NCBI GenBank assembly: GCA_017548525.1
Contig: JAFYZV010000015.1
Location: 1 to 48,317 of the forward strand
DNA: 48,317 nucleotides
Origin: Prevotella sp.
Lineage (GTDB): Bacteria > Bacteroidota > Bacteroidia > Bacteroidales > Bacteroidaceae
Reading direction: 5' to 3'
Below, in pieces: positions 1 to 48,317 of the stretch. Positions within the stretch are counted from its first letter, which is position 1. Each line of letters opens with the position of its first letter. Below the pieces are notes generated by a model that was given only the letters and a program-made list of their open reading frames with translations, made no database searches and was not told the origin of the DNA. A program made the translations under genes and the position numbers.

Positions 1-28
1 CCTGAACTCCTTGAACTCCTGAACTCCC
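1..28. repeat. Short CTGAACTCCT-type repeat cluster
   Basis: Three overlapping copies of a motif close to TGAACTCCT lie directly before the first gene. The same motif forms the arms of the inverted repeat between parA and parB (40879-40995), so it appears to belong to a dispersed intergenic family. The copy is cut by the window edge, so its true extent is unknown. Confidence 0.5.
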
Positions 29-34
29 AATAAT

Positions 35-829
35 ATGATTGAAGTAAAACATCTATATAAGTCTTTTGAGGACAAGGAAGTGTTGAAAGACATCAACACC
101 GTATTTGAGGACGGCAAGACCAATCTCATTATTGGTCAAAGTGGCTCAGGCAAGACCGTATTGATGAAAAACCTTGTGGGATTGTTGGAACCCACCAAGG
201 GCGAGGTGTTGTATGACGGGCGCGACTTCGTGCGGATGACCAAGAAAGAGAAAGTGATGATGCGGCGCGAGATGGGCATGATTTTCCAGAGTGCGGCATT
301 GTTTGACTCTCTCTCCGTTTTGGAAAACGTGATGTTCCCCCTCGATATGTTCTCACCCATGAATTATAGCGACCGCAAGAAACGGGCAATGGAATGCCTC
401 GACCGCGTGAACCTCGTGGGGGCGGAAAACAAGTTCCCAGCGGAAATATCGGGAGGAATGCAGAAGCGTGTTGCTATCGCAAGGGCGATAGTGCTGAATC
501 CGAAATATCTCTTCTGCGACGAGCCGAATAGTGGACTTGACCCCAAGACCTCGTTGGTCATTGACGAACTGCTTTCCAACATCACGCATGACCTTGGTAT
601 TACCACCATCATCAACACCCACGACATGAACTCTGTCATGGGCATCGGCGAGAACATCCTTTTCATCTACAAAGGCGAGAAGGAATGGCAGGGCGTGAGT
701 AGCCAAGTGATGCACAGTAAGAACCGTCGTCTTACGGATTTCATCTTTGCTTCCGACTTATTGAAGAATATGCGCAACGTGGTGATAGAAAACGACATCG
801 AGTTTGAGCATAGACGGAATGTAGAATAA
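35..829 (+). CDS. mlaF: MlaF-like ABC transporter ATP-binding protein
   Basis: A 264-residue ATPase subunit of an MlaFEDB-type phospholipid transporter, which would energise lipid movement between outer and inner membranes. The Walker A motif GQSGSGKT is at residues 34-41, followed by the signature SGGMQKR, Walker B LFCDEPNSGLDP and the switch histidine in INTHDMNS. The SGGM signature and length fit the MlaF/Ttg2A group better than drug exporters. The MlaE permease that usually precedes it would lie off the left edge. The GH31 gene follows after 18 nt, so read-through is possible although the functions differ. The family call is firm; the lipid substrate is inferred from homologues. Confidence 0.87.
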   Translation: MIEVKHLYKSFEDKEVLKDINTVFEDGKTNLIIGQSGSGKTVLMKNLVGLLEPTKGEVLYDGRDFVRMTKKEKVMMRREMGMIFQSAALFDSLSVLENVMFPLDMFSPMNYSDRKKRAMECLDRVNLVGAENKFPAEISGGMQKRVAIARAIVLNPKYLFCDEPNSGLDPKTSLVIDELLSNITHDLGITTIINTHDMNSVMGIGENILFIYKGEKEWQGVSSQVMHSKNRRLTDFIFASDLLKNMRNVVIENDIEFEHRRNVE

Positions 830-847
830 ACCTATAACAACTTTTAT

Positions 848-3283
848 ATGAAACAACTATTTGCCTTATTTCTTGCCCTTTGTCTTTCTCACTGGGCACA
901 TGCCAAGCCGACAGAGGCTGAGCGTATCGACAATGGCAACATGATTTGCCAAGTACAGTTTTATGCACCCACCATCGTGCGTGTCGTGAAATACCCATCC
1001 ACGATGAAGGAGATGCCAAAGAAAGAGAGCTTCTCCGTTATCATGACACCAGAGAAAGTGGCATTGGAAAAAACTGAAACGAATGACAAAGTGGAATGGC
1101 GCAGCACTGCCTTGTGTGTTTCCGTAGACAAACGAACATGCCAAGTCACGTTCCGATCCATAGACGGGAGCCAACTGATTGCCGAGTCAAGCCCTGCCAC
1201 CTTTGAGTTGCGCACGGGCGATGCCGACGCTGGGCATTACATTGCTACTCAGGCATTCCAGTTGGAAAAGGAGGAATGCATCTTCGGACTTGGCCAGCGT
1301 CAGGACAGAGACCTCAACCAACGTGGCAAACACGTGAAGTTGTGGAATACCAACGCCAACATCACCATTCCCTATTTCACCTCAGAGAAAGGATATGGAT
1401 TGTTCTGGGACAACATGGGACTGTCATTCTTCGACGATGACGACAAGGGAACATGCTTCCGTTCTGAAGTGGCAGACATGACAGACTATTATCTTATGTA
1501 CAGCGACGGCACACAAGACGGCGTGGTAGCACAGATACGCAAGTTGACAGGACAGGCAACCATGTTCCCCTTGTGGGCAATGGGCTACTGGCAATGCCGC
1601 GAGCGTTATAAGACGAGCGACGAACTGGCTGGGGTGCTTGACCGCTACCGCGAACTGGATGTTCCCCTCGATGGCATCGTGCAAGACTGGCAATACTGGG
1701 GTTGCGACTCCAACTGGAACGCCATGCGATTCATGAACCCATATTATATTAATAAGGTGGACGACCCCGCTTGGGCAAAATACTTACCCAAAGACATGCG
1801 TAACATGAAAGCACAGAGCGAGCCTCGACTGAAAACGCCACAGGAGATGGTGGACTATGTACATAGCCAAGACGCACATCTGATGATAAGCATCTGGGCA
1901 AGCTTCGGTCCGTGGACCGACCAATACAAGGAGTTACAGGCTATCGGGGCATTGCTACCCTTCGAGACGTGGCCCCGCAATAGTGGTACCATCCCTTACG
2001 ATCCCTTCAATCCCAAGGCACGGGACATCTATTGGAAGCATCTCACCAACCTCTATCGAATGGGGTTTGACGCATGGTGGACCGACTCCACGGAGCCAGA
2101 CCACTTCGAGAAGCCAGGCGACGATGACTATAAGACCTACCTTGGCACGTGGCGCAGCGTGAAGAACGCCTTTGCCTTGGTTCACAACAGAGGCATCTAT
2201 GAGCATCAACGAAAGATGAAAGACAACAAGAAACGCATCCTACAGATGACACGTAGTGGGCAGTTTGGCTTGCAACACTATGGGGCGTTCTCATGGAGCG
2301 GCGATGTGACGAGCAATTGGAGGACAATGAAAAACCAAGTTCCGAGCGGACTCAATTACACCATCTGTGGTATTCCTTTCTGGAATACCGATCTCGGAGG
2401 GTTCTTTGGTTGGGATTACGGCAACAATCCCAAGAACCCTGCCATGCAGGAGTTGCAAGTGAGGTGGATGCAATGGGGTACGTTTATGCCCTTGATGCGC
2501 AACCACTGCTCCTCGCCTATGATCAATGAGATTTACGAATTTGGCAATCCAGGCGACTGGGCTTACGACGTGCAAAAGCAATTTATCGAACTGCGCTACC
2601 ATCTATTGCCATACATCTATAGCGCACAGGGCGACGTGACATTGAACAGCGGCACCTTGATGCGTCCGTTGGTGATGGATTTCGCCAAGGACAAACACGC
2701 CATTACGCTCAACGACCAATACATGTTTGGACGCTCACTCTTGGTGAAACCTGTCACCGATCCGCTTTATTCTTGGCAAGACAACAAACACACAGGACAT
2801 CTGATGTACCAAGGCGATGACATCCGTAAGATTAGCGCACCCGTTAAGGTGTATCTTCCCGCTGGTTCCGATTGGTATGACTTCTGGACCAACAACAAGG
2901 AACAAGGTGGACAGGAAATTATGCGCCCTTGCCCCATCCAAGAGATGCCCGTTTATGTCAAGGCTGGGACCATCCTACCTTGGGGAGCAGCCGTGCAACA
3001 CAGCAGCAGTGCCACATGGGAGGACATAGAAATTCGCGTCTACCCTGGTGCAGATGGCACATTCACCTTGTATGAAGACGAGGGTGATGGCTATGGCTAC
3101 GAGAAGGGGCAATATGCCACCACCACCTTCAGATGGGACGATGCCAGCCATCAACTCACCATCCACGACCGCCAGGGGACATTCAAGGGGATGCCCAAAG
3201 CTCGTATTTTCCACCTAACGAACATCAAGGGAGAAAGCAAGGACGTGGAATATCTTGGCAAGGAAATACGTATAAGCCTCTAA
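848..3283 (+). CDS. GH31 family alpha-glycosidase (alpha-glucosidase or alpha-xylosidase)
   Basis: An 811-residue secreted glycoside hydrolase of family 31, which cleaves terminal alpha-linked glucose or xylose with retention. An N-terminal signal peptide (MKQLFALFLALCLSHWAHA) points to export to the periplasm or surface. Next come the N-terminal beta-sandwich (GLGQRQDRDLNQRGK region) and the TIM barrel with FPLWAMGYWQCRERY. The nucleophile is expected at D413 in WWTDSTEPD and the acid/base at D486 in SWSGD. A C-terminal beta domain ends with TLYEDEGDGYGYEKGQ. Substrate cannot be fixed from motifs; the DSTEPD context resembles Bacteroidetes xylosidase/glucosidase members. It stands alone, outside any SusCD locus visible here, and ends at a strong hairpin shared with asnS. 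Confidence 0.88.
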   Translation: MKQLFALFLALCLSHWAHAKPTEAERIDNGNMICQVQFYAPTIVRVVKYPSTMKEMPKKESFSVIMTPEKVALEKTETNDKVEWRSTALCVSVDKRTCQVTFRSIDGSQLIAESSPATFELRTGDADAGHYIATQAFQLEKEECIFGLGQRQDRDLNQRGKHVKLWNTNANITIPYFTSEKGYGLFWDNMGLSFFDDDDKGTCFRSEVADMTDYYLMYSDGTQDGVVAQIRKLTGQATMFPLWAMGYWQCRERYKTSDELAGVLDRYRELDVPLDGIVQDWQYWGCDSNWNAMRFMNPYYINKVDDPAWAKYLPKDMRNMKAQSEPRLKTPQEMVDYVHSQDAHLMISIWASFGPWTDQYKELQAIGALLPFETWPRNSGTIPYDPFNPKARDIYWKHLTNLYRMGFDAWWTDSTEPDHFEKPGDDDYKTYLGTWRSVKNAFALVHNRGIYEHQRKMKDNKKRILQMTRSGQFGLQHYGAFSWSGDVTSNWRTMKNQVPSGLNYTICGIPFWNTDLGGFFGWDYGNNPKNPAMQELQVRWMQWGTFMPLMRNHCSSPMINEIYEFGNPGDWAYDVQKQFIELRYHLLPYIYSAQGDVTLNSGTLMRPLVMDFAKDKHAITLNDQYMFGRSLLVKPVTDPLYSWQDNKHTGHLMYQGDDIRKISAPVKVYLPAGSDWYDFWTNNKEQGGQEIMRPCPIQEMPVYVKAGTILPWGAAVQHSSSATWEDIEIRVYPGADGTFTLYEDEGDGYGYEKGQYATTTFRWDDASHQLTIHDRQGTFKGMPKARIFHLTNIKGESKDVEYLGKEIRISL

Positions 3284-3287
3284 TAAA

Positions 3288-3324
3288 CATTGACCATCGT
3301 ATGTGTATCATGCGATGGTCAATG
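3288..3324. terminator. Convergent hairpin between GH31 gene and asnS
   Basis: A perfect 12-bp inverted repeat (CATTGACCATCG at 3288-3299 and its complement at 3313-3324) with a 13-nt loop lies between two converging genes. It lacks a clear T run on either side, so it may act as a transcript-end or stabilising hairpin rather than a textbook intrinsic terminator. Confidence 0.6.
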
Positions 3325-3353
3325 ACATTATCTTTCGAAACAATTATCAAAAT

Positions 3354-4763
3354 TTAAAACTCCGCCGACTTAGGTGTCCGTGGGAAGGGGATGACATCGC
3401 GGATGTTCTGCATTCCCGTGACAAAGAGGATGAGACGCTCAAAGCCCAGACCGAAGCCGCTGTGGGGCACGGTGCCGAAGCGGCGGGTGTCGAGATACCA
3501 CCACATGTCCTTCATGGGGATGTCACGCCTTTTGATCTCACCCATCAACTTGTCATAATTCTCCTCACGGACAGAGCCACCGATAATCTCGCCGATTTGC
3601 GGGAAGAGAACATCTGTACCCTGCACGGTCTTGCCATCCTCATTAATCTTCATGTAGAATGCCTTAATGTCTTTGGGATAGTCAGTCATGATGACAGGCT
3701 TCTTGAAGTAATGCTCCACCAAGTAACGTTCATGCTCGCTGGCGAGGTCAGTACCCCATGAGATAGGGAACTCAAACTTATGCCCTTTGGCAACAGCATC
3801 CTCCAAGATTTTGATGCCCTCGGTGTAAGGCAGTCGGACAAAGTCATTCTTCAGCACCCCTTGCAACCTTTCAAGCAAAGTTTTGTCAATCATCTTGTTC
3901 AAGAACTCCAAGTCGTCTTGACAATTATCGAGTGCCCATTTCACACAATACTTAATAAAGTCCTCCTCCAAGTCCATCAAATCATTCAAGTCGATAAACG
4001 CCACCTCTGGCTCAATCATCCAAAACTCGGCGAGGTGTCGCGGTGTGTTGGAATTCTCGGCACGGAACGTGGGGCCAAAGGTATAAATCTGACCAAGAGC
4101 CGTAGCACCTAATTCACCTTCCAATTGCCCAGAGACGGTGAGCGAAGTCATCTTTCCGAAGAAATCATCATCATAGATAATCTTGCCCTCATCGTCCTTC
4201 TTTAGGTCGTAAAGGTTCTTGGTGGTCACTTGGAACATTTCCCCAGCTCCCTCGCAATCACTTGCCGTGATAATGGGGGTGTGGAAATAGAAAAATCCAT
4301 GTTCATGGAAATATTGGTGGATAGCTATCGCCATGTTGTGACGAATACGCATCACTGCGCCAAAGGTATTAGTCCGTAGGCGCATGTGGGCATGTTGGCG
4401 CATAAACTCAAAGGTCTGTCCTTTCTTCTGCATAGGAAAGTCATTACCACACAAGCCATAGACCTCAATGCTTTCACACTGAATCTCAGAAGCCTGACCC
4501 GCACCTTGGCTCGCCACCAACGTACCAATAGCAGAAATGCAAGCACCCGTAGTAATTTGCTTGAGCAGTTCACTGTCAAACTTCGTGGGGTCTACCACAA
4601 TTTGGATATTCTTGATGGTAGAGCCATCATTGAGGGCAATGAAATCAACAACCTTACTACTACGATGGGTACGCACCCATCCTTTCACATTGATGATAGA
4701 ACCAAAGTCTGTCCGACGCAAAGCATCAACCACCTTGGTCCTACGAATATTATTCTTCGTCAT
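3354..4763 (-). CDS. asnS: Asparaginyl-tRNA synthetase
   Basis: A 469-residue class IIb aminoacyl-tRNA synthetase that charges tRNA-Asn with asparagine in the cytoplasm. The N-terminal OB-fold anticodon-binding domain covers about residues 15-115 ([16 protein letters not shown]). The catalytic core carries motif 2 ([20 protein letters not shown]) and motif 3 ([12 protein letters not shown]). The C-terminus [16 protein letters not shown] is typical of AsnRS rather than AspRS. Length matches the family. It is the last gene of a leftward run, starting 18 nt after rluB stops. Confidence 0.96.
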
Positions 4764-4781
4764 AGCTTTTGTTGAAATTGA

Positions 4782-6227
4782 TTATTCAAATGCACCCATA
4801 CGCAGTATGTCAACTTCCTTCTCAGTGAGATAACGCCAGTCGCCACGGCGCACACCTTTCTTGGTGAGACCAGCAAACTGCACACGGTCAAGCTTCACTA
4901 CGCGGTAGCCCAAACTCTCAAAGATACGGCGCACGATGCGGTTCTTGCCGCTATGAATCTCTATACCGACCTGTGTCTTGTCATTATCATCTGCATATTC
5001 AATGGCATCGGCATGTACCTCGCCGTCCTCCAATTGAACGCCCTCGGCAATCTGCTGCATGTCATGGGCTGTCACTTTCTTATCGAGGAACACATGGTAA
5101 ATCTTCTTCTTGAGAAATTTAGGGTGTGTGAGTTTACTTGCCAACTCACCATCATTGGTCAAAAGCAGAACACCTGTTGTGTTACGGTCAAGCCTTCCCA
5201 CTGGGTAAATACGTTCTGGACAAGCATCCTTCACCAAGTCCATCACCGTCTTGCGCTGCTGTGGGTCATCACTGGTGGTGACACAATCCTTAGGTTTATT
5301 GAGCAACACATATACTTTTTTCTCCATCTTGACAACCTGGTCATGGAACAACACCTCATCACTGCGTTTCACCTTGGTTCCCAATTCGGTGACAATCACG
5401 CCATTCACCGACACGACACCTGCCGTGATGAAGTCATCTGCCTCGCGACGAGAGCACACACCAGCATTAGCCAGGAATTTATTGAGACGCAAGGGTGCAT
5501 CGGGATCGATATTGATCTCCTTGTAATCAATGCGTTTCTTCAAATTGGGTTTAGCTTTTTGTACACGGTTAGGTTTTGGGTAATTGCCACCCTGCTGGTA
5601 ACCACCACCATGTTGTGAACCATAACCACCCTGCGGGCGAGTTTGGTAACCACCACCTTCATTGTATCTTGGACGATAGCCGCCTTGCTGACGAGGTTGG
5701 TAGCCACCCTGCTCCTCGTTGCCATATCGAGGGCGATAGCCACCCTGTTGGCGAGGCTTGTATCCACCTTGTTCATCATTGCCATAGTGGGGACGATAAC
5801 CACCCTGTTGGCGAGGTTGGTAGCCACCTTGGTCATCGTTGCCATAGCGGGGACGATAGCCGCCTTGTGGGCGAGACTGGTAGCCACCTTGGTCATCGTT
5901 GCCGTAACGGGGGCGATAGCCGCCTTGTGGGCGAGACTGGTAACCTCCTTGCTTTTGATTGCCATTGAAATGAGAACGATAGCCACCTTTTCTCTGTGTG
6001 TTATCCGATTGTTGGAGTCTCTCCCCAAATCCTTCTGGACGAAACCCTCCCTCGCTTGAACGGTCAGAACTATACGCCCGTTGCGATTGGTTGATGCGGG
6101 GGCGTTGGGGTTTTCCACTATTGGGTCGATACACCCTTTGGTAATTACTGGGCTTATAGCCTTCGCGGCCACTTGCCTTTTGCTCTTCAGATTGTTCTTG
6201 AGGCTTGTTTTCTAATTCTGAATCCAT
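4782..6227 (-). CDS. rluB: 23S rRNA pseudouridine synthase (RluB/RsuA family) with Gly/Tyr/Arg-rich N-terminal repeats
   Basis: A 481-residue pseudouridine synthase that should isomerise a uridine in 23S rRNA. The C-terminal half is standard: an S4 RNA-binding domain (LRLNKFLANAGVCSRREAD) followed by the synthase domain with the catalytic Asp in GRLDRNTTG and the motif GKNRIVRRIFESLGY. The N-terminal 230 residues are a low-complexity extension built of 20-residue units such as GGYQPRQQGGYRPRYGN, probably disordered and RNA-binding. The ATG at 6227 (MDSELEN) is preferred over the in-frame GTG at 6260, which adds 11 atypical residues. It lies between purB (48 nt upstream) and asnS (18 nt downstream), suggesting co-transcription. 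Confidence 0.9.
   Translation of the reverse strand: MDSELENKPQEQSEEQKASGREGYKPSNYQRVYRPNSGKPQRPRINQSQRAYSSDRSSEGGFRPEGFGERLQQSDNTQRKGGYRSHFNGNQKQGGYQSRPQGGYRPRYGNDDQGGYQSRPQGGYRPRYGNDDQGGYQPRQQGGYRPHYGNDEQGGYKPRQQGGYRPRYGNEEQGGYQPRQQGGYRPRYNEGGGYQTRPQGGYGSQHGGGYQQGGNYPKPNRVQKAKPNLKKRIDYKEINIDPDAPLRLNKFLANAGVCSRREADDFITAGVVSVNGVIVTELGTKVKRSDEVLFHDQVVKMEKKVYVLLNKPKDCVTTSDDPQQRKTVMDLVKDACPERIYPVGRLDRNTTGVLLLTNDGELASKLTHPKFLKKKIYHVFLDKKVTAHDMQQIAEGVQLEDGEVHADAIEYADDNDKTQVGIEIHSGKNRIVRRIFESLGYRVVKLDRVQFAGLTKKGVRRGDWRYLTEKEVDILRMGAFE
5606..5948 (-). repeat. Intragenic 60-bp tandem repeat in rluB
   Basis: About six copies of a 60-bp unit encode 20-residue blocks of the form GGYxxRxQGGYRPRYGNxx. 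The first copies are nearly identical at DNA level and the last two are shortened to 18 and 16 codons. The unit is a multiple of three, so copy-number change would keep the reading frame. Confidence 0.9.
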
Positions 6228-6275
6228 AATAAAATAATCGCTTGTTGGCCTCACGGCCACGTTAATAAATATGAT

Positions 6276-7625
6276 TTAATTAATTCCTGTATAGTTGGAT
6301 GGTGTGATGTTGAGCAACTCCACTTTGACATCATCACTGACATCCAACGTGTTGATAAACTCATGAATAGTCTTCTTTGTCATCTTCTCATTTGTGCGGG
6401 TCAATGCCTTCAACGCCTCGTAAGGATGCGGATATGCCTCACGGCGGAGGATGGTCTGTATGGCTTCTGCCACAACTGCCCAAGTGTTGTCCAAGTCCTC
6501 GGCAATTTTATCTTCATTGAGAATCAGCTTGCGTAACCCTTTCAACGTACTTTGCATGGCAATCATGCCATGACCGAGGGGTACACCTATATTGCGGAGT
6601 ACCGTGGAATCAGTCAAGTCGCGCTGCAAACGACTAATAGGCAATTTCTGTGCCAAGAATTGCAACACGGCATTGGCAATGCCAAGGTTGCCCTCGCTAT
6701 TCTCGAAGTCAATGGGATTCACCTTATGCGGCATAGCACTCGACCCCACTTCGCCCATTTTAATCTTCTGCTTGAAGTATTCCATGGATATATACATCCA
6801 GAAATCGCGATCGAGGTCAATGATGATGGTGTTTATTCGGCGTAGCGCATCAAAGATTGCGCCGAGGGAATCGTAGTTGCTAATCTGCGTGGTATATTGC
6901 TCACGCTGCAACCCCAACTTATCATAGACGAATCGATTACCAAATGCCCGCCAGTCTATTTTTGGATATGCTACATGATGGGCATTGAAATTGCCCGTGG
7001 CACCGCCAAACTTGGCTGTGACCTTACATGACTTCAACACATCCAATTGCTCTTGTAGCCGATAGACAAACACCATCACCTCCTTGCCGAGACGGGTTGG
7101 GGAAGCGGGTTGCCCATGGGTTTTCGCCAACATAGGCACATCTTTCCAATCGTTGGCATATTGGTTGAGTTGGTTGATAAGTTCTTCTATTAGCGGAATA
7201 TACTCCTCTTCGAGTGCTTCCTTGAGTGAAAGAGGAATACTGGTGTTGTTGATGTCTTGGGATGTGAGACCAAAATGGATGAACTCCTTATAGGCATCCA
7301 GGCCGCCGATTTTGTCGAACTCCTCCTTGATGAAATACTCCACCGCCTTAACATCATGATTGGTAATCTTCTCGATATCCTTCACACGCTGGGCATCATC
7401 CACACTGAAATGGAGGTAGATGTCACGTAAACGAGCAAAGAGAGTTTTGTCAAAGGCTGCCAATTGCGGCAAAGGCAATTCGCACAACGTGATGAAATAC
7501 TCAATCTCAACACGTACACGATAACGAATCAAAGCATATTCCGAGAAATAATCTGCGAGTTTTTCCGTCTTTCCCCTATATCGACCATCAATTGGAGATA
7601 TGGCCGTCAACAATCCAACATCCAT
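6276..7625 (-). CDS. purB: Adenylosuccinate lyase
   Basis: A 449-residue member of the fumarase/aspartase superfamily. It catalyses two purine-synthesis steps: SAICAR to AICAR plus fumarate, and adenylosuccinate to AMP plus fumarate. The N-terminus MDVGLLTAISPIDGRY, the internal KTHGQPASPTRLGKE and the signature GSSAMPHKVNPIDFEN are diagnostic and include the flexible catalytic loop. Length fits the bacterial long form. The start ATG sits 22 nt below a TAACTTTG -7 box, giving a short leader. It heads the leftward purB-rluB-asnS run. Confidence 0.97.
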   Translation of the reverse strand: MDVGLLTAISPIDGRYRGKTEKLADYFSEYALIRYRVRVEIEYFITLCELPLPQLAAFDKTLFARLRDIYLHFSVDDAQRVKDIEKITNHDVKAVEYFIKEEFDKIGGLDAYKEFIHFGLTSQDINNTSIPLSLKEALEEEYIPLIEELINQLNQYANDWKDVPMLAKTHGQPASPTRLGKEVMVFVYRLQEQLDVLKSCKVTAKFGGATGNFNAHHVAYPKIDWRAFGNRFVYDKLGLQREQYTTQISNYDSLGAIFDALRRINTIIIDLDRDFWMYISMEYFKQKIKMGEVGSSAMPHKVNPIDFENSEGNLGIANAVLQFLAQKLPISRLQRDLTDSTVLRNIGVPLGHGMIAMQSTLKGLRKLILNEDKIAEDLDNTWAVVAEAIQTILRREAYPHPYEALKALTRTNEKMTKKTIHEFINTLDVSDDVKVELLNITPSNYTGIN

Positions 7626-7646
7626 AGCTAATACTTATCAAGGGTG

Positions 7647-7654
7647 CAAAGTTA
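7647..7654 (-). promoter_or_regulatory. Promoter -7 box for purB-rluB-asnS
   Basis: TAACTTTG on the minus strand matches the Bacteroidetes -7 consensus TAnnTTTG and lies 22 nt upstream of the purB start codon. Confidence 0.65.
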
Positions 7655-7732
7655 CGAAATAAATTGAAATAATCGCCAATAATCGTATGATAAATAACTT
7701 TAATTTTCGATTCAAACTTAATTTGCAATATG

Positions 7733-8863
7733 TCATTTACTATTTTTCTTATAACTTACAACTGCCCAACATGCCATGACAAGGGCTATTCCCATCAGTG
7801 CCAAAACCTGGTGGTCGATGCTTCGCCAATCACCACCTCGCACAAAGACTGTGCGGATGGCATCAATAAAATAGTGCATCGGATTAACGTATGTGGTGGC
7901 GTATGCCAAATCGGGCATGGAGCGTGTTGGCGTGAAGAGACCACTAAGGAGCAACATCGACACCACGAAAAACCACATGACGAATATTGCCTGTTGCATC
8001 GTGTCGGAATAATTGGAGATGACGAGACCAAAGGAACTCCAGAACAGAGCCAGTAGCATGGACAAAAGAAAGACGAGCCATAACGATCCTTGGCAAGTAA
8101 TACCATAGATGAGCCACGACAAGACGAGGCAAACGGTGATGAGTAGCAAGGCTATCACCCAATATGGAATGAGTTTGGCAAGGATGAAAGCCCATTTCGA
8201 TATGGGCGTGACATTGATTTGCTCAATGGTACCCGCCTCTTTCTCGCCCACGATGTTCAGGGTAGGCAGGAATCCACACATCAACATGAGGAGCATGGCA
8301 AAGAGGGCGGGAATCATGAACACCTTATAATTGAGGTGTTTGTTGTACAAAAACAAAGATTGAACATTGAACTTTGAAGATTGAATATCGTTTGGCTGAG
8401 AACCCATGGAGGGAACCGACTCTTCATACTTCATTCTAAATTCTTCATTTACAATCTGTGACAGGTAAGCCCCACCCATCGCACCCTTTGTTCCATTCAC
8501 GGCATTGGCAGCAATGAGTACCTGCGGCTGTCTTCCTTGTCGCAAATCCTTGCTATAATCCTGTGGTATGACAAGGATGACATCGGCCTTGCTTGTCTCT
8601 ATCTCCTTCAATGCCGCTTGGTAAGTTGGCTTCTGTCCATTGAAGATAAAATAGTTGGATGCCTCAATGCTATGAACGATTTGTTGGGAGAGTTGGGAGC
8701 GGTCGTTATCAACCACATCGACACGGATGTTTTTCACCTCTTGGTTCATGACCCATGGCATCACACACATCATCATGATAGGGAAGATGACGATGAGTCG
8801 GGGGAGAAACGCATTGCGGCGAATCTGCAAGAACTCCTTTTGGATGAGATATTTGAGGGTCAT
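7733..8863 (-). CDS. ABC-2 type transporter permease (YbhR/YhhJ-like), second permease
   Basis: A 376-residue inner-membrane permease of an ABC exporter. It has an N-terminal transmembrane segment (FLPRLIVIFPIMMMCVMPWVM), a large extracytoplasmic loop, then a cluster of hydrophobic helices from about residue 180 to the C-terminus with the family motif GEKEAGTIEQINVTPI. Residues about 140-175 hold a low-complexity stretch (SQPNDIQSSKFNVQSLF) whose DNA resembles intergenic repeats (see findings). It is the last gene of the efflux operon, 48 nt after its sister permease; the two would form a heterodimer. Confidence 0.87.
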   Translation of the reverse strand: MTLKYLIQKEFLQIRRNAFLPRLIVIFPIMMMCVMPWVMNQEVKNIRVDVVDNDRSQLSQQIVHSIEASNYFIFNGQKPTYQAALKEIETSKADVILVIPQDYSKDLRQGRQPQVLIAANAVNGTKGAMGGAYLSQIVNEEFRMKYEESVPSMGSQPNDIQSSKFNVQSLFLYNKHLNYKVFMIPALFAMLLMLMCGFLPTLNIVGEKEAGTIEQINVTPISKWAFILAKLIPYWVIALLLITVCLVLSWLIYGITCQGSLWLVFLLSMLLALFWSSFGLVISNYSDTMQQAIFVMWFFVVSMLLLSGLFTPTRSMPDLAYATTYVNPMHYFIDAIRTVFVRGGDWRSIDHQVLALMGIALVMACWAVVSYKKNSK

Positions 8864-8911
8864 GGGGAGAATGGTGTTAACGGGATTGGTGGGAAATGTG
8901 GGGTATGGGGA

Positions 8912-9970
8912 TTATTCCAACCGTGTGTTGAACTTGGCGAGCGATATGATGAGAAGCAAGATAGTGATGCCCGAAAGGATAGTTACCTCTCGCATCACTT
9001 CTCTGATGCCCACACCCATAATCATCAGCTTGCGCATCGCCTCGATGTAATAACGGGGTGGTACGATGGCAGAAATCCACTGCAAGATGACGGGCATGGA
9101 CTCAACAGGGAATATCATACCCGACAGCATCACGATAGGCACGAGCAGTACCATCGCCGAAAGTAGGAGTGCCATCAGCTGGCTGTTGGCGATATTTGAG
9201 ATGAGCAAGCCCAACGAGAGGGCAAGGACAATATAGATGGTACTCACCAGGTAGATCCATACAATAGAGCCATGCAATGGAACACTGAGGACATAATGCC
9301 CCATCAACAAGATGGTGGTGAGGATGACGAATGCCAACACAAGGTAAGGCACAACCTTGGCAACGATAATCATGATAGGCTTAACGGGCGACACGAGCAA
9401 CACCTCCATCGTTCCTTTCTCCTTCTCACGAACAATAGAGATGGAGGTCATCATTGCACACACCAACATCAAGAGCATACCCATGATGGCGGGAACGAAA
9501 TTGTATGCAGACTTCATCCGTGGATTATAAAGCATCTTCATGTTGGAGGCAGAGAAGGGAAGATTGAGAATGGTCTGTGTAGCATAGTTCGTCCATTGTT
9601 GTGCCATATTAGGGTCTGCACCATCGACTATCATCTGTACCCCATTCCTCTTGGAAGCGAAATCCTGCCCAAAGACAATGGCAAGGTCAGCCTTCTGGTT
9701 GCGTATCAACCGTTCCGCATCCATGGAGGTGCCGACCGTCGTCATGATGGTGAAATATTCCGAGGCAGCAAGTCGGTCTATGGCTTGCTGTGTCTGGTAA
9801 TCCATCGACGAGGTGACAACCACCGTTCGGACATTGCGGACATCCGTCGTGACAGCAAAGCCGAAAATCAACATCATCACGATGGGCATCCCGAAGAGGA
9901 TGAGCATCGTGCGCTTGTCGCGTAAGATATGCTTGGCTTCCTTGATGACGAATGATATAAATTGTTTCAT
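8912..9970 (-). CDS. ABC-2 type transporter permease (YbhS-like), first permease
   Basis: A 352-residue paralogue of the next gene: one N-terminal transmembrane helix (TMLILFGMPIVMMLIFGFAV), a periplasmic loop of about 150 residues, and five or so C-terminal helices with the motif EKEKGTMEVLLVSPV. It would pair with the second permease and the two-domain ATPase to export drugs or lipids. It starts 32 nt after the ATPase stop. The start codon is the ATG at 9970 (MKQFISFVIKE). Confidence 0.88.
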   Translation of the reverse strand: MKQFISFVIKEAKHILRDKRTMLILFGMPIVMMLIFGFAVTTDVRNVRTVVVTSSMDYQTQQAIDRLAASEYFTIMTTVGTSMDAERLIRNQKADLAIVFGQDFASKRNGVQMIVDGADPNMAQQWTNYATQTILNLPFSASNMKMLYNPRMKSAYNFVPAIMGMLLMLVCAMMTSISIVREKEKGTMEVLLVSPVKPIMIIVAKVVPYLVLAFVILTTILLMGHYVLSVPLHGSIVWIYLVSTIYIVLALSLGLLISNIANSQLMALLLSAMVLLVPIVMLSGMIFPVESMPVILQWISAIVPPRYYIEAMRKLMIMGVGIREVMREVTILSGITILLLIISLAKFNTRLE

Positions 9971-10002
9971 GAGGGTTGCTTGATGGATTCGTAGAGTGAG
10001 GA

Positions 10003-11478
10003 TTAGTCAGATGAGCGAGTGGCTTGACGGGCAAGATAAGTAAACACACGATCCATATCGGGCTGATTATATCGGCGTTTGAGTTCGTCGGGAGTACCCA
10101 TTGCCTTGATTTTACCGTCTACCATGATGGAGATGCGGTCGCAATATTCCGCCTCGTCCATGTAGTGTGTCGTGACGAAAACCGTAATGCCCCGCGCTGC
10201 CGCATCATAGATAAGTTCCCAAAACTGCCGTCTCGTGGCAGGGTCTACGCCACCTGTCGGCTCATCGAGAAACACCACGCTCGGCTCGTGGAAGATGGAA
10301 ACGGAGAAGGCGAGTTTCTGTTTCCACCCTAAAGGCAACGAAGCAACAAGGTCGTTCTTATGCTCGGCAAACTTCAATCGTGCCAGCAACTCGTCCGTCT
10401 TTTGGGCTATCTCCTTGTCATTCAAGCCATAGATACCCGCAAAGAGACGGATATTCTCCGCCACGGTCAGGTCTTCGTAGAGCGAGAATTTTTGGCTCAT
10501 ATAGCCAATATGTCTTTTGATTTGCTCATATTCCTTGCTAATGTCGAAGCCCGCTACTGTCCCCCTGCCGCTCGTTGGCTGGTTTAAGCCCGTGAGAATA
10601 CGCATGGCCGTGGTCTTCCCCGCGCCATTGGCACCAAGAAAGCCAAAGATTTCTCCTCGCTTGACAGAGAAGGAAATGTCATCAACAGCACGGAACGTGC
10701 CAAACGCCTTCACCAAATGCTCCACCTCGATGACATGTTCTGTTTGTTGTGGCAATGCCACAACAGACGAGACGGGCTGCCTGTCAATAGGGGGAGGATT
10801 AAACACATGGGCAAACTGTGCCAAGATGTCATCCGCCGAGCCTATGCCTCTCACCCGTCCATGGTCAAGGAACGCTACCCGTTCACAGCATCGCACCTCA
10901 TCCAAATATGGTGTGGATGCCATGATGGTGATGCCCCGTTCCTTCAACATGCCCAACATCTCCCAAAATTCCTTGCGAGAAACGGGGTCTACCCCCGTAG
11001 TCGGCTCATCCAAGAACAACACACTTGGCGCATGGACGAGGGCGCAAGAGAGAGCCAACTTCTGTTTCATGCCACCAGAGAGCGCACCCGCCTTGCGGTC
11101 CTTGAACCGTTCTATCTGCGAATAAATAGCTTTGATGCTGTCATACCCCTCCTCCACGGTCGTACCAAAGAGGGTGGCAAAAAACTCCAAGTTCTCAATG
11201 ACCGTCAAGTCTTGGTATAGGGAGAATCTGCCTGGCATATACCCTACCCGCTTGCGAATGTCTTTCATCTGTTTCACCACGTCAAAGCCTTCGACCGATG
11301 CCGTTCCTTGGTTGGGCAACAGCAACGTGCAAAGGATGCGGAACATAGATGTCTTGCCCGCACCGTCAGGGCCTATGAGGCCGAACACCTCCCCCTTGGA
11401 GACAGAAAACGACACATCATCCAATGCCTTCATAGCCCCATAGCACTTGGAAACGTGGTTGACTTCGATGCTATTCAT
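10003..11478 (-). CDS. Two-domain ABC exporter ATPase (YbhF-like)
   Basis: A 491-residue fusion of two nucleotide-binding domains, as in E. coli YbhF. NBD1 has Walker A GPDGAGKT (the Asp variant usual in this family), signature LSGGMKQKL and Walker B VLFLDEPTTGVDP. NBD2 has GANGAGKT, a degenerate signature LPLGWKQKL and VVFLDEPTGGVDP. The linker (about residues 235-246) contains the block SSVVALPQQT, encoded by a palindromic DNA repeat also found in the operon's tolC gene. The start codon overlaps the end of the HlyD gene by 8 nt, implying translational coupling. Confidence 0.92.
   Translation of the reverse strand: MNSIEVNHVSKCYGAMKALDDVSFSVSKGEVFGLIGPDGAGKTSMFRILCTLLLPNQGTASVEGFDVVKQMKDIRKRVGYMPGRFSLYQDLTVIENLEFFATLFGTTVEEGYDSIKAIYSQIERFKDRKAGALSGGMKQKLALSCALVHAPSVLFLDEPTTGVDPVSRKEFWEMLGMLKERGITIMASTPYLDEVRCCERVAFLDHGRVRGIGSADDILAQFAHVFNPPPIDRQPVSSVVALPQQTEHVIEVEHLVKAFGTFRAVDDISFSVKRGEIFGFLGANGAGKTTAMRILTGLNQPTSGRGTVAGFDISKEYEQIKRHIGYMSQKFSLYEDLTVAENIRLFAGIYGLNDKEIAQKTDELLARLKFAEHKNDLVASLPLGWKQKLAFSVSIFHEPSVVFLDEPTGGVDPATRRQFWELIYDAAARGITVFVTTHYMDEAEYCDRISIMVDGKIKAMGTPDELKRRYNQPDMDRVFTYLARQATRSSD
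10742..10779. repeat. In-frame palindromic repeat, copy 1 (in ABC ATPase linker)
   Basis: This 38-bp stretch contains the arms TGTTGTGGCA and TGCCACAACA, a perfect 10-bp inverted repeat around one central base. It matches copy 2 at 12983-13020 at 33 of 38 positions. Both copies are read in the same frame and strand, giving VVALPQQT. Confidence 0.85.
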
Positions 11479-12424
11479 GGTCGGTTGTCACCTGTGGAAG
11501 TTTCACTTCCCCGTACATACCTATTTTAATATATCCATCGTTTTTGACGGCAATTTTTACCGCATAAACCAAATCGGCGCGTTCATCATCGGTCAGGATG
11601 GTCTTGGGCGTAAACTCCGAGCGGCTCGAAATCCATGACACCGTGCCGTTGTAAGCCTTCTTCTGCTTGTCTCCGTAGTCGGCGAAGATCGTCACTTTCT
11701 GCCCCACCTTCACCTGTTGCAACTGCGAGGATGTCAGGTAGGCACGCATAAACATATTCTCCGTGTCTGCCACCTTGAACAAGGGCTTGCCTACGGCGAC
11801 AAACTCACCCCGCTCGACATACTTCTCCAACACCGTGCCGTGGATGGGCGATATGATGTGGCACTTGTGCAACTGGTCTACCAACTGGCTCACCTGTAAA
11901 TTCGTGGCGGCAATCTGTTTTTCCAACGAGCGAGTTGTGGTGGAGAGCGAGGAGACTTGCGCCTCCAACTGCCTCTGCAATACGTTCACCTGGCTATTGG
12001 CATCGTCGAGCATCTTTGTAGGCGCAGCCCCATCTGCAACCAGTTCTTTGTACCTTCGTTGCTCCTGCTGTGCCTTGTCGAGTTGCTGGCGGGTGGCGGC
12101 AATCTGCTTTTGCATGTTGGGTTTCTGGCTGGCATACACCTCTTTGGTGGCACCCAACTGGCGAATCTTCAGCCATATTTGTGTCGTGTCAACGATGCCC
12201 ACCTCCTGTCCTTGGGCGACCTCCTCGCCCTCTTGCACGTTGAACGTGAGCAATGCCCCACCCTGCTCGGCATATACCGTGGTCTCCGTTGCCTCAAACG
12301 TACCTGTGGCATCATACTCCTTCTCCTTGTTGCCACAGGCATTGAATGAAAGAGCCAACAAGAGTAGGCTAACAAATGTCATATCTTTCCGTTTCATATT
12401 GTTGATTGGTTTCATGGTTTCCAT
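11471..12424 (-). CDS. HlyD-family periplasmic adaptor (YbhG-like), probable lipoprotein
   Basis: A 317-residue membrane fusion protein that links the inner-membrane ABC exporter to TolC. After a signal region with a lipobox-like SFNAC at about residue 30 come a biotinyl-lipoyl half motif (GALLTFNVQEGEEVAQGQ), a long alpha-helical hairpin (about residues 85-190, rich in Q, K, A and E), the second half motif (ISPIHGTVLEKYVERGEFV) and a beta-barrel domain. The start is uncertain: ATGs at 12424, 12415 and 12397 are all in frame, and the last (MKRKDMTF) would give a more usual signal peptide. It begins 5 nt after tolC ends. Confidence 0.9.
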   Translation of the reverse strand: METMKPINNMKRKDMTFVSLLLLALSFNACGNKEKEYDATGTFEATETTVYAEQGGALLTFNVQEGEEVAQGQEVGIVDTTQIWLKIRQLGATKEVYASQKPNMQKQIAATRQQLDKAQQEQRRYKELVADGAAPTKMLDDANSQVNVLQRQLEAQVSSLSTTTRSLEKQIAATNLQVSQLVDQLHKCHIISPIHGTVLEKYVERGEFVAVGKPLFKVADTENMFMRAYLTSSQLQQVKVGQKVTIFADYGDKQKKAYNGTVSWISSRSEFTPKTILTDDERADLVYAVKIAVKNDGYIKIGMYGEVKLPQVTTDHE

Positions 12425-12429
12425 GCTTA

Positions 12430-13701
12430 TTATTCGTTAGTAACATATTTCAAGTCATACACATGTTTGAGCATCTGCACCTCATGGGTAGACAATTGGA
12501 TCTTGGCAGCATTCTCATTGTTGATCTCACGCACGAGGTCGTTGACATCGATGATGCCATGCGCGAGTTTCGACTCTGCCGCCTTGCGCACCTTGGAACG
12601 GAGGTTGATGATTTCATTGTCCTCCTCCATCAATTTGCGATACCGCTCAATGCTCTCATTTTGTTGCAACTGCTCCAAGCGGTTGTTGAAAAGGAACACC
12701 TCGCGATTGCTCTCTGCCAGTTCCCGTTGAATTTGAATCTTTGCCTTATCGTTCTTTCGCGTGTAGAGTGAGCCGATGTTCCAAGTCAACCGTGCGCCAA
12801 CCATTCCATTTAAAGACCATGTCCTGCTCATCATGTCCTCAAACATATTGTAACCTGGATAGCCATAAAAGCCAGAGGCAAAGACGCTGAATTTAGGTAA
12901 CAACTGGGCATCAAGCATCTTCTCTTGTGCGTCTGCCAAGCGCAGCTGGGTGTCAATGAGGCGCAACTCTGGTCGCTGTCCCGTTTGTTGTGGCAATGCA
13001 ACAACAGACTGAACGGGCTTTATTGCCTCCTTAACTTCCATGCCGCAGAAGGTGGAGAGCATTAGTATGAGGGTCTGACGTTGCGATTGGAGGTTAGTCA
13101 TCTGTTGGACGACTCCCAAACGCTCCGCCCTCACGGAGTTGAAATCGCTCTCCGAAGCCGTCCCTCGTTTATACATTGAGGAGAGCTTCTTCTCATTGGA
13201 GGCGAGCAACTCCTGCAAGTCTTGGTTCAATTTCACCTGTTCGTCGAGCAACAACAACGAGAAATACATCTCATTCACACGCTGACGTACCGCATAAAGG
13301 GTCACTTCGTTCTGAGCCGCCTGCACCTCTCCCTGCCGTCTCACTATCTCCTTCTGACTTTTGATGATTCCACCGTCATAAATGGGCTGGGTGATGTCCA
13401 CGCCGATACGATACTGATCCTTGCGCAATCCCTTGACTTCCGCACCCATCTGACTCAACATCACCTTCATCTGGTCGGGCCATGAGGTGACATCACTCTG
13501 GTAAGTGGCTTGCGCTGTTGCCGACACTTGCGGTAGCCATCCCTTCTCAATGTTGGCGACGGTAAGGTCTGTCGTCTTCCCAATGAGGTCGTATTGGCGA
13601 ATCAAGGGATAGTTTCGCTCGGCTGCCCGTTGGCATTCCTCCAAGGTCTGCGCTTGTGCCACGAAGGGCAACATCCATAAAAATATTAAGAGTTTTCTCA
13701 T
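12430..13701 (-). CDS. TolC-family outer-membrane efflux protein
   Basis: A 423-residue outer-membrane channel subunit. The chosen ATG at 13701 gives a clean signal peptide (MRKLLIFLWMLPFVAQA) and lies 32 nt below a TACCTTTG box; the longer in-frame start at 13746 would place the promoter inside the gene. The mature part begins TLEECQRAAERNYPLI, typical of the family, with two OEP repeats and long amphipathic helices. About residues 225-240 contain QSVVALPQQT, the product of the shared palindromic repeat. It is the first gene of the efflux operon tolC-hlyD-ATPase-permease-permease. Confidence 0.9.
   Translation of the reverse strand: MRKLLIFLWMLPFVAQAQTLEECQRAAERNYPLIRQYDLIGKTTDLTVANIEKGWLPQVSATAQATYQSDVTSWPDQMKVMLSQMGAEVKGLRKDQYRIGVDITQPIYDGGIIKSQKEIVRRQGEVQAAQNEVTLYAVRQRVNEMYFSLLLLDEQVKLNQDLQELLASNEKKLSSMYKRGTASESDFNSVRAERLGVVQQMTNLQSQRQTLILMLSTFCGMEVKEAIKPVQSVVALPQQTGQRPELRLIDTQLRLADAQEKMLDAQLLPKFSVFASGFYGYPGYNMFEDMMSRTWSLNGMVGARLTWNIGSLYTRKNDKAKIQIQRELAESNREVFLFNNRLEQLQQNESIERYRKLMEEDNEIINLRSKVRKAAESKLAHGIIDVNDLVREINNENAAKIQLSTHEVQMLKHVYDLKYVTNE
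12983..13020. repeat. In-frame palindromic repeat, copy 2 (in tolC-family gene)
   Basis: Second copy of the 38-bp repeat at 10742-10779. One palindrome arm carries a single change (TGCAACAACA). It encodes KPVQSVVALPQQT, compared with QPVSSVVALPQQT in the ATPase. Confidence 0.85.
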
Positions 13702-13732
13702 ATTACACACCACAATGATTTCATTCTGTTGG

Positions 13733-13740
13733 CAAAGGTA
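13733..13740 (-). promoter_or_regulatory. Promoter -7 box for the efflux operon
   Basis: TACCTTTG on the minus strand lies 32 nt upstream of the chosen TolC start. It is about 100 bp from, and divergent to, the araC promoter, so the regulator could bind between them. Confidence 0.6.
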
Positions 13741-13837
13741 ACGCAAAAAAGCCGTTCCACTGCTATCTATAATAATGAAAGAATGTCCTTTTCGTACAAA
13801 AAACCAAGAAAAAGGACATGAGTTCAGCGCAATTCAT

Positions 13838-13845
13838 TATCTTTG
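13838..13845 (+). promoter_or_regulatory. Promoter -7 box for araC-family gene
   Basis: TATCTTTG lies 19 nt upstream of the ATG at 13865 and fixes that codon as the start. Confidence 0.65.
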
Positions 13846-13864
13846 CAGCATAAATCAAACAAAC

Positions 13865-14758
13865 ATGGCAGACCTACAACACTTCACCCTCTCACAACTC
13901 AAACAACTGCTTGACGGGCAAAACGAGCAACTGACCAACAATTACATCTCGCAAAACCTCGCCGTCGCCCGCAACGTGCAAATATCTTTAATCAAACAGC
14001 AGTTCACCAAAACACCCGTCATTATGGACGAAATGCGTATCCTCATCATCAAACAGGGGTGGGCAAACCCCATTGTCAACCTCATGGAACGGCATTTAAT
14101 GACGGGAGACCTCATCTTCGTCGGTGTGAATGGCATCCTTCAATTCCAGGAAGCAGCAGACAACGTGAAAGGTTTAGGGTTCTCCATCAGCAACGACCTC
14201 TTCAACCTCGCCATCGGGAATCGCATTCCCAAGGCTTTCGATGGGCATCTGCGCGACTTCCATTTCCACCTCCAACAGCATGAAATGGATTTCCTCGACC
14301 AGCTACATCACCTTATTTATATACACACACGCGAGGAAGGGCATAGCTCACAAACCACTCTACACCTCATCAGTGCCTATCTTTGGTACATTGACAACCT
14401 GTGGAACAAACACGAAGAGGCATACCAACAGACGCAAACGCGCGAACAGCAATTGTTCAGCAAATTCATCCAATTGGTCAGTGAGCATGGGTACAAGAAC
14501 CGAAACATCGACTTCTATGCAACCCACCTATACATCTCTCCACGCTACATGAGCACCTTGATCAAAAAAGTGAGCGGGAAGGCCGCCAAAGAATGGATTG
14601 ACGATGCCGTCATCACACGTATCAAAATTGAACTGAAACACACTGACAAGCAGGTGAGGCAAATCAGCGACGAAATGGATTTCTCCAACCCCTCGTTCTT
14701 TTGCAAGTTCTTCAAAAGGCTGACGGGCATCACCCCACAAGACTACCGTAGATTATAA
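13865..14758 (+). CDS. AraC-family transcriptional regulator
   Basis: A 297-residue regulator. The N-terminal two thirds resemble a cupin-type sensor domain (LIIKQGWANPIVNLMERHLMTG). The C-terminal HTH_18/AraC domain of two helix-turn-helix motifs ends FSNPSFFCKFFKRLTGITPQDYRR. The ATG at 13865 (MADLQHFTL) is chosen because the in-frame ATG at 13775 lies upstream of the promoter. It is divergent from the tolC-led efflux operon and is its likely regulator; the inducer is unknown. Confidence 0.9.
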   Translation: MADLQHFTLSQLKQLLDGQNEQLTNNYISQNLAVARNVQISLIKQQFTKTPVIMDEMRILIIKQGWANPIVNLMERHLMTGDLIFVGVNGILQFQEAADNVKGLGFSISNDLFNLAIGNRIPKAFDGHLRDFHFHLQQHEMDFLDQLHHLIYIHTREEGHSSQTTLHLISAYLWYIDNLWNKHEEAYQQTQTREQQLFSKFIQLVSEHGYKNRNIDFYATHLYISPRYMSTLIKKVSGKAAKEWIDDAVITRIKIELKHTDKQVRQISDEMDFSNPSFFCKFFKRLTGITPQDYRRL

Positions 14759-14809
14759 AGATAAGGACAAATAACCTTTCCCGTTTTTCCTTTTGTCAAA
14801 AAAAAAGAT

Positions 14810-14817
14810 TATCTTTG
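14810..14817 (+). promoter_or_regulatory. Promoter -7 box for the DUF59 gene
   Basis: TATCTTTG, 16 nt before the ATG at 14834, preceded by an A-rich tract. Confidence 0.6.
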
Positions 14818-14833
14818 CATTCGTAAAGTAAAC

Positions 14834-15160
14834 ATGAACATGGAACAAACCGAGAAAGTGTGGATTGAGGAGCGTATTGTGGACGTGCTGAAGACCGTCT
14901 ACGACCCCGAGATTCCTGTTGACATATACGAATTGGGACTTATCTATAAGATCGACGTGAAAGATAACGGCGACGTAGATATTGACATGACATTCACAGC
15001 ACCCTCCTGCCCTGCCGCCGACTACATCTTGGAGGATGTTCGGCAGAAGGTTGATGCGCTGGAGGGCGTGCGTACCGTAACGGTCAACCTGGTGTTTGAG
15101 CCCGCCTGGGACCAGAGCATGATGAGTGAAGAGGCTCGTTTGGAATTAGGTTTTGACTGA
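14834..15160 (+). CDS. MIP18/DUF59-family iron-sulfur cluster assembly protein (SufT-like)
   Basis: A 108-residue single-domain MIP18/DUF59 protein, a family linked to maturation and transfer of Fe-S clusters. The conserved core DPEIPVDIYELGLIY and the cysteine in TAPSCPAADYI are present. An alternative start is the ATG at 14840. The LpxH gene starts 16 nt later and may share the transcript, although there is no obvious functional link. Confidence 0.88.
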   Translation: MNMEQTEKVWIEERIVDVLKTVYDPEIPVDIYELGLIYKIDVKDNGDVDIDMTFTAPSCPAADYILEDVRQKVDALEGVRTVTVNLVFEPAWDQSMMSEEARLELGFD

Positions 15161-15176
15161 AAAAGAATAACATACC

Positions 15177-15947
15177 GTGAACAATAAGAACATTTATTTC
15201 CTTGCCGATGCCCACTTGGGCTCACTCGCCATCGAGCATCCGAGGATGCAGGAGCGGCGGTTGGTGCGTTTCCTTGACAGCATCAAGCACAAGGCTGCCG
15301 CCGTTTATCTCTTGGGAGACATGTTTGACTTCTGGAACGAATACAAGCATGTCGTACCCAAAGGCTACACTCGTTTCCTCGGAAAAGTGTCCGAGCTGAC
15401 CGACATGGGCGTGGAGGTGCATTATTTCACGGGCAACCACGACATCTGGACGTATGGCTACTTGGAGAAAGAGTGCGGAGTCATCCTGCATCGACAGCCA
15501 CTGACAACGGAAATATATGACAAGGTGTTCTTCCTCGCACATGGCGACGGGCTGGGCGACCCCGACGCTAAGTTCAAGTTCCTGCGTAAGATGTTCCACA
15601 ACCGCACATGTCAAAGACTGCTCAACTTCATGCACCCTTGGTGGGGGATGCAACTGGGACTGCAATGGGCTAAGCACTCACGGCTGAAACGTGCAGACGG
15701 CAAGGAGCCTCCTTACATGGGGGAGGAAAGGGAACACCTGGTGTTGTACACGAAGGAATACATGAAGACACATCCCGACATCGACTATTTCATCTTCGGA
15801 CATCGGCATATAGAACTGGACTTGCGACTGTCGAAAAAGGCGGAAATGATTATCCTCGGCGACTGGATACGACAGTTCTCCTACGCCATGTTTGATGGCG
15901 AACACATGTTCCTGCAACAATATATCGAGGGAGAGAGCAAACCGTAA
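15177..15947 (+). CDS. lpxH: UDP-2,3-diacylglucosamine diphosphatase
   Basis: A 256-residue calcineurin-like metallophosphoesterase that hydrolyses UDP-2,3-diacylglucosamine to lipid X in lipid A synthesis at the inner-membrane face. The metal-binding motifs are in order: DAHLG (residues 11-15), GDMFDFW, GNHD, AHGDG and FGHRH. The start must be GTG at 15177: a stop codon lies three codons upstream in the same frame and the next in-frame ATG falls inside the metal site. LpxB, two steps later in the pathway, is also in this window. Confidence 0.9.
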   Translation: MNNKNIYFLADAHLGSLAIEHPRMQERRLVRFLDSIKHKAAAVYLLGDMFDFWNEYKHVVPKGYTRFLGKVSELTDMGVEVHYFTGNHDIWTYGYLEKECGVILHRQPLTTEIYDKVFFLAHGDGLGDPDAKFKFLRKMFHNRTCQRLLNFMHPWWGMQLGLQWAKHSRLKRADGKEPPYMGEEREHLVLYTKEYMKTHPDIDYFIFGHRHIELDLRLSKKAEMIILGDWIRQFSYAMFDGEHMFLQQYIEGESKP

Positions 15948-15975
15948 ATCTTTTCTATTTTTTTGACTTCATTTT

Positions 15976-16041
15976 GGCTATAGCCGCAAACCCTTTCGGC
16001 TATAGGCGCAAACCTTTTTGCCTATAGCCGAAAAGCGATAT
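15976..16041 (-). repeat. 22-bp tandem repeat array (three clear units), inverted copy of the 35.6-kb array
   Basis: Three 22-bp units each begin with a version of GGCTATAGCC. The first 21 bases are the exact reverse complement of 35699-35719. Sequence on to about 16100 also resembles the TATCGGG-type units of that array when read on the minus strand. The spacing of 22 is not a multiple of three, so it is non-coding. Confidence 0.85.
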
Positions 16042-16172
16042 ATGCCGCATTTGTTCCCGACACCTGCCGCTTTTGGCACCTGTGAATGCCACTTCCACGT
16101 CGAAAAACAAAGCCTCCACTTTCCTTAATAGGTTGATACTCATACAATGCACTCATTTTTCTCATTCTTTTC

Positions 16173-16203
16173 TTTGATGTTTCTGGATTATTCATTATAT
16201 TTG
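16173..16203 (+). promoter_or_regulatory. Strong promoter upstream of the HEPN gene
   Basis: TTTG (16173-16176), a 19-nt spacer and TATATTTG (16196-16203) form a full Bacteroidetes -33/-7 promoter. The inferred transcript start is near 16210, which leaves about 420 nt of leader before the HEPN start codon. Confidence 0.65.
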
Positions 16204-16628
16204 CAACGTCTCCAACCAAATAACTGCAAAGTTGCAGATAATAATGGTTTGCATACTAAACAAAAGCAGGGTGGACGGAGATACATATATGAGAAAGTGT
16301 CTGCACAGACGCTTTGTTCTTTGACGGTCTGAAGTCTCGCAAACTCAAAACCATAGTCAAAACAAAGCAACTGTAGATGCTCATGGGAATATGTAACATA
16401 TACCCAATTGTGCTTATCCTTATGATAGGCATGGTTATGGGAATATACATATTCTACGTGTGGGCTTCTGCGTTGTTCGTTTCGACTATGATGGGCAATG
16501 CGAGACGCCTAAGACCGTGGGACGAGCAACTGGTACAGCGACCCACACTTTTTTATATCATGTACCAAACTTTCCATTTACAAATCTTCCGAGCGTGGGG
16601 TGGCAGCTGGGAATAACAGATAGTTCAC
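16204..16628 (+). other. Long untranslated leader before the HEPN gene
   Basis: This stretch has no convincing gene. It contains short hairpins, for example CTGCAAAGTTGCAG and AAAGTGTCTG facing CAGACGCTTT with a 2-nt loop (about 16294-16315). Short open frames at 16377-16616 and 16460-16642 lack start signals and recognisable domains. It may be a structured leader or the remains of an older gene. Confidence 0.4.
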
Positions 16629-17432
16629 ATGGCAATATTTGATTATGACAATTATGTGGGAAATCGTCTGAAGATTCGTTTTCGGTGTAGAAGATGTGGT
16701 GAGATAAATGAAACCGAAAACTACGAAATCCCCTTTATGGATGAAAAAGCATCTTATGAACACACATGTGGTAGATGTGACATGATACATGAAATACATC
16801 TTATAGATGATGGTGTTAATGGGCATGGGGAGATAATCGATCTTCCAAATTCCAAAATATTGAATGTAATAACTATCCCATACGAATATTACTCAAATAT
16901 GGATTTAAGTTTAATTCATCGAATTATAGGAACTTGTAAAATAGAAACATGTTTGGAAGAAATTGAGATTTTAAGCGAAAACACACGTAGTTTTATATAT
17001 CAAATGCTAATGGTAAACGTAATATCATTATTAGAAACTTACTTAAAGGAATCCATTACAAGAAAGATAATGGAATGTGACGAATATAAAAAGAATTTGA
17101 TAGAAAATCATACATCAACAAATGTTGATAAAAAAACTATGAATAAAGTCAACGATTTGGATGTTCAAGATGTTCTAAGGAGTATTTCATTCCAAAATAT
17201 GGATAATGTGAAGAAGATATTGAAAAAAGTATTTAGAATATACATTAATAAATGCGAATTCATTCAAAACGCTATCAATAAGCGTAATATAATAGTCCAT
17301 CGTAATGGAATAGATGAAACCGGTAATGATTGTTTGGTAGAGAAAAGTGAGTTGCTGAATTTGCTGGGCGAAATAAGGTGTTTCACAAATGACCTGAATG
17401 AGAAATTTAATGATATTGAAACAAATAAATGA
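16629..17432 (+). CDS. Zinc-ribbon plus HEPN-domain protein
   Basis: A 267-residue AT-rich gene whose exact family I do not recognise. Residues 20-50 form a CxxC...CxxC zinc ribbon (C20, C23, C47, C50). The C-terminal helical part (about residues 115-260) looks like a HEPN domain, with the motif RNIIVH at R219-H224, the Rx4H arrangement used by HEPN ribonucleases. HEPN proteins commonly act as RNases in toxin-antitoxin and phage-defence systems; that role is inferred here. Base composition is much more AT-rich than that of flanking housekeeping genes, which suggests transfer. The BspA-like gene follows 9 nt downstream. Confidence 0.7.
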   Translation: MAIFDYDNYVGNRLKIRFRCRRCGEINETENYEIPFMDEKASYEHTCGRCDMIHEIHLIDDGVNGHGEIIDLPNSKILNVITIPYEYYSNMDLSLIHRIIGTCKIETCLEEIEILSENTRSFIYQMLMVNVISLLETYLKESITRKIMECDEYKKNLIENHTSTNVDKKTMNKVNDLDVQDVLRSISFQNMDNVKKILKKVFRIYINKCEFIQNAINKRNIIVHRNGIDETGNDCLVEKSELLNLLGEIRCFTNDLNEKFNDIETNK

Positions 17433-17441
17433 AATTGAATT

Positions 17442-19526
17442 ATGAAAAGATTATTAGCGTTTATGATGCTTGTATGCGCATGCACTCTTACGTTTTCACA
17501 AGCAACAGATTTAGTGGTAGACAACCAAACACCTGGTTGGTTGTCAAGTAAGATTAACTATGGCGACCAAGTGACCGTTAGAAATCTAAAGGTAACTGGG
17601 TATATCAATGCGACGGACTTGAACTTTATTGGATTACTTATTCAATCCCATAAACTTAATGGGAAACTTGATCTTTATGACGTTTCAATTGTTGCTAATT
17701 CAGTTTATGCTAAAGATAATTTTTTAGGTCATGAAAACGGGGATGTTAAAACCTTCGGACTTACTAAAAATTCATCTTTGGATACATTACTTCTTCCTCA
17801 TACGTTAGTTGGTCTAAATAATTTTCTTTCTTATGATTCTGGAAAATTATTTGTCAATACATTGTTCTTTAATTGTGATTCCATTACATTTGCCAAGAAA
17901 GAGTTTTTTGGTGGTAATTATGTAAAAGAATATATTTTGGGTGAAAATATTGATTCAATTCCCGCAAACGCATTTAGCAATTGCAATATGTTACATTCGG
18001 TTACGATTAAAGGGAATCTAAAATATATTGGAAACAAAGCATTTTACAAAGATACTCTTTCAAATTTTATTTTTCCAGATTCTCTTTATTATATTGGCGA
18101 ATCTGCTTTTTATGGTCACAATATGAAAAAGATCGTTTTGCCTAAAACCATGAAAATAATCGGGAAATCAGCCTTTCATAGCACAAATACCATAGATGAA
18201 GTTTCTTTGCCAGAACAAATGGAGGAAATAGGAGATATGGCATTTGATAGTTATGCACCAATTCAAATAAGAATTCCTAATGGAATAAAACATGCATATA
18301 TGAGTTCTTTTAAGTTTGTTGAAGGGCAAACTTGGTATTTTCCTGAGACTGTTGAATTTATAGAAAATCCTATTTGCGGAAACAATAAATGTATTTTTTA
18401 TCTGGAAGCCAAACACGTTGTAGGGATTACTTCTAAACAACTTTATTCATCTATATCTGTTGAGGATGCTCTTAGAAAACAATATCTCAATGGTTTAACA
18501 GTTTATGTTCCCAAAGGAATGATAAAAGAATATAAGAATTCAGATTATTGGTATAGTTCCACATATATAAAAACATCGAGCTATAGTACTCCACAACCAG
18601 TTTATGCAGGTTATTATGTTACATGTTATTGGGCTAATGCAGATTTTAAAGAAATGAGCAATCCTGTTAAATCTATTTCTTTGGATAAATCAGAATTAAT
18701 CTTTACAAAATTGGGTGAGATTAATTATTTGAAAGAAACCATTGAACCCGAAAATGCAGATGATAAATCTGTAAATTGGATGAGTACGAATCCCAATGTT
18801 TGTCTGGTTACTACCAATGGTCAAGTTATTAGTACAGGATATGGAACGGCAATTGTAATTTGTACTTCTACTGATGGTGGCTTTGTAGCTATTTGTAATG
18901 TTAAGGTAATCCAGCCTGTTAAGATTATGGCTAAAAGTTACGTAAGGGAGTATGGCGATGAAAATCCAACATTTGAGTACACATTTTCAGGAGATTCAAT
19001 TGATGGCACACCTGAGATAATGTGTGAGGCTACGAGGACATCGCCTGTTGGCACATACCCTATTGTTATTAGTAAAGGCAGTGTGACAAATCTCTATGAT
19101 ATTTATGAAAATGGTGAACTAACGATTACAAAAGCTCCATTGTTTGTTTCTGTGGGAGATTATGAGAAAGAACAAGGGGAAGAAAATCCAACTTTTTCAT
19201 TAACTTATGAAGGATTCAAGAATCAAGAAACATCAAAGGTGTTGATAAAAGAACCAACAATCACAACCTCTGCAACAAAGGAAAGTTCTATTGGTGAATA
19301 TGATATCATTGTCTATGGGGGCGAGGCGCAAAACTATGAATTCCATTATGTGAATGGTACATTGACCGTTACCCTCCCAAATGGAATTGGCAATGCGGAT
19401 AAAGATGGTACTAAAGCTTTTGATGTATTTTCAATTAGTGGCATTAGACTCCGTTCTAAAACTTCTTCACTTGATGATTTACAAAAAGGATTGTATATCA
19501 TTAATGGCAAAAAGGTTGTAAGATAA
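17442..19526 (+). CDS. BspA-like leucine-rich-repeat surface protein with Ig-like and MBG domains
   Basis: A 694-residue exported protein. After a signal peptide (MKRLLAFMMLVCACTLTFS) come LRR_5/BspA repeats (about residues 165-270, for example NLKYIGNKAFYKDTLSNF), a bacterial Ig-like group 2 domain (about 407-490, PVKSISLDKSEL), two MBG-type domains (about 492-642, each with YGDENPTF or QGEENPTF) and a C-terminal tail (SISGIRLRS...KGLYIINGKKVVR) of the kind used for type IX secretion and surface anchoring. BspA proteins bind host matrix or other microbes. It is AT-rich like the HEPN gene just upstream and ends at a strong terminator. Confidence 0.87.
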   Translation: MKRLLAFMMLVCACTLTFSQATDLVVDNQTPGWLSSKINYGDQVTVRNLKVTGYINATDLNFIGLLIQSHKLNGKLDLYDVSIVANSVYAKDNFLGHENGDVKTFGLTKNSSLDTLLLPHTLVGLNNFLSYDSGKLFVNTLFFNCDSITFAKKEFFGGNYVKEYILGENIDSIPANAFSNCNMLHSVTIKGNLKYIGNKAFYKDTLSNFIFPDSLYYIGESAFYGHNMKKIVLPKTMKIIGKSAFHSTNTIDEVSLPEQMEEIGDMAFDSYAPIQIRIPNGIKHAYMSSFKFVEGQTWYFPETVEFIENPICGNNKCIFYLEAKHVVGITSKQLYSSISVEDALRKQYLNGLTVYVPKGMIKEYKNSDYWYSSTYIKTSSYSTPQPVYAGYYVTCYWANADFKEMSNPVKSISLDKSELIFTKLGEINYLKETIEPENADDKSVNWMSTNPNVCLVTTNGQVISTGYGTAIVICTSTDGGFVAICNVKVIQPVKIMAKSYVREYGDENPTFEYTFSGDSIDGTPEIMCEATRTSPVGTYPIVISKGSVTNLYDIYENGELTITKAPLFVSVGDYEKEQGEENPTFSLTYEGFKNQETSKVLIKEPTITTSATKESSIGEYDIIVYGGEAQNYEFHYVNGTLTVTLPNGIGNADKDGTKAFDVFSISGIRLRSKTSSLDDLQKGLYIINGKKVVR

Positions 19527-19532
19527 TAATAT

Positions 19533-19582
19533 ACCAAAGACCCCCAAAAAGCGTGACAGATACTTTTTGGGGGTTCTTTGGT
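19533..19582 (+). terminator. Strong intrinsic-type terminator after the BspA-like gene
   Basis: A nearly perfect inverted repeat pairs ACCAAAGACCCCCAAAAAG with its complement around an 11-nt loop, 7 nt after the stop codon. No long T run follows, but the 19-bp stem is very stable. Confidence 0.75.
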
Positions 19583-19670
19583 TACTCTATCATTAACTAT
19601 GATTCAGAATATAGTAAAACAACACTTACATCACGTGGATGTCAGCTTTACAATTCGTAATGGAATTATC

Positions 19671-20798
19671 TCATTTAACCAACCACAACCGCATCAATTG
19701 GTCTGCAATGTAATGTTCACCATTCTCAAAGGAGACGAGACCATACGCAAGTAACTTCTTGATGGAGCTTTGTACGCTGCTTGCCGACTTAAGCCTGTGT
19801 TTACGGATGAATGCTCCCGAAGTGATTTGTCGTGCACGTCGCTCCTTGGCGATGGCATAGAGCAATTCCTTCTGTGACAGATTCAAACGAGCCAGTATCT
19901 CACTATAATGGCGGTCAGCCTCCTTTACCATCATGTCGATGGTCAAATCTGTCATTTCGCGTGTACATAGGGAACCAATGGGAGTAGCGGAAAAAGCCTC
20001 GCGGAATGTCTTTTGATTATAATAGGTGTTTCCCTCAAATGTTTGATAGACATCATGGATGGCTTCATCCGCAATCCTTTTGCCATAACCAACGAAATGA
20101 TGACGAACAAAGTCGACATACTTATCCTCGGCAATCACTTCAAGGTTTTGTATGTCTGCGCTGTTATAGAAAGGTCGTGCAGAGTCGAGGAACATCTCTT
20201 CAAGCAAATGTCTTTCACTGCCAGCAAAGATAAATTGCGTGTTTGAGAGTATCTGGATATGGGAACGCAACAACGCCTCGATGTTCTTTTCAGGATAATT
20301 AGCAATCTGTTGAAACTCATCAATAGCCACGACACACTTCTTTCCAGCATTCTCCAATGTTTGGAATATTTCTTCAAGGGAATAGGCAGGGTTATATATT
20401 TCACCAATGGAAATGCCAAAAGTAGGAAGTGATGTAATGGGGTCAAAACCAATGTTGCCTGTCAAGGAACGCATGGTAGCTATTGCCAATTTTTGCATCT
20501 TCTGTCCTCGACTGGCAAGCGTGTTGAAGACTGATTTACCCAGTTCAAAAGTAAACTCCTGAAGTGTCGATGTCTTAAGGATGTCGATGAAAAAAGTGAT
20601 GTAATGGTCACTGACAGCATGTTTATCGTAACAATGGTAAATCAGTTGCGTCTTTCCTACTCTGCGAGGTGACATCAACACGACATTGGCACCATTGGCC
20701 AAACTATGTATCAGTTGTTTGGCTTCATTTTTCCTGTCACAAAAAAACTCTTCGGGAACTTTTCCTGTTGTCACGAATGGATTGGATATACTTGTCAT
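19671..20798 (-). CDS. AAA/archaeal-type ATPase with C-terminal winged helix
   Basis: A 375-residue P-loop ATPase of the archaeal ATPase (PF01637-like) group, multi-copy in Bacteroidales. It has Walker A SPRRVGKT (about residues 43-50), Walker B CVVAIDEFQQI and a sensor segment FIFAGSERHLLEEMF. A C-terminal winged helix (SQKELLYAIAKERRARQITSG, SSVQSSIKKLLAYGLV) is followed by the family's usual ending ADQLMRLWL. The cellular role of the family is unknown; the wHTH suggests DNA or partner-protein interaction. It is monocistronic, with its own promoter. Confidence 0.82.
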   Translation of the reverse strand: MTSISNPFVTTGKVPEEFFCDRKNEAKQLIHSLANGANVVLMSPRRVGKTQLIYHCYDKHAVSDHYITFFIDILKTSTLQEFTFELGKSVFNTLASRGQKMQKLAIATMRSLTGNIGFDPITSLPTFGISIGEIYNPAYSLEEIFQTLENAGKKCVVAIDEFQQIANYPEKNIEALLRSHIQILSNTQFIFAGSERHLLEEMFLDSARPFYNSADIQNLEVIAEDKYVDFVRHHFVGYGKRIADEAIHDVYQTFEGNTYYNQKTFREAFSATPIGSLCTREMTDLTIDMMVKEADRHYSEILARLNLSQKELLYAIAKERRARQITSGAFIRKHRLKSASSVQSSIKKLLAYGLVSFENGEHYIADQLMRLWLVK

Positions 20799-20816
20799 AA
20801 CTCATCGGTTTTTCTG

Positions 20817-20824
20817 CAAATATA
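20817..20824 (-). promoter_or_regulatory. Promoter -7 box for the AAA ATPase gene
   Basis: TATATTTG on the minus strand, 19 nt upstream of the ATG at 20798. Confidence 0.6.
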
Positions 20825-20892
20825 CGCCTAATGAGACAGATATGCAAACAATCCTTCCTGACAGATATATCTTTTTGAATTATTTAACTTGA

Positions 20893-20911
20893 ATTATGCA
20901 ATTTGCATAAT
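20893..20911. promoter_or_regulatory. Palindrome upstream of the ATPase promoter
   Basis: ATTATGCAA and TTGCATAAT form a perfect 9-bp inverted repeat around one base, and a third partial half-site follows to 20925. It sits about 75 bp upstream of the ATPase -7 box and 31 bp beyond the end of the sugar kinase, so it could be an operator or an AT-rich hairpin. Confidence 0.4.
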
Positions 20912-20941
20912 GCAATTTACATAATTGAATACCACATTAAA

Positions 20942-21967
20942 TTAATCCCTTGCCACAAGGAACTGGCTTATCTCCTCCTCCGTGACCAAGTTGAAGTCGC
21001 CCGAAATGGAGTTTTTCAACTGACTTGCCGCCAATGCGAAGTCCAAGCACCGCTGCGCATCGCCCCCCCATTTGAGGGCAGCGTGGATGTATCCCGCCAC
21101 GTAAGCATCGCCTACGCCCATCGGGTCGAGGACGGGATAAATGTCATAGATATGGGCGGTGTGGATTTTCCCCTCGCTCCACAAGAGACCAGTCAATGTG
21201 TGGTGGTTGGTGCTAATCTGGTTTCGCAAGGCGAGAAGCATCTGCCGACAGCGTGGAAACTGCCTATGCAACTCGTCGAAGTACGCTCCATATGCCTCCA
21301 TGTCAAGCTCTGTGTCGGCATACATGTTGTCGATGGGAATGTGGGGTATGCTGCTCGCCACCTCCCATTCGTTTTGGTCGCCAAAGATGAAGTCGCTATA
21401 TTGCATCAACTCATGTAACACGTCGTGCGCCTTGGGACCATATTTCCAAAGATTCTTGCGGTAATTGATGTCACAAGTGATGAAAAGACCCATTTCACGG
21501 GCGGCTTTCACCGCCTCAAAAGTGGCATCCGTTGCGCTCTGACTTACCGAACAAGTGATGCCAGAGCAATGGAACACTTTGGCATCGGCAAAGATTTCAT
21601 GCCAGGGAAACATACCTGGGGCGGAGGAATAGAACGAGGAGTTCATGCGGTCGTACACCACTTGTGAGTTGCGCATCGCCGCCGATGCCTCGAAATAATA
21701 TGTTCCGAGTCGGTCGCCACCCCTCACTACATGGCTCACATCGATGCCATAGCACCGCAGTTCGTTGAGACAGGCCTGACCTATCTGTCCCTTGGGAATG
21801 CGCGACACATATTCCACCCTGTCACCAAGCATCGAGAGCGACACCGCCACATTGGCCTCGCTACCCCCGAAATTACCATTAAACCGATGTCCCTGCATCA
21901 AGCGAAGGCAGTCATTTTTAGACCAGCGCAGCAGGATTTCCCCGAATGTTACAATCTTGTTATTCAT
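20942..21967 (-). CDS. kdgK: PfkB-family sugar kinase, probable 2-dehydro-3-deoxygluconokinase
   Basis: A 341-residue ribokinase-fold kinase, probably phosphorylating 2-keto-3-deoxygluconate from pectin and uronate breakdown. It has the N-terminal substrate signature NGNFGGSEANVAVSLSMLGD and the C-terminal ATP/catalytic motif DPMGVGDAY with the catalytic Asp. The ATG at 21967 (MNNKIVTFGEILLRW) is chosen because the in-frame ATG at 21991 lies within the promoter's -7 box. The KdgK assignment rests on the GEILLRW-type N-terminus and overall pattern; another sugar substrate is possible. A pectin methylesterase elsewhere in the window fits a pectin-use lifestyle. Confidence 0.78.
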   Translation of the reverse strand: MNNKIVTFGEILLRWSKNDCLRLMQGHRFNGNFGGSEANVAVSLSMLGDRVEYVSRIPKGQIGQACLNELRCYGIDVSHVVRGGDRLGTYYFEASAAMRNSQVVYDRMNSSFYSSAPGMFPWHEIFADAKVFHCSGITCSVSQSATDATFEAVKAAREMGLFITCDINYRKNLWKYGPKAHDVLHELMQYSDFIFGDQNEWEVASSIPHIPIDNMYADTELDMEAYGAYFDELHRQFPRCRQMLLALRNQISTNHHTLTGLLWSEGKIHTAHIYDIYPVLDPMGVGDAYVAGYIHAALKWGGDAQRCLDFALAASQLKNSISGDFNLVTEEEISQFLVARD

Positions 21968-21988
21968 CTGATAAACGTTATACATTTG

Positions 21989-21996
21989 CAAAAATA
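21989..21996 (-). promoter_or_regulatory. Promoter -7 box for the PfkB kinase gene
   Basis: TATTTTTG on the minus strand, 21 nt upstream of the ATG at 21967. Confidence 0.55.
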
Positions 21997-22028
21997 GGAA
22001 AAAAATGCAATATTTGGAAAAAAAACAC

Positions 22029-22036
22029 TACCTTTG
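22029..22036 (+). promoter_or_regulatory. Promoter -7 box for the secreted 905-residue protein
   Basis: TACCTTTG, 30 nt upstream of the ATG at 22067. It shows that the apparent upstream TTG start at 22034 is not used. Confidence 0.6.
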
Positions 22037-22066
22037 TCACATTATTTTATATATAACTATAACAAC

Positions 22067-24784
22067 ATGAAGAAAATCTTTACTTTTTTAATTATCGCAT
22101 TGGCTTTCTCCATAAGTGCCAATGCACAGAAGTACCGTAAGACTTGGGACTTCAGAAATGGTTTCAGCGCAGCAACCATTGCCGCCCTGCAAGCTGACAT
22201 GGACCAGAACGGAGCCACGGGAAGCACATCTCACTGGCGCGACTATGAGAAGGACGCCTCTCTCACGGGCGGCGGTCAGGGTGCTTTCTGGTGTGCCGAC
22301 AATGGCGCGGTAGGCAACGACGAAGGCTTTGTCACGACTACCGTGGACGGCGTAAGCACCGTCATCCCCGAATTGGAGGGGTTGACTCTCAAGGGCATCA
22401 AGGCAAAAGGCCTTGTCATTGCCTATAACTTTGCACAATCCGCTAATGAGAATGCTCCCAACGGAATGTTCCCCAACGGAAAGAGTTTCCTATGGTTCAA
22501 TGGTAAGGGCCTGACTTTCAACATCAAGAACGTGAAGAAGGGAGAAACCTTGAAGATAGGTCTTGAGTCTCACAAGAACACCGAGGCTCGTGGTATCAAC
22601 ATCGCCGTGGACGGCGAGACGATCAATCCCGAGTCTGGCAACAATGTCCCCACGTATTATGAAGATGTGGTATGGAACATCCCCGATGACACTCCCGACG
22701 TGGATGACTATACAGACGTGAAGGTGACTACCACCAACGGCTGCCACATCTATTATATTATTGTGGGCGAAGGCGACACTCCTGAGGACCTCACCACCAA
22801 CATCGCCCTCATCGGGGCATTTGCTGGAATCCCTCTTGAGAACTTCCCATTCTATTCAGCTATCGCTTCCCAGGAGAACATCAAGGTGAATCCCATAGAC
22901 GTAATGGGCGACATTTCTGCCGTGAACAGTGAGAGCCTCCAAGCATACGACGTAGTGGTAGTGGCTCCCAATATCACAACGGATCATGCCATCGTTCCCA
23001 TCCTAAAGGAGGCGATGCCCTTCGTGCCAATGCTTAACACCGATGGCAGCCTGTACAATGCGTGGGGTTATGGCGAGGCTGTGGAGACACAAGTGCCTTT
23101 CGGCGTGGTGAAAGATGCCAATAACGAACTTTTCAAGAACATCGACCTACCTGATATTGAGGAAGGTGCTGGCATCGTCTTCACCAACGAGATGCCTATC
23201 ACTGGCGTTAAGTTGGGCGATTACTTTGCGGATGACAATATTCTGGCAACTGTATACGGCGACCCCACGACCGTTGCCATCCACTCCCACAACATCTTCC
23301 ACAATGGGTATATCTACTTGCCTTACAACACGCTTGCCATCTTGGATGCCTATTCAGAGACAGCACCGACGCTTCTACAAAATGCCGTCACCATCCTCGC
23401 TGCCTCAAAGGCAGAGATTACCAAGACCCCATCGCCCACTTTCCAACTGGAATACAAGAATCTCAATACCAACGTGACCATCAAGAGTGCAAACAGCAAG
23501 GCTAAGATCTACTACACGTTGGATGGTACAGACCCCACTACAGAGAGCACCTTGTATACAGAACCATTCAACCTGACAGAGGAGACAACCGTCAAGGCTG
23601 CTGCCATTGCCGAGGGCTACAAGATTAGTGACCCCACTTCCATCCTTGTGTTAATGAAGAGACAGGCAGAGACTCCCGTCATCAGTTACACCACAGAGAA
23701 CGGAAAAGCCGTGGTGACCATCACCTGCGCAACACCCGATGCCAACATCTGGTATAACTATACCGCATCCAACGACTCCACGGCATCCTCCAAATACACG
23801 GGTCCCATCACGCTGACAGAGAACAAGACGGTATCTGCCTTCGCGCTGAACGATGAGTTCGTACTCTCTGAGGTGGCATCACAGAACATCTACATCAAAG
23901 ACGGTAAGGTGCGCATCGACGTGGTGGCACACATGGATGCCAACCCCACCGACTATAACAACGGCTCCACCTCAACGGCATACTACTTCTCATGGGGCAA
24001 GGACAAGAGTGCTTATTCCTATTGGAACACCGAGTCGGAACCCATCATCGAGACCGATGAAGACGGCAACGAAACCGTTGTCGGCTATACAGAGCTGAAT
24101 CCAGAGGAAACAATTGACTTTGGCAATGGCTGGAAGATTGTCTCCCGTGGTCATGTGATGATTTGGGAAAACATCAAGTCGGGTAAGCAATATGGTGTTG
24201 GCTCGGCATACAATCCCGCCACCGTAGATGATTATTCCGACTTGGTCACCAATTATTATATCAATATCGGTGAATGGAATACATCTTACCCACGCAATGG
24301 TATCATTGCAACAAGCGTGAAATACGCTGGACCATTCGACATCGTGTCGTTTATCTCCAACGGTAACAGCGGCGGCTCGCCACAATGCGTATTCGAGGTG
24401 TCTGCCGATAGCGTCAACTGGGAACAGGTCGGGGACACGTGTGTTCTCTCTACCCAACGCCTTTACCGTAAGTTTGTGTGCAGCTACGAGGGAACAGACG
24501 AGGTGTATGTACGTACACGCATCGCTGAGGCAAACTCCAAGGCTGGCTATTATGACATCTATATCATGACCGAGGGCGATGAGTCCAAGGCTCTTGAGGA
24601 GCAGATGGACGAGGATTACAAGAACAATGCCGACGGCATAGAGAACGTCAACGCCTCTTCACACACCGCCAGCGTACCCACCGCCATCTACGATATCAAT
24701 GGTGTCCGCCACAACGCCCTGCGTAATGGCATCAACATCGTGAAAATGAGTGACGGGAATGTAAAGAAAGTGATGGTGAAATAA
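22067..24784 (+). CDS. Large secreted protein with chitobiase C-terminal-type domains and a T9SS-like tail
   Basis: A 905-residue exported protein of unknown activity. Its signal peptide is MKKIFTFLIIALAFSISANA. The N-terminal part (WDFRNGFSAATIAALQ onward) resembles non-catalytic beta modules seen in Bacteroidales polysaccharide-degrading proteins. Residues about 468-528 match a chitobiase/beta-hexosaminidase C-terminal domain (AKIYYTLDGTDPTTES), and a second, weaker copy follows to about 598. The C-terminus (about 864-905: YDINGVRHNALRNGINIVKM) is the sorting tail typical of Prevotella surface proteins. No glycosidase motif is seen. It ends at a strong terminator. Confidence 0.78.
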   Translation: MKKIFTFLIIALAFSISANAQKYRKTWDFRNGFSAATIAALQADMDQNGATGSTSHWRDYEKDASLTGGGQGAFWCADNGAVGNDEGFVTTTVDGVSTVIPELEGLTLKGIKAKGLVIAYNFAQSANENAPNGMFPNGKSFLWFNGKGLTFNIKNVKKGETLKIGLESHKNTEARGINIAVDGETINPESGNNVPTYYEDVVWNIPDDTPDVDDYTDVKVTTTNGCHIYYIIVGEGDTPEDLTTNIALIGAFAGIPLENFPFYSAIASQENIKVNPIDVMGDISAVNSESLQAYDVVVVAPNITTDHAIVPILKEAMPFVPMLNTDGSLYNAWGYGEAVETQVPFGVVKDANNELFKNIDLPDIEEGAGIVFTNEMPITGVKLGDYFADDNILATVYGDPTTVAIHSHNIFHNGYIYLPYNTLAILDAYSETAPTLLQNAVTILAASKAEITKTPSPTFQLEYKNLNTNVTIKSANSKAKIYYTLDGTDPTTESTLYTEPFNLTEETTVKAAAIAEGYKISDPTSILVLMKRQAETPVISYTTENGKAVVTITCATPDANIWYNYTASNDSTASSKYTGPITLTENKTVSAFALNDEFVLSEVASQNIYIKDGKVRIDVVAHMDANPTDYNNGSTSTAYYFSWGKDKSAYSYWNTESEPIIETDEDGNETVVGYTELNPEETIDFGNGWKIVSRGHVMIWENIKSGKQYGVGSAYNPATVDDYSDLVTNYYINIGEWNTSYPRNGIIATSVKYAGPFDIVSFISNGNSGGSPQCVFEVSADSVNWEQVGDTCVLSTQRLYRKFVCSYEGTDEVYVRTRIAEANSKAGYYDIYIMTEGDESKALEEQMDEDYKNNADGIENVNASSHTASVPTAIYDINGVRHNALRNGINIVKMSDGNVKKVMVK

Positions 24785-24806
24785 GCTGTCTACCCCTATC
24801 AATCAA

Positions 24807-24851
24807 TTATCCCGATACTACCACATCACTTGGTGGATGGTATCGGGATAA
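24807..24851 (+). terminator. Terminator hairpin after the 905-residue protein gene
   Basis: The perfect 12-bp arms TTATCCCGATAC and GTATCGGGATAA enclose a smaller CCAC/GTGG hairpin and are followed by CTTTT. Confidence 0.8.
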
Positions 24852-24876
24852 CTTTTGGTAGTGGCTCCCAAGGCAC

Positions 24877-24936
24877 AAAAAAAGGTCGCCCGCTGGCGAC
24901 CGACTTGTTAACCTTAAATCTAATACTATGAAAAAC
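24877..24936 (-). ncRNA. Putative small RNA, copy 1
   Basis: On the minus strand a TTTG-N20-TATCTTTG promoter (-7 box 24943-24950) is followed by about 60 nt and then a GC-rich hairpin (GGTCGCC and GGCGACC, 4-nt loop, 24884-24901) and a run of seven U. That is a complete sRNA transcription unit. The 44 bases including the promoter (24907-24950) match copy 2 at 39 of 44 positions, whereas the hairpin sequences differ. No open frame is conserved. Its 3' end faces the 3' end of the 905-residue protein gene. Confidence 0.6.
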
Positions 24937-24942
24937 ACATTG

Positions 24943-24950
24943 CAAAGATA
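24943..24950 (-). promoter_or_regulatory. Promoter -7 box of putative sRNA copy 1
   Basis: TATCTTTG on the minus strand with TTTG 20 nt further upstream. Confidence 0.55.
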
Positions 24951-25077
24951 TGGGATTTCTTCATTACTTCCAAATGTTTTTGAAGAAAAATGCATTACTT
25001 ATCCCTATTTTTAACTTTTTTACACACTTCAAGCGCAAAACTTGGGTATTACGGACTTGTTATCCACTCCTTTTTTG

Positions 25078-25085
25078 TACTTTTG
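25078..25085 (+). promoter_or_regulatory. Promoter -7 box for the SGNH esterase gene
   Basis: TACTTTTG with TTG 18 nt upstream, 21 nt before the ATG at 25107. Upstream in-frame codons to 24990 are therefore untranscribed. Confidence 0.6.
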
Positions 25086-25106
25086 CATGGATTTAATAGA
25101 GCAACT

Positions 25107-26201
25107 ATGATGAGAAAGATTTTATTATTTGCGTCATTCCTTTGTGGTATATGCACACACGGAGAGACATTGCCCATGAAAGGGAACGTTATCAAGCCAT
25201 CCAATCCCAACATCCAATACATTGGGAGAGTGAGCATGAAAAACCCTGACGTGATACGGTTCAATTACCCCGGGACACAAATCATCGCCTCCTTTAAAGG
25301 CACTTCCCTAAAGATGATTGCCCGTCCCGAGAGTGGCTATTTCATGGCACAGATTGACAAGGCTGCACCTTTCAAGGTGGGTTTCAATGCCAAGAAGGAC
25401 TCCGTGGTGACTCTCGCCACCGCCCTTGCAGACGGTAAGCATACCGTACACCTGATGTATATTATCGAGGGATTGTTCAGGCAACCCGAATTTCACGGCT
25501 TCATCCTTGACGAAGGATATTCGTTGACTACCCCTCCCACCCTTCCCGAGCGGAAAATTGAGTTCATTGGCAATTCCATTACTTGTGGTTATGGGGTGGA
25601 AAGCATCACCAAGGAAGACCTTTTTGAGGACGAGACGGAAAACCACTACTATACTTACGCCACGCTGACAGCACAGGCATTGAATGCACAGCATACTGCC
25701 ATTGCCCGTAGTGGCATCGGAGTGTATCGCAATTACGATGGCCCGAAGACGGGAAATAAAGAGAACATGCCTTGGCAATACGAATACACCCTGTTCAACC
25801 AGCATGATGAGACGTGGGACTTCTCGCGCTATCAACCACAATTGGTGTGCATCAATCTTGGCACGAATGACCTCTCGACCAACAATTTTGACATCAAACG
25901 ATATGAGAATGCATATAGGGGATTCCTAAAAACGGTGCGCCAACATTATCCCAATGCAAAGATTGTGTTGCTTACTGGTCCCATGCTTGGCGAAAAAGAG
26001 GCATCGCAACAGCGCAAGGTGCTTGACTCCATCCGTAAGGACTTCAACGATGGAGGCGACAAGGAGGTGTATCGCTTCGATTTCACCTTCCAGACGGGCG
26101 ACCTCCATTATGGCGCATCGTGGCATCCCAGCTATTGGCAACACCAGAAAATGGCGGGCGAACTCATCGCTTTCCTGCGTCCTTTGATGAATTGGTATTG
26201 A
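25107..26201 (+). CDS. SGNH/GDSL esterase, CE2-like acetyl esterase
   Basis: A 364-residue secreted esterase with signal peptide MMRKILLFASFLCGICTHG. An N-terminal beta-sandwich (about residues 30-140) precedes an SGNH hydrolase domain. Block I is GNSITCGYG with the nucleophile S157, block III is NLGTND, and block V has H340 in SWHPS. This two-domain order is that of CE2 esterases, which remove acetyl groups from plant polysaccharides. The ATG at 25107 is chosen from the promoter position and signal peptide; the second ATG at 25110 is equally possible. It stands alone between two putative sRNA genes. Confidence 0.85.
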   Translation: MMRKILLFASFLCGICTHGETLPMKGNVIKPSNPNIQYIGRVSMKNPDVIRFNYPGTQIIASFKGTSLKMIARPESGYFMAQIDKAAPFKVGFNAKKDSVVTLATALADGKHTVHLMYIIEGLFRQPEFHGFILDEGYSLTTPPTLPERKIEFIGNSITCGYGVESITKEDLFEDETENHYYTYATLTAQALNAQHTAIARSGIGVYRNYDGPKTGNKENMPWQYEYTLFNQHDETWDFSRYQPQLVCINLGTNDLSTNNFDIKRYENAYRGFLKTVRQHYPNAKIVLLTGPMLGEKEASQQRKVLDSIRKDFNDGGDKEVYRFDFTFQTGDLHYGASWHPSYWQHQKMAGELIAFLRPLMNWY

Positions 26202-26223
26202 TGTTATGGCATGAGATAAGGGC

Positions 26224-26285
26224 AAAAAAATAGGGCTCCGCCGAGCCCAACCTTCGTTAACCTTAAATCTAATACCATGAAAAAC
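26224..26285 (-). ncRNA. Putative small RNA, copy 2
   Basis: Same architecture as copy 1 on the minus strand: a TATCTTTG -7 box (26292-26299), a 30-nt conserved 5' part that includes GTTAACCTTAAATCTAATAC as read on the plus strand, then a hairpin GGGCTC/GAGCCC (26233-26248) and a terminal U run made by seven A. The hairpin differs from copy 1 but keeps its shape, which argues for a conserved terminator rather than a recent duplication. Confidence 0.6.
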
Positions 26286-26291
26286 TATGTG

Positions 26292-26299
26292 CAAAGATA
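26292..26299 (-). promoter_or_regulatory. Promoter -7 box of putative sRNA copy 2
   Basis: TATCTTTG on the minus strand, positioned as in copy 1. Confidence 0.55.
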
Positions 26300-26370
26300 A
26301 GCAACAATTCATTGAGACAATACAAAAAGCGCATTTCTTATGAAGGAAATGCACTCATTCTTGACATAAA

Positions 26371-29300
26371 TCAATTGGCTTTCTCGCTAAACATCACCAC
26401 GCCAATCTGTTTCTTACCATCCATCTTGATGATTAAGGGGTGGTCAAAACGCACATGGCGTACATAATTCGTCTCCTCAATGGCGGGCATGGCATCAAGC
26501 AAATCCTTGCGGAAGAAGCCTTGCCCAGTGTTTTGGTCGATGGTAAAATAGCCCACTCCAAACGACGTGAGGTTTTGGAAGAAGTGCGTACCTTGGCTTG
26601 GATCGACACGGAAGTTCTTCAATGCCACCTCCACGATGACCCTTGCCCCACTGATATGCGGCCATTTCACGGGGACACCGAGCCAATAATCGCTCGAACC
26701 CCACCGCCCTGGACCAGCAAGGATATACCCCTTGTCCTCCGCCAAGAATTTTCTGTTAATACGTTCAATATCCTCAGCAATCGCAGGATTGTTCATCGCC
26801 GAGAAGTTTTCATCGGCCTTGACATACACCACGTCCACCACATCCTCGCTCACACCATGCCCTAACGACATGTTGGAACGCATGAGGCAACGGTCATCGG
26901 GGATGGTAGTGAGGTCTTCCTCCAACATCTGCTTGGAATCGACGATGGGTCGGATTTGCAGTAGGTAGAAGTCGCCCGTCTTGTCATCATTCACATTACA
27001 GGCAAACTCTATCTCCACGGGGCGACGCATTGCCTCCATGCCGTACTTCATCGACATCTGTAACACCTCGGGAAGCGGCAACACCCCTTGTTGCAACACA
27101 CCACTGAAAGTAATGACCTTGCGCCCACCTTCGTAAATGCCATCGCGTATCACCTGGTCGTAGGGGTCGAAAGTGGAGGCAATATAATTGAGCGACTTAT
27201 CCTTGTCAGCCTCCTTCACCTTGAGTTTGAGGATATTGAATCCGTCATCCACCTTGAAGTCATTGCTCACATGAGTAAGGTCAAGGGCATAAAATTTCGT
27301 TTGCGTCTCTTTTAAGGCAATGTCCAATTCACTCGTCTGCAACACCTGCGTGGGATGATAGGGGGAGACCCGCAAAGTCTGCCCACCATCCACGATATAC
27401 TTACCCAATCCCAATGCCAAGGATGCGATGCCATCCTCCGCCTTCTCGTCGCCGATGGGATAATAGTTGAGCGAGCGAAGCACACCGCTGAAGTTGGGAT
27501 AGTAACGGTCGCCATACGTCTTGCCCACCACCTCTTGCAAGATGACCGCCATCTTCTCTTGGTCGATGACATTGGAAGTTGCCGTCATATAGGTCTTCGA
27601 ATCCTTATAATATACCGACGCATACACACCTTTGATGGCACAAGCGAGCATCTGCAACATGGCATATTTATCCTCAACGAAGGGAATCATATAGGTTGAG
27701 TAGATGCCTGCGAACGGTTGGTAATGCGCATCTTCCAACAACGACGACGAACGGACAGCTATCGGCGAGCGGGTAGCCTCAAAGAACGTAAAGAAGTCGG
27801 CTATCAACACATCGGGCAACTGCGCCTTGAGGAAGTGTTTGAGGATTTCCTCATCGGAGGCATCGCTCAAGGCGATTTGGTAAAGGTTGTTCTGTTCCAT
27901 GAACTGGTCGAACAAGTCAGTACAAAGAACCACCGTCTTGGGAATCTGCACCTTCATGTTCGGGAACTGGTTGAACTGCGGATGGCGTTTCACGACGTTA
28001 TCCAAGAACGCCAATCCCCTGCCCTTGCCGCCCAACGACCCTTCACCTATGCGGGCAAAATGGGAGAATCGGTCGAATTTCCCACGGTCGAAGACGGCGA
28101 CAACACCGATGTTTTTCATGTGTCGATACTGCACAATTGCATCATATATGATTTTACGGTGTGCATCAACATCCTGCAACTTGTGCCACGTGATATTCTT
28201 CAAGAATCGAGAAATGGGGAACAAGGCGCGGGCAGTAAGCCAACGACTCATGTGGTTGCGCGAGATATGGTAGAGCATGGAGTCGTTGGGAATCTTGAAA
28301 ATGTTGTCCTGCAACTCCTTCAGGCTATGGATACATGCTACCTCATCATGTGTAACAGGGTCGCGGAAGATAAAGTCACCGAACCCCATGTGTTCCTCCA
28401 AGATATGTCGGAGGTCAATATTCATCTTTTTAGAGTTCTTATCGACGAAATGGAAGCCCTCCGCCTCTGCCTCCTCACGATTCTTAGCCTCGGCACTCTC
28501 CATAATCAACGGCACATATTCGTCGTTAGCACGAATAGCACGAAGCAACTTCATGCCCGCATCGGGGTCTTTCTCAATGCCTGAGAGGGCCTGTCCAGAA
28601 CGAGAGGGGGTGTCGGAAGTCTGGATGGGAAACCGCGCATCGGAGATAACACCCAATGTGTTGTTGGCATATTTGGTGTACAAATCCCAAGCCTCCTCAT
28701 AGCTCCGCGCCAATACCACCTTGGGTCGGCCACGCATACGGAGCGTTGCGGAGTGTCTGTTGAGTGCCTCCGTGGAGAACCGTTGGCTCTGTACAAGCAA
28801 GAAACTGTATAGATTGGGCAGGATGGAAGAATAGAAACGGATGGAATCTTCCACCAAGAGAATCATCTGCACTCCTGCCTCCTCGATGTCGTGTTCTAAG
28901 TTCATGCGGTCCTCGATGAGCTTGATGATGGAGAGGATGAGGTTGGTATTGCCTAACCAACAGAACACATAGTCGAAGATGGAGAGATCTTCGTTCTCCA
29001 TACGCTTGGTGATGCCGTGCGAGAAAGGTGTCAACACCACGCAGTGGATATCGGGAAACTTGTCCTTGATGGCACGGGCAACGGTGAACGCATCGTTATC
29101 GGCGTTGCCAGGCATACAGATTACCAAGTCGATATTGGTGGTTTCCAACACGCTTTCCGCCTCTTCTGTGGTACTTACCTGGGTAAAAGTAGGGGGATAG
29201 CGCAACCCCAATTCCATGTATTCATTGTAAATCTTCTCCTCCACGCGCCCATCGTCCTCCAACATGAAGGCATCATACGGGTTGGCGACAATCAGCACAT

Positions 29301-29385
29301 TGTAGATGCGGCGCATCATGAGGTTGACAAATGTCACGTCTTTCAATAGGAAGTTACTCCATTGCTGCGGGATATTACTTTCCAT
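26371..29385 (-). CDS. PEP/pyruvate-binding domain protein (PpsA-like) lacking the phosphohistidine domain
   Basis: A 1004-residue cytoplasmic protein. Residues about 20-165 resemble a response-regulator receiver fold (LIVANPYDAFMLEDDG, DLVICMPGNADND). The middle (about 430-830) is a PEP synthase/PPDK-type ATP-grasp domain with IGEGSLGGKGRGLAFL, AVRSSSLLEDAHYQPFAG and, near its end, VEIEFACNVND followed by LLQIRPI. The phosphohistidine swivel motif (usually GGxxSHxAI) and PEP-binding barrel of true PEP synthase are absent; the C-terminus has GPGRWGSSDYWLGVPVKW instead. It is probably a kinase-like or regulatory relative conserved in Bacteroidetes. No true PEP synthase activity should be assumed. 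Confidence 0.8.
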   Translation of the reverse strand: MESNIPQQWSNFLLKDVTFVNLMMRRIYNVLIVANPYDAFMLEDDGRVEEKIYNEYMELGLRYPPTFTQVSTTEEAESVLETTNIDLVICMPGNADNDAFTVARAIKDKFPDIHCVVLTPFSHGITKRMENEDLSIFDYVFCWLGNTNLILSIIKLIEDRMNLEHDIEEAGVQMILLVEDSIRFYSSILPNLYSFLLVQSQRFSTEALNRHSATLRMRGRPKVVLARSYEEAWDLYTKYANNTLGVISDARFPIQTSDTPSRSGQALSGIEKDPDAGMKLLRAIRANDEYVPLIMESAEAKNREEAEAEGFHFVDKNSKKMNIDLRHILEEHMGFGDFIFRDPVTHDEVACIHSLKELQDNIFKIPNDSMLYHISRNHMSRWLTARALFPISRFLKNITWHKLQDVDAHRKIIYDAIVQYRHMKNIGVVAVFDRGKFDRFSHFARIGEGSLGGKGRGLAFLDNVVKRHPQFNQFPNMKVQIPKTVVLCTDLFDQFMEQNNLYQIALSDASDEEILKHFLKAQLPDVLIADFFTFFEATRSPIAVRSSSLLEDAHYQPFAGIYSTYMIPFVEDKYAMLQMLACAIKGVYASVYYKDSKTYMTATSNVIDQEKMAVILQEVVGKTYGDRYYPNFSGVLRSLNYYPIGDEKAEDGIASLALGLGKYIVDGGQTLRVSPYHPTQVLQTSELDIALKETQTKFYALDLTHVSNDFKVDDGFNILKLKVKEADKDKSLNYIASTFDPYDQVIRDGIYEGGRKVITFSGVLQQGVLPLPEVLQMSMKYGMEAMRRPVEIEFACNVNDDKTGDFYLLQIRPIVDSKQMLEEDLTTIPDDRCLMRSNMSLGHGVSEDVVDVVYVKADENFSAMNNPAIAEDIERINRKFLAEDKGYILAGPGRWGSSDYWLGVPVKWPHISGARVIVEVALKNFRVDPSQGTHFFQNLTSFGVGYFTIDQNTGQGFFRKDLLDAMPAIEETNYVRHVRFDHPLIIKMDGKKQIGVVMFSEKAN

Positions 29386-29406
29386 GTCTCATCATTATTG
29401 ATGATG

Positions 29407-29414
29407 CAAAAGTA
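29407..29414 (-). promoter_or_regulatory. Promoter -7 box for the PpsA-like gene
   Basis: TACTTTTG on the minus strand, 22 nt upstream of the ATG at 29385, with TTGG further upstream. Confidence 0.6.
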
Positions 29415-29478
29415 CGATTTTTTTGCCAATATTCTTTAAAACCACACCATTATCTTATCTTGATAGACTGATTTTGAA

Positions 29479-32376
29479 TTAAAACAAGGTACCCATCGCC
29501 GATGAGAGCGAGACCTTGCAACGGTCACATATATCCGTAAGAGTTGCGCCATTGGCAGACAACATGTAAAAATCATCCTCATTGATAAGCACATATTCCC
29601 ACTCACGATCCATCCGCTCATTAGGTTTCAGGTCATTGATCCTATGAATCCACTCCACCGCTGCCGTCTGCTTCTGGCGCACATTCTTATCAAAGAGTTT
29701 ATCTTTGCCTTTTGTCTCTATGAGATAAACCTTTTTGTCTGTTGCCACCATGAAGTCGGGATGATATGTTGCCATCAGTCCGTCACGACGCATATAGTAG
29801 ATGATTGCGAAGGGGTGCATATTCTCACTGATTTTCAAGAAACACTCCACCTCTCCGTCTTTGTCAAGGAATTCGATAAACGCTTTTTCCAACCCTCCGC
29901 TATGCGTGGGATAACCTTGTCGCCCATAGATGCACTTGTGTACTTCCATTGAATACGACTCCCTCATCTTGATTTCCGCAACAGACGAAAAACTGGTATG
30001 GACAACCTGGGCATCCGTCGTCAAGATGTTATTCTGCATGTTAAATATTGCCCATGCCATTTCCTCCATGATATGTTTCGTGACGATGGCATCTTTTGAC
30101 AACAGAATCTTCCAGTCACTTCTGTTGAAAGGATTGAATGGTTGTCCGAACAACCGAGTGCGGATATATCGGTCAACCGCAGCAATCGTCCGTGCTTCAT
30201 TGATTTGTAGATTGGGTATTGGCATCTCCCTACGTGATGAAATTCTATCAAACCGCAACATGATGGTACGGAGTATCTTTTGCAGATATTCATTGTAGCT
30301 GGTTGCCGTAAACAGATTAGCCGTCACTTTGTACCGTCCGAATTGTGTCTTGGAAATAATCTCTTGCGCTATGAACGTCTCACCGTCTTGTGCGAGGAAC
30401 TGGCGAAGCATCTCCAAGGGAAAAGCCGTGAACGGTCGCAAGCCACGTATGTCTATCTCCATATCCTCCAATTTCTCTTCCGCCTCTCTGATGATGATAG
30501 GCCAAACGAAGTCAAACTGTTCATAGCCCTCGCGCAACCCTACCCTAATAAGGTCGCCCGTAGAGCCGCCCGTACCCGTTTCGCCCGTTTCCTCAATGGC
30601 CAACCCATTGGAAAGTAGTTCCTCATAGAATTGGATGAAAGCGGGATGCTCAATGATGCTCAACATGTCGATATACGTCTTGGGTTGGCTATGCAATTGC
30701 AACACGCGCTTACGGTCATCTTCCTTGATGCTTTGGTATTCAGGTTCCCGCCACATCAGGCGCAATCCCCTTCCAATAATCTGTTCCAACAAGATGGGTG
30801 CCTCAGAAGAGCGAAGCGGCACAATTACGCAGATATTGTTCACATCAAACCCCTCGCGAAGCATCAACACCGAAATAATGACCTTGGGTTTCTGGTATTT
30901 GTCTATGTCAAAGAGCCTCTTCTTCGTCTCCTTCCATTCCTCTTCCGACACCTCGCCCTTGGCATTACTGTCAATGGTGACTATCTCATCTCGTGACAAT
31001 CCGTCATTTATCATCATCCGTTCCACAAAAGGAGCCACGGAGGTATCTTCGCAAATGACAAGCATCTTGGGGTTCTTCTTCTCATCAACCACCGTAAAAT
31101 CTGTTTCCAGTTTCTTGAGTTTCGTCAAGCCAGCACGGAGCATCAATCGCTGTCCATCGCTCAAGGCATAAACCTTATTGCGCTCATCACGCACCGCCTT
31201 ATAATCCAAGTCCTTGAGTTCCGTCAACTCTTGGCGGCGATCCAACAACAGGGTCTTCACCAATCCCTTGCGCATGGCAGTTGCCAAGTCGAAGTCAACG
31301 ATGATATGCGGGAAGTAACACTTCTGCATCCTTCTACCCGACCCACGCTGGTCGTAAGGTGTAGCGGAGAAGTCCACTTGGAAAAATCGCCCCCCTTTCC
31401 TCTCGGCAATGACATTCAAGCCCTTTTGCCATTCCACCTCCTCAATCTCGCCATTGCGTTTCAATTCATGGATATGGTGAGCCTCATCATTGATGACCAT
31501 GATGTCCTCCAACTCTGCCAAGTATTCCAACTCAGAGCCACGCAAATAGCGACGGTCCAACATGCCAAGGTCATTGCCCGCCGACTTGCCAGGACGGATA
31601 GGCAACAACTCATCAATCATCTCTGGAACACTCATCCCCTGTCCTTCATCCGATGCCTCTTCGGGAAGTTGGTTCTCAAACAGATGCCAATTGGTCAAGG
31701 CTATCAATCCATCACCCGTAGTCTTGCGCCCAATGCCCTCATCCTTTGTCACCACATTATTTTGGATAAACGAGAACACCTCCTGCCGATAGTGTACCGG
31801 AATGAACACCTCTTGATTCAGATAGAAGTCATTGGTCTGTATGTCACGTGTTTCCTCTCCCCGTTTCATCCTACCACAAAAAGCATCCAACAATCGGTCA
31901 TAGACTATCAAGCCAGGAGCCACGATGAGGAAGTTCTTTGTAAACCGCCCACTCCTCATCTCCTCGTGCCGTGCATTGAGCATCTGCCAAAGCAGCAAGG
32001 CGTGCATCACCCACGTCTTTCCCGTACCCGTTGCCATCTTCACGGCATACTTGGGCATCTGGTATTTCTCTTGTCCCAGTACCCCCAAGTCCACCATGGG
32101 CAAGAGGTCGGGTGTCAACTGCTGGTAATAGTCCAACACATTCCTCACCCCCATAACCTCATGCAGATAGATGACATTGAGGATGGCTTGCCGCTGTCCC
32201 GCATGGAAGTTGCGGTTGCGTAAGGAGCAGTATTCCTCCGAAAACCAATATTTCAATAACGCTTGCGTAGTAGGAGTGACGTTTTCCATCATCTCACCAC
32301 TCTCCCACGCCTCATTGACCGTCTCACTCAATCGCTTGGCCAATTCCAACGAGGCCTTTGTATCGTTTGTTTTCAT
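29479..32376 (-). CDS. res: Type III restriction enzyme, Res subunit
   Basis: A 965-residue helicase-nuclease that, with Mod, translocates or switches on DNA and cleaves unmethylated sites. Superfamily 2 motifs are in order: MATGTGKT with K120, the DEAH box in INDEAHHIHE, SAT in DFSATPYD, and motif VI in QIIGRGLR. The C-terminal nuclease has PDFMV and ETKGK, the PD...ExK site of type III enzymes. Length fits EcoP15I-like Res. The ATG at 32376 (MKTNDTKASLEL) is preferred; an in-frame ATG at 32427 lies beyond the divergent cassette promoter. In most type III loci res directly follows mod; here a cassette on the other strand separates them. Confidence 0.92.
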   Translation of the reverse strand: MKTNDTKASLELAKRLSETVNEAWESGEMMENVTPTTQALLKYWFSEEYCSLRNRNFHAGQRQAILNVIYLHEVMGVRNVLDYYQQLTPDLLPMVDLGVLGQEKYQMPKYAVKMATGTGKTWVMHALLLWQMLNARHEEMRSGRFTKNFLIVAPGLIVYDRLLDAFCGRMKRGEETRDIQTNDFYLNQEVFIPVHYRQEVFSFIQNNVVTKDEGIGRKTTGDGLIALTNWHLFENQLPEEASDEGQGMSVPEMIDELLPIRPGKSAGNDLGMLDRRYLRGSELEYLAELEDIMVINDEAHHIHELKRNGEIEEVEWQKGLNVIAERKGGRFFQVDFSATPYDQRGSGRRMQKCYFPHIIVDFDLATAMRKGLVKTLLLDRRQELTELKDLDYKAVRDERNKVYALSDGQRLMLRAGLTKLKKLETDFTVVDEKKNPKMLVICEDTSVAPFVERMMINDGLSRDEIVTIDSNAKGEVSEEEWKETKKRLFDIDKYQKPKVIISVLMLREGFDVNNICVIVPLRSSEAPILLEQIIGRGLRLMWREPEYQSIKEDDRKRVLQLHSQPKTYIDMLSIIEHPAFIQFYEELLSNGLAIEETGETGTGGSTGDLIRVGLREGYEQFDFVWPIIIREAEEKLEDMEIDIRGLRPFTAFPLEMLRQFLAQDGETFIAQEIISKTQFGRYKVTANLFTATSYNEYLQKILRTIMLRFDRISSRREMPIPNLQINEARTIAAVDRYIRTRLFGQPFNPFNRSDWKILLSKDAIVTKHIMEEMAWAIFNMQNNILTTDAQVVHTSFSSVAEIKMRESYSMEVHKCIYGRQGYPTHSGGLEKAFIEFLDKDGEVECFLKISENMHPFAIIYYMRRDGLMATYHPDFMVATDKKVYLIETKGKDKLFDKNVRQKQTAAVEWIHRINDLKPNERMDREWEYVLINEDDFYMLSANGATLTDICDRCKVSLSSAMGTLF
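32315..32354. repeat. Direct repeat flanking the cassette, copy 1 (inside res 5' end)
   Basis: Forty bases of the res coding start match 33096-33135 at 32 positions; the inner 21 bases (32334-32354) match at 20. On the minus strand it encodes SLELAKRLSETVN. Confidence 0.85.
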
Positions 32377-32393
32377 TGTTTTTGTACGTTTTG

Positions 32394-32424
32394 TTTGTTT
32401 TATCGAATAATATGTGTAAATTTG
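32394..32424 (+). promoter_or_regulatory. Strong promoter for the two-gene cassette
   Basis: TTTG (32394-32397), a 19-nt spacer and TAAATTTG (32417-32424), 29 nt before the small gene's ATG. It fires away from res. Confidence 0.65.
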
Positions 32425-32453
32425 CACCGTCCAAATAATAAAAGATAATCACT

Positions 32454-32591
32454 ATGGAAAAGAAAAAAGTTACATACGAAGAGGCATTGGCACGTTGGAA
32501 ACGCTCATTAGAAATCAAGCATGAGGCAGAGAAACGCATGGCCGAAGAGTGGGAACGCAGAGGAATAACGGGAACGATTGTTTCATTATGA
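32454..32591 (+). CDS. Small charged protein, first gene of the cassette
   Basis: A 45-residue protein beginning MEKKKVTYEEALARWKRS and ending in RRGITGTIVSL. It is predicted to be almost entirely helical, rich in Glu, Lys and Arg. The gene has its own promoter 29 nt upstream and its TGA overlaps the next gene's ATG as ATGA, so translation is coupled. Size, charge and coupling resemble a toxin-antitoxin or immunity partner, but function is unknown. I recall similar small genes ahead of DUF6169 genes in Bacteroides, which would need a search to confirm. Confidence 0.65.
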   Translation: MEKKKVTYEEALARWKRSLEIKHEAEKRMAEEWERRGITGTIVSL

Positions 32592-33085
32592 TACAGCTTC
32601 CTCTTGACATTATTAACGAGCGGACTCACTACTATGTTATGTTGTCGCCTAAAGGCAACTACATTTTCGAGACTAAACAAGGCATCCACTATTCCATTTC
32701 CTTTGAAGAAGAAACCCCATTTGGAGGATGCAGCTCGTATCAGTTTATCATTGATAAGATTGACCGTGTACATTCCCCACATGATCCAGACGTGGAACAA
32801 ACCATTCTTGTTCTCATAGATGAGTTCTTTCGTGCGCATCTTAACGTATTACTCTATATTTGTGACACCAGTGATGGACGAGAATCTAAACGTAATAGAT
32901 TGTTCCTCTCGTGGTTTAACAAACATGCCCAACCAAATAGATTCACCATTCGTACTGCCGAGGCATTCGTGGAAGGACAAGGTTTCTACGCTGCCATCAT
33001 TGTGGAAAATAGGAATCCCAAACTGGCAGACATCATAGACGACTTCAACCAAACTGTTGAGGCTTTGACCAATAACAAGCCATAG
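32588..33085 (+). CDS. DUF6169-like protein, second gene of the cassette
   Basis: A 165-residue protein of unknown function, starting MIQLPLDIINERTHYYVM. The N-terminal half is beta-rich (YYVMLSPKGNYIFETKQG, YSISFEEETPFGG). The C-terminal half has the motif LLYICDTSDGRESKRNRLF and an ending NRNPKLADIIDDFNQTVEAL that match my memory of DUF6169 in Bacteroidetes. The ATG at 32588 is favoured by the 4-nt overlap with the upstream small gene; an in-frame ATG at 32549 lies inside that gene. It converges on mod, ending 55 nt from the mod stop. Confidence 0.72.
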   Translation: MIQLPLDIINERTHYYVMLSPKGNYIFETKQGIHYSISFEEETPFGGCSSYQFIIDKIDRVHSPHDPDVEQTILVLIDEFFRAHLNVLLYICDTSDGRESKRNRLFLSWFNKHAQPNRFTIRTAEAFVEGQGFYAAIIVENRNPKLADIIDDFNQTVEALTNNKP

Positions 33086-33095
33086 TAAGTTCTGA

Positions 33096-33135
33096 TTCAA
33101 CGTTTTACTCCGTTGCTTAGCCAATTCCAACGAGG
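33096..33135. pseudogene. Relic of the res 5' end beside mod (direct repeat copy 2)
   Basis: Read on the minus strand just after the mod stop, this segment gives SLELAKQRSKTLNQ, aligning with SLELAKRLSETVNE at the res N-terminus. DNA identity is 32 of 40. It has no start codon of its own and lies where res would begin if the cassette were absent. Confidence 0.75.
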
Positions 33136-33140
33136 TATTT

Positions 33141-35123
33141 TCAAAAACTTTCAACCACTTGACTTTCAAACCCAAACACATCCACCGCTTTGATGCAAAC
33201 CTTTCGGTGTTCCTTATGTGCCACCCGTAGGCGGGTCTTATAGACACAATGCAACGGGTCGTTGTCGTTCTCAATGTTCTCCCGATAGTCTTGCCAAGTG
33301 GAGCGGAAAGTCACGCCGTCATAGTCGGGGTCGATGCTCCAATATTCTATCAACGACAGCGGGTCGCGTTCCAACACCTGTTGCAATTTCTCCTTATCCT
33401 TTTCATCCAATGGAATATTGTCGGGCGATAGCAAAACGTAGTTTTCCAACTCAACATCTATCTCGTCCCATTCCCCTGCGGGCGTCACCACCAACGGCTT
33501 TGCCATCAAGTATTGCAACGAGGAGAAACGCACACTCTTGTCATCTATCAGCTTCTTGTAGCCCTTCTTCGCCAGCTTATCCAACAAGTCGGGCGGGATG
33601 ACCAACACCTCCACATTCGAGTTAGCGTATTTCTGGATGGCTTGCGAGATGTCAAAAGCATAGTTCCAACCCAACACAACCACCTTTTCCCAGTCGCCAC
33701 CCAATAACGATGCCTTGGCTTCCACCGCCCTGCGAATGGTGGCAGCCGTGGTCAGGCGGTTAGGGGAATCGACCATCACCAATGTCCTCGTACCTTTCAC
33801 ATAACCAAAGTTACGGTCATTCGTCTGCTCGGGAGTGAAAGGCAATGCGCCATATAGTCCTAACACCACTTGGCTCAAGTCGCCCACATGCTTATAACGC
33901 TTATTATTCCTAAACGCTTCCTTCTGATAGTCGCCGATACTCTGATACAAAAACGGCTTTACCTCTTGGTCAATAAACCGCTTGCGCATCACCAATGAGG
34001 CGGGCTTGCCAATGTCGCAAGTAATCCACCTTCTTCCTAAACGCTCTGCTACTGCCGCCGTTGTGCCGCTACCACCAAAAAAGTCACAAACAAGGTCGCC
34101 TTCGTTGGACGAAGCTTTGATAATGCGTTCGAGTAATTCTGAAGGCTTTTGGGTTCCATATCCCACAGCCTCATCTGCTTGAGAATTGATATAGTTAATC
34201 AACCATACATCGGGAGCAATCGTTTGAGTGGTATCTACATAAACAACACGCCCAAATACAGACAAATCAATTCGACCTTCTGCTATAGCTTGTTCCGTTT
34301 TCTCTCTATCATAAACTAATAGTTGTGGCTTACGAATACCATCAATCATGGCCGTGTTCCTATCGTAACCTCTCTCATGTTTTCTCTTTTGATTATCAGT
34401 AGCCTCAACATACACCTTATTAAAGACAACATCATCACTTTTTCCATAATACAATAATGTATCGTGCATCTTTTGAAAACTGCTACTTGCTGCCGTCCAT
34501 CTTCTATAATGCCATATTATTTCATTGCGCAAATGGTCTTTCCCAAAAATATCATCAAGTATTATTTTCACATAATGACCTATATGCCAATCAATATGAA
34601 CATAAATACTCCCTCGTTCAGAAAGAAGCTCTTTCATCAATAATAGCCTTGGATAAATCATCTTCAAATAAGACATCGTCCCCTCTTCCCATGTATCCGC
34701 ATATGCGAACTGCTCAATGACGGTTGGCTTTTGTTGAATATCCGTGCCTGGCAAGGAAATCTTTGTCCGATAATCAGCTTTCGAGTCAAAAGGTGGGTCA
34801 ATATAAATCAAGTCAACCTTACCCCGAAGTGATGGGAGTCCCGTCTGTGGGTCTCCAGCCAAAAGTGCCTGCATTGCCAAGAGGTTGTCGCCATAGATGA
34901 GGCGATTCATCCAACCACCATTCCCTCCAGCCATATTGAAAGCATTGGGAATCTGTGGCTGGATACCCTTGAACAGCCCGCTCACATCCTTACTCGGCAA
35001 CACCAACTCGTTGGTTTGCAAACCAATCTGCGTGCCACTACTCAGCCGCTCCAATATCTGTGCAGCCTCTCTCCTACCCTCGCTCACAATACGGGGCAAC
35101 TCCTCAATCAATGATTTAGCCAT
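33141..35123 (-). CDS. mod: Type III DNA methyltransferase, Mod subunit
   Basis: A 660-residue site-specific adenine methyltransferase that also gives Res its DNA specificity. Motif IV DPPF is at D109-F112 and motif [10 protein letters not shown] at 347-355. This IV-before-I order is the beta class expected of type III Mod. The region between (about 115-340) and the C-terminal 250 residues should include target recognition. The gene lies leftward behind a 295-nt structured leader and an 8-bp hairpin that ends 3 nt before its ATG. The 3' end faces the cassette. Confidence 0.93.
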
Positions 35124-35126
35124 GTT

Positions 35127-35146
35127 GCATTATAGTTTTATAATGC
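35127..35146 (-). promoter_or_regulatory. Perfect hairpin immediately before the mod start codon
   Basis: GCATTATA and TATAATGC pair perfectly with a 4-nt loop and end 3 nt before the mod ATG. In RNA it would occlude the ribosome site; in DNA it could be an operator for autoregulation. Confidence 0.55.
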
Positions 35147-35172
35147 GTCGAGCCATCTATACAAAAAGAATT

Positions 35173-35343
35173 CCTGCAAGCACCCCTCTCACATATAGAC
35201 ATGAAACGTGGACGTCTTCACCGTCCAACGTTCAAGGTACTTGCAGGAAACCTAACACAGAAAACAGGAAAACGCCCACTATTCCAGTAGGCGTTACCAT
35301 TATTATCTGTGTTGTTCTTTCCACCTGCAAGTTTCTGAACGTT
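35173..35343 (-). ncRNA. Structured leader RNA upstream of mod
   Basis: A long nested hairpin is formed by AACGTTC (35227-35233) plus ACTTGCAGG (35239-35247) pairing with CCTGCAAGT (35324-35332) plus GAACGTT (35337-35343). Inside are AACACAG/CTGTGTT (35254-35260, 35307-35313) and AACGCC/GGCGTT (35271-35276, 35290-35295). The left arm can instead pair with CCTGCAAG (35173-35180) and AACGT-GGACG (35205-35214), excluding the first fold. The transcript would start near 35417 and reach mod. Function is unknown; it could also be a separate small RNA. Confidence 0.6.
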
Positions 35344-35423
35344 TTGAATAATAGCCAACGCTAATGTTTAACCCACGAAAGTCACACCGACAACTTCGCC
35401 AAGCTTATGCCGATGCTTGTTTG

Positions 35424-35431
35424 CAAAAATA
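35424..35431 (-). promoter_or_regulatory. Promoter -7 box for the mod leader
   Basis: TATTTTTG on the minus strand about 80 nt before the structured element; transcription from it would read through the leader into mod. Confidence 0.5.
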
Positions 35432-35540
35432 CAAAAAATTACGAAAAGATAAAAGAAATGCAAGGATTTTGTTTAGTATGACGGGATAAATGCCGTCAAG
35501 ATTCTTATGTTGATTGATGAATGGCATGAACTAAAGCATT

Positions 35541-35751
35541 GCTTTATCGGGAATAAAGGCATGTGTTATCGGGCAAAAAGGCATGGTTTGTCGGGGAGAA
35601 AGGTATGGGATATCGGGTGCAAAGGTATGCTTTGCGACTTTGCGGCTATAGCCAAAAAGGTTTGCGCCTATAGGCAAAAAGGTTTGTGGCTATAGGCAAA
35701 AGGGTTTGCGGCTATAGCCGAAAGGCCTTACGACTATAGTCAAAATAAAAA
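35541..35751 (+). repeat. 22-bp tandem repeat array
   Basis: Four 22-bp units of a TATCGGG...AAAGGYAT type (35541-35628), a 13-bp partial unit, then five 22-bp units of a GGCTATAGCC...GGTTT type (35642-35751). Each of the latter carries a central CTATAG palindrome. Another degenerate unit may precede 35541. The array lies between the mod leader and the HU-wHTH gene. The period is not a multiple of three and no gene is seen in it. Confidence 0.9.
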
Positions 35752-35778
35752 GGTAAAAATGGGAATGAACGAGTCGAT

Positions 35779-36402
35779 TTATACCTCCGTGTAGATGTAT
35801 TCCCACCCCATCTTGGACTTGATGAGCTTGGGGTGCGGCTCCCGGCACCATTCTTCGAGCATCTTACGGGCGGAATAATAGGTCAACTGGCTATAAAAGG
35901 CAAAACAGCGGACAGTGGTGTAGCCGTCGTTCTCGGCGATGCTCCGCCGCAAGGCACGTTCCAAGTGGTCTTTGTCGGCAAGGAGCTGGCGCGTGTCGGG
36001 ATTGTTGGCACGGTGGAAGCCACTGAGCCATTTGGCGACTTGCCGCTCAAACGCCTTGGCCGACTTATACTCGATGCCCTCGAAAGTTACGTCTGAAGGT
36101 TTGACATCATCGGGGTCGGTAAACTCTCCCAACAGCTTGAGCGTGGGTGCGAAGTAGCCTATGGATGTCTCCATGCGGTAACCCTCGGCGAGGAAATGTC
36201 CCGCCGCCTCGATGAAGGCATTGAAAGAGTGTGTCAACTCGCCTTTGCGCATGGCATAATGGCGGAAGCAATACTCGTCGATTTCCTCCATCGTGACTTT
36301 CCTTCCGCTCAAAGGCTTGGCGTAAAAGATATTCTTACCGTCCTTCCCCTTGATAGGCGAAGGATGCAACTCAAAGGGCATTCCATTTCTTTTTCGTGGC
36401 AT
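35779..36402 (-). CDS. HU-HIG-type DNA-binding protein with C-terminal winged helix
   Basis: A 207-residue protein. Residues about 10-110 resemble the HU-like domain of the Bacteroidetes HU-HIG group (FELHPSPIKGKDGKNIFYAK, ELTHSFNAFIEAAGHFLAEGY, IGYFAPTL). The C-terminal 55 residues (GYTTVRCFAFYSQLTYYSARKMLEEW) look like a winged helix, giving an HU-wHTH fusion. The ATG at 36402 (MPRKRNGMPF) lies 21 nt below a TATCTTTG box; in-frame sequence beyond it is antisense to the BASS gene. Probably a nucleoid or regulatory DNA-binding protein; targets unknown. Confidence 0.75.
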   Translation of the reverse strand: MPRKRNGMPFELHPSPIKGKDGKNIFYAKPLSGRKVTMEEIDEYCFRHYAMRKGELTHSFNAFIEAAGHFLAEGYRMETSIGYFAPTLKLLGEFTDPDDVKPSDVTFEGIEYKSAKAFERQVAKWLSGFHRANNPDTRQLLADKDHLERALRRSIAENDGYTTVRCFAFYSQLTYYSARKMLEEWCREPHPKLIKSKMGWEYIYTEV

Positions 36403-36423
36403 AGATATGGTGTTTCTCGCTGG

Positions 36424-36431
36424 CAAAGATA
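36424..36431 (-). promoter_or_regulatory. Promoter -7 box for the HU-wHTH gene
   Basis: TATCTTTG on the minus strand, 21 nt upstream of the ATG at 36402. Confidence 0.6.
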
Positions 36432-36484
36432 CGAAAAATCTGACAAATATCGCCTCCTCGTATCTATTTTTCGCAAATAATCCA

Positions 36485-36492
36485 TATCTTTG
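36485..36492 (+). promoter_or_regulatory. Promoter -7 box for the BASS transporter gene
   Basis: TATCTTTG, 43 nt upstream of the ATG at 36536, divergent from the HU-wHTH promoter 60 bp away. Confidence 0.6.
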
Positions 36493-36535
36493 CACCTTAA
36501 AAAACCTCTCGGCAAAGACAACAACAATATCAATC

Positions 36536-37480
36536 ATGAAGAAAATGATTGCATCGATTTCCGAATACATGGGAATCATCGTGCTTGCCACGGCGATATT
36601 GGCTTTGACATTCCCCCAAGTAGCAGGGCAAGTGCCACCTACGGTGATTAATTATTTATTGGGAATCGTGATGTTTGGGATGGGCTTGACTCTCAACTTG
36701 CACGATTTCAAGGTGGTGTTTAGCCGTCCGAAAGATGTCATCATCGGTAGCGTGGCTCAGTTTTCCATCATGCCTTTGTTGGCTTGGGGACTTTCAAGGT
36801 TGTTTTCGCTTGATGAGGCGTTGGCTTTGGGTGTCATTCTCGTGGGATGTTGTCCCGGTGGCACCGCGTCTAATGTGATTACATTCCTTGCGAAGGGCGA
36901 CTTGGCATTGTCTGTCGGCATGACAGGGGTCTCCACCCTGCTCGCTCCATTCATGACTCCGATGCTCACATGGTTATTTGCAGGCAAGACTGTTGATGTG
37001 AATGTGGTAAGTATGTTCCTAAGTATCTTGTGGGTGGTGATTCTTCCCATCGTCATCGGATTCGTGGTAAAGCGGCTGTTACCAACTTTCACCTCGCGTG
37101 CCACCGCCTATCTTCCTGCCGTTTCGACACTGGCGATTGCCGCCATCGTGGCGATAGTTGTCTCTGCCAATGCTCATAAGTTGTTGACGGGCGGGGCAAT
37201 TATTATTATCGTGGTGGTACTCCACAATATATGTGGATTAGGGTTAGGTCATTTTATCGGTCGGATATTGCGAATGTCTTCCGCCAAGAGAAAAGCCATT
37301 TCCATCGAAGTAGGAATGCAAAACTCGGGACTCGCCAGCAGCTTGGCAACCATCCATTTTGCCGCTTTCCCCATGGCAACTATCCCTGGGGCAATCTTCA
37401 GCGTGTGGCACAACATCTCAGGTGCCATCGTAGCAAGGCTCTACACCATTAAAAGCCGAACCAGCGACGTTTCTTCTTAG
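36536..37480 (+). CDS. Bile acid:sodium symporter (BASS) family transporter
   Basis: A 314-residue inner-membrane protein with about ten hydrophobic helices, of the BASS/SBF family that moves organic anions with Na+. Family motifs include FGMGLTLNLHDF, GCCPGGTASNVITFLAKGDLALSVGMT and EVGMQNSGLASSLA. The true substrate may be ketopantoate or another carboxylate rather than bile acids. The ATG at 36536 fits the promoter; upstream in-frame codons overlap the divergent gene. Its 3' end overlaps the converging HAD gene by 32 bp. Confidence 0.9.
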   Translation: MKKMIASISEYMGIIVLATAILALTFPQVAGQVPPTVINYLLGIVMFGMGLTLNLHDFKVVFSRPKDVIIGSVAQFSIMPLLAWGLSRLFSLDEALALGVILVGCCPGGTASNVITFLAKGDLALSVGMTGVSTLLAPFMTPMLTWLFAGKTVDVNVVSMFLSILWVVILPIVIGFVVKRLLPTFTSRATAYLPAVSTLAIAAIVAIVVSANAHKLLTGGAIIIIVVVLHNICGLGLGHFIGRILRMSSAKRKAISIEVGMQNSGLASSLATIHFAAFPMATIPGAIFSVWHNISGAIVARLYTIKSRTSDVSS

Positions 37481-37886
37481 GCGTTTCCTGAGCAGCAGAC
37501 TGTTGCTTGCTTTGGTTTCTTATCTCCCGAAGCACGGCTCTATAGCTCAAGTTGTCGTGAATCATGTGGTAGACTAAATCCCAATCCCACGGTCCTCCGA
37601 TGTTGCAGTCATCGATAAAGATATCTGCATGGAGTTTCCGCGAAGGGGCATGTTCGCGGTGGTCGGTATAAATACTCTCATTGATGGAGGAGAACTGCAC
37701 GCCTCTTTCCATACACCAATTGATGGCTTCTTCCAACAATGGTCCTTCGCGCACGGTCCATAAGATGAGTTTATGTCCATCATCCATCAACTTGCGCAAT
37801 ACCTCCGTGGCATGTGGCCTCTCCGCTCCTATCTTCGGGTATTGGTGATCAACAATCGTCCCGTCAAAATCTACTGCAATAATCAT
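37449..37886 (-). CDS. Small HAD-superfamily hydrolase
   Basis: A 145-residue HAD phosphatase-like protein with nucleophile motif DFDGTIV (residues 6-12), motif II in LWTVREG and acidic motif III in IFIDDCNIGG. It has no cap domain and a basic, Gln-rich C-terminal tail (TPKKKRRWFGF). Similar small HADs are common in Bacteroides; the substrate is unknown. Its ATG overlaps the lpxB stop by 4 nt, so it is translationally coupled to lipid A synthesis. Confidence 0.83.
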   Translation of the reverse strand: MIIAVDFDGTIVDHQYPKIGAERPHATEVLRKLMDDGHKLILWTVREGPLLEEAINWCMERGVQFSSINESIYTDHREHAPSRKLHADIFIDDCNIGGPWDWDLVYHMIHDNLSYRAVLREIRNQSKQQSAAQETPKKKRRWFGF

Positions 37887-39037
37887 ATCTTTTTGTTATT
37901 ATGTTTACTTAATAAATGCACCATCAACCGTGCCGCATTCGTTGGTGCAATGTCATTCCCAAGGCGTTGACGAACATCTTGATACCCTTCCAACATCCTC
38001 TGTCGGTCTGGTTCTTGGGGAAGAATCTTTCGCAATTCCTCTCGGATATTCTCCACGGTGAAATGGTCTGCCAACAATTCCGTGACCACCTCCTTGTCAG
38101 CGATGAGGTTGACCAACGAGATATGGTCCACCTTGATGATATGGTTGAAACCAAAGCGAAAAAGCTTTGGCAATGGCGTTTCATAGCATACCACTTGCGG
38201 CACATTGAAAAGAGCCGTTTCCAATGTCGCCGTACCACTGGTGACGAGGGCTGCCGTGGCATGGGCGAGCAAGGCGAAAGTGTCGTTATGCACCATCTTG
38301 ACTCCACTCCCTTCCAAATATTTCGCATAATAGCCGTCGTCTATCGATGGGGCGCCAGCCAACACAAGTTGGTAATCGGTAAAGGTTTTCGCCGCATCAA
38401 TCATCGCTGGAAGGTTGTCCTTAATCTCCTGCTTGCGGCTTCCTGCTAACAGGGCGATAATGGGTTTGTCGTCCAAATGCTGCCTTTGGATGAATTGTGG
38501 GAATGTCTCGCGGTAGTTTTCCTTGAACTGCCCCACCTCGTCAGCGGTGGGATTTCCCACATAGTGGATAGGGAAATGATGCTTATCCTCATAGAAAGGC
38601 ACCTCGAACGGAAGAATGGAAAACATCTCGTCTACATATCGCTTGATGTCCTTGATACGCCACTCTTTCCATGCCCATATCTTGGGCGAGATGTAATAAT
38701 ATACGGGAATCCCCAATTTGTCATGCACATATCGTGCTATCTTGAGATTAAAACCAGGATAATCAACCAATATCACCACGTCGGGTTGCCATTGGGCAAT
38801 GTCTTTCTTGCAGAAAGCCAAGTTGCGGAAGATGGTTGGCAGATGCAACAAGACAGGAATGAAGCCCATGTATGCCAACTCCTTGTAATGGCGCACCCGT
38901 GTACCACCTACAGAAGACATCATGTCGCCTCCGTAGAAACGAAAGTCTGCCTGTGCGTCTTCCCTCATGAGAGCCTCCATCAAATGGGATGCGTGGAGGT
39001 CGCCGCTCGCCTCGCCAACGATTAGGTAATACTTCAT
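37883..39037 (-). CDS. lpxB: Lipid-A-disaccharide synthase
   Basis: A 384-residue GT19 glycosyltransferase that joins lipid X to UDP-2,3-diacylglucosamine, making the lipid A disaccharide at the inner membrane. Diagnostic motifs are GEASGDLHASHLMEAL at the N-terminus, VDYPGFNLKIARYV, YYISPKIWAWKEWRIK, LLAGSRKQEIKDNLP and SGTATLETALFNVPQVVCY. Length matches the family. It follows surE after 168 nt that hold an inverted-repeat element, and is coupled to the HAD gene. Confidence 0.95.
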   Translation of the reverse strand: MKYYLIVGEASGDLHASHLMEALMREDAQADFRFYGGDMMSSVGGTRVRHYKELAYMGFIPVLLHLPTIFRNLAFCKKDIAQWQPDVVILVDYPGFNLKIARYVHDKLGIPVYYYISPKIWAWKEWRIKDIKRYVDEMFSILPFEVPFYEDKHHFPIHYVGNPTADEVGQFKENYRETFPQFIQRQHLDDKPIIALLAGSRKQEIKDNLPAMIDAAKTFTDYQLVLAGAPSIDDGYYAKYLEGSGVKMVHNDTFALLAHATAALVTSGTATLETALFNVPQVVCYETPLPKLFRFGFNHIIKVDHISLVNLIADKEVVTELLADHFTVENIREELRKILPQEPDRQRMLEGYQDVRQRLGNDIAPTNAARLMVHLLSKHNNKKI

Positions 39038-39051
39038 ATTTTTTGATGGTT

Positions 39052-39207
39052 GAAGTAGGAATTATGAATTACGAAGTAATTTATGTAATGATGTTTAATG
39101 GAGTGAATCTCTTCATACATCATACATCTATACTCGCCGTCAGGCGAGACACTTCCACCATCGTAATTCCTCCATCCTACTTCTTCGTAATTCATACTTC
39201 CTACCTC
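39052..39207. repeat. Inverted-repeat (MITE-like) element between surE and lpxB
   Basis: Twenty-five-base arms at 39052-39076 and 39183-39207 are complementary at 23 positions. The centre holds a perfect CTCGCC/GGCGAG hairpin (39134-39149). The right arm includes the surE stop codon. It carries no gene and resembles a small non-autonomous element or REP-type repeat. Confidence 0.65.
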
Positions 39208-39976
39208 AAAATTTCCAAGTCCTTAACTCTTCCATGAACTCGTATGCCGTGACGTCAATCTTGGTGGGCGTGATTGCCACATAGTTATGATTGAGTGCCC
39301 ATTGGTCAGAGTCTTCAGCATCGGGCTCGTCATTGTGATAATCTCCCACCATCCAATAATAGTCATATCCACGGGGATGCTGGTTCTTCACCACTTCATT
39401 GATCCATCTGCCGAAAGTCATGCGACAAATCTTCACGCCCTCGAATTGTTCGGAGGTGGGGAAATTGACATTCAGGCAAATGCCCTTAGGCAACCCTTGT
39501 GCTAAGACCTTGCTGACGATGGTGCGGATGTATGGGCGAAGAGGTTCGAGATTCGCTTTCGGATTGTAGAAACAAGTGGAGAAAGCGATGGAAGGGATAT
39601 ATTTCATGCACCCTTCGAGGGCGATGCCTACCGTGCCGGAATAATGGTTATTGACGGTGGAGTTATCTCCGTGGTTGATTCCGCCAATAATCAAATCGGG
39701 GGTACGACCGCCACAGAGCTGGTCAACGGCGAGTTTGACACAATCGACGGGCGTTCCAGAGCATGACCAAACCTCCACTTCGCCCATGTCGCGTTCACGC
39801 TTCAGTCGCAAGTAAGGCACGGCAGAGAATGCACAGGAATATCCAGACCGTCCTGAATCTGGGGCGCAAACCAGCACTTTGCCCAAATCTTTCACCATAT
39901 CCACCAATGCCCGAATGCCATTGGCATCGTAACCGTCATCGTTGGAAATAAGGATCAAAGGTGTTTGAAAATTCAT
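39206..39976 (-). CDS. surE: 5'/3'-nucleotidase SurE
   Basis: A 256-residue metal-dependent nucleoside monophosphatase. The N-terminal metal site is SNDDGYDANGI, with APDSGRSGYSCAFSA and GINHGDNSTVNNHYSGTVG further on, all diagnostic. The ATG at 39976 (MNFQTPLIL) is preferred to the in-frame TTG at 39985. It has its own promoter and is the first of the leftward genes surE-lpxB-HAD. Confidence 0.95.
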   Translation of the reverse strand: MNFQTPLILISNDDGYDANGIRALVDMVKDLGKVLVCAPDSGRSGYSCAFSAVPYLRLKRERDMGEVEVWSCSGTPVDCVKLAVDQLCGGRTPDLIIGGINHGDNSTVNNHYSGTVGIALEGCMKYIPSIAFSTCFYNPKANLEPLRPYIRTIVSKVLAQGLPKGICLNVNFPTSEQFEGVKICRMTFGRWINEVVKNQHPRGYDYYWMVGDYHNDEPDAEDSDQWALNHNYVAITPTKIDVTAYEFMEELRTWKF

Positions 39977-39996
39977 GTAAATCAATTATTTTCGTG

Positions 39997-40004
39997 CAAA
40001 ATTA
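39997..40004 (-). promoter_or_regulatory. Promoter -7 box for surE
   Basis: TAATTTTG on the minus strand, 21 nt upstream of the ATG at 39976. Confidence 0.55.
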
Positions 40005-40045
40005 CGAAAAAAGGTTTAATTTACATCTTTCTCATATAAAATATG

Positions 40046-40053
40046 TAACTTTG
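40046..40053 (+). promoter_or_regulatory. Promoter -7 box for parA
   Basis: TAACTTTG, 55 nt upstream of the parA ATG and divergent from surE. Confidence 0.6.
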
Positions 40054-40107
40054 CAGTCTAATTTTCCTTGATGGAAACCCTTTCCATCATGACAAACAAG
40101 AGAGATC

Positions 40108-40872
40108 ATGGCAAAAATCATAGCATTAGCTAACCAAAAGGGAGGTGTGGGTAAAACTACAACAACCATCAACTTGGCAGCATCGCTCGCCACCTTGGAG
40201 AAGACCGTGCTGGTCGTCGATGCCGACCCGCAGGCGAATGCCTCCAGCGGCTTGGGCGTGAACATCAAGGAGGTGGACTGCTCACTCTATGAGTGCATCA
40301 TCGACAAGGCGGATGTTCGTGATGCCATCTACACCACCGATATTGAAGGACTTGACATCATACCGAGCCATATCGACTTGGTGGGTGCCGAAATAGAGAT
40401 GCTGAACATTGACAACCGCGAGAAGGTGGTCAAGCAGTTCCTTGAGGGTATCTCATCCGAATATGACTACATCTTGATAGACTGTAGCCCGTCGTTGGGA
40501 CTCATCACGGTGAATGCCTTGACGGCTGCCGACTCGGTCATTATCCCCGTACAGTGTGAATACTTCGCATTGGAGGGTATCAGCAAACTATTGAACACCA
40601 TCCGCATCATCAAGAGTAAGCTCAATCCGAAGTTGGAAATCGAAGGTTTCCTATTGACGATGTACGACAGCCGCCTGAGACTCGCCAATCAAATCTATGA
40701 CGAAGTGAAGCGGCACTTCCAAGAACTGGTGTTCAAGACCGTCATCCAGCGCAACGTGAAGCTGAGCGAGAGTCCCAGTCACGGCATTCCCGTCATCCTT
40801 TACGATACGGAATCGACTGGCGCGAAGAACTATCTCGCCCTCGCCAAAGAAATCATTAACAAGAACAGTTGA
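40108..40872 (+). CDS. parA: Chromosome partitioning ATPase ParA/Soj
   Basis: A 254-residue deviant-Walker ATPase that moves ParB-bound origins over the nucleoid. Its Walker A motif KGGVGKTT is at residues 11-18, with VLVVDADPQANASSGLG following and the Walker B/switch region DYILIDCSPSLGLIT. No extra N-terminal HTH is present, so it is a chromosomal Soj type. parB follows after 143 nt that contain an inverted repeat. It heads the rightward run parA-parB-DUF5683-mltD-relA. Confidence 0.96.
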   Translation: MAKIIALANQKGGVGKTTTTINLAASLATLEKTVLVVDADPQANASSGLGVNIKEVDCSLYECIIDKADVRDAIYTTDIEGLDIIPSHIDLVGAEIEMLNIDNREKVVKQFLEGISSEYDYILIDCSPSLGLITVNALTAADSVIIPVQCEYFALEGISKLLNTIRIIKSKLNPKLEIEGFLLTMYDSRLRLANQIYDEVKRHFQELVFKTVIQRNVKLSESPSHGIPVILYDTESTGAKNYLALAKEIINKNS

Positions 40873-40878
40873 CATTCT

Positions 40879-40995
40879 TTAGGGGTTCAGGAGTTGAAGG
40901 AAGTTCAGGAGTTCAGATAACACTCCTACTTCCAAGACCCTAACGAAGGAGAAAAAAGGCTAATGTCTGTACTCCTTGAACTACTGAACTCCTAA
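40879..40995. repeat. Inverted-repeat element between parA and parB
   Basis: Arms of 23 bases at 40879-40901 and 40973-40995 are complementary at 20 positions and built from GGAGTTCAG-type motifs, the same family as at 1-28. The element fills most of the parA-parB gap; the interior shows no gene. Confidence 0.7.
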
Positions 40996-41015
40996 ACTAC
41001 ACAAATATATAAAAC

Positions 41016-41945
41016 ATGGCAGTACATAAGAAATTTAACAAAAGTGCATTGGGACGTGGACTCGATGACATCCAAGGCAAGGGACTCGATGCCTTGATTG
41101 ACACCACGGGGGTGAGTGCGCAAGGCAGTTCGACCATCAACGAGGTCGCCATCAGCCAGATTGAGGCAAATCCCAACCAGCCCCGCAGGGAGTTTGACGA
41201 GGAGGCATTGCAGGAGCTTGCCACCAGCATCCGCCAAATCGGCATCATCCAGCCCATCACCGTCAGGCAGATAGCAGAAAACCGCTATCAAATCATTGCT
41301 GGGGAACGTCGCTGGCGAGCCTCACAGTTGGCTGGACTGACCGCCATTCCCGCCTATATTCGCACCATCAACGACGAGAACGTGATGGAGATGGCATTGG
41401 TGGAAAACATCCAACGTGAGGACTTGAACGCCATCGAGATAGCCTTGGCATACGAACACCTGTTGCGCAACAGCGGCATGACGCAAGAGAAGGTGAGCGA
41501 GCGCGTAGGGAAGAGCCGTACAGCCATCACCAATTACCTCCGTCTGTTGAAACTTCCAGCCCAGGTGCAGATGGCTTTGCAGAAGAAAGAGATTGATATG
41601 GGACATGCCCGTGCATTGCTGGCAGTAGAAAGCCCATCCTTGCAAATCAAGCTCTTCAATGAAACCCAGAAGAACGGATACTCCGTCCGCAAGGTGGAAG
41701 AGTTGGCACAGAGGCTGAAAAACGGAGAGGATATTGAGTTAGGGAAAAAGAAATCCTTGTCGAAAGTGCAACTTCCCGAGGAGTTCAACCTATTGAAGAA
41801 ACAACTCTCCGCATTCTTCAGCACAAAAGTACAGATGACCTGCTCGCCCAAAGGCAAGGGAAAAATCACCATCCCCTTCGACGACGAGGAGGAATTGGAG
41901 CATATCATGAACGTCTTTGACAAATTGAACGACGGAAACCAGTGA
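41016..41945 (+). CDS. parB: Chromosome partitioning protein ParB/Spo0J
   Basis: A 309-residue CTP-dependent DNA clamp that loads at parS. The ParB/sulfiredoxin domain is clear (IEANPNQPRREFDEEAL, GIIQPITV), with the CTPase motif GERRWRAS and the ENIQREDLNAIE motif. The HTH (about residues 155-180, MTQEKVSERVGKSRTAITNY) and a C-terminal dimerisation domain follow. I did not see a canonical parS palindrome in the window by eye. The stop codon overlaps the next gene's possible GTG start. Confidence 0.96.
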   Translation: MAVHKKFNKSALGRGLDDIQGKGLDALIDTTGVSAQGSSTINEVAISQIEANPNQPRREFDEEALQELATSIRQIGIIQPITVRQIAENRYQIIAGERRWRASQLAGLTAIPAYIRTINDENVMEMALVENIQREDLNAIEIALAYEHLLRNSGMTQEKVSERVGKSRTAITNYLRLLKLPAQVQMALQKKEIDMGHARALLAVESPSLQIKLFNETQKNGYSVRKVEELAQRLKNGEDIELGKKKSLSKVQLPEEFNLLKKQLSAFFSTKVQMTCSPKGKGKITIPFDDEEELEHIMNVFDKLNDGNQ

Positions 41946-42712
41946 CAAAGTCATTTCCCATGAGGATATTCATCGCATTGGCATCATTCATTCTTGCCTC
42001 GCCCGCCCTGCCTATTGAGGCACGGCAACTTCATCCCATGGGAAACGCCTTGGAGGGTGACACCACCATCTTTGCACAACCCGATACCACCATTGTTGGC
42101 TTGGAACAGACGATGGAAGACACCTTCCCCTCCACTATGGCAGACACCATCACAATTGTCACGATGGATTCGGTTGGAAGCACCAAGGCAAAACGCGACT
42201 GGAAAACGTGGAAACCCAATCCGAAAAAAGCGATGTGGCTCGCCATCGTCATACCAGGCGCAGGGCAAATATACAACCGTAAATACTGGAAACTGCCCAT
42301 CATCTATGGGGGATTTGTGGGATGCGCCTACGCTATGCGTTGGAACAACATGATGTACCACGACTATGCACAAGCGTATCTTGACATCATGGACAATGAC
42401 CCAGAGACCCATAGCTACGACCAGTTTCTCCATCTCGGCAGAACAATCACCGAGTCTACCAAGCCACGCTACCAGGAACTGTTCAGGAAGCGCAAAGACC
42501 GATTCCGCCGCTGGCGTGACTTGAGTTTCTTCGTGATGTGTGGCGTTTATGCCTTCTCCGTCATCGATGCCTACGTGGATGCCTCCCTGTCGGAATTTGA
42601 CATCTCTGACGACCTGACGATGCGTGTTACCCCCACCATCATCAACGACCAAACAACCAGCAATCCGTGGAAGTCTTCTGCCATAGGTTTGCAATGTAGC
42701 TTGAATTTTTAA
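41942..42712 (+). CDS. DUF5683 domain membrane protein
   Basis: A 256-residue envelope protein of a family found in Bacteroidetes next to parB. It has a signal peptide (RIFIALASFILASPALPIEA), a Thr-rich segment, then the DUF5683 core WLAIVIPGAGQIYNRKYWKLPIIYGG and a helix FFVMCGVYAFSVIDAYVDA. Function is unknown. Two starts are possible: GTG at 41942, overlapping the parB stop as GTGA, or ATG at 41960 (MRIFIALA). mltD follows 18 nt downstream. Confidence 0.85.
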   Translation: MTKSFPMRIFIALASFILASPALPIEARQLHPMGNALEGDTTIFAQPDTTIVGLEQTMEDTFPSTMADTITIVTMDSVGSTKAKRDWKTWKPNPKKAMWLAIVIPGAGQIYNRKYWKLPIIYGGFVGCAYAMRWNNMMYHDYAQAYLDIMDNDPETHSYDQFLHLGRTITESTKPRYQELFRKRKDRFRRWRDLSFFVMCGVYAFSVIDAYVDASLSEFDISDDLTMRVTPTIINDQTTSNPWKSSAIGLQCSLNF

Positions 42713-42730
42713 CGATAAAGAAATACCATC

Positions 42731-44128
42731 ATGAAGAAAATAGTATCCATCATCACCTCTGTCCTCCTCTTCGCCCCATTGGCATCACACGCACAGATTG
42801 ACGAAAACACCATCACATATGATGAGGATGAAGTGGTGTTGTTCACCAACGACGAAGGGGAACAAGAACAGATAGAACTGCCCGAGTCGATGACTTACGA
42901 CTTGGACAGCCTCTTATACGACTACCACCAACGCACTTACCTCGCGGTAGACAGCACTTGCGACCTCCCCAACGTGAATCCCGAATACACCGACGAGGAG
43001 ATTATCGCACGTCTGAAGCGGTTGCCCACCATCATAGAGATGCCTTTCAACAAAGTGGTCAAGCAATTTATCGACAAATATAGCGAAGGTCGCCTTCGTC
43101 GAACCATTAGCTTGATGCTCGGAGCGGAAAACTTCTTCATGCCTATCTTTGAGGAGGCATTGGAAAGTTATGGTCTTCCACTCGAATTGAAGTATCTACC
43201 TATCGTGGAATCGGCACTCAATCCACGTGCCGTATCACGTGCTGGGGCAACGGGACTCTGGCAGTTCATGTTGACAACGGGTAAGAATTATGGATTGGAA
43301 GTGAACTCCCTCGTCGATGAACGATGCGACCCCGTTCTCTCCACGTATGCCGCCGCTCATTATTTAAGCGACCTCTATCACATCTTTGGCGATTGGAACT
43401 TGGTCATTGCCGCCTACAATTGCGGTCCAGAAAACATCAAGAAAGCTATTCACCGCGCCAATGGTGAGCGCGACTACTGGCAAATCTATCCCTATCTGCC
43501 CCGTGAGACACGCGGCTACGTGCCATCGTTCATTGCCGTGAATTACATGATGAACTACTATTGCGACCACAACATCTGTCCCATACGTGCCACCCTACCT
43601 GAAAAGACCGACACCATCATGCTCGACAGGGATGTTCACATGGAACAAATCTCTCATGTTTTAGGCATCGACATCGACCAAGTCGTGGAATTAAATCCCC
43701 AATACAGGCAAAACATCGTCAACGGAAACAGTAAGCTATCAGCATTGCGCCTACCTACGAAATACATTGACGCTTTTATCGACAATGCAGATTCCATCTA
43801 TGCCTATAACGCCAGCGAACTACTAAGCAGAAGACATATTGTGGAAGTGCGGGACGAAGCACCCGCACCAAGGACATATACCAGAAGCTATACATCTAAT
43901 AGGAGCTATAGCAGCAGACACTCAAGCAGACATTCCTCTTCATCGAAAAGCAGTAAAAAGAGCAGCCGCAAAAGCAGCAAGAGCAAGAGCAAGGACGTGA
44001 CCGTGCGAAAGGGAGACACGTTGTCATCCATCGCCAAACGCAACGGCACCACGGTCAACAATTTGAAAAAACTGAACAAGATGAAAGGCACTACTATCAA
44101 GAAAGGAAATAAGATAAGAGTAAAGTAA
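42731..44128 (+). CDS. mltD: MltD-like lytic murein transglycosylase with C-terminal LysM
   Basis: A 465-residue peptidoglycan-cleaving enzyme. Its signal peptide is MKKIVSIITSVLLFAPLASHA. The SLT domain (about residues 140-270) has the catalytic E160 in PIVESALNPRAVS, followed by GATGLWQFM and AAYNCGPENIKKAI. A Ser/Lys/Arg-rich linker (about 385-420) leads to one LysM domain (about 423-465, VRKGDTLSSIAKRNGTTVNN). E. coli MltD carries two LysM domains; only one complete copy is visible here. It sits between DUF5683 and relA. Confidence 0.92.
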   Translation: MKKIVSIITSVLLFAPLASHAQIDENTITYDEDEVVLFTNDEGEQEQIELPESMTYDLDSLLYDYHQRTYLAVDSTCDLPNVNPEYTDEEIIARLKRLPTIIEMPFNKVVKQFIDKYSEGRLRRTISLMLGAENFFMPIFEEALESYGLPLELKYLPIVESALNPRAVSRAGATGLWQFMLTTGKNYGLEVNSLVDERCDPVLSTYAAAHYLSDLYHIFGDWNLVIAAYNCGPENIKKAIHRANGERDYWQIYPYLPRETRGYVPSFIAVNYMMNYYCDHNICPIRATLPEKTDTIMLDRDVHMEQISHVLGIDIDQVVELNPQYRQNIVNGNSKLSALRLPTKYIDAFIDNADSIYAYNASELLSRRHIVEVRDEAPAPRTYTRSYTSNRSYSSRHSSRHSSSSKSSKKSSRKSSKSKSKDVTVRKGDTLSSIAKRNGTTVNNLKKLNKMKGTTIKKGNKIRVK

Positions 44129-44145
44129 ACACAAACTAAACATTT

Positions 44146-44151
44146 AGGAGG
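44146..44151 (+). promoter_or_regulatory. Unusually strong Shine-Dalgarno of relA/spoT
   Basis: AGGAGG lies 8 nt before the ATG at 44160 region start (MPDQDD), rare in a genome where most genes show no SD. It suggests efficient or separately controlled translation of the (p)ppGpp enzyme. Confidence 0.6.
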
Positions 44152-44158
44152 AAAACTT

Positions 44159-46438
44159 ATGCCTGACCAAGACGATATGACCAAGGTCAAGGAGACCAAA
44201 GAAGAACAATTAGTGGACGATGCCTTCCAACATCTGTTGGATACCTATCTCAATTCACGCCACCGTAAGAAAGTTGACCTCATCACCAAAGCATTTAACT
44301 TCGCCCGACAAGCACACAAAGGAGTGAAACGGTTGTCTGGCGAGCCTTATATCATGCACCCCATCGCCGTGGCACAAATCGCTTGTGGTGAAATGGGGCT
44401 GGGTTCCACAAGCATCTGCTCCGCCCTCTTACACGACGTTGTGGAAGATACTGACTATACCGTTGAGGACATTGCCAATATCTTTGGCAACAAGATTGCC
44501 CAGATTGTCGATGGGTTGACCAAGATTAGCGGGGGAATCTTCGGCGACCAGGCATCCAAGCAGACAGAGAACTTCAAGAAGTTGTTGCTTACCATGAGCG
44601 ATGACATCCGCGTTATCCTCATCAAGATTTGCGACAGACTGCACAACATGCGAACCCTCGATTCGCAACCCCATAACAAACAATATAAGATTGCGGGCGA
44701 AACGTTATATATCTATGCCCCTCTTGCCAATCGTCTGGGACTAAACAAGATCAAAACCGAACTCGAAAACCTCAGTTTCAAGTTTGAGCATCCCGATGAA
44801 TATGAAAGCATCAGCAACAACCTACAATATACCAAGGAGGGACGTGACAAGCTGTTTGACGACTTCACACAACCCATCAGGGAACAATTGGACAAGATGG
44901 GAGTATCTTACGAGATCAAGGCTCGCGTGAAAAGTCCCTACTCCATCTGGCAGAAGATGCAAAACAAGCATGTCACATTTAACGAAATCTATGACATTCT
45001 TGCCGTGCGCATCATCTTTACGCCAAACAACAGGGAAAAGGAAATCCAAGAATGTTTCGACATCTATGTGGCATTGACCAAGATATATCGGTCACACCCC
45101 CAACGATTCCGCGACTGGCTGAACAATCCCAAGACCAACGGTTACAAGGCTTTGCATGTCACGCTCATGTCAAAACAAGGCAGTTGGATTGAGGTGCAAA
45201 TCCGTAGCGACCACATGGATGAGGTTGCCGAGCAAGGCTTTGCCGCCCACTGGAAATACAAGGAGGGAGAAAATGGCGAAGAGCCTGAGATGTCCGAAGA
45301 GGATGGCGAACTCAACAACTGGATAAGCACCATCAAGGAAATCCTTGATGACCCACAGCCCGACTCTATGGACTTTCTCGATTCCATCAAGCTCAACCTC
45401 TTCGCAAGCGAGATTTTCGTGTTCACGCCCAAGGGTGAAATCAAAACGATGCCAGCAGGATGCACCGCCCTCGACTTCGCTTTCCAAATCCACACCTTCA
45501 TCGGTAGCCACTGCATCGGGGCGAAAGTCAACCACAAACTGGTGCCGTTAAGCCATAAGTTGCAAAGCGGCGACCAAGTGGAAATCCTCACCAGCAAGTC
45601 GCAACATGTACATGCCTCTTGGCTCGACTTCGTATTTACCGCCAAGGCAAGGAGCAAGATACAAGCCATTCTGCGCAAGGAGAGCCGCGAGATTCAGAAA
45701 GAGGGCGAGAACATCCTCAACGAATGGTTGAAGGCAAACGGTCTTGAACTGACCACGCCCATCCTTGACAAGTTATGCGACTACCATGAAATCCAAAAGC
45801 ACGAGAACTTCTTGTTCGCCCTTGGCAAGAAAACCATCGTGCTAAACGATAATGACTTGGACGAAATCCTCGACAAGGACAAAAAGAAAGGATGGCTGAA
45901 ATATGTGCCTTTCGCCAAGGGCGAGAAGAAAAAAGACAAGGTCATTCCCGTGGGACGTGGACTTCTCACCGTTGGGAAGGACTTCAACAAGAAGATACCC
46001 TGCATCATCACCGAGGAGACCATTGGCATGTACGTACATCAGAACTGTTGCCACCCCATCCCTGGCGATGACATCCTGGGCTTTATCGACAACAAGAACC
46101 ACGTGGTGCTGCACAAGCGAAACTGCCCCGTTGCCAACAAGCTGAAGTCAAGCTACGGCAATCGCATCCTCGATGCCAAATGGGAAATGCACCAACAGCT
46201 ATTCTTCGATGCCACCATTGAGATTCGTGGCATCGACCGCAAGGGCATCTTGCACGACTTGGCAGATGTGCTCACCGACCAGATGGATATCTACATCCGC
46301 AAGATTACCATCACAAGCGATGACGGAATCTTCGAGGGTACGGTGGAAGTCCGCATCCATGACCGCGTCGAAGTGAAGAACATCATCAACAAAATCAAGA
46401 AAATCAAGGACGTAAAGGAAGTGCAACAAATCATTTAA
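44159..46438 (+). CDS. Bifunctional (p)ppGpp synthetase/hydrolase RelA/SpoT
   Basis: A 759-residue Rel enzyme of the stringent response. Domain order: HD hydrolase (about residues 45-180, SGEPYIMHPIAVAQ and LLHDVVEDTDYT, active-site residues intact), synthetase (about 250-370, RVKSPYSIWQKMQ, YDILAVRIIF, GYKALHVTL), TGS (about 420-480), a helical/zinc-finger region (CCHPIPGDDILGF) and a C-terminal ACT (about 678-759). An intact HD site plus a synthetase domain means it can both make and remove (p)ppGpp. mltD lies 30 nt upstream and pemA 7 nt downstream. Confidence 0.95.
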   Translation: MPDQDDMTKVKETKEEQLVDDAFQHLLDTYLNSRHRKKVDLITKAFNFARQAHKGVKRLSGEPYIMHPIAVAQIACGEMGLGSTSICSALLHDVVEDTDYTVEDIANIFGNKIAQIVDGLTKISGGIFGDQASKQTENFKKLLLTMSDDIRVILIKICDRLHNMRTLDSQPHNKQYKIAGETLYIYAPLANRLGLNKIKTELENLSFKFEHPDEYESISNNLQYTKEGRDKLFDDFTQPIREQLDKMGVSYEIKARVKSPYSIWQKMQNKHVTFNEIYDILAVRIIFTPNNREKEIQECFDIYVALTKIYRSHPQRFRDWLNNPKTNGYKALHVTLMSKQGSWIEVQIRSDHMDEVAEQGFAAHWKYKEGENGEEPEMSEEDGELNNWISTIKEILDDPQPDSMDFLDSIKLNLFASEIFVFTPKGEIKTMPAGCTALDFAFQIHTFIGSHCIGAKVNHKLVPLSHKLQSGDQVEILTSKSQHVHASWLDFVFTAKARSKIQAILRKESREIQKEGENILNEWLKANGLELTTPILDKLCDYHEIQKHENFLFALGKKTIVLNDNDLDEILDKDKKKGWLKYVPFAKGEKKKDKVIPVGRGLLTVGKDFNKKIPCIITEETIGMYVHQNCCHPIPGDDILGFIDNKNHVVLHKRNCPVANKLKSSYGNRILDAKWEMHQQLFFDATIEIRGIDRKGILHDLADVLTDQMDIYIRKITITSDDGIFEGTVEVRIHDRVEVKNIINKIKKIKDVKEVQQII

Positions 46439-46445
46439 TAACATC

Positions 46446-47426
46446 ATGAACAAACTCACTACTCTACTATTGCTTGCCGTTTGGACGGCAAACGCTGCCG
46501 TGGCAGCCAACAAGTACGACAATCCTGACACCCTCTTTGTGGCAAGAGACGGAACGGCGGAATTTCGCAACGTGGATGATGCCATCGAGGTGTGCCGTGC
46601 TTTCATGGATTATCACAAGGTGATTTTCGTTAAGAAGGGAACATACAAGGAAAAACTGATCATCCCCTCTTGGCTCACCAACATCGAGATCTGCGGCGAG
46701 AATCGAGATAACACCATCATCACATACGATGACCATGCCAACGTGAAAATCCCCGGGACAGACAAGCCCATGGGTACCTTTCGCACATACACTTTGAAAA
46801 TCGAAGGTAGCGACATCACCCTGAAGAATATCACCATCGAGAACAACTCTGCCCGATTGGGACAAGCCGTGGCACTCCATACCGAGGGTGACCGCCTGAA
46901 ATTCATCAATTGTCGCTTTTTGGGGCATCAAGACACCGTGTATACGGGTGTTGCTGGCACACGCCTCTATTTCAAGGACTGCTATATTGAGGGTACGACA
47001 GACTTCATCTTCGGTCCGTCTACGGCATGGTTTGAAGGCTGCACCATCAAGAGTAAGACCAATTCTTACGTGACGGCGGCATCAACCCCTATCGACCAAC
47101 CCTACGGCTACGTATTCAACAAATGCCGACTCATTGCCGACGAAGGTGTGAACAAAGTCTATTTGGGTCGCCCGTGGAGACCATACGCCTACACATTATT
47201 TATATATTGTGAACTCGGCAACCATATCCGCCCCGAGGGTTGGCACAATTGGGGCAAGAAAGAAAACGAGACGACAGCACGCTATCTCGAATATGGAAAC
47301 ACGGGCGAGGGTGCCAATATCGCCAACCGCACACCTTGGAGTAAACAACTGACGAAAAAGGAAGCACAGAAAATCACACCCGAACTCATCTTCAAGCAAG
47401 AAACCGAGTGGATAATCAACAATTAA
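46446..47426 (+). CDS. Pectin methylesterase (CE8)
   Basis: A 326-residue secreted carbohydrate esterase of family 8 that removes methyl groups from pectin, giving methanol and pectate. Its signal peptide is MNKLTTLLLLAVWTANAAVA. The beta-helix carries the family motifs GQAVAL, GHQDTVY with D163, GTTDFIFG with D186 and YLGRPWRPYA with R242, the expected catalytic residues. It begins 7 nt after relA, so it may be read from the same transcript although it belongs functionally with polysaccharide use. It ends at a terminator. Confidence 0.93.
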   Translation: MNKLTTLLLLAVWTANAAVAANKYDNPDTLFVARDGTAEFRNVDDAIEVCRAFMDYHKVIFVKKGTYKEKLIIPSWLTNIEICGENRDNTIITYDDHANVKIPGTDKPMGTFRTYTLKIEGSDITLKNITIENNSARLGQAVALHTEGDRLKFINCRFLGHQDTVYTGVAGTRLYFKDCYIEGTTDFIFGPSTAWFEGCTIKSKTNSYVTAASTPIDQPYGYVFNKCRLIADEGVNKVYLGRPWRPYAYTLFIYCELGNHIRPEGWHNWGKKENETTARYLEYGNTGEGANIANRTPWSKQLTKKEAQKITPELIFKQETEWIINN

Positions 47427-47485
47427 CCCCTCCATCTCTACCAACAGCACACGATGCAGAAATATGCCAACTGTTTCCATCCAAT

Positions 47486-47525
47486 AAAGCTACAGAAAGC
47501 CTTTCGTGTCGTATGTAGCTTTTTA
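47486..47525 (+). terminator. Intrinsic terminator after the pectinesterase gene
   Basis: AAAGCTACA pairs with TGTAGCTTT (47514-47522) around a small AAAGcCTTT hairpin, followed by a T run. Confidence 0.78.
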
Positions 47526-47592
47526 ATGTGCTTATCCAATAAGAGTCAACTGGCAAGAATGTTACCCCAAGCAAGAGGTCACTCCGAGCGTG

Positions 47593-47890
47593 GTGCGCTC
47601 TTATATATCGCCTTTGGCGAGAAATTGAACAAAATTAATGCAAAATTTGAACAAAATATAGGGCATGATCTGGACAAAATACCAATCCTTTATTCATTTT
47701 GATATATTTTTGACTCCAATTTTGGATAATTTCCGCACGTAGTGCGCCCTTATATATCGCCTTTGACGAGAATTTGAACAAAATGAATGCAAAATTTGAA
47801 CAAAATATAGGGCATGATTTGGACAAAATCCCAATCCTTGATTCATTTTGATATAATTTTGACTCCCATTTTGGATAATTTCCGCACGTA
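47593..47890. repeat. Two tandem copies of a 149-bp repeat
   Basis: Copies at 47593-47741 and 47742-47890 are very similar over their whole length and begin with GTGCGC. Each ends with the CGCAC-GTA-GTGCG palindrome that joins it to the next copy. The period 149 is not a multiple of three. The open frames read across it show no known domain, so it is treated as non-coding. Confidence 0.85.
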
Positions 47891-47993
47891 GTGCGCCCCC
47901 TTTCTGCATCTTTCATTTTTCATTTTTCATCTTTCATCTTTCATTTTCAGCGGGCTTGTAGGGGCGGAACCGCGTTTCCGCACGTAGTGCGCC
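47730..47993. repeat. Three copies of a 19-bp palindrome-bearing motif
   Basis: TTTCCGCACGTAGTGCGCC occurs at 47730-47748, 47879-47897 and 47975-47993. Its core CGCAC...GTGCG is a 5-bp hairpin. The third copy lies in the broken HU-family gene. Between the second and third copies lies a CTTTCAT-type microsatellite (about 47907-47948). Confidence 0.85.
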
Positions 47994-48027
47994 CGCGCGT
48001 GTCTTGATAAAGTTTGTACTTCAGCAT
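47947..48027 (-). pseudogene. Truncated 5' end of an HU-family gene
   Basis: On the minus strand the ATG at 48027 opens MLKYKLYQD, the start typical of Bacteroidetes HU-HIG proteins. After about 10 codons it runs into the 19-bp repeat (RGRTTCGN) and stops at 47947 after 26 residues. Its promoter (48097-48104) and 5' leader look intact. The rest of the gene is not found to the left, so this is a remnant cut by repeat insertion or recombination. Confidence 0.6.
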
Positions 48028-48096
48028 AGTTTAGTGTTTGTGTTGTTAATAATAAACTGTTAATTCTGGAGGAGAGGCCTTTCCTTTTTCCTACGC

Positions 48097-48104
48097 AAAG
48101 TTAC
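48097..48104 (-). promoter_or_regulatory. Promoter -7 box of the truncated HU-family gene
   Basis: TAACTTTG on the minus strand with TTTG (48124-48127) 20 nt further upstream. Confidence 0.6.
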
Positions 48105-48187
48105 TGCTATTTTCCCCAACTACCAAAAATAGGGCTTTCGTAAGGCGTGAAAATCTGTAAAAAACGGGAGTGTCCGTGTTAAAAAAC

Positions 48188-48260
48188 ACAAACACCATAT
48201 TTACGCCCTGTAAACACCATATTTGCGAGTCGTAAACACCATATTTACCATTAGTAAACC
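48188..48260. repeat. 22-bp tandem repeat, AAACACCATATTT type
   Basis: Three 22-bp units, each containing AAACACCATATTT, plus the first seven bases of a fourth. The first 15-17 bases of each unit are conserved and the last few vary. The period equals that of the arrays at 15976 and 35541, though the sequence differs. Confidence 0.88.
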
Positions 48261-48268
48261 ATCAAAAT

Positions 48269-48300
48269 GCAACTTTGCAACTTTGCAACTTTGCAACTTT
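48269..48300. repeat. 8-bp tandem repeat
   Basis: Four exact copies of GCAACTTT, adjoining the 22-bp array. Each junction gives CAACTTTG, close to the -7 promoter consensus. Confidence 0.9.
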
Positions 48301-48317
48301 GATAGGTTCACATTTTC

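What the first reader, a model, noticed from the sequence alone, without database searches (positions are those of the whole stretch)
32315..33135. DUF6169-type cassette inserted between mod and res, flanked by 40-bp direct repeats
The sequence shows a two-gene plus-strand unit (45 and 165 residues, ATGA overlap, own TTTG-N19-TAAATTTG promoter) between the minus-strand type III mod and res. The flanks 32315-32354 and 33096-33135 match at 32 of 40 bases, and the mod-side copy translates as a diverged res N-terminus (SLELAKQRSKTLNQ against SLELAKRLSETVNE). The simplest reading is that res once began right after mod, and that the cassette entered with duplication or recombination of the res 5' end. 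Known type III loci usually keep mod and res adjacent. A coupled small charged protein plus a DUF protein inside a restriction locus could be a toxin-antitoxin, anti-restriction sensor or accessory defence module; that role is inference.
Basis: partly seen in the sequence, partly recalled or inferred. Interest (0 to 1): 0.82.

Follow-up and report, generated by a model that had tools for sequence, protein, structure and literature searches.

The report
Hopping gene pair inside restriction locus
A tiny two-gene unit, probably a toxin with its antidote, has inserted itself between the two genes of a bacterial DNA-defence system and duplicated the start of the second gene so that neither gene was broken; relatives of this unit sit at many different places in related bacteria, often with the same kind of duplication.

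Summary
In empty relatives mod runs straight into res. In the window a 715-bp insert (32377-33091) lies between two copies of the first ~66 bp of res: an intact one (32311-32376) and a decayed one (33092-33144). The insert is a promoter, a 45-aa charged ORF and an overlapping DUF6169 gene. The small partner is found in 121 of 126 distinct cassettes; both genes are under purifying selection. The unit is mobile: of 48 distinct cassette pairs at least 80% identical, 43 have both flanks unrelated (recounted). Direct repeats of about 30-225 bp, different at each locus, flank 30 of 122 cassettes, 3 of 142 other ORFs and 0 of 28 GNAT genes, but 9 of 58 PIN or RelE/ParE toxin genes. One exact 94-bp duplication is shown against a 98%-identical empty relative. 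In two relatives a YoeB module occupies the same mod-res slot. [quoted passage not shown] Toxicity is inferred. A dedicated role in restriction is not supported.

The parts
32311..32376 (-). res-side copy of the duplicated target (about res codons 1-22, functional 5' end of res)
   Evidence: aligned to five empty junctions, overlap 61-67 bp with the other copy; repeat 32311-32359
32377..33091 (+). inserted unit, 715 bp: 77 nt with promoter, small ORF, DUF6169 gene, 6 nt
   Evidence: absent from 24 of 29 readable homologous mod-res junctions; limits
32394..32424 (+). Bacteroidota-type promoter TTTG-N19-TAAATTTG
   Evidence: pattern found by script; the consensus is recalled
32454..32591 (+). 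small charged ORF, 45 aa, candidate antitoxin
   Evidence: small ORF just upstream in 121 of 126 cassettes; dN/dS 0-0.26 in the 24 of 25 closest pairs with a usable value
32588..33085 (+). DUF6169 gene, 165 aa, candidate toxin
   Evidence: PF19666 E 2.8e-33; dN/dS 0.03-0.09 in the 25 closest pairs
33092..33144 (-). mod-side copy of the duplicated target: decayed original res start, 13 nt deleted
33141..35123 (-). mod, type III DNA methyltransferase, 660 aa
   Evidence: PF01555 E 3e-43; PADLOC MTase_III 1.7e-79
29479..32376 (-). res, type III restriction subunit, 965 aa from the ATG at 32376
   Evidence: PF04851 E 4.6e-12; PADLOC REase_III 1.2e-27; 84-86% identical orthologues in three relatives

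Best explanation
The cassette is a minimal mobile addiction module. DUF6169 is probably a toxin and the overlapping upstream small charged protein its antidote. The unit is little more than the two genes and at most about 120 nt of its own upstream DNA. It enters new sites by an insertion that re-copies about 30-225 bp of the target, so the interrupted gene or promoter is restored on one side (template switching or illegitimate recombination; mechanism inferred). The direct repeats left behind should let recombination delete the unit, but cells that lose an addiction module are selected against, so the repeats persist around toxin modules more than around ordinary genes (inferred). In the window it entered at the start of res, duplicated about res codons 1-22, left res intact behind a new divergent intergenic region and split the mod-res translational coupling. 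Shown: insertion, target duplication, mobility, conserved pairing, selection, use of the same slot by a YoeB module. Inferred: toxicity, antidote function, biochemical target, insertion mechanism.
For: Exact window duplication on empty sites. Exact 94-bp target duplication around a 785-bp unit in Prevotella sp. HJM029 against a relative 98% (left) and 96% (right) identical. Direct repeats flank 30 of 122 cassettes, 24 with score 30 or more, 13 of the 30 being at least 90% identical over at least 50 bp; inverted control 0 of 128 entries, mismatched flanks 3 of 1498, other small ORFs 3 of 142 and random spans 1 of 508, GNAT 0 of 28, PIN 6 of 30, RelE/ParE 3 of 28. DUF6169 against non-toxin genes p 6e-10; toxins against non-toxin genes p 3e-4; DUF6169 against toxins p 0.18. 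Of 48 distinct cassette pairs at >=80% identity 43 have both flanks unrelated. In 16 close pairs homology starts 1-120 nt before the small ATG and in 14 of 16 ends within 42 nt of the DUF stop; in the other two it runs 71-106 nt past it. The script finds a partner for 104 of 106 intact DUF6169 genes; of the two others one is at a contig end and one has a partner by eye. Partner and DUF distances correlate, r 0.83 over 111 cassettes. YoeB module in the same slot and orientation in G734 and G599. Cassette coding exchanged independently of flanks: window-G532 mod 90%, res 88%, cassette 68%; G532-G624 mod 82%, res 80%, cassette 94%.
Against: No toxicity data. The small protein has no recognised antitoxin domain and DUF6169 no PADLOC match and no credible match among solved structures. 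92 of 122 cassettes show no detectable repeat. The four other occupied mod-res junctions show no long repeat. Not all 30 repeats are clean: in L045, L048, L050, L053, L054, L071, L076 and L090 further similar stretches lie nearby, L157, L134, L060 and L069 look low in complexity, and in L053 and L108 two DUF6169 cassettes stand in tandem, so the repeat may be shared intergenic DNA. Two of the nine known-toxin positives (L207, L291) lie beside a DUF6169 cassette and are not independent. Pairing and co-variation are expected of any linked gene pair. The known-toxin sample is small (58) and many genomes are draft MAGs.
Confidence: 0.65

Rival explanations
1. Guard or accessory of the restriction system, like the anticodon nuclease PrrC inside a type I locus: the pair senses phage inhibition or loss of restriction and then stops the cell.
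For: It lies inside type III loci in the window, G532 and G624; upstream of the same mod in G007; a second copy in the same genome (G000:C86) lies between a gene with an MTase motif and a large gene that looks like a helicase by eye. PrrC and other suicide genes occur in R-M loci (passages of PMC3506569).
Against: In the capped family lists for 208 immediate neighbours restriction genes are few. 24 of 29 readable homologous mod-res pairs lack it and an unrelated YoeB pair uses the same slot. Unlike PrrC it brings its own partner gene.
Confidence: 0.12
2. DUF6169 or its partner is itself the mobility enzyme, making this an autonomous mini-element with long target duplication rather than an addiction module.
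For: Multi-copy, mobile unit of only two genes.
Against: PIN and RelE/ParE genes, which encode no such protein, show the same repeats. No conserved ends were seen by eye in the junctions listed, and inverted flank matches reach the threshold in 0 of 128 entries.
Confidence: 0.08
3. The unit circulates by homologous recombination: a circle or fragment carrying the unit plus host DNA recombines by single crossover, giving direct repeats, and new sites arise only rarely.
For: Direct repeats are the expected product of a Campbell-type event; cassette coding is swapped in place between the G532 and G624 lineages.
Against: In HJM029 the unit ends exactly at the DUF stop codon with no further donor DNA on that side, and 43 of 48 close pairs share no flank. 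Does not by itself explain entry into new sites.
Confidence: 0.15

Closest known systems
Insertion with long target duplication of restriction-modification genes (Nobusato et al. 2000, Furuta et al. 2010; not read, seen only through citing passages in PMC1643837, PMC3874152 and PMC3031569)
   Same: Gene unit not tied to a known mobile element, variable target duplications of the order of 100 bp, proposed link to post-segregational killing
   Different: Here the moving unit is a DUF6169 pair and, at a similar rate, PIN and RelE/ParE genes; the unit is only about 0.7 kb; found in Prevotella and other Bacteroidales; in the window a restriction locus is the target rather than the traveller
Type II toxin-antitoxin modules such as YoeB and PIN (VapC) systems
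   Same: Small upstream gene, often overlapping the second gene; scattered multi-copy distribution; same insertion footprint; YoeB module in the same mod-res slot
   Different: Neither protein belongs to a known toxin or antitoxin family in the libraries searched; the partner is a short charged protein with no recognised DNA-binding domain
Pfam DUF6169 (PF19666)
   Same: All 46 aligned proteins match it
   Different: In the window protein the Pfam match covers only residues 65-154; the family is listed as of unknown function, and partner gene and mobility are new here
PrrC guard nuclease inside type I loci
   Same: A possible toxin gene inside a restriction locus
   Different: Not constant in restriction loci; own partner gene; type III locus; antiparallel orientation

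Membership tests
Insertion with long target duplication | Empty allele with a single copy of the target, occupied allele with two copies flanking the insert | tested here: met
   L117 against L304: 94 bp; window against five empty junctions: 61-67 bp. Not seen at the four other occupied mod-res junctions
Insertion with long target duplication | Duplication long and variable between insertions | tested here: met
   30 loci, about 30-225 bp, different sequences
Insertion with long target duplication | Unit is a restriction or modification gene (as in the published cases) | tested here: not met
   Unit is DUF6169 plus a small ORF; the target is the restriction locus
Type II toxin-antitoxin | Two adjacent genes, small antitoxin usually first, usually overlapping or close | tested here: met
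   121 of 126 cassettes; commonest spacing a 4-base overlap
Type II toxin-antitoxin | Toxin toxic alone and neutralised by partner | not testable with these tools
   Needs expression; only an indirect sign: 17 of 20 broken, short or start-ambiguous DUF genes keep the partner, while readable intact DUF genes do not lack it
Type II toxin-antitoxin | Toxin belongs to a known toxin fold | tested here: inconclusive
Type II toxin-antitoxin | Interchangeable with or clustered with known modules | tested here: met
   YoeB pair in same slot; PIN genes beside the copies in G000:C9 and G033:C11, ParE-type gene near the G007 copy; further cases by eye only
Classical transposon or IS | Transposase and terminal inverted repeats, short fixed duplication | tested here: not met
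   Unit codes only the pair; inverted flank matches 0 of 128 entries at the threshold; duplications long and variable
Integron gene cassette | attC sites and an integrase | not tested
   Repeats include host gene ends and promoters, which does not fit attC; no search for an integrase was made
PrrC-like restriction guard | Constant linkage to a restriction system | tested here: not met
   Few in the capped neighbour lists; absent from 24 of 29 readable mod-res junctions

The most novel reading that the evidence does not exclude
In Bacteroidales, addiction modules as a class (DUF6169 pairs, PIN and RelE-type modules) move as bare gene units without a transposase, by a copy-in process that re-copies about 30-225 bp of target, often joining just behind a host promoter; survival of these otherwise unstable direct repeats is itself a footprint of addiction and could be used to discover unknown toxin-antitoxin families from sequence alone.
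Probability: 0.4. Interest if true: 0.85.

Novelty: new variant of a known kind. Interest (0 to 1): 0.7.

Why it matters
How toxin-antitoxin genes without a transposase reach new sites is an open question. Here one unit has defined limits, an exact empty site, a measurable footprint and a control rate, so the question becomes testable. In the samples examined the footprint separates toxin modules from ordinary genes, which suggests a family-independent way to find new addiction modules; DUF6169, of unknown function, is a first candidate. It also explains this odd restriction locus simply and warns against reading every gene inside a defence locus as part of it.

Tried and rejected
Considered and set aside: chance repeat; repeat carried by the cassette itself (the sequence differs from locus to locus); IS or transposon (no transposase in the unit, no inverted ends); plasmid or phage cargo (no plasmid match for the window protein; no IMG/VR relative; the two 'Bacteriophage sp.' records carry bacterial-looking genes, judged by eye); dedicated restriction accessory. 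L154's empty site was sought without a useful hit (1 of 239 genomes, 69% identity over half the query). L064's comparison was not informative because its closest relative carries other DNA there. Solved-structure searches gave nothing credible. Rfam found nothing in the cassette. DUF6934 is a weak possible relative (8 of 46 members, best E 0.0057), not pursued.

Counting choices. From the 58 places listed, 52 were taken on (6 short fragments dropped); of 135 relatives confirmed the tool kept the best 80; 6 more loci came. One search counted 132 entries; split genes were merged to 128 and, after a recount, to 126 distinct cassettes, of which 122 had enough flank. RelE locus L264 was left out because it has an internal stop; 28 of 29 RelE and 28 of 30 GNAT loci had enough flank; 18 of the 30 PIN loci are from the genus (4 positive). 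One search printed 55 pairs: two self-pairs (L086, L092) and five pairs counted twice through the split L086 gene were dropped, leaving 48: 43 unrelated, 1 same site, 2 one side related, 2 too short. These pairs share members and are not independent; 'unrelated' means under 300 bp aligned. One of the 16 pairs (L139-L141) has related downstream DNA further out. One search printed the 25 closest pairs only. In one search L219 repeats L036, and one of 30 places (L221) ends before res. For the neighbour scans 99 of 126 upstream and 109 of 125 downstream ORFs were given (short and repeated entries dropped), genes over 600 aa cut to 500 aa; ORFs were picked by length, so some may not be genes; each answer shows 25 families of 116, 116, 43 and 117.
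Full report
The window is one whole contig of a draft genome (G000:C109; 255 contigs, 86.8% complete).

Observation. All parts are there. DUF6169 is a Pfam hit at E 2.8e-33; mod and res are type III by PADLOC; the promoter fits the recalled Bacteroidota consensus; the repeat is 49 nt at 78% and exceeds chance.

Empty sites. mod homologues were found at 30 places in 29 of 398 genus genomes, the window's included. Of 29 readable junctions 24 have mod and res within -4 to +36 nt (17 of them within 9 nt), and 5 hold inserts of 604-764 bp. Aligning both window copies to five empty junctions places them on the same 61-67 bp, about the first 22 codons of res. The mod-side copy is the original start, decayed: the ATGA junction has changed and 13 nt are gone; the res-side copy is intact. 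The two other DUF6169-occupied junctions (G532, G624) and both YoeB-occupied ones (G734, G599) show no long repeat, so the duplication is not visible, or not present, in those cases.

Same slot, other passenger. In G734 and G599 the insert is a YoeB toxin (PF06769, E 2.8e-16 for G734; the G599 unit is 71% identical to it) with an 84-aa partner of no recognised antitoxin family, in the same orientation: second gene's stop against mod, first gene's start facing res. In G532 the DUF6169 gene carries a frameshift while the small ORF is intact. Window and G532 share mod (90%), res (88%) and the 77-nt intergenic stretch (93.5%) but only 68% in the cassette, whereas G532 and the more distant G624 share 94% in the cassette with 80-82% in mod and res: cassette coding is exchanged independently of its surroundings.

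The unit. DUF6169 matches occur in 33 of 149 genomes searched as relatives (own genome included), all of the same genus, with up to 6 matches each, in 5 of the 295 other genomes drawn from the phylum, and in Bacteroides, Parabacteroides, Phocaeicola and Hallella records. Of 126 distinct cassettes 121 have a small charged ORF just upstream, most often with a 4-base overlap. The 25 closest pairs give dN/dS 0.03-0.09 for DUF6169 and 0-0.26 for the small ORF in the 24 with a usable value. Distances of the two proteins correlate (r 0.83, 111 cassettes, none of 999 permutations above 0.11). Of 106 intact DUF6169 genes the script found a partner for 104; one exception lies at a contig end and the other (L095) has a partner on inspection that my criteria missed; 17 of 20 broken, short or start-ambiguous genes keep the partner. 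This is what a toxin and antidote would give, but a short ORF is also a smaller target for mutation.

Mobility and footprint. Of 48 distinct cassette pairs at 80% identity or more, 43 have both flanks unrelated, 1 both related, 2 one side, 2 too short to tell (recounted). In 16 close pairs homology starts 1-120 nt before the small ATG and, in 14 of 16, ends within 42 nt of the DUF stop. Direct repeats flank 30 of 122 testable cassettes, 24 with score 30 or more; 13 of the 30 are at least 90% identical over at least 50 bp. Controls: 0 of 128 entries inverted, 3 of 1498 mismatched, 3 of 142 other small ORFs and 1 of 508 random spans in the same loci, 0 of 28 GNAT genes. Known toxins: PIN 6 of 30, RelE/ParE 3 of 28; two of these nine (L207, L291) lie beside DUF6169 cassettes. 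The random-span hit (L072) proved to flank a PIN-like gene with a small upstream gene (PIN match under the family cut-off). The repeats include ends of host genes, terminators and promoters (judged by eye). Not all are clean: further similar stretches lie near eight of the 30, four look low in complexity, and two (L053, L108) are tandem pairs of cassettes. In 16 of 30 the downstream copy starts within 25 nt of the DUF stop, and in 11 of 30 the upstream copy ends within 35 nt of a TAnnTTTG box against 223 of 1960 background windows (p 3e-4), so a third of these units lie behind a host promoter box whose second copy still precedes the next stretch of host DNA.

The cleanest case is Prevotella sp. 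HJM029 (L117). Its relative G501 (L304) is 98% identical on the left and 96% on the right, has the 94-bp target once, and HJM029 has it twice around 785 bp ending exactly at the DUF stop codon.

Why the repeats persist. Direct repeats of 100-200 bp at 95-99% identity should be deleted readily; finding them around toxin modules and rarely around other genes is explained if loss is costly, as argued for restriction-modification genes (passages of PMC3031569 and PMC3874152). The insertion step is open: template switching with re-copying of target fits variable duplications without conserved ends; homology-facilitated illegitimate recombination, invoked for Vibrio effector-immunity arrays (passages of PMC5361080), is a relative. 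These are inferences.

Role in restriction. Among the families shown for immediate neighbours, ResIII is in 4 of 109 downstream and MmeI-type methylase in 2 of 99 upstream, with a few other methylases; the rest shown are mainly metabolic, transport and surface genes (lists capped). A second copy in the same genome sits beside a gene with an MTase motif, and G007 stacks a ParE-type gene, two genes that look like a nucleotidyltransferase/HEPN pair, and a DUF6169 pair upstream of the same mod, so restriction loci are tolerated targets, perhaps favoured, but not the unit's home. In G599 most of res is deleted while the YoeB pair has open frames.

Literature. No paper in the library holds 'DUF6169'. 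Searches for toxin-antitoxin genes with target duplication or flanking repeats, Prevotella toxin-antitoxin insertion and type III loci with inserted modules listed no title or abstract that reports this pattern; the lists are capped and subscription papers are largely absent, so novelty is provisional. Papers seen: passages of PMC1643837, PMC3874152, PMC3031569 (abstract), PMC5361080, PMC3506569; other papers as search listings only. Nobusato 2000 and Furuta 2010 were not read (the latter not held).

Verdict. A real, old insertion with target duplication of a mobile two-gene unit; probably an undescribed toxin-antitoxin-like family; the wider point, that addiction modules share this footprint, rests on 9 of 58 known toxin genes and needs a larger survey.

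Noticed in passing
window 24874-24938 and 26221-26287: Two FopS small-RNA copies (Rfam RF04319) in the same orientation flank a CE2-family esterase gene, with a 44-nt direct repeat at 89%.
   Followed up: partly
window 15972-16034 and 35639-35745: Two tandem arrays of what looks like the same 22-bp unit (GGCTATAGCC core) in opposite orientation, 20 kb apart; another 22/44-bp array at 35532-35634.
   Followed up: no
window 47589-47898: Two copies of a 149-bp tandem unit, 93% matches.
   Followed up: no
L299 (G599 mod-res locus): res is reduced to about its first 81 and last 161 residues while both genes of the inserted YoeB module have open frames.
   Followed up: partly
L071 (G007): A stack of toxin-like modules (ParE-type, a pair that looks like nucleotidyltransferase/HEPN, DUF6169) just upstream of the same mod gene.
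   Followed up: partly
L087 (G000:C86): Another DUF6169 pair of the same genome lies between a gene with an MTase motif and an 836-aa gene that looks like a helicase by eye.
   Followed up: partly
L301 (G532): mod matches the window at 97% only from residue 273 on; the N-terminal part did not align, as if the first part of mod had been exchanged.
   Followed up: no
L053 and L108: Two DUF6169 pairs in tandem, each with its own small ORF.
   Followed up: no
L345 and L346 (MT836080.1, MT836892.1): Two unannotated 'Bacteriophage sp.' fecal records carry DUF6169 with a small ORF upstream, but surrounding genes look bacterial by eye.
   Followed up: partly
alignment A1: 8 of 46 DUF6169 proteins weakly match Pfam DUF6934 (best E 0.0057), a possible sister family.
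   Followed up: no
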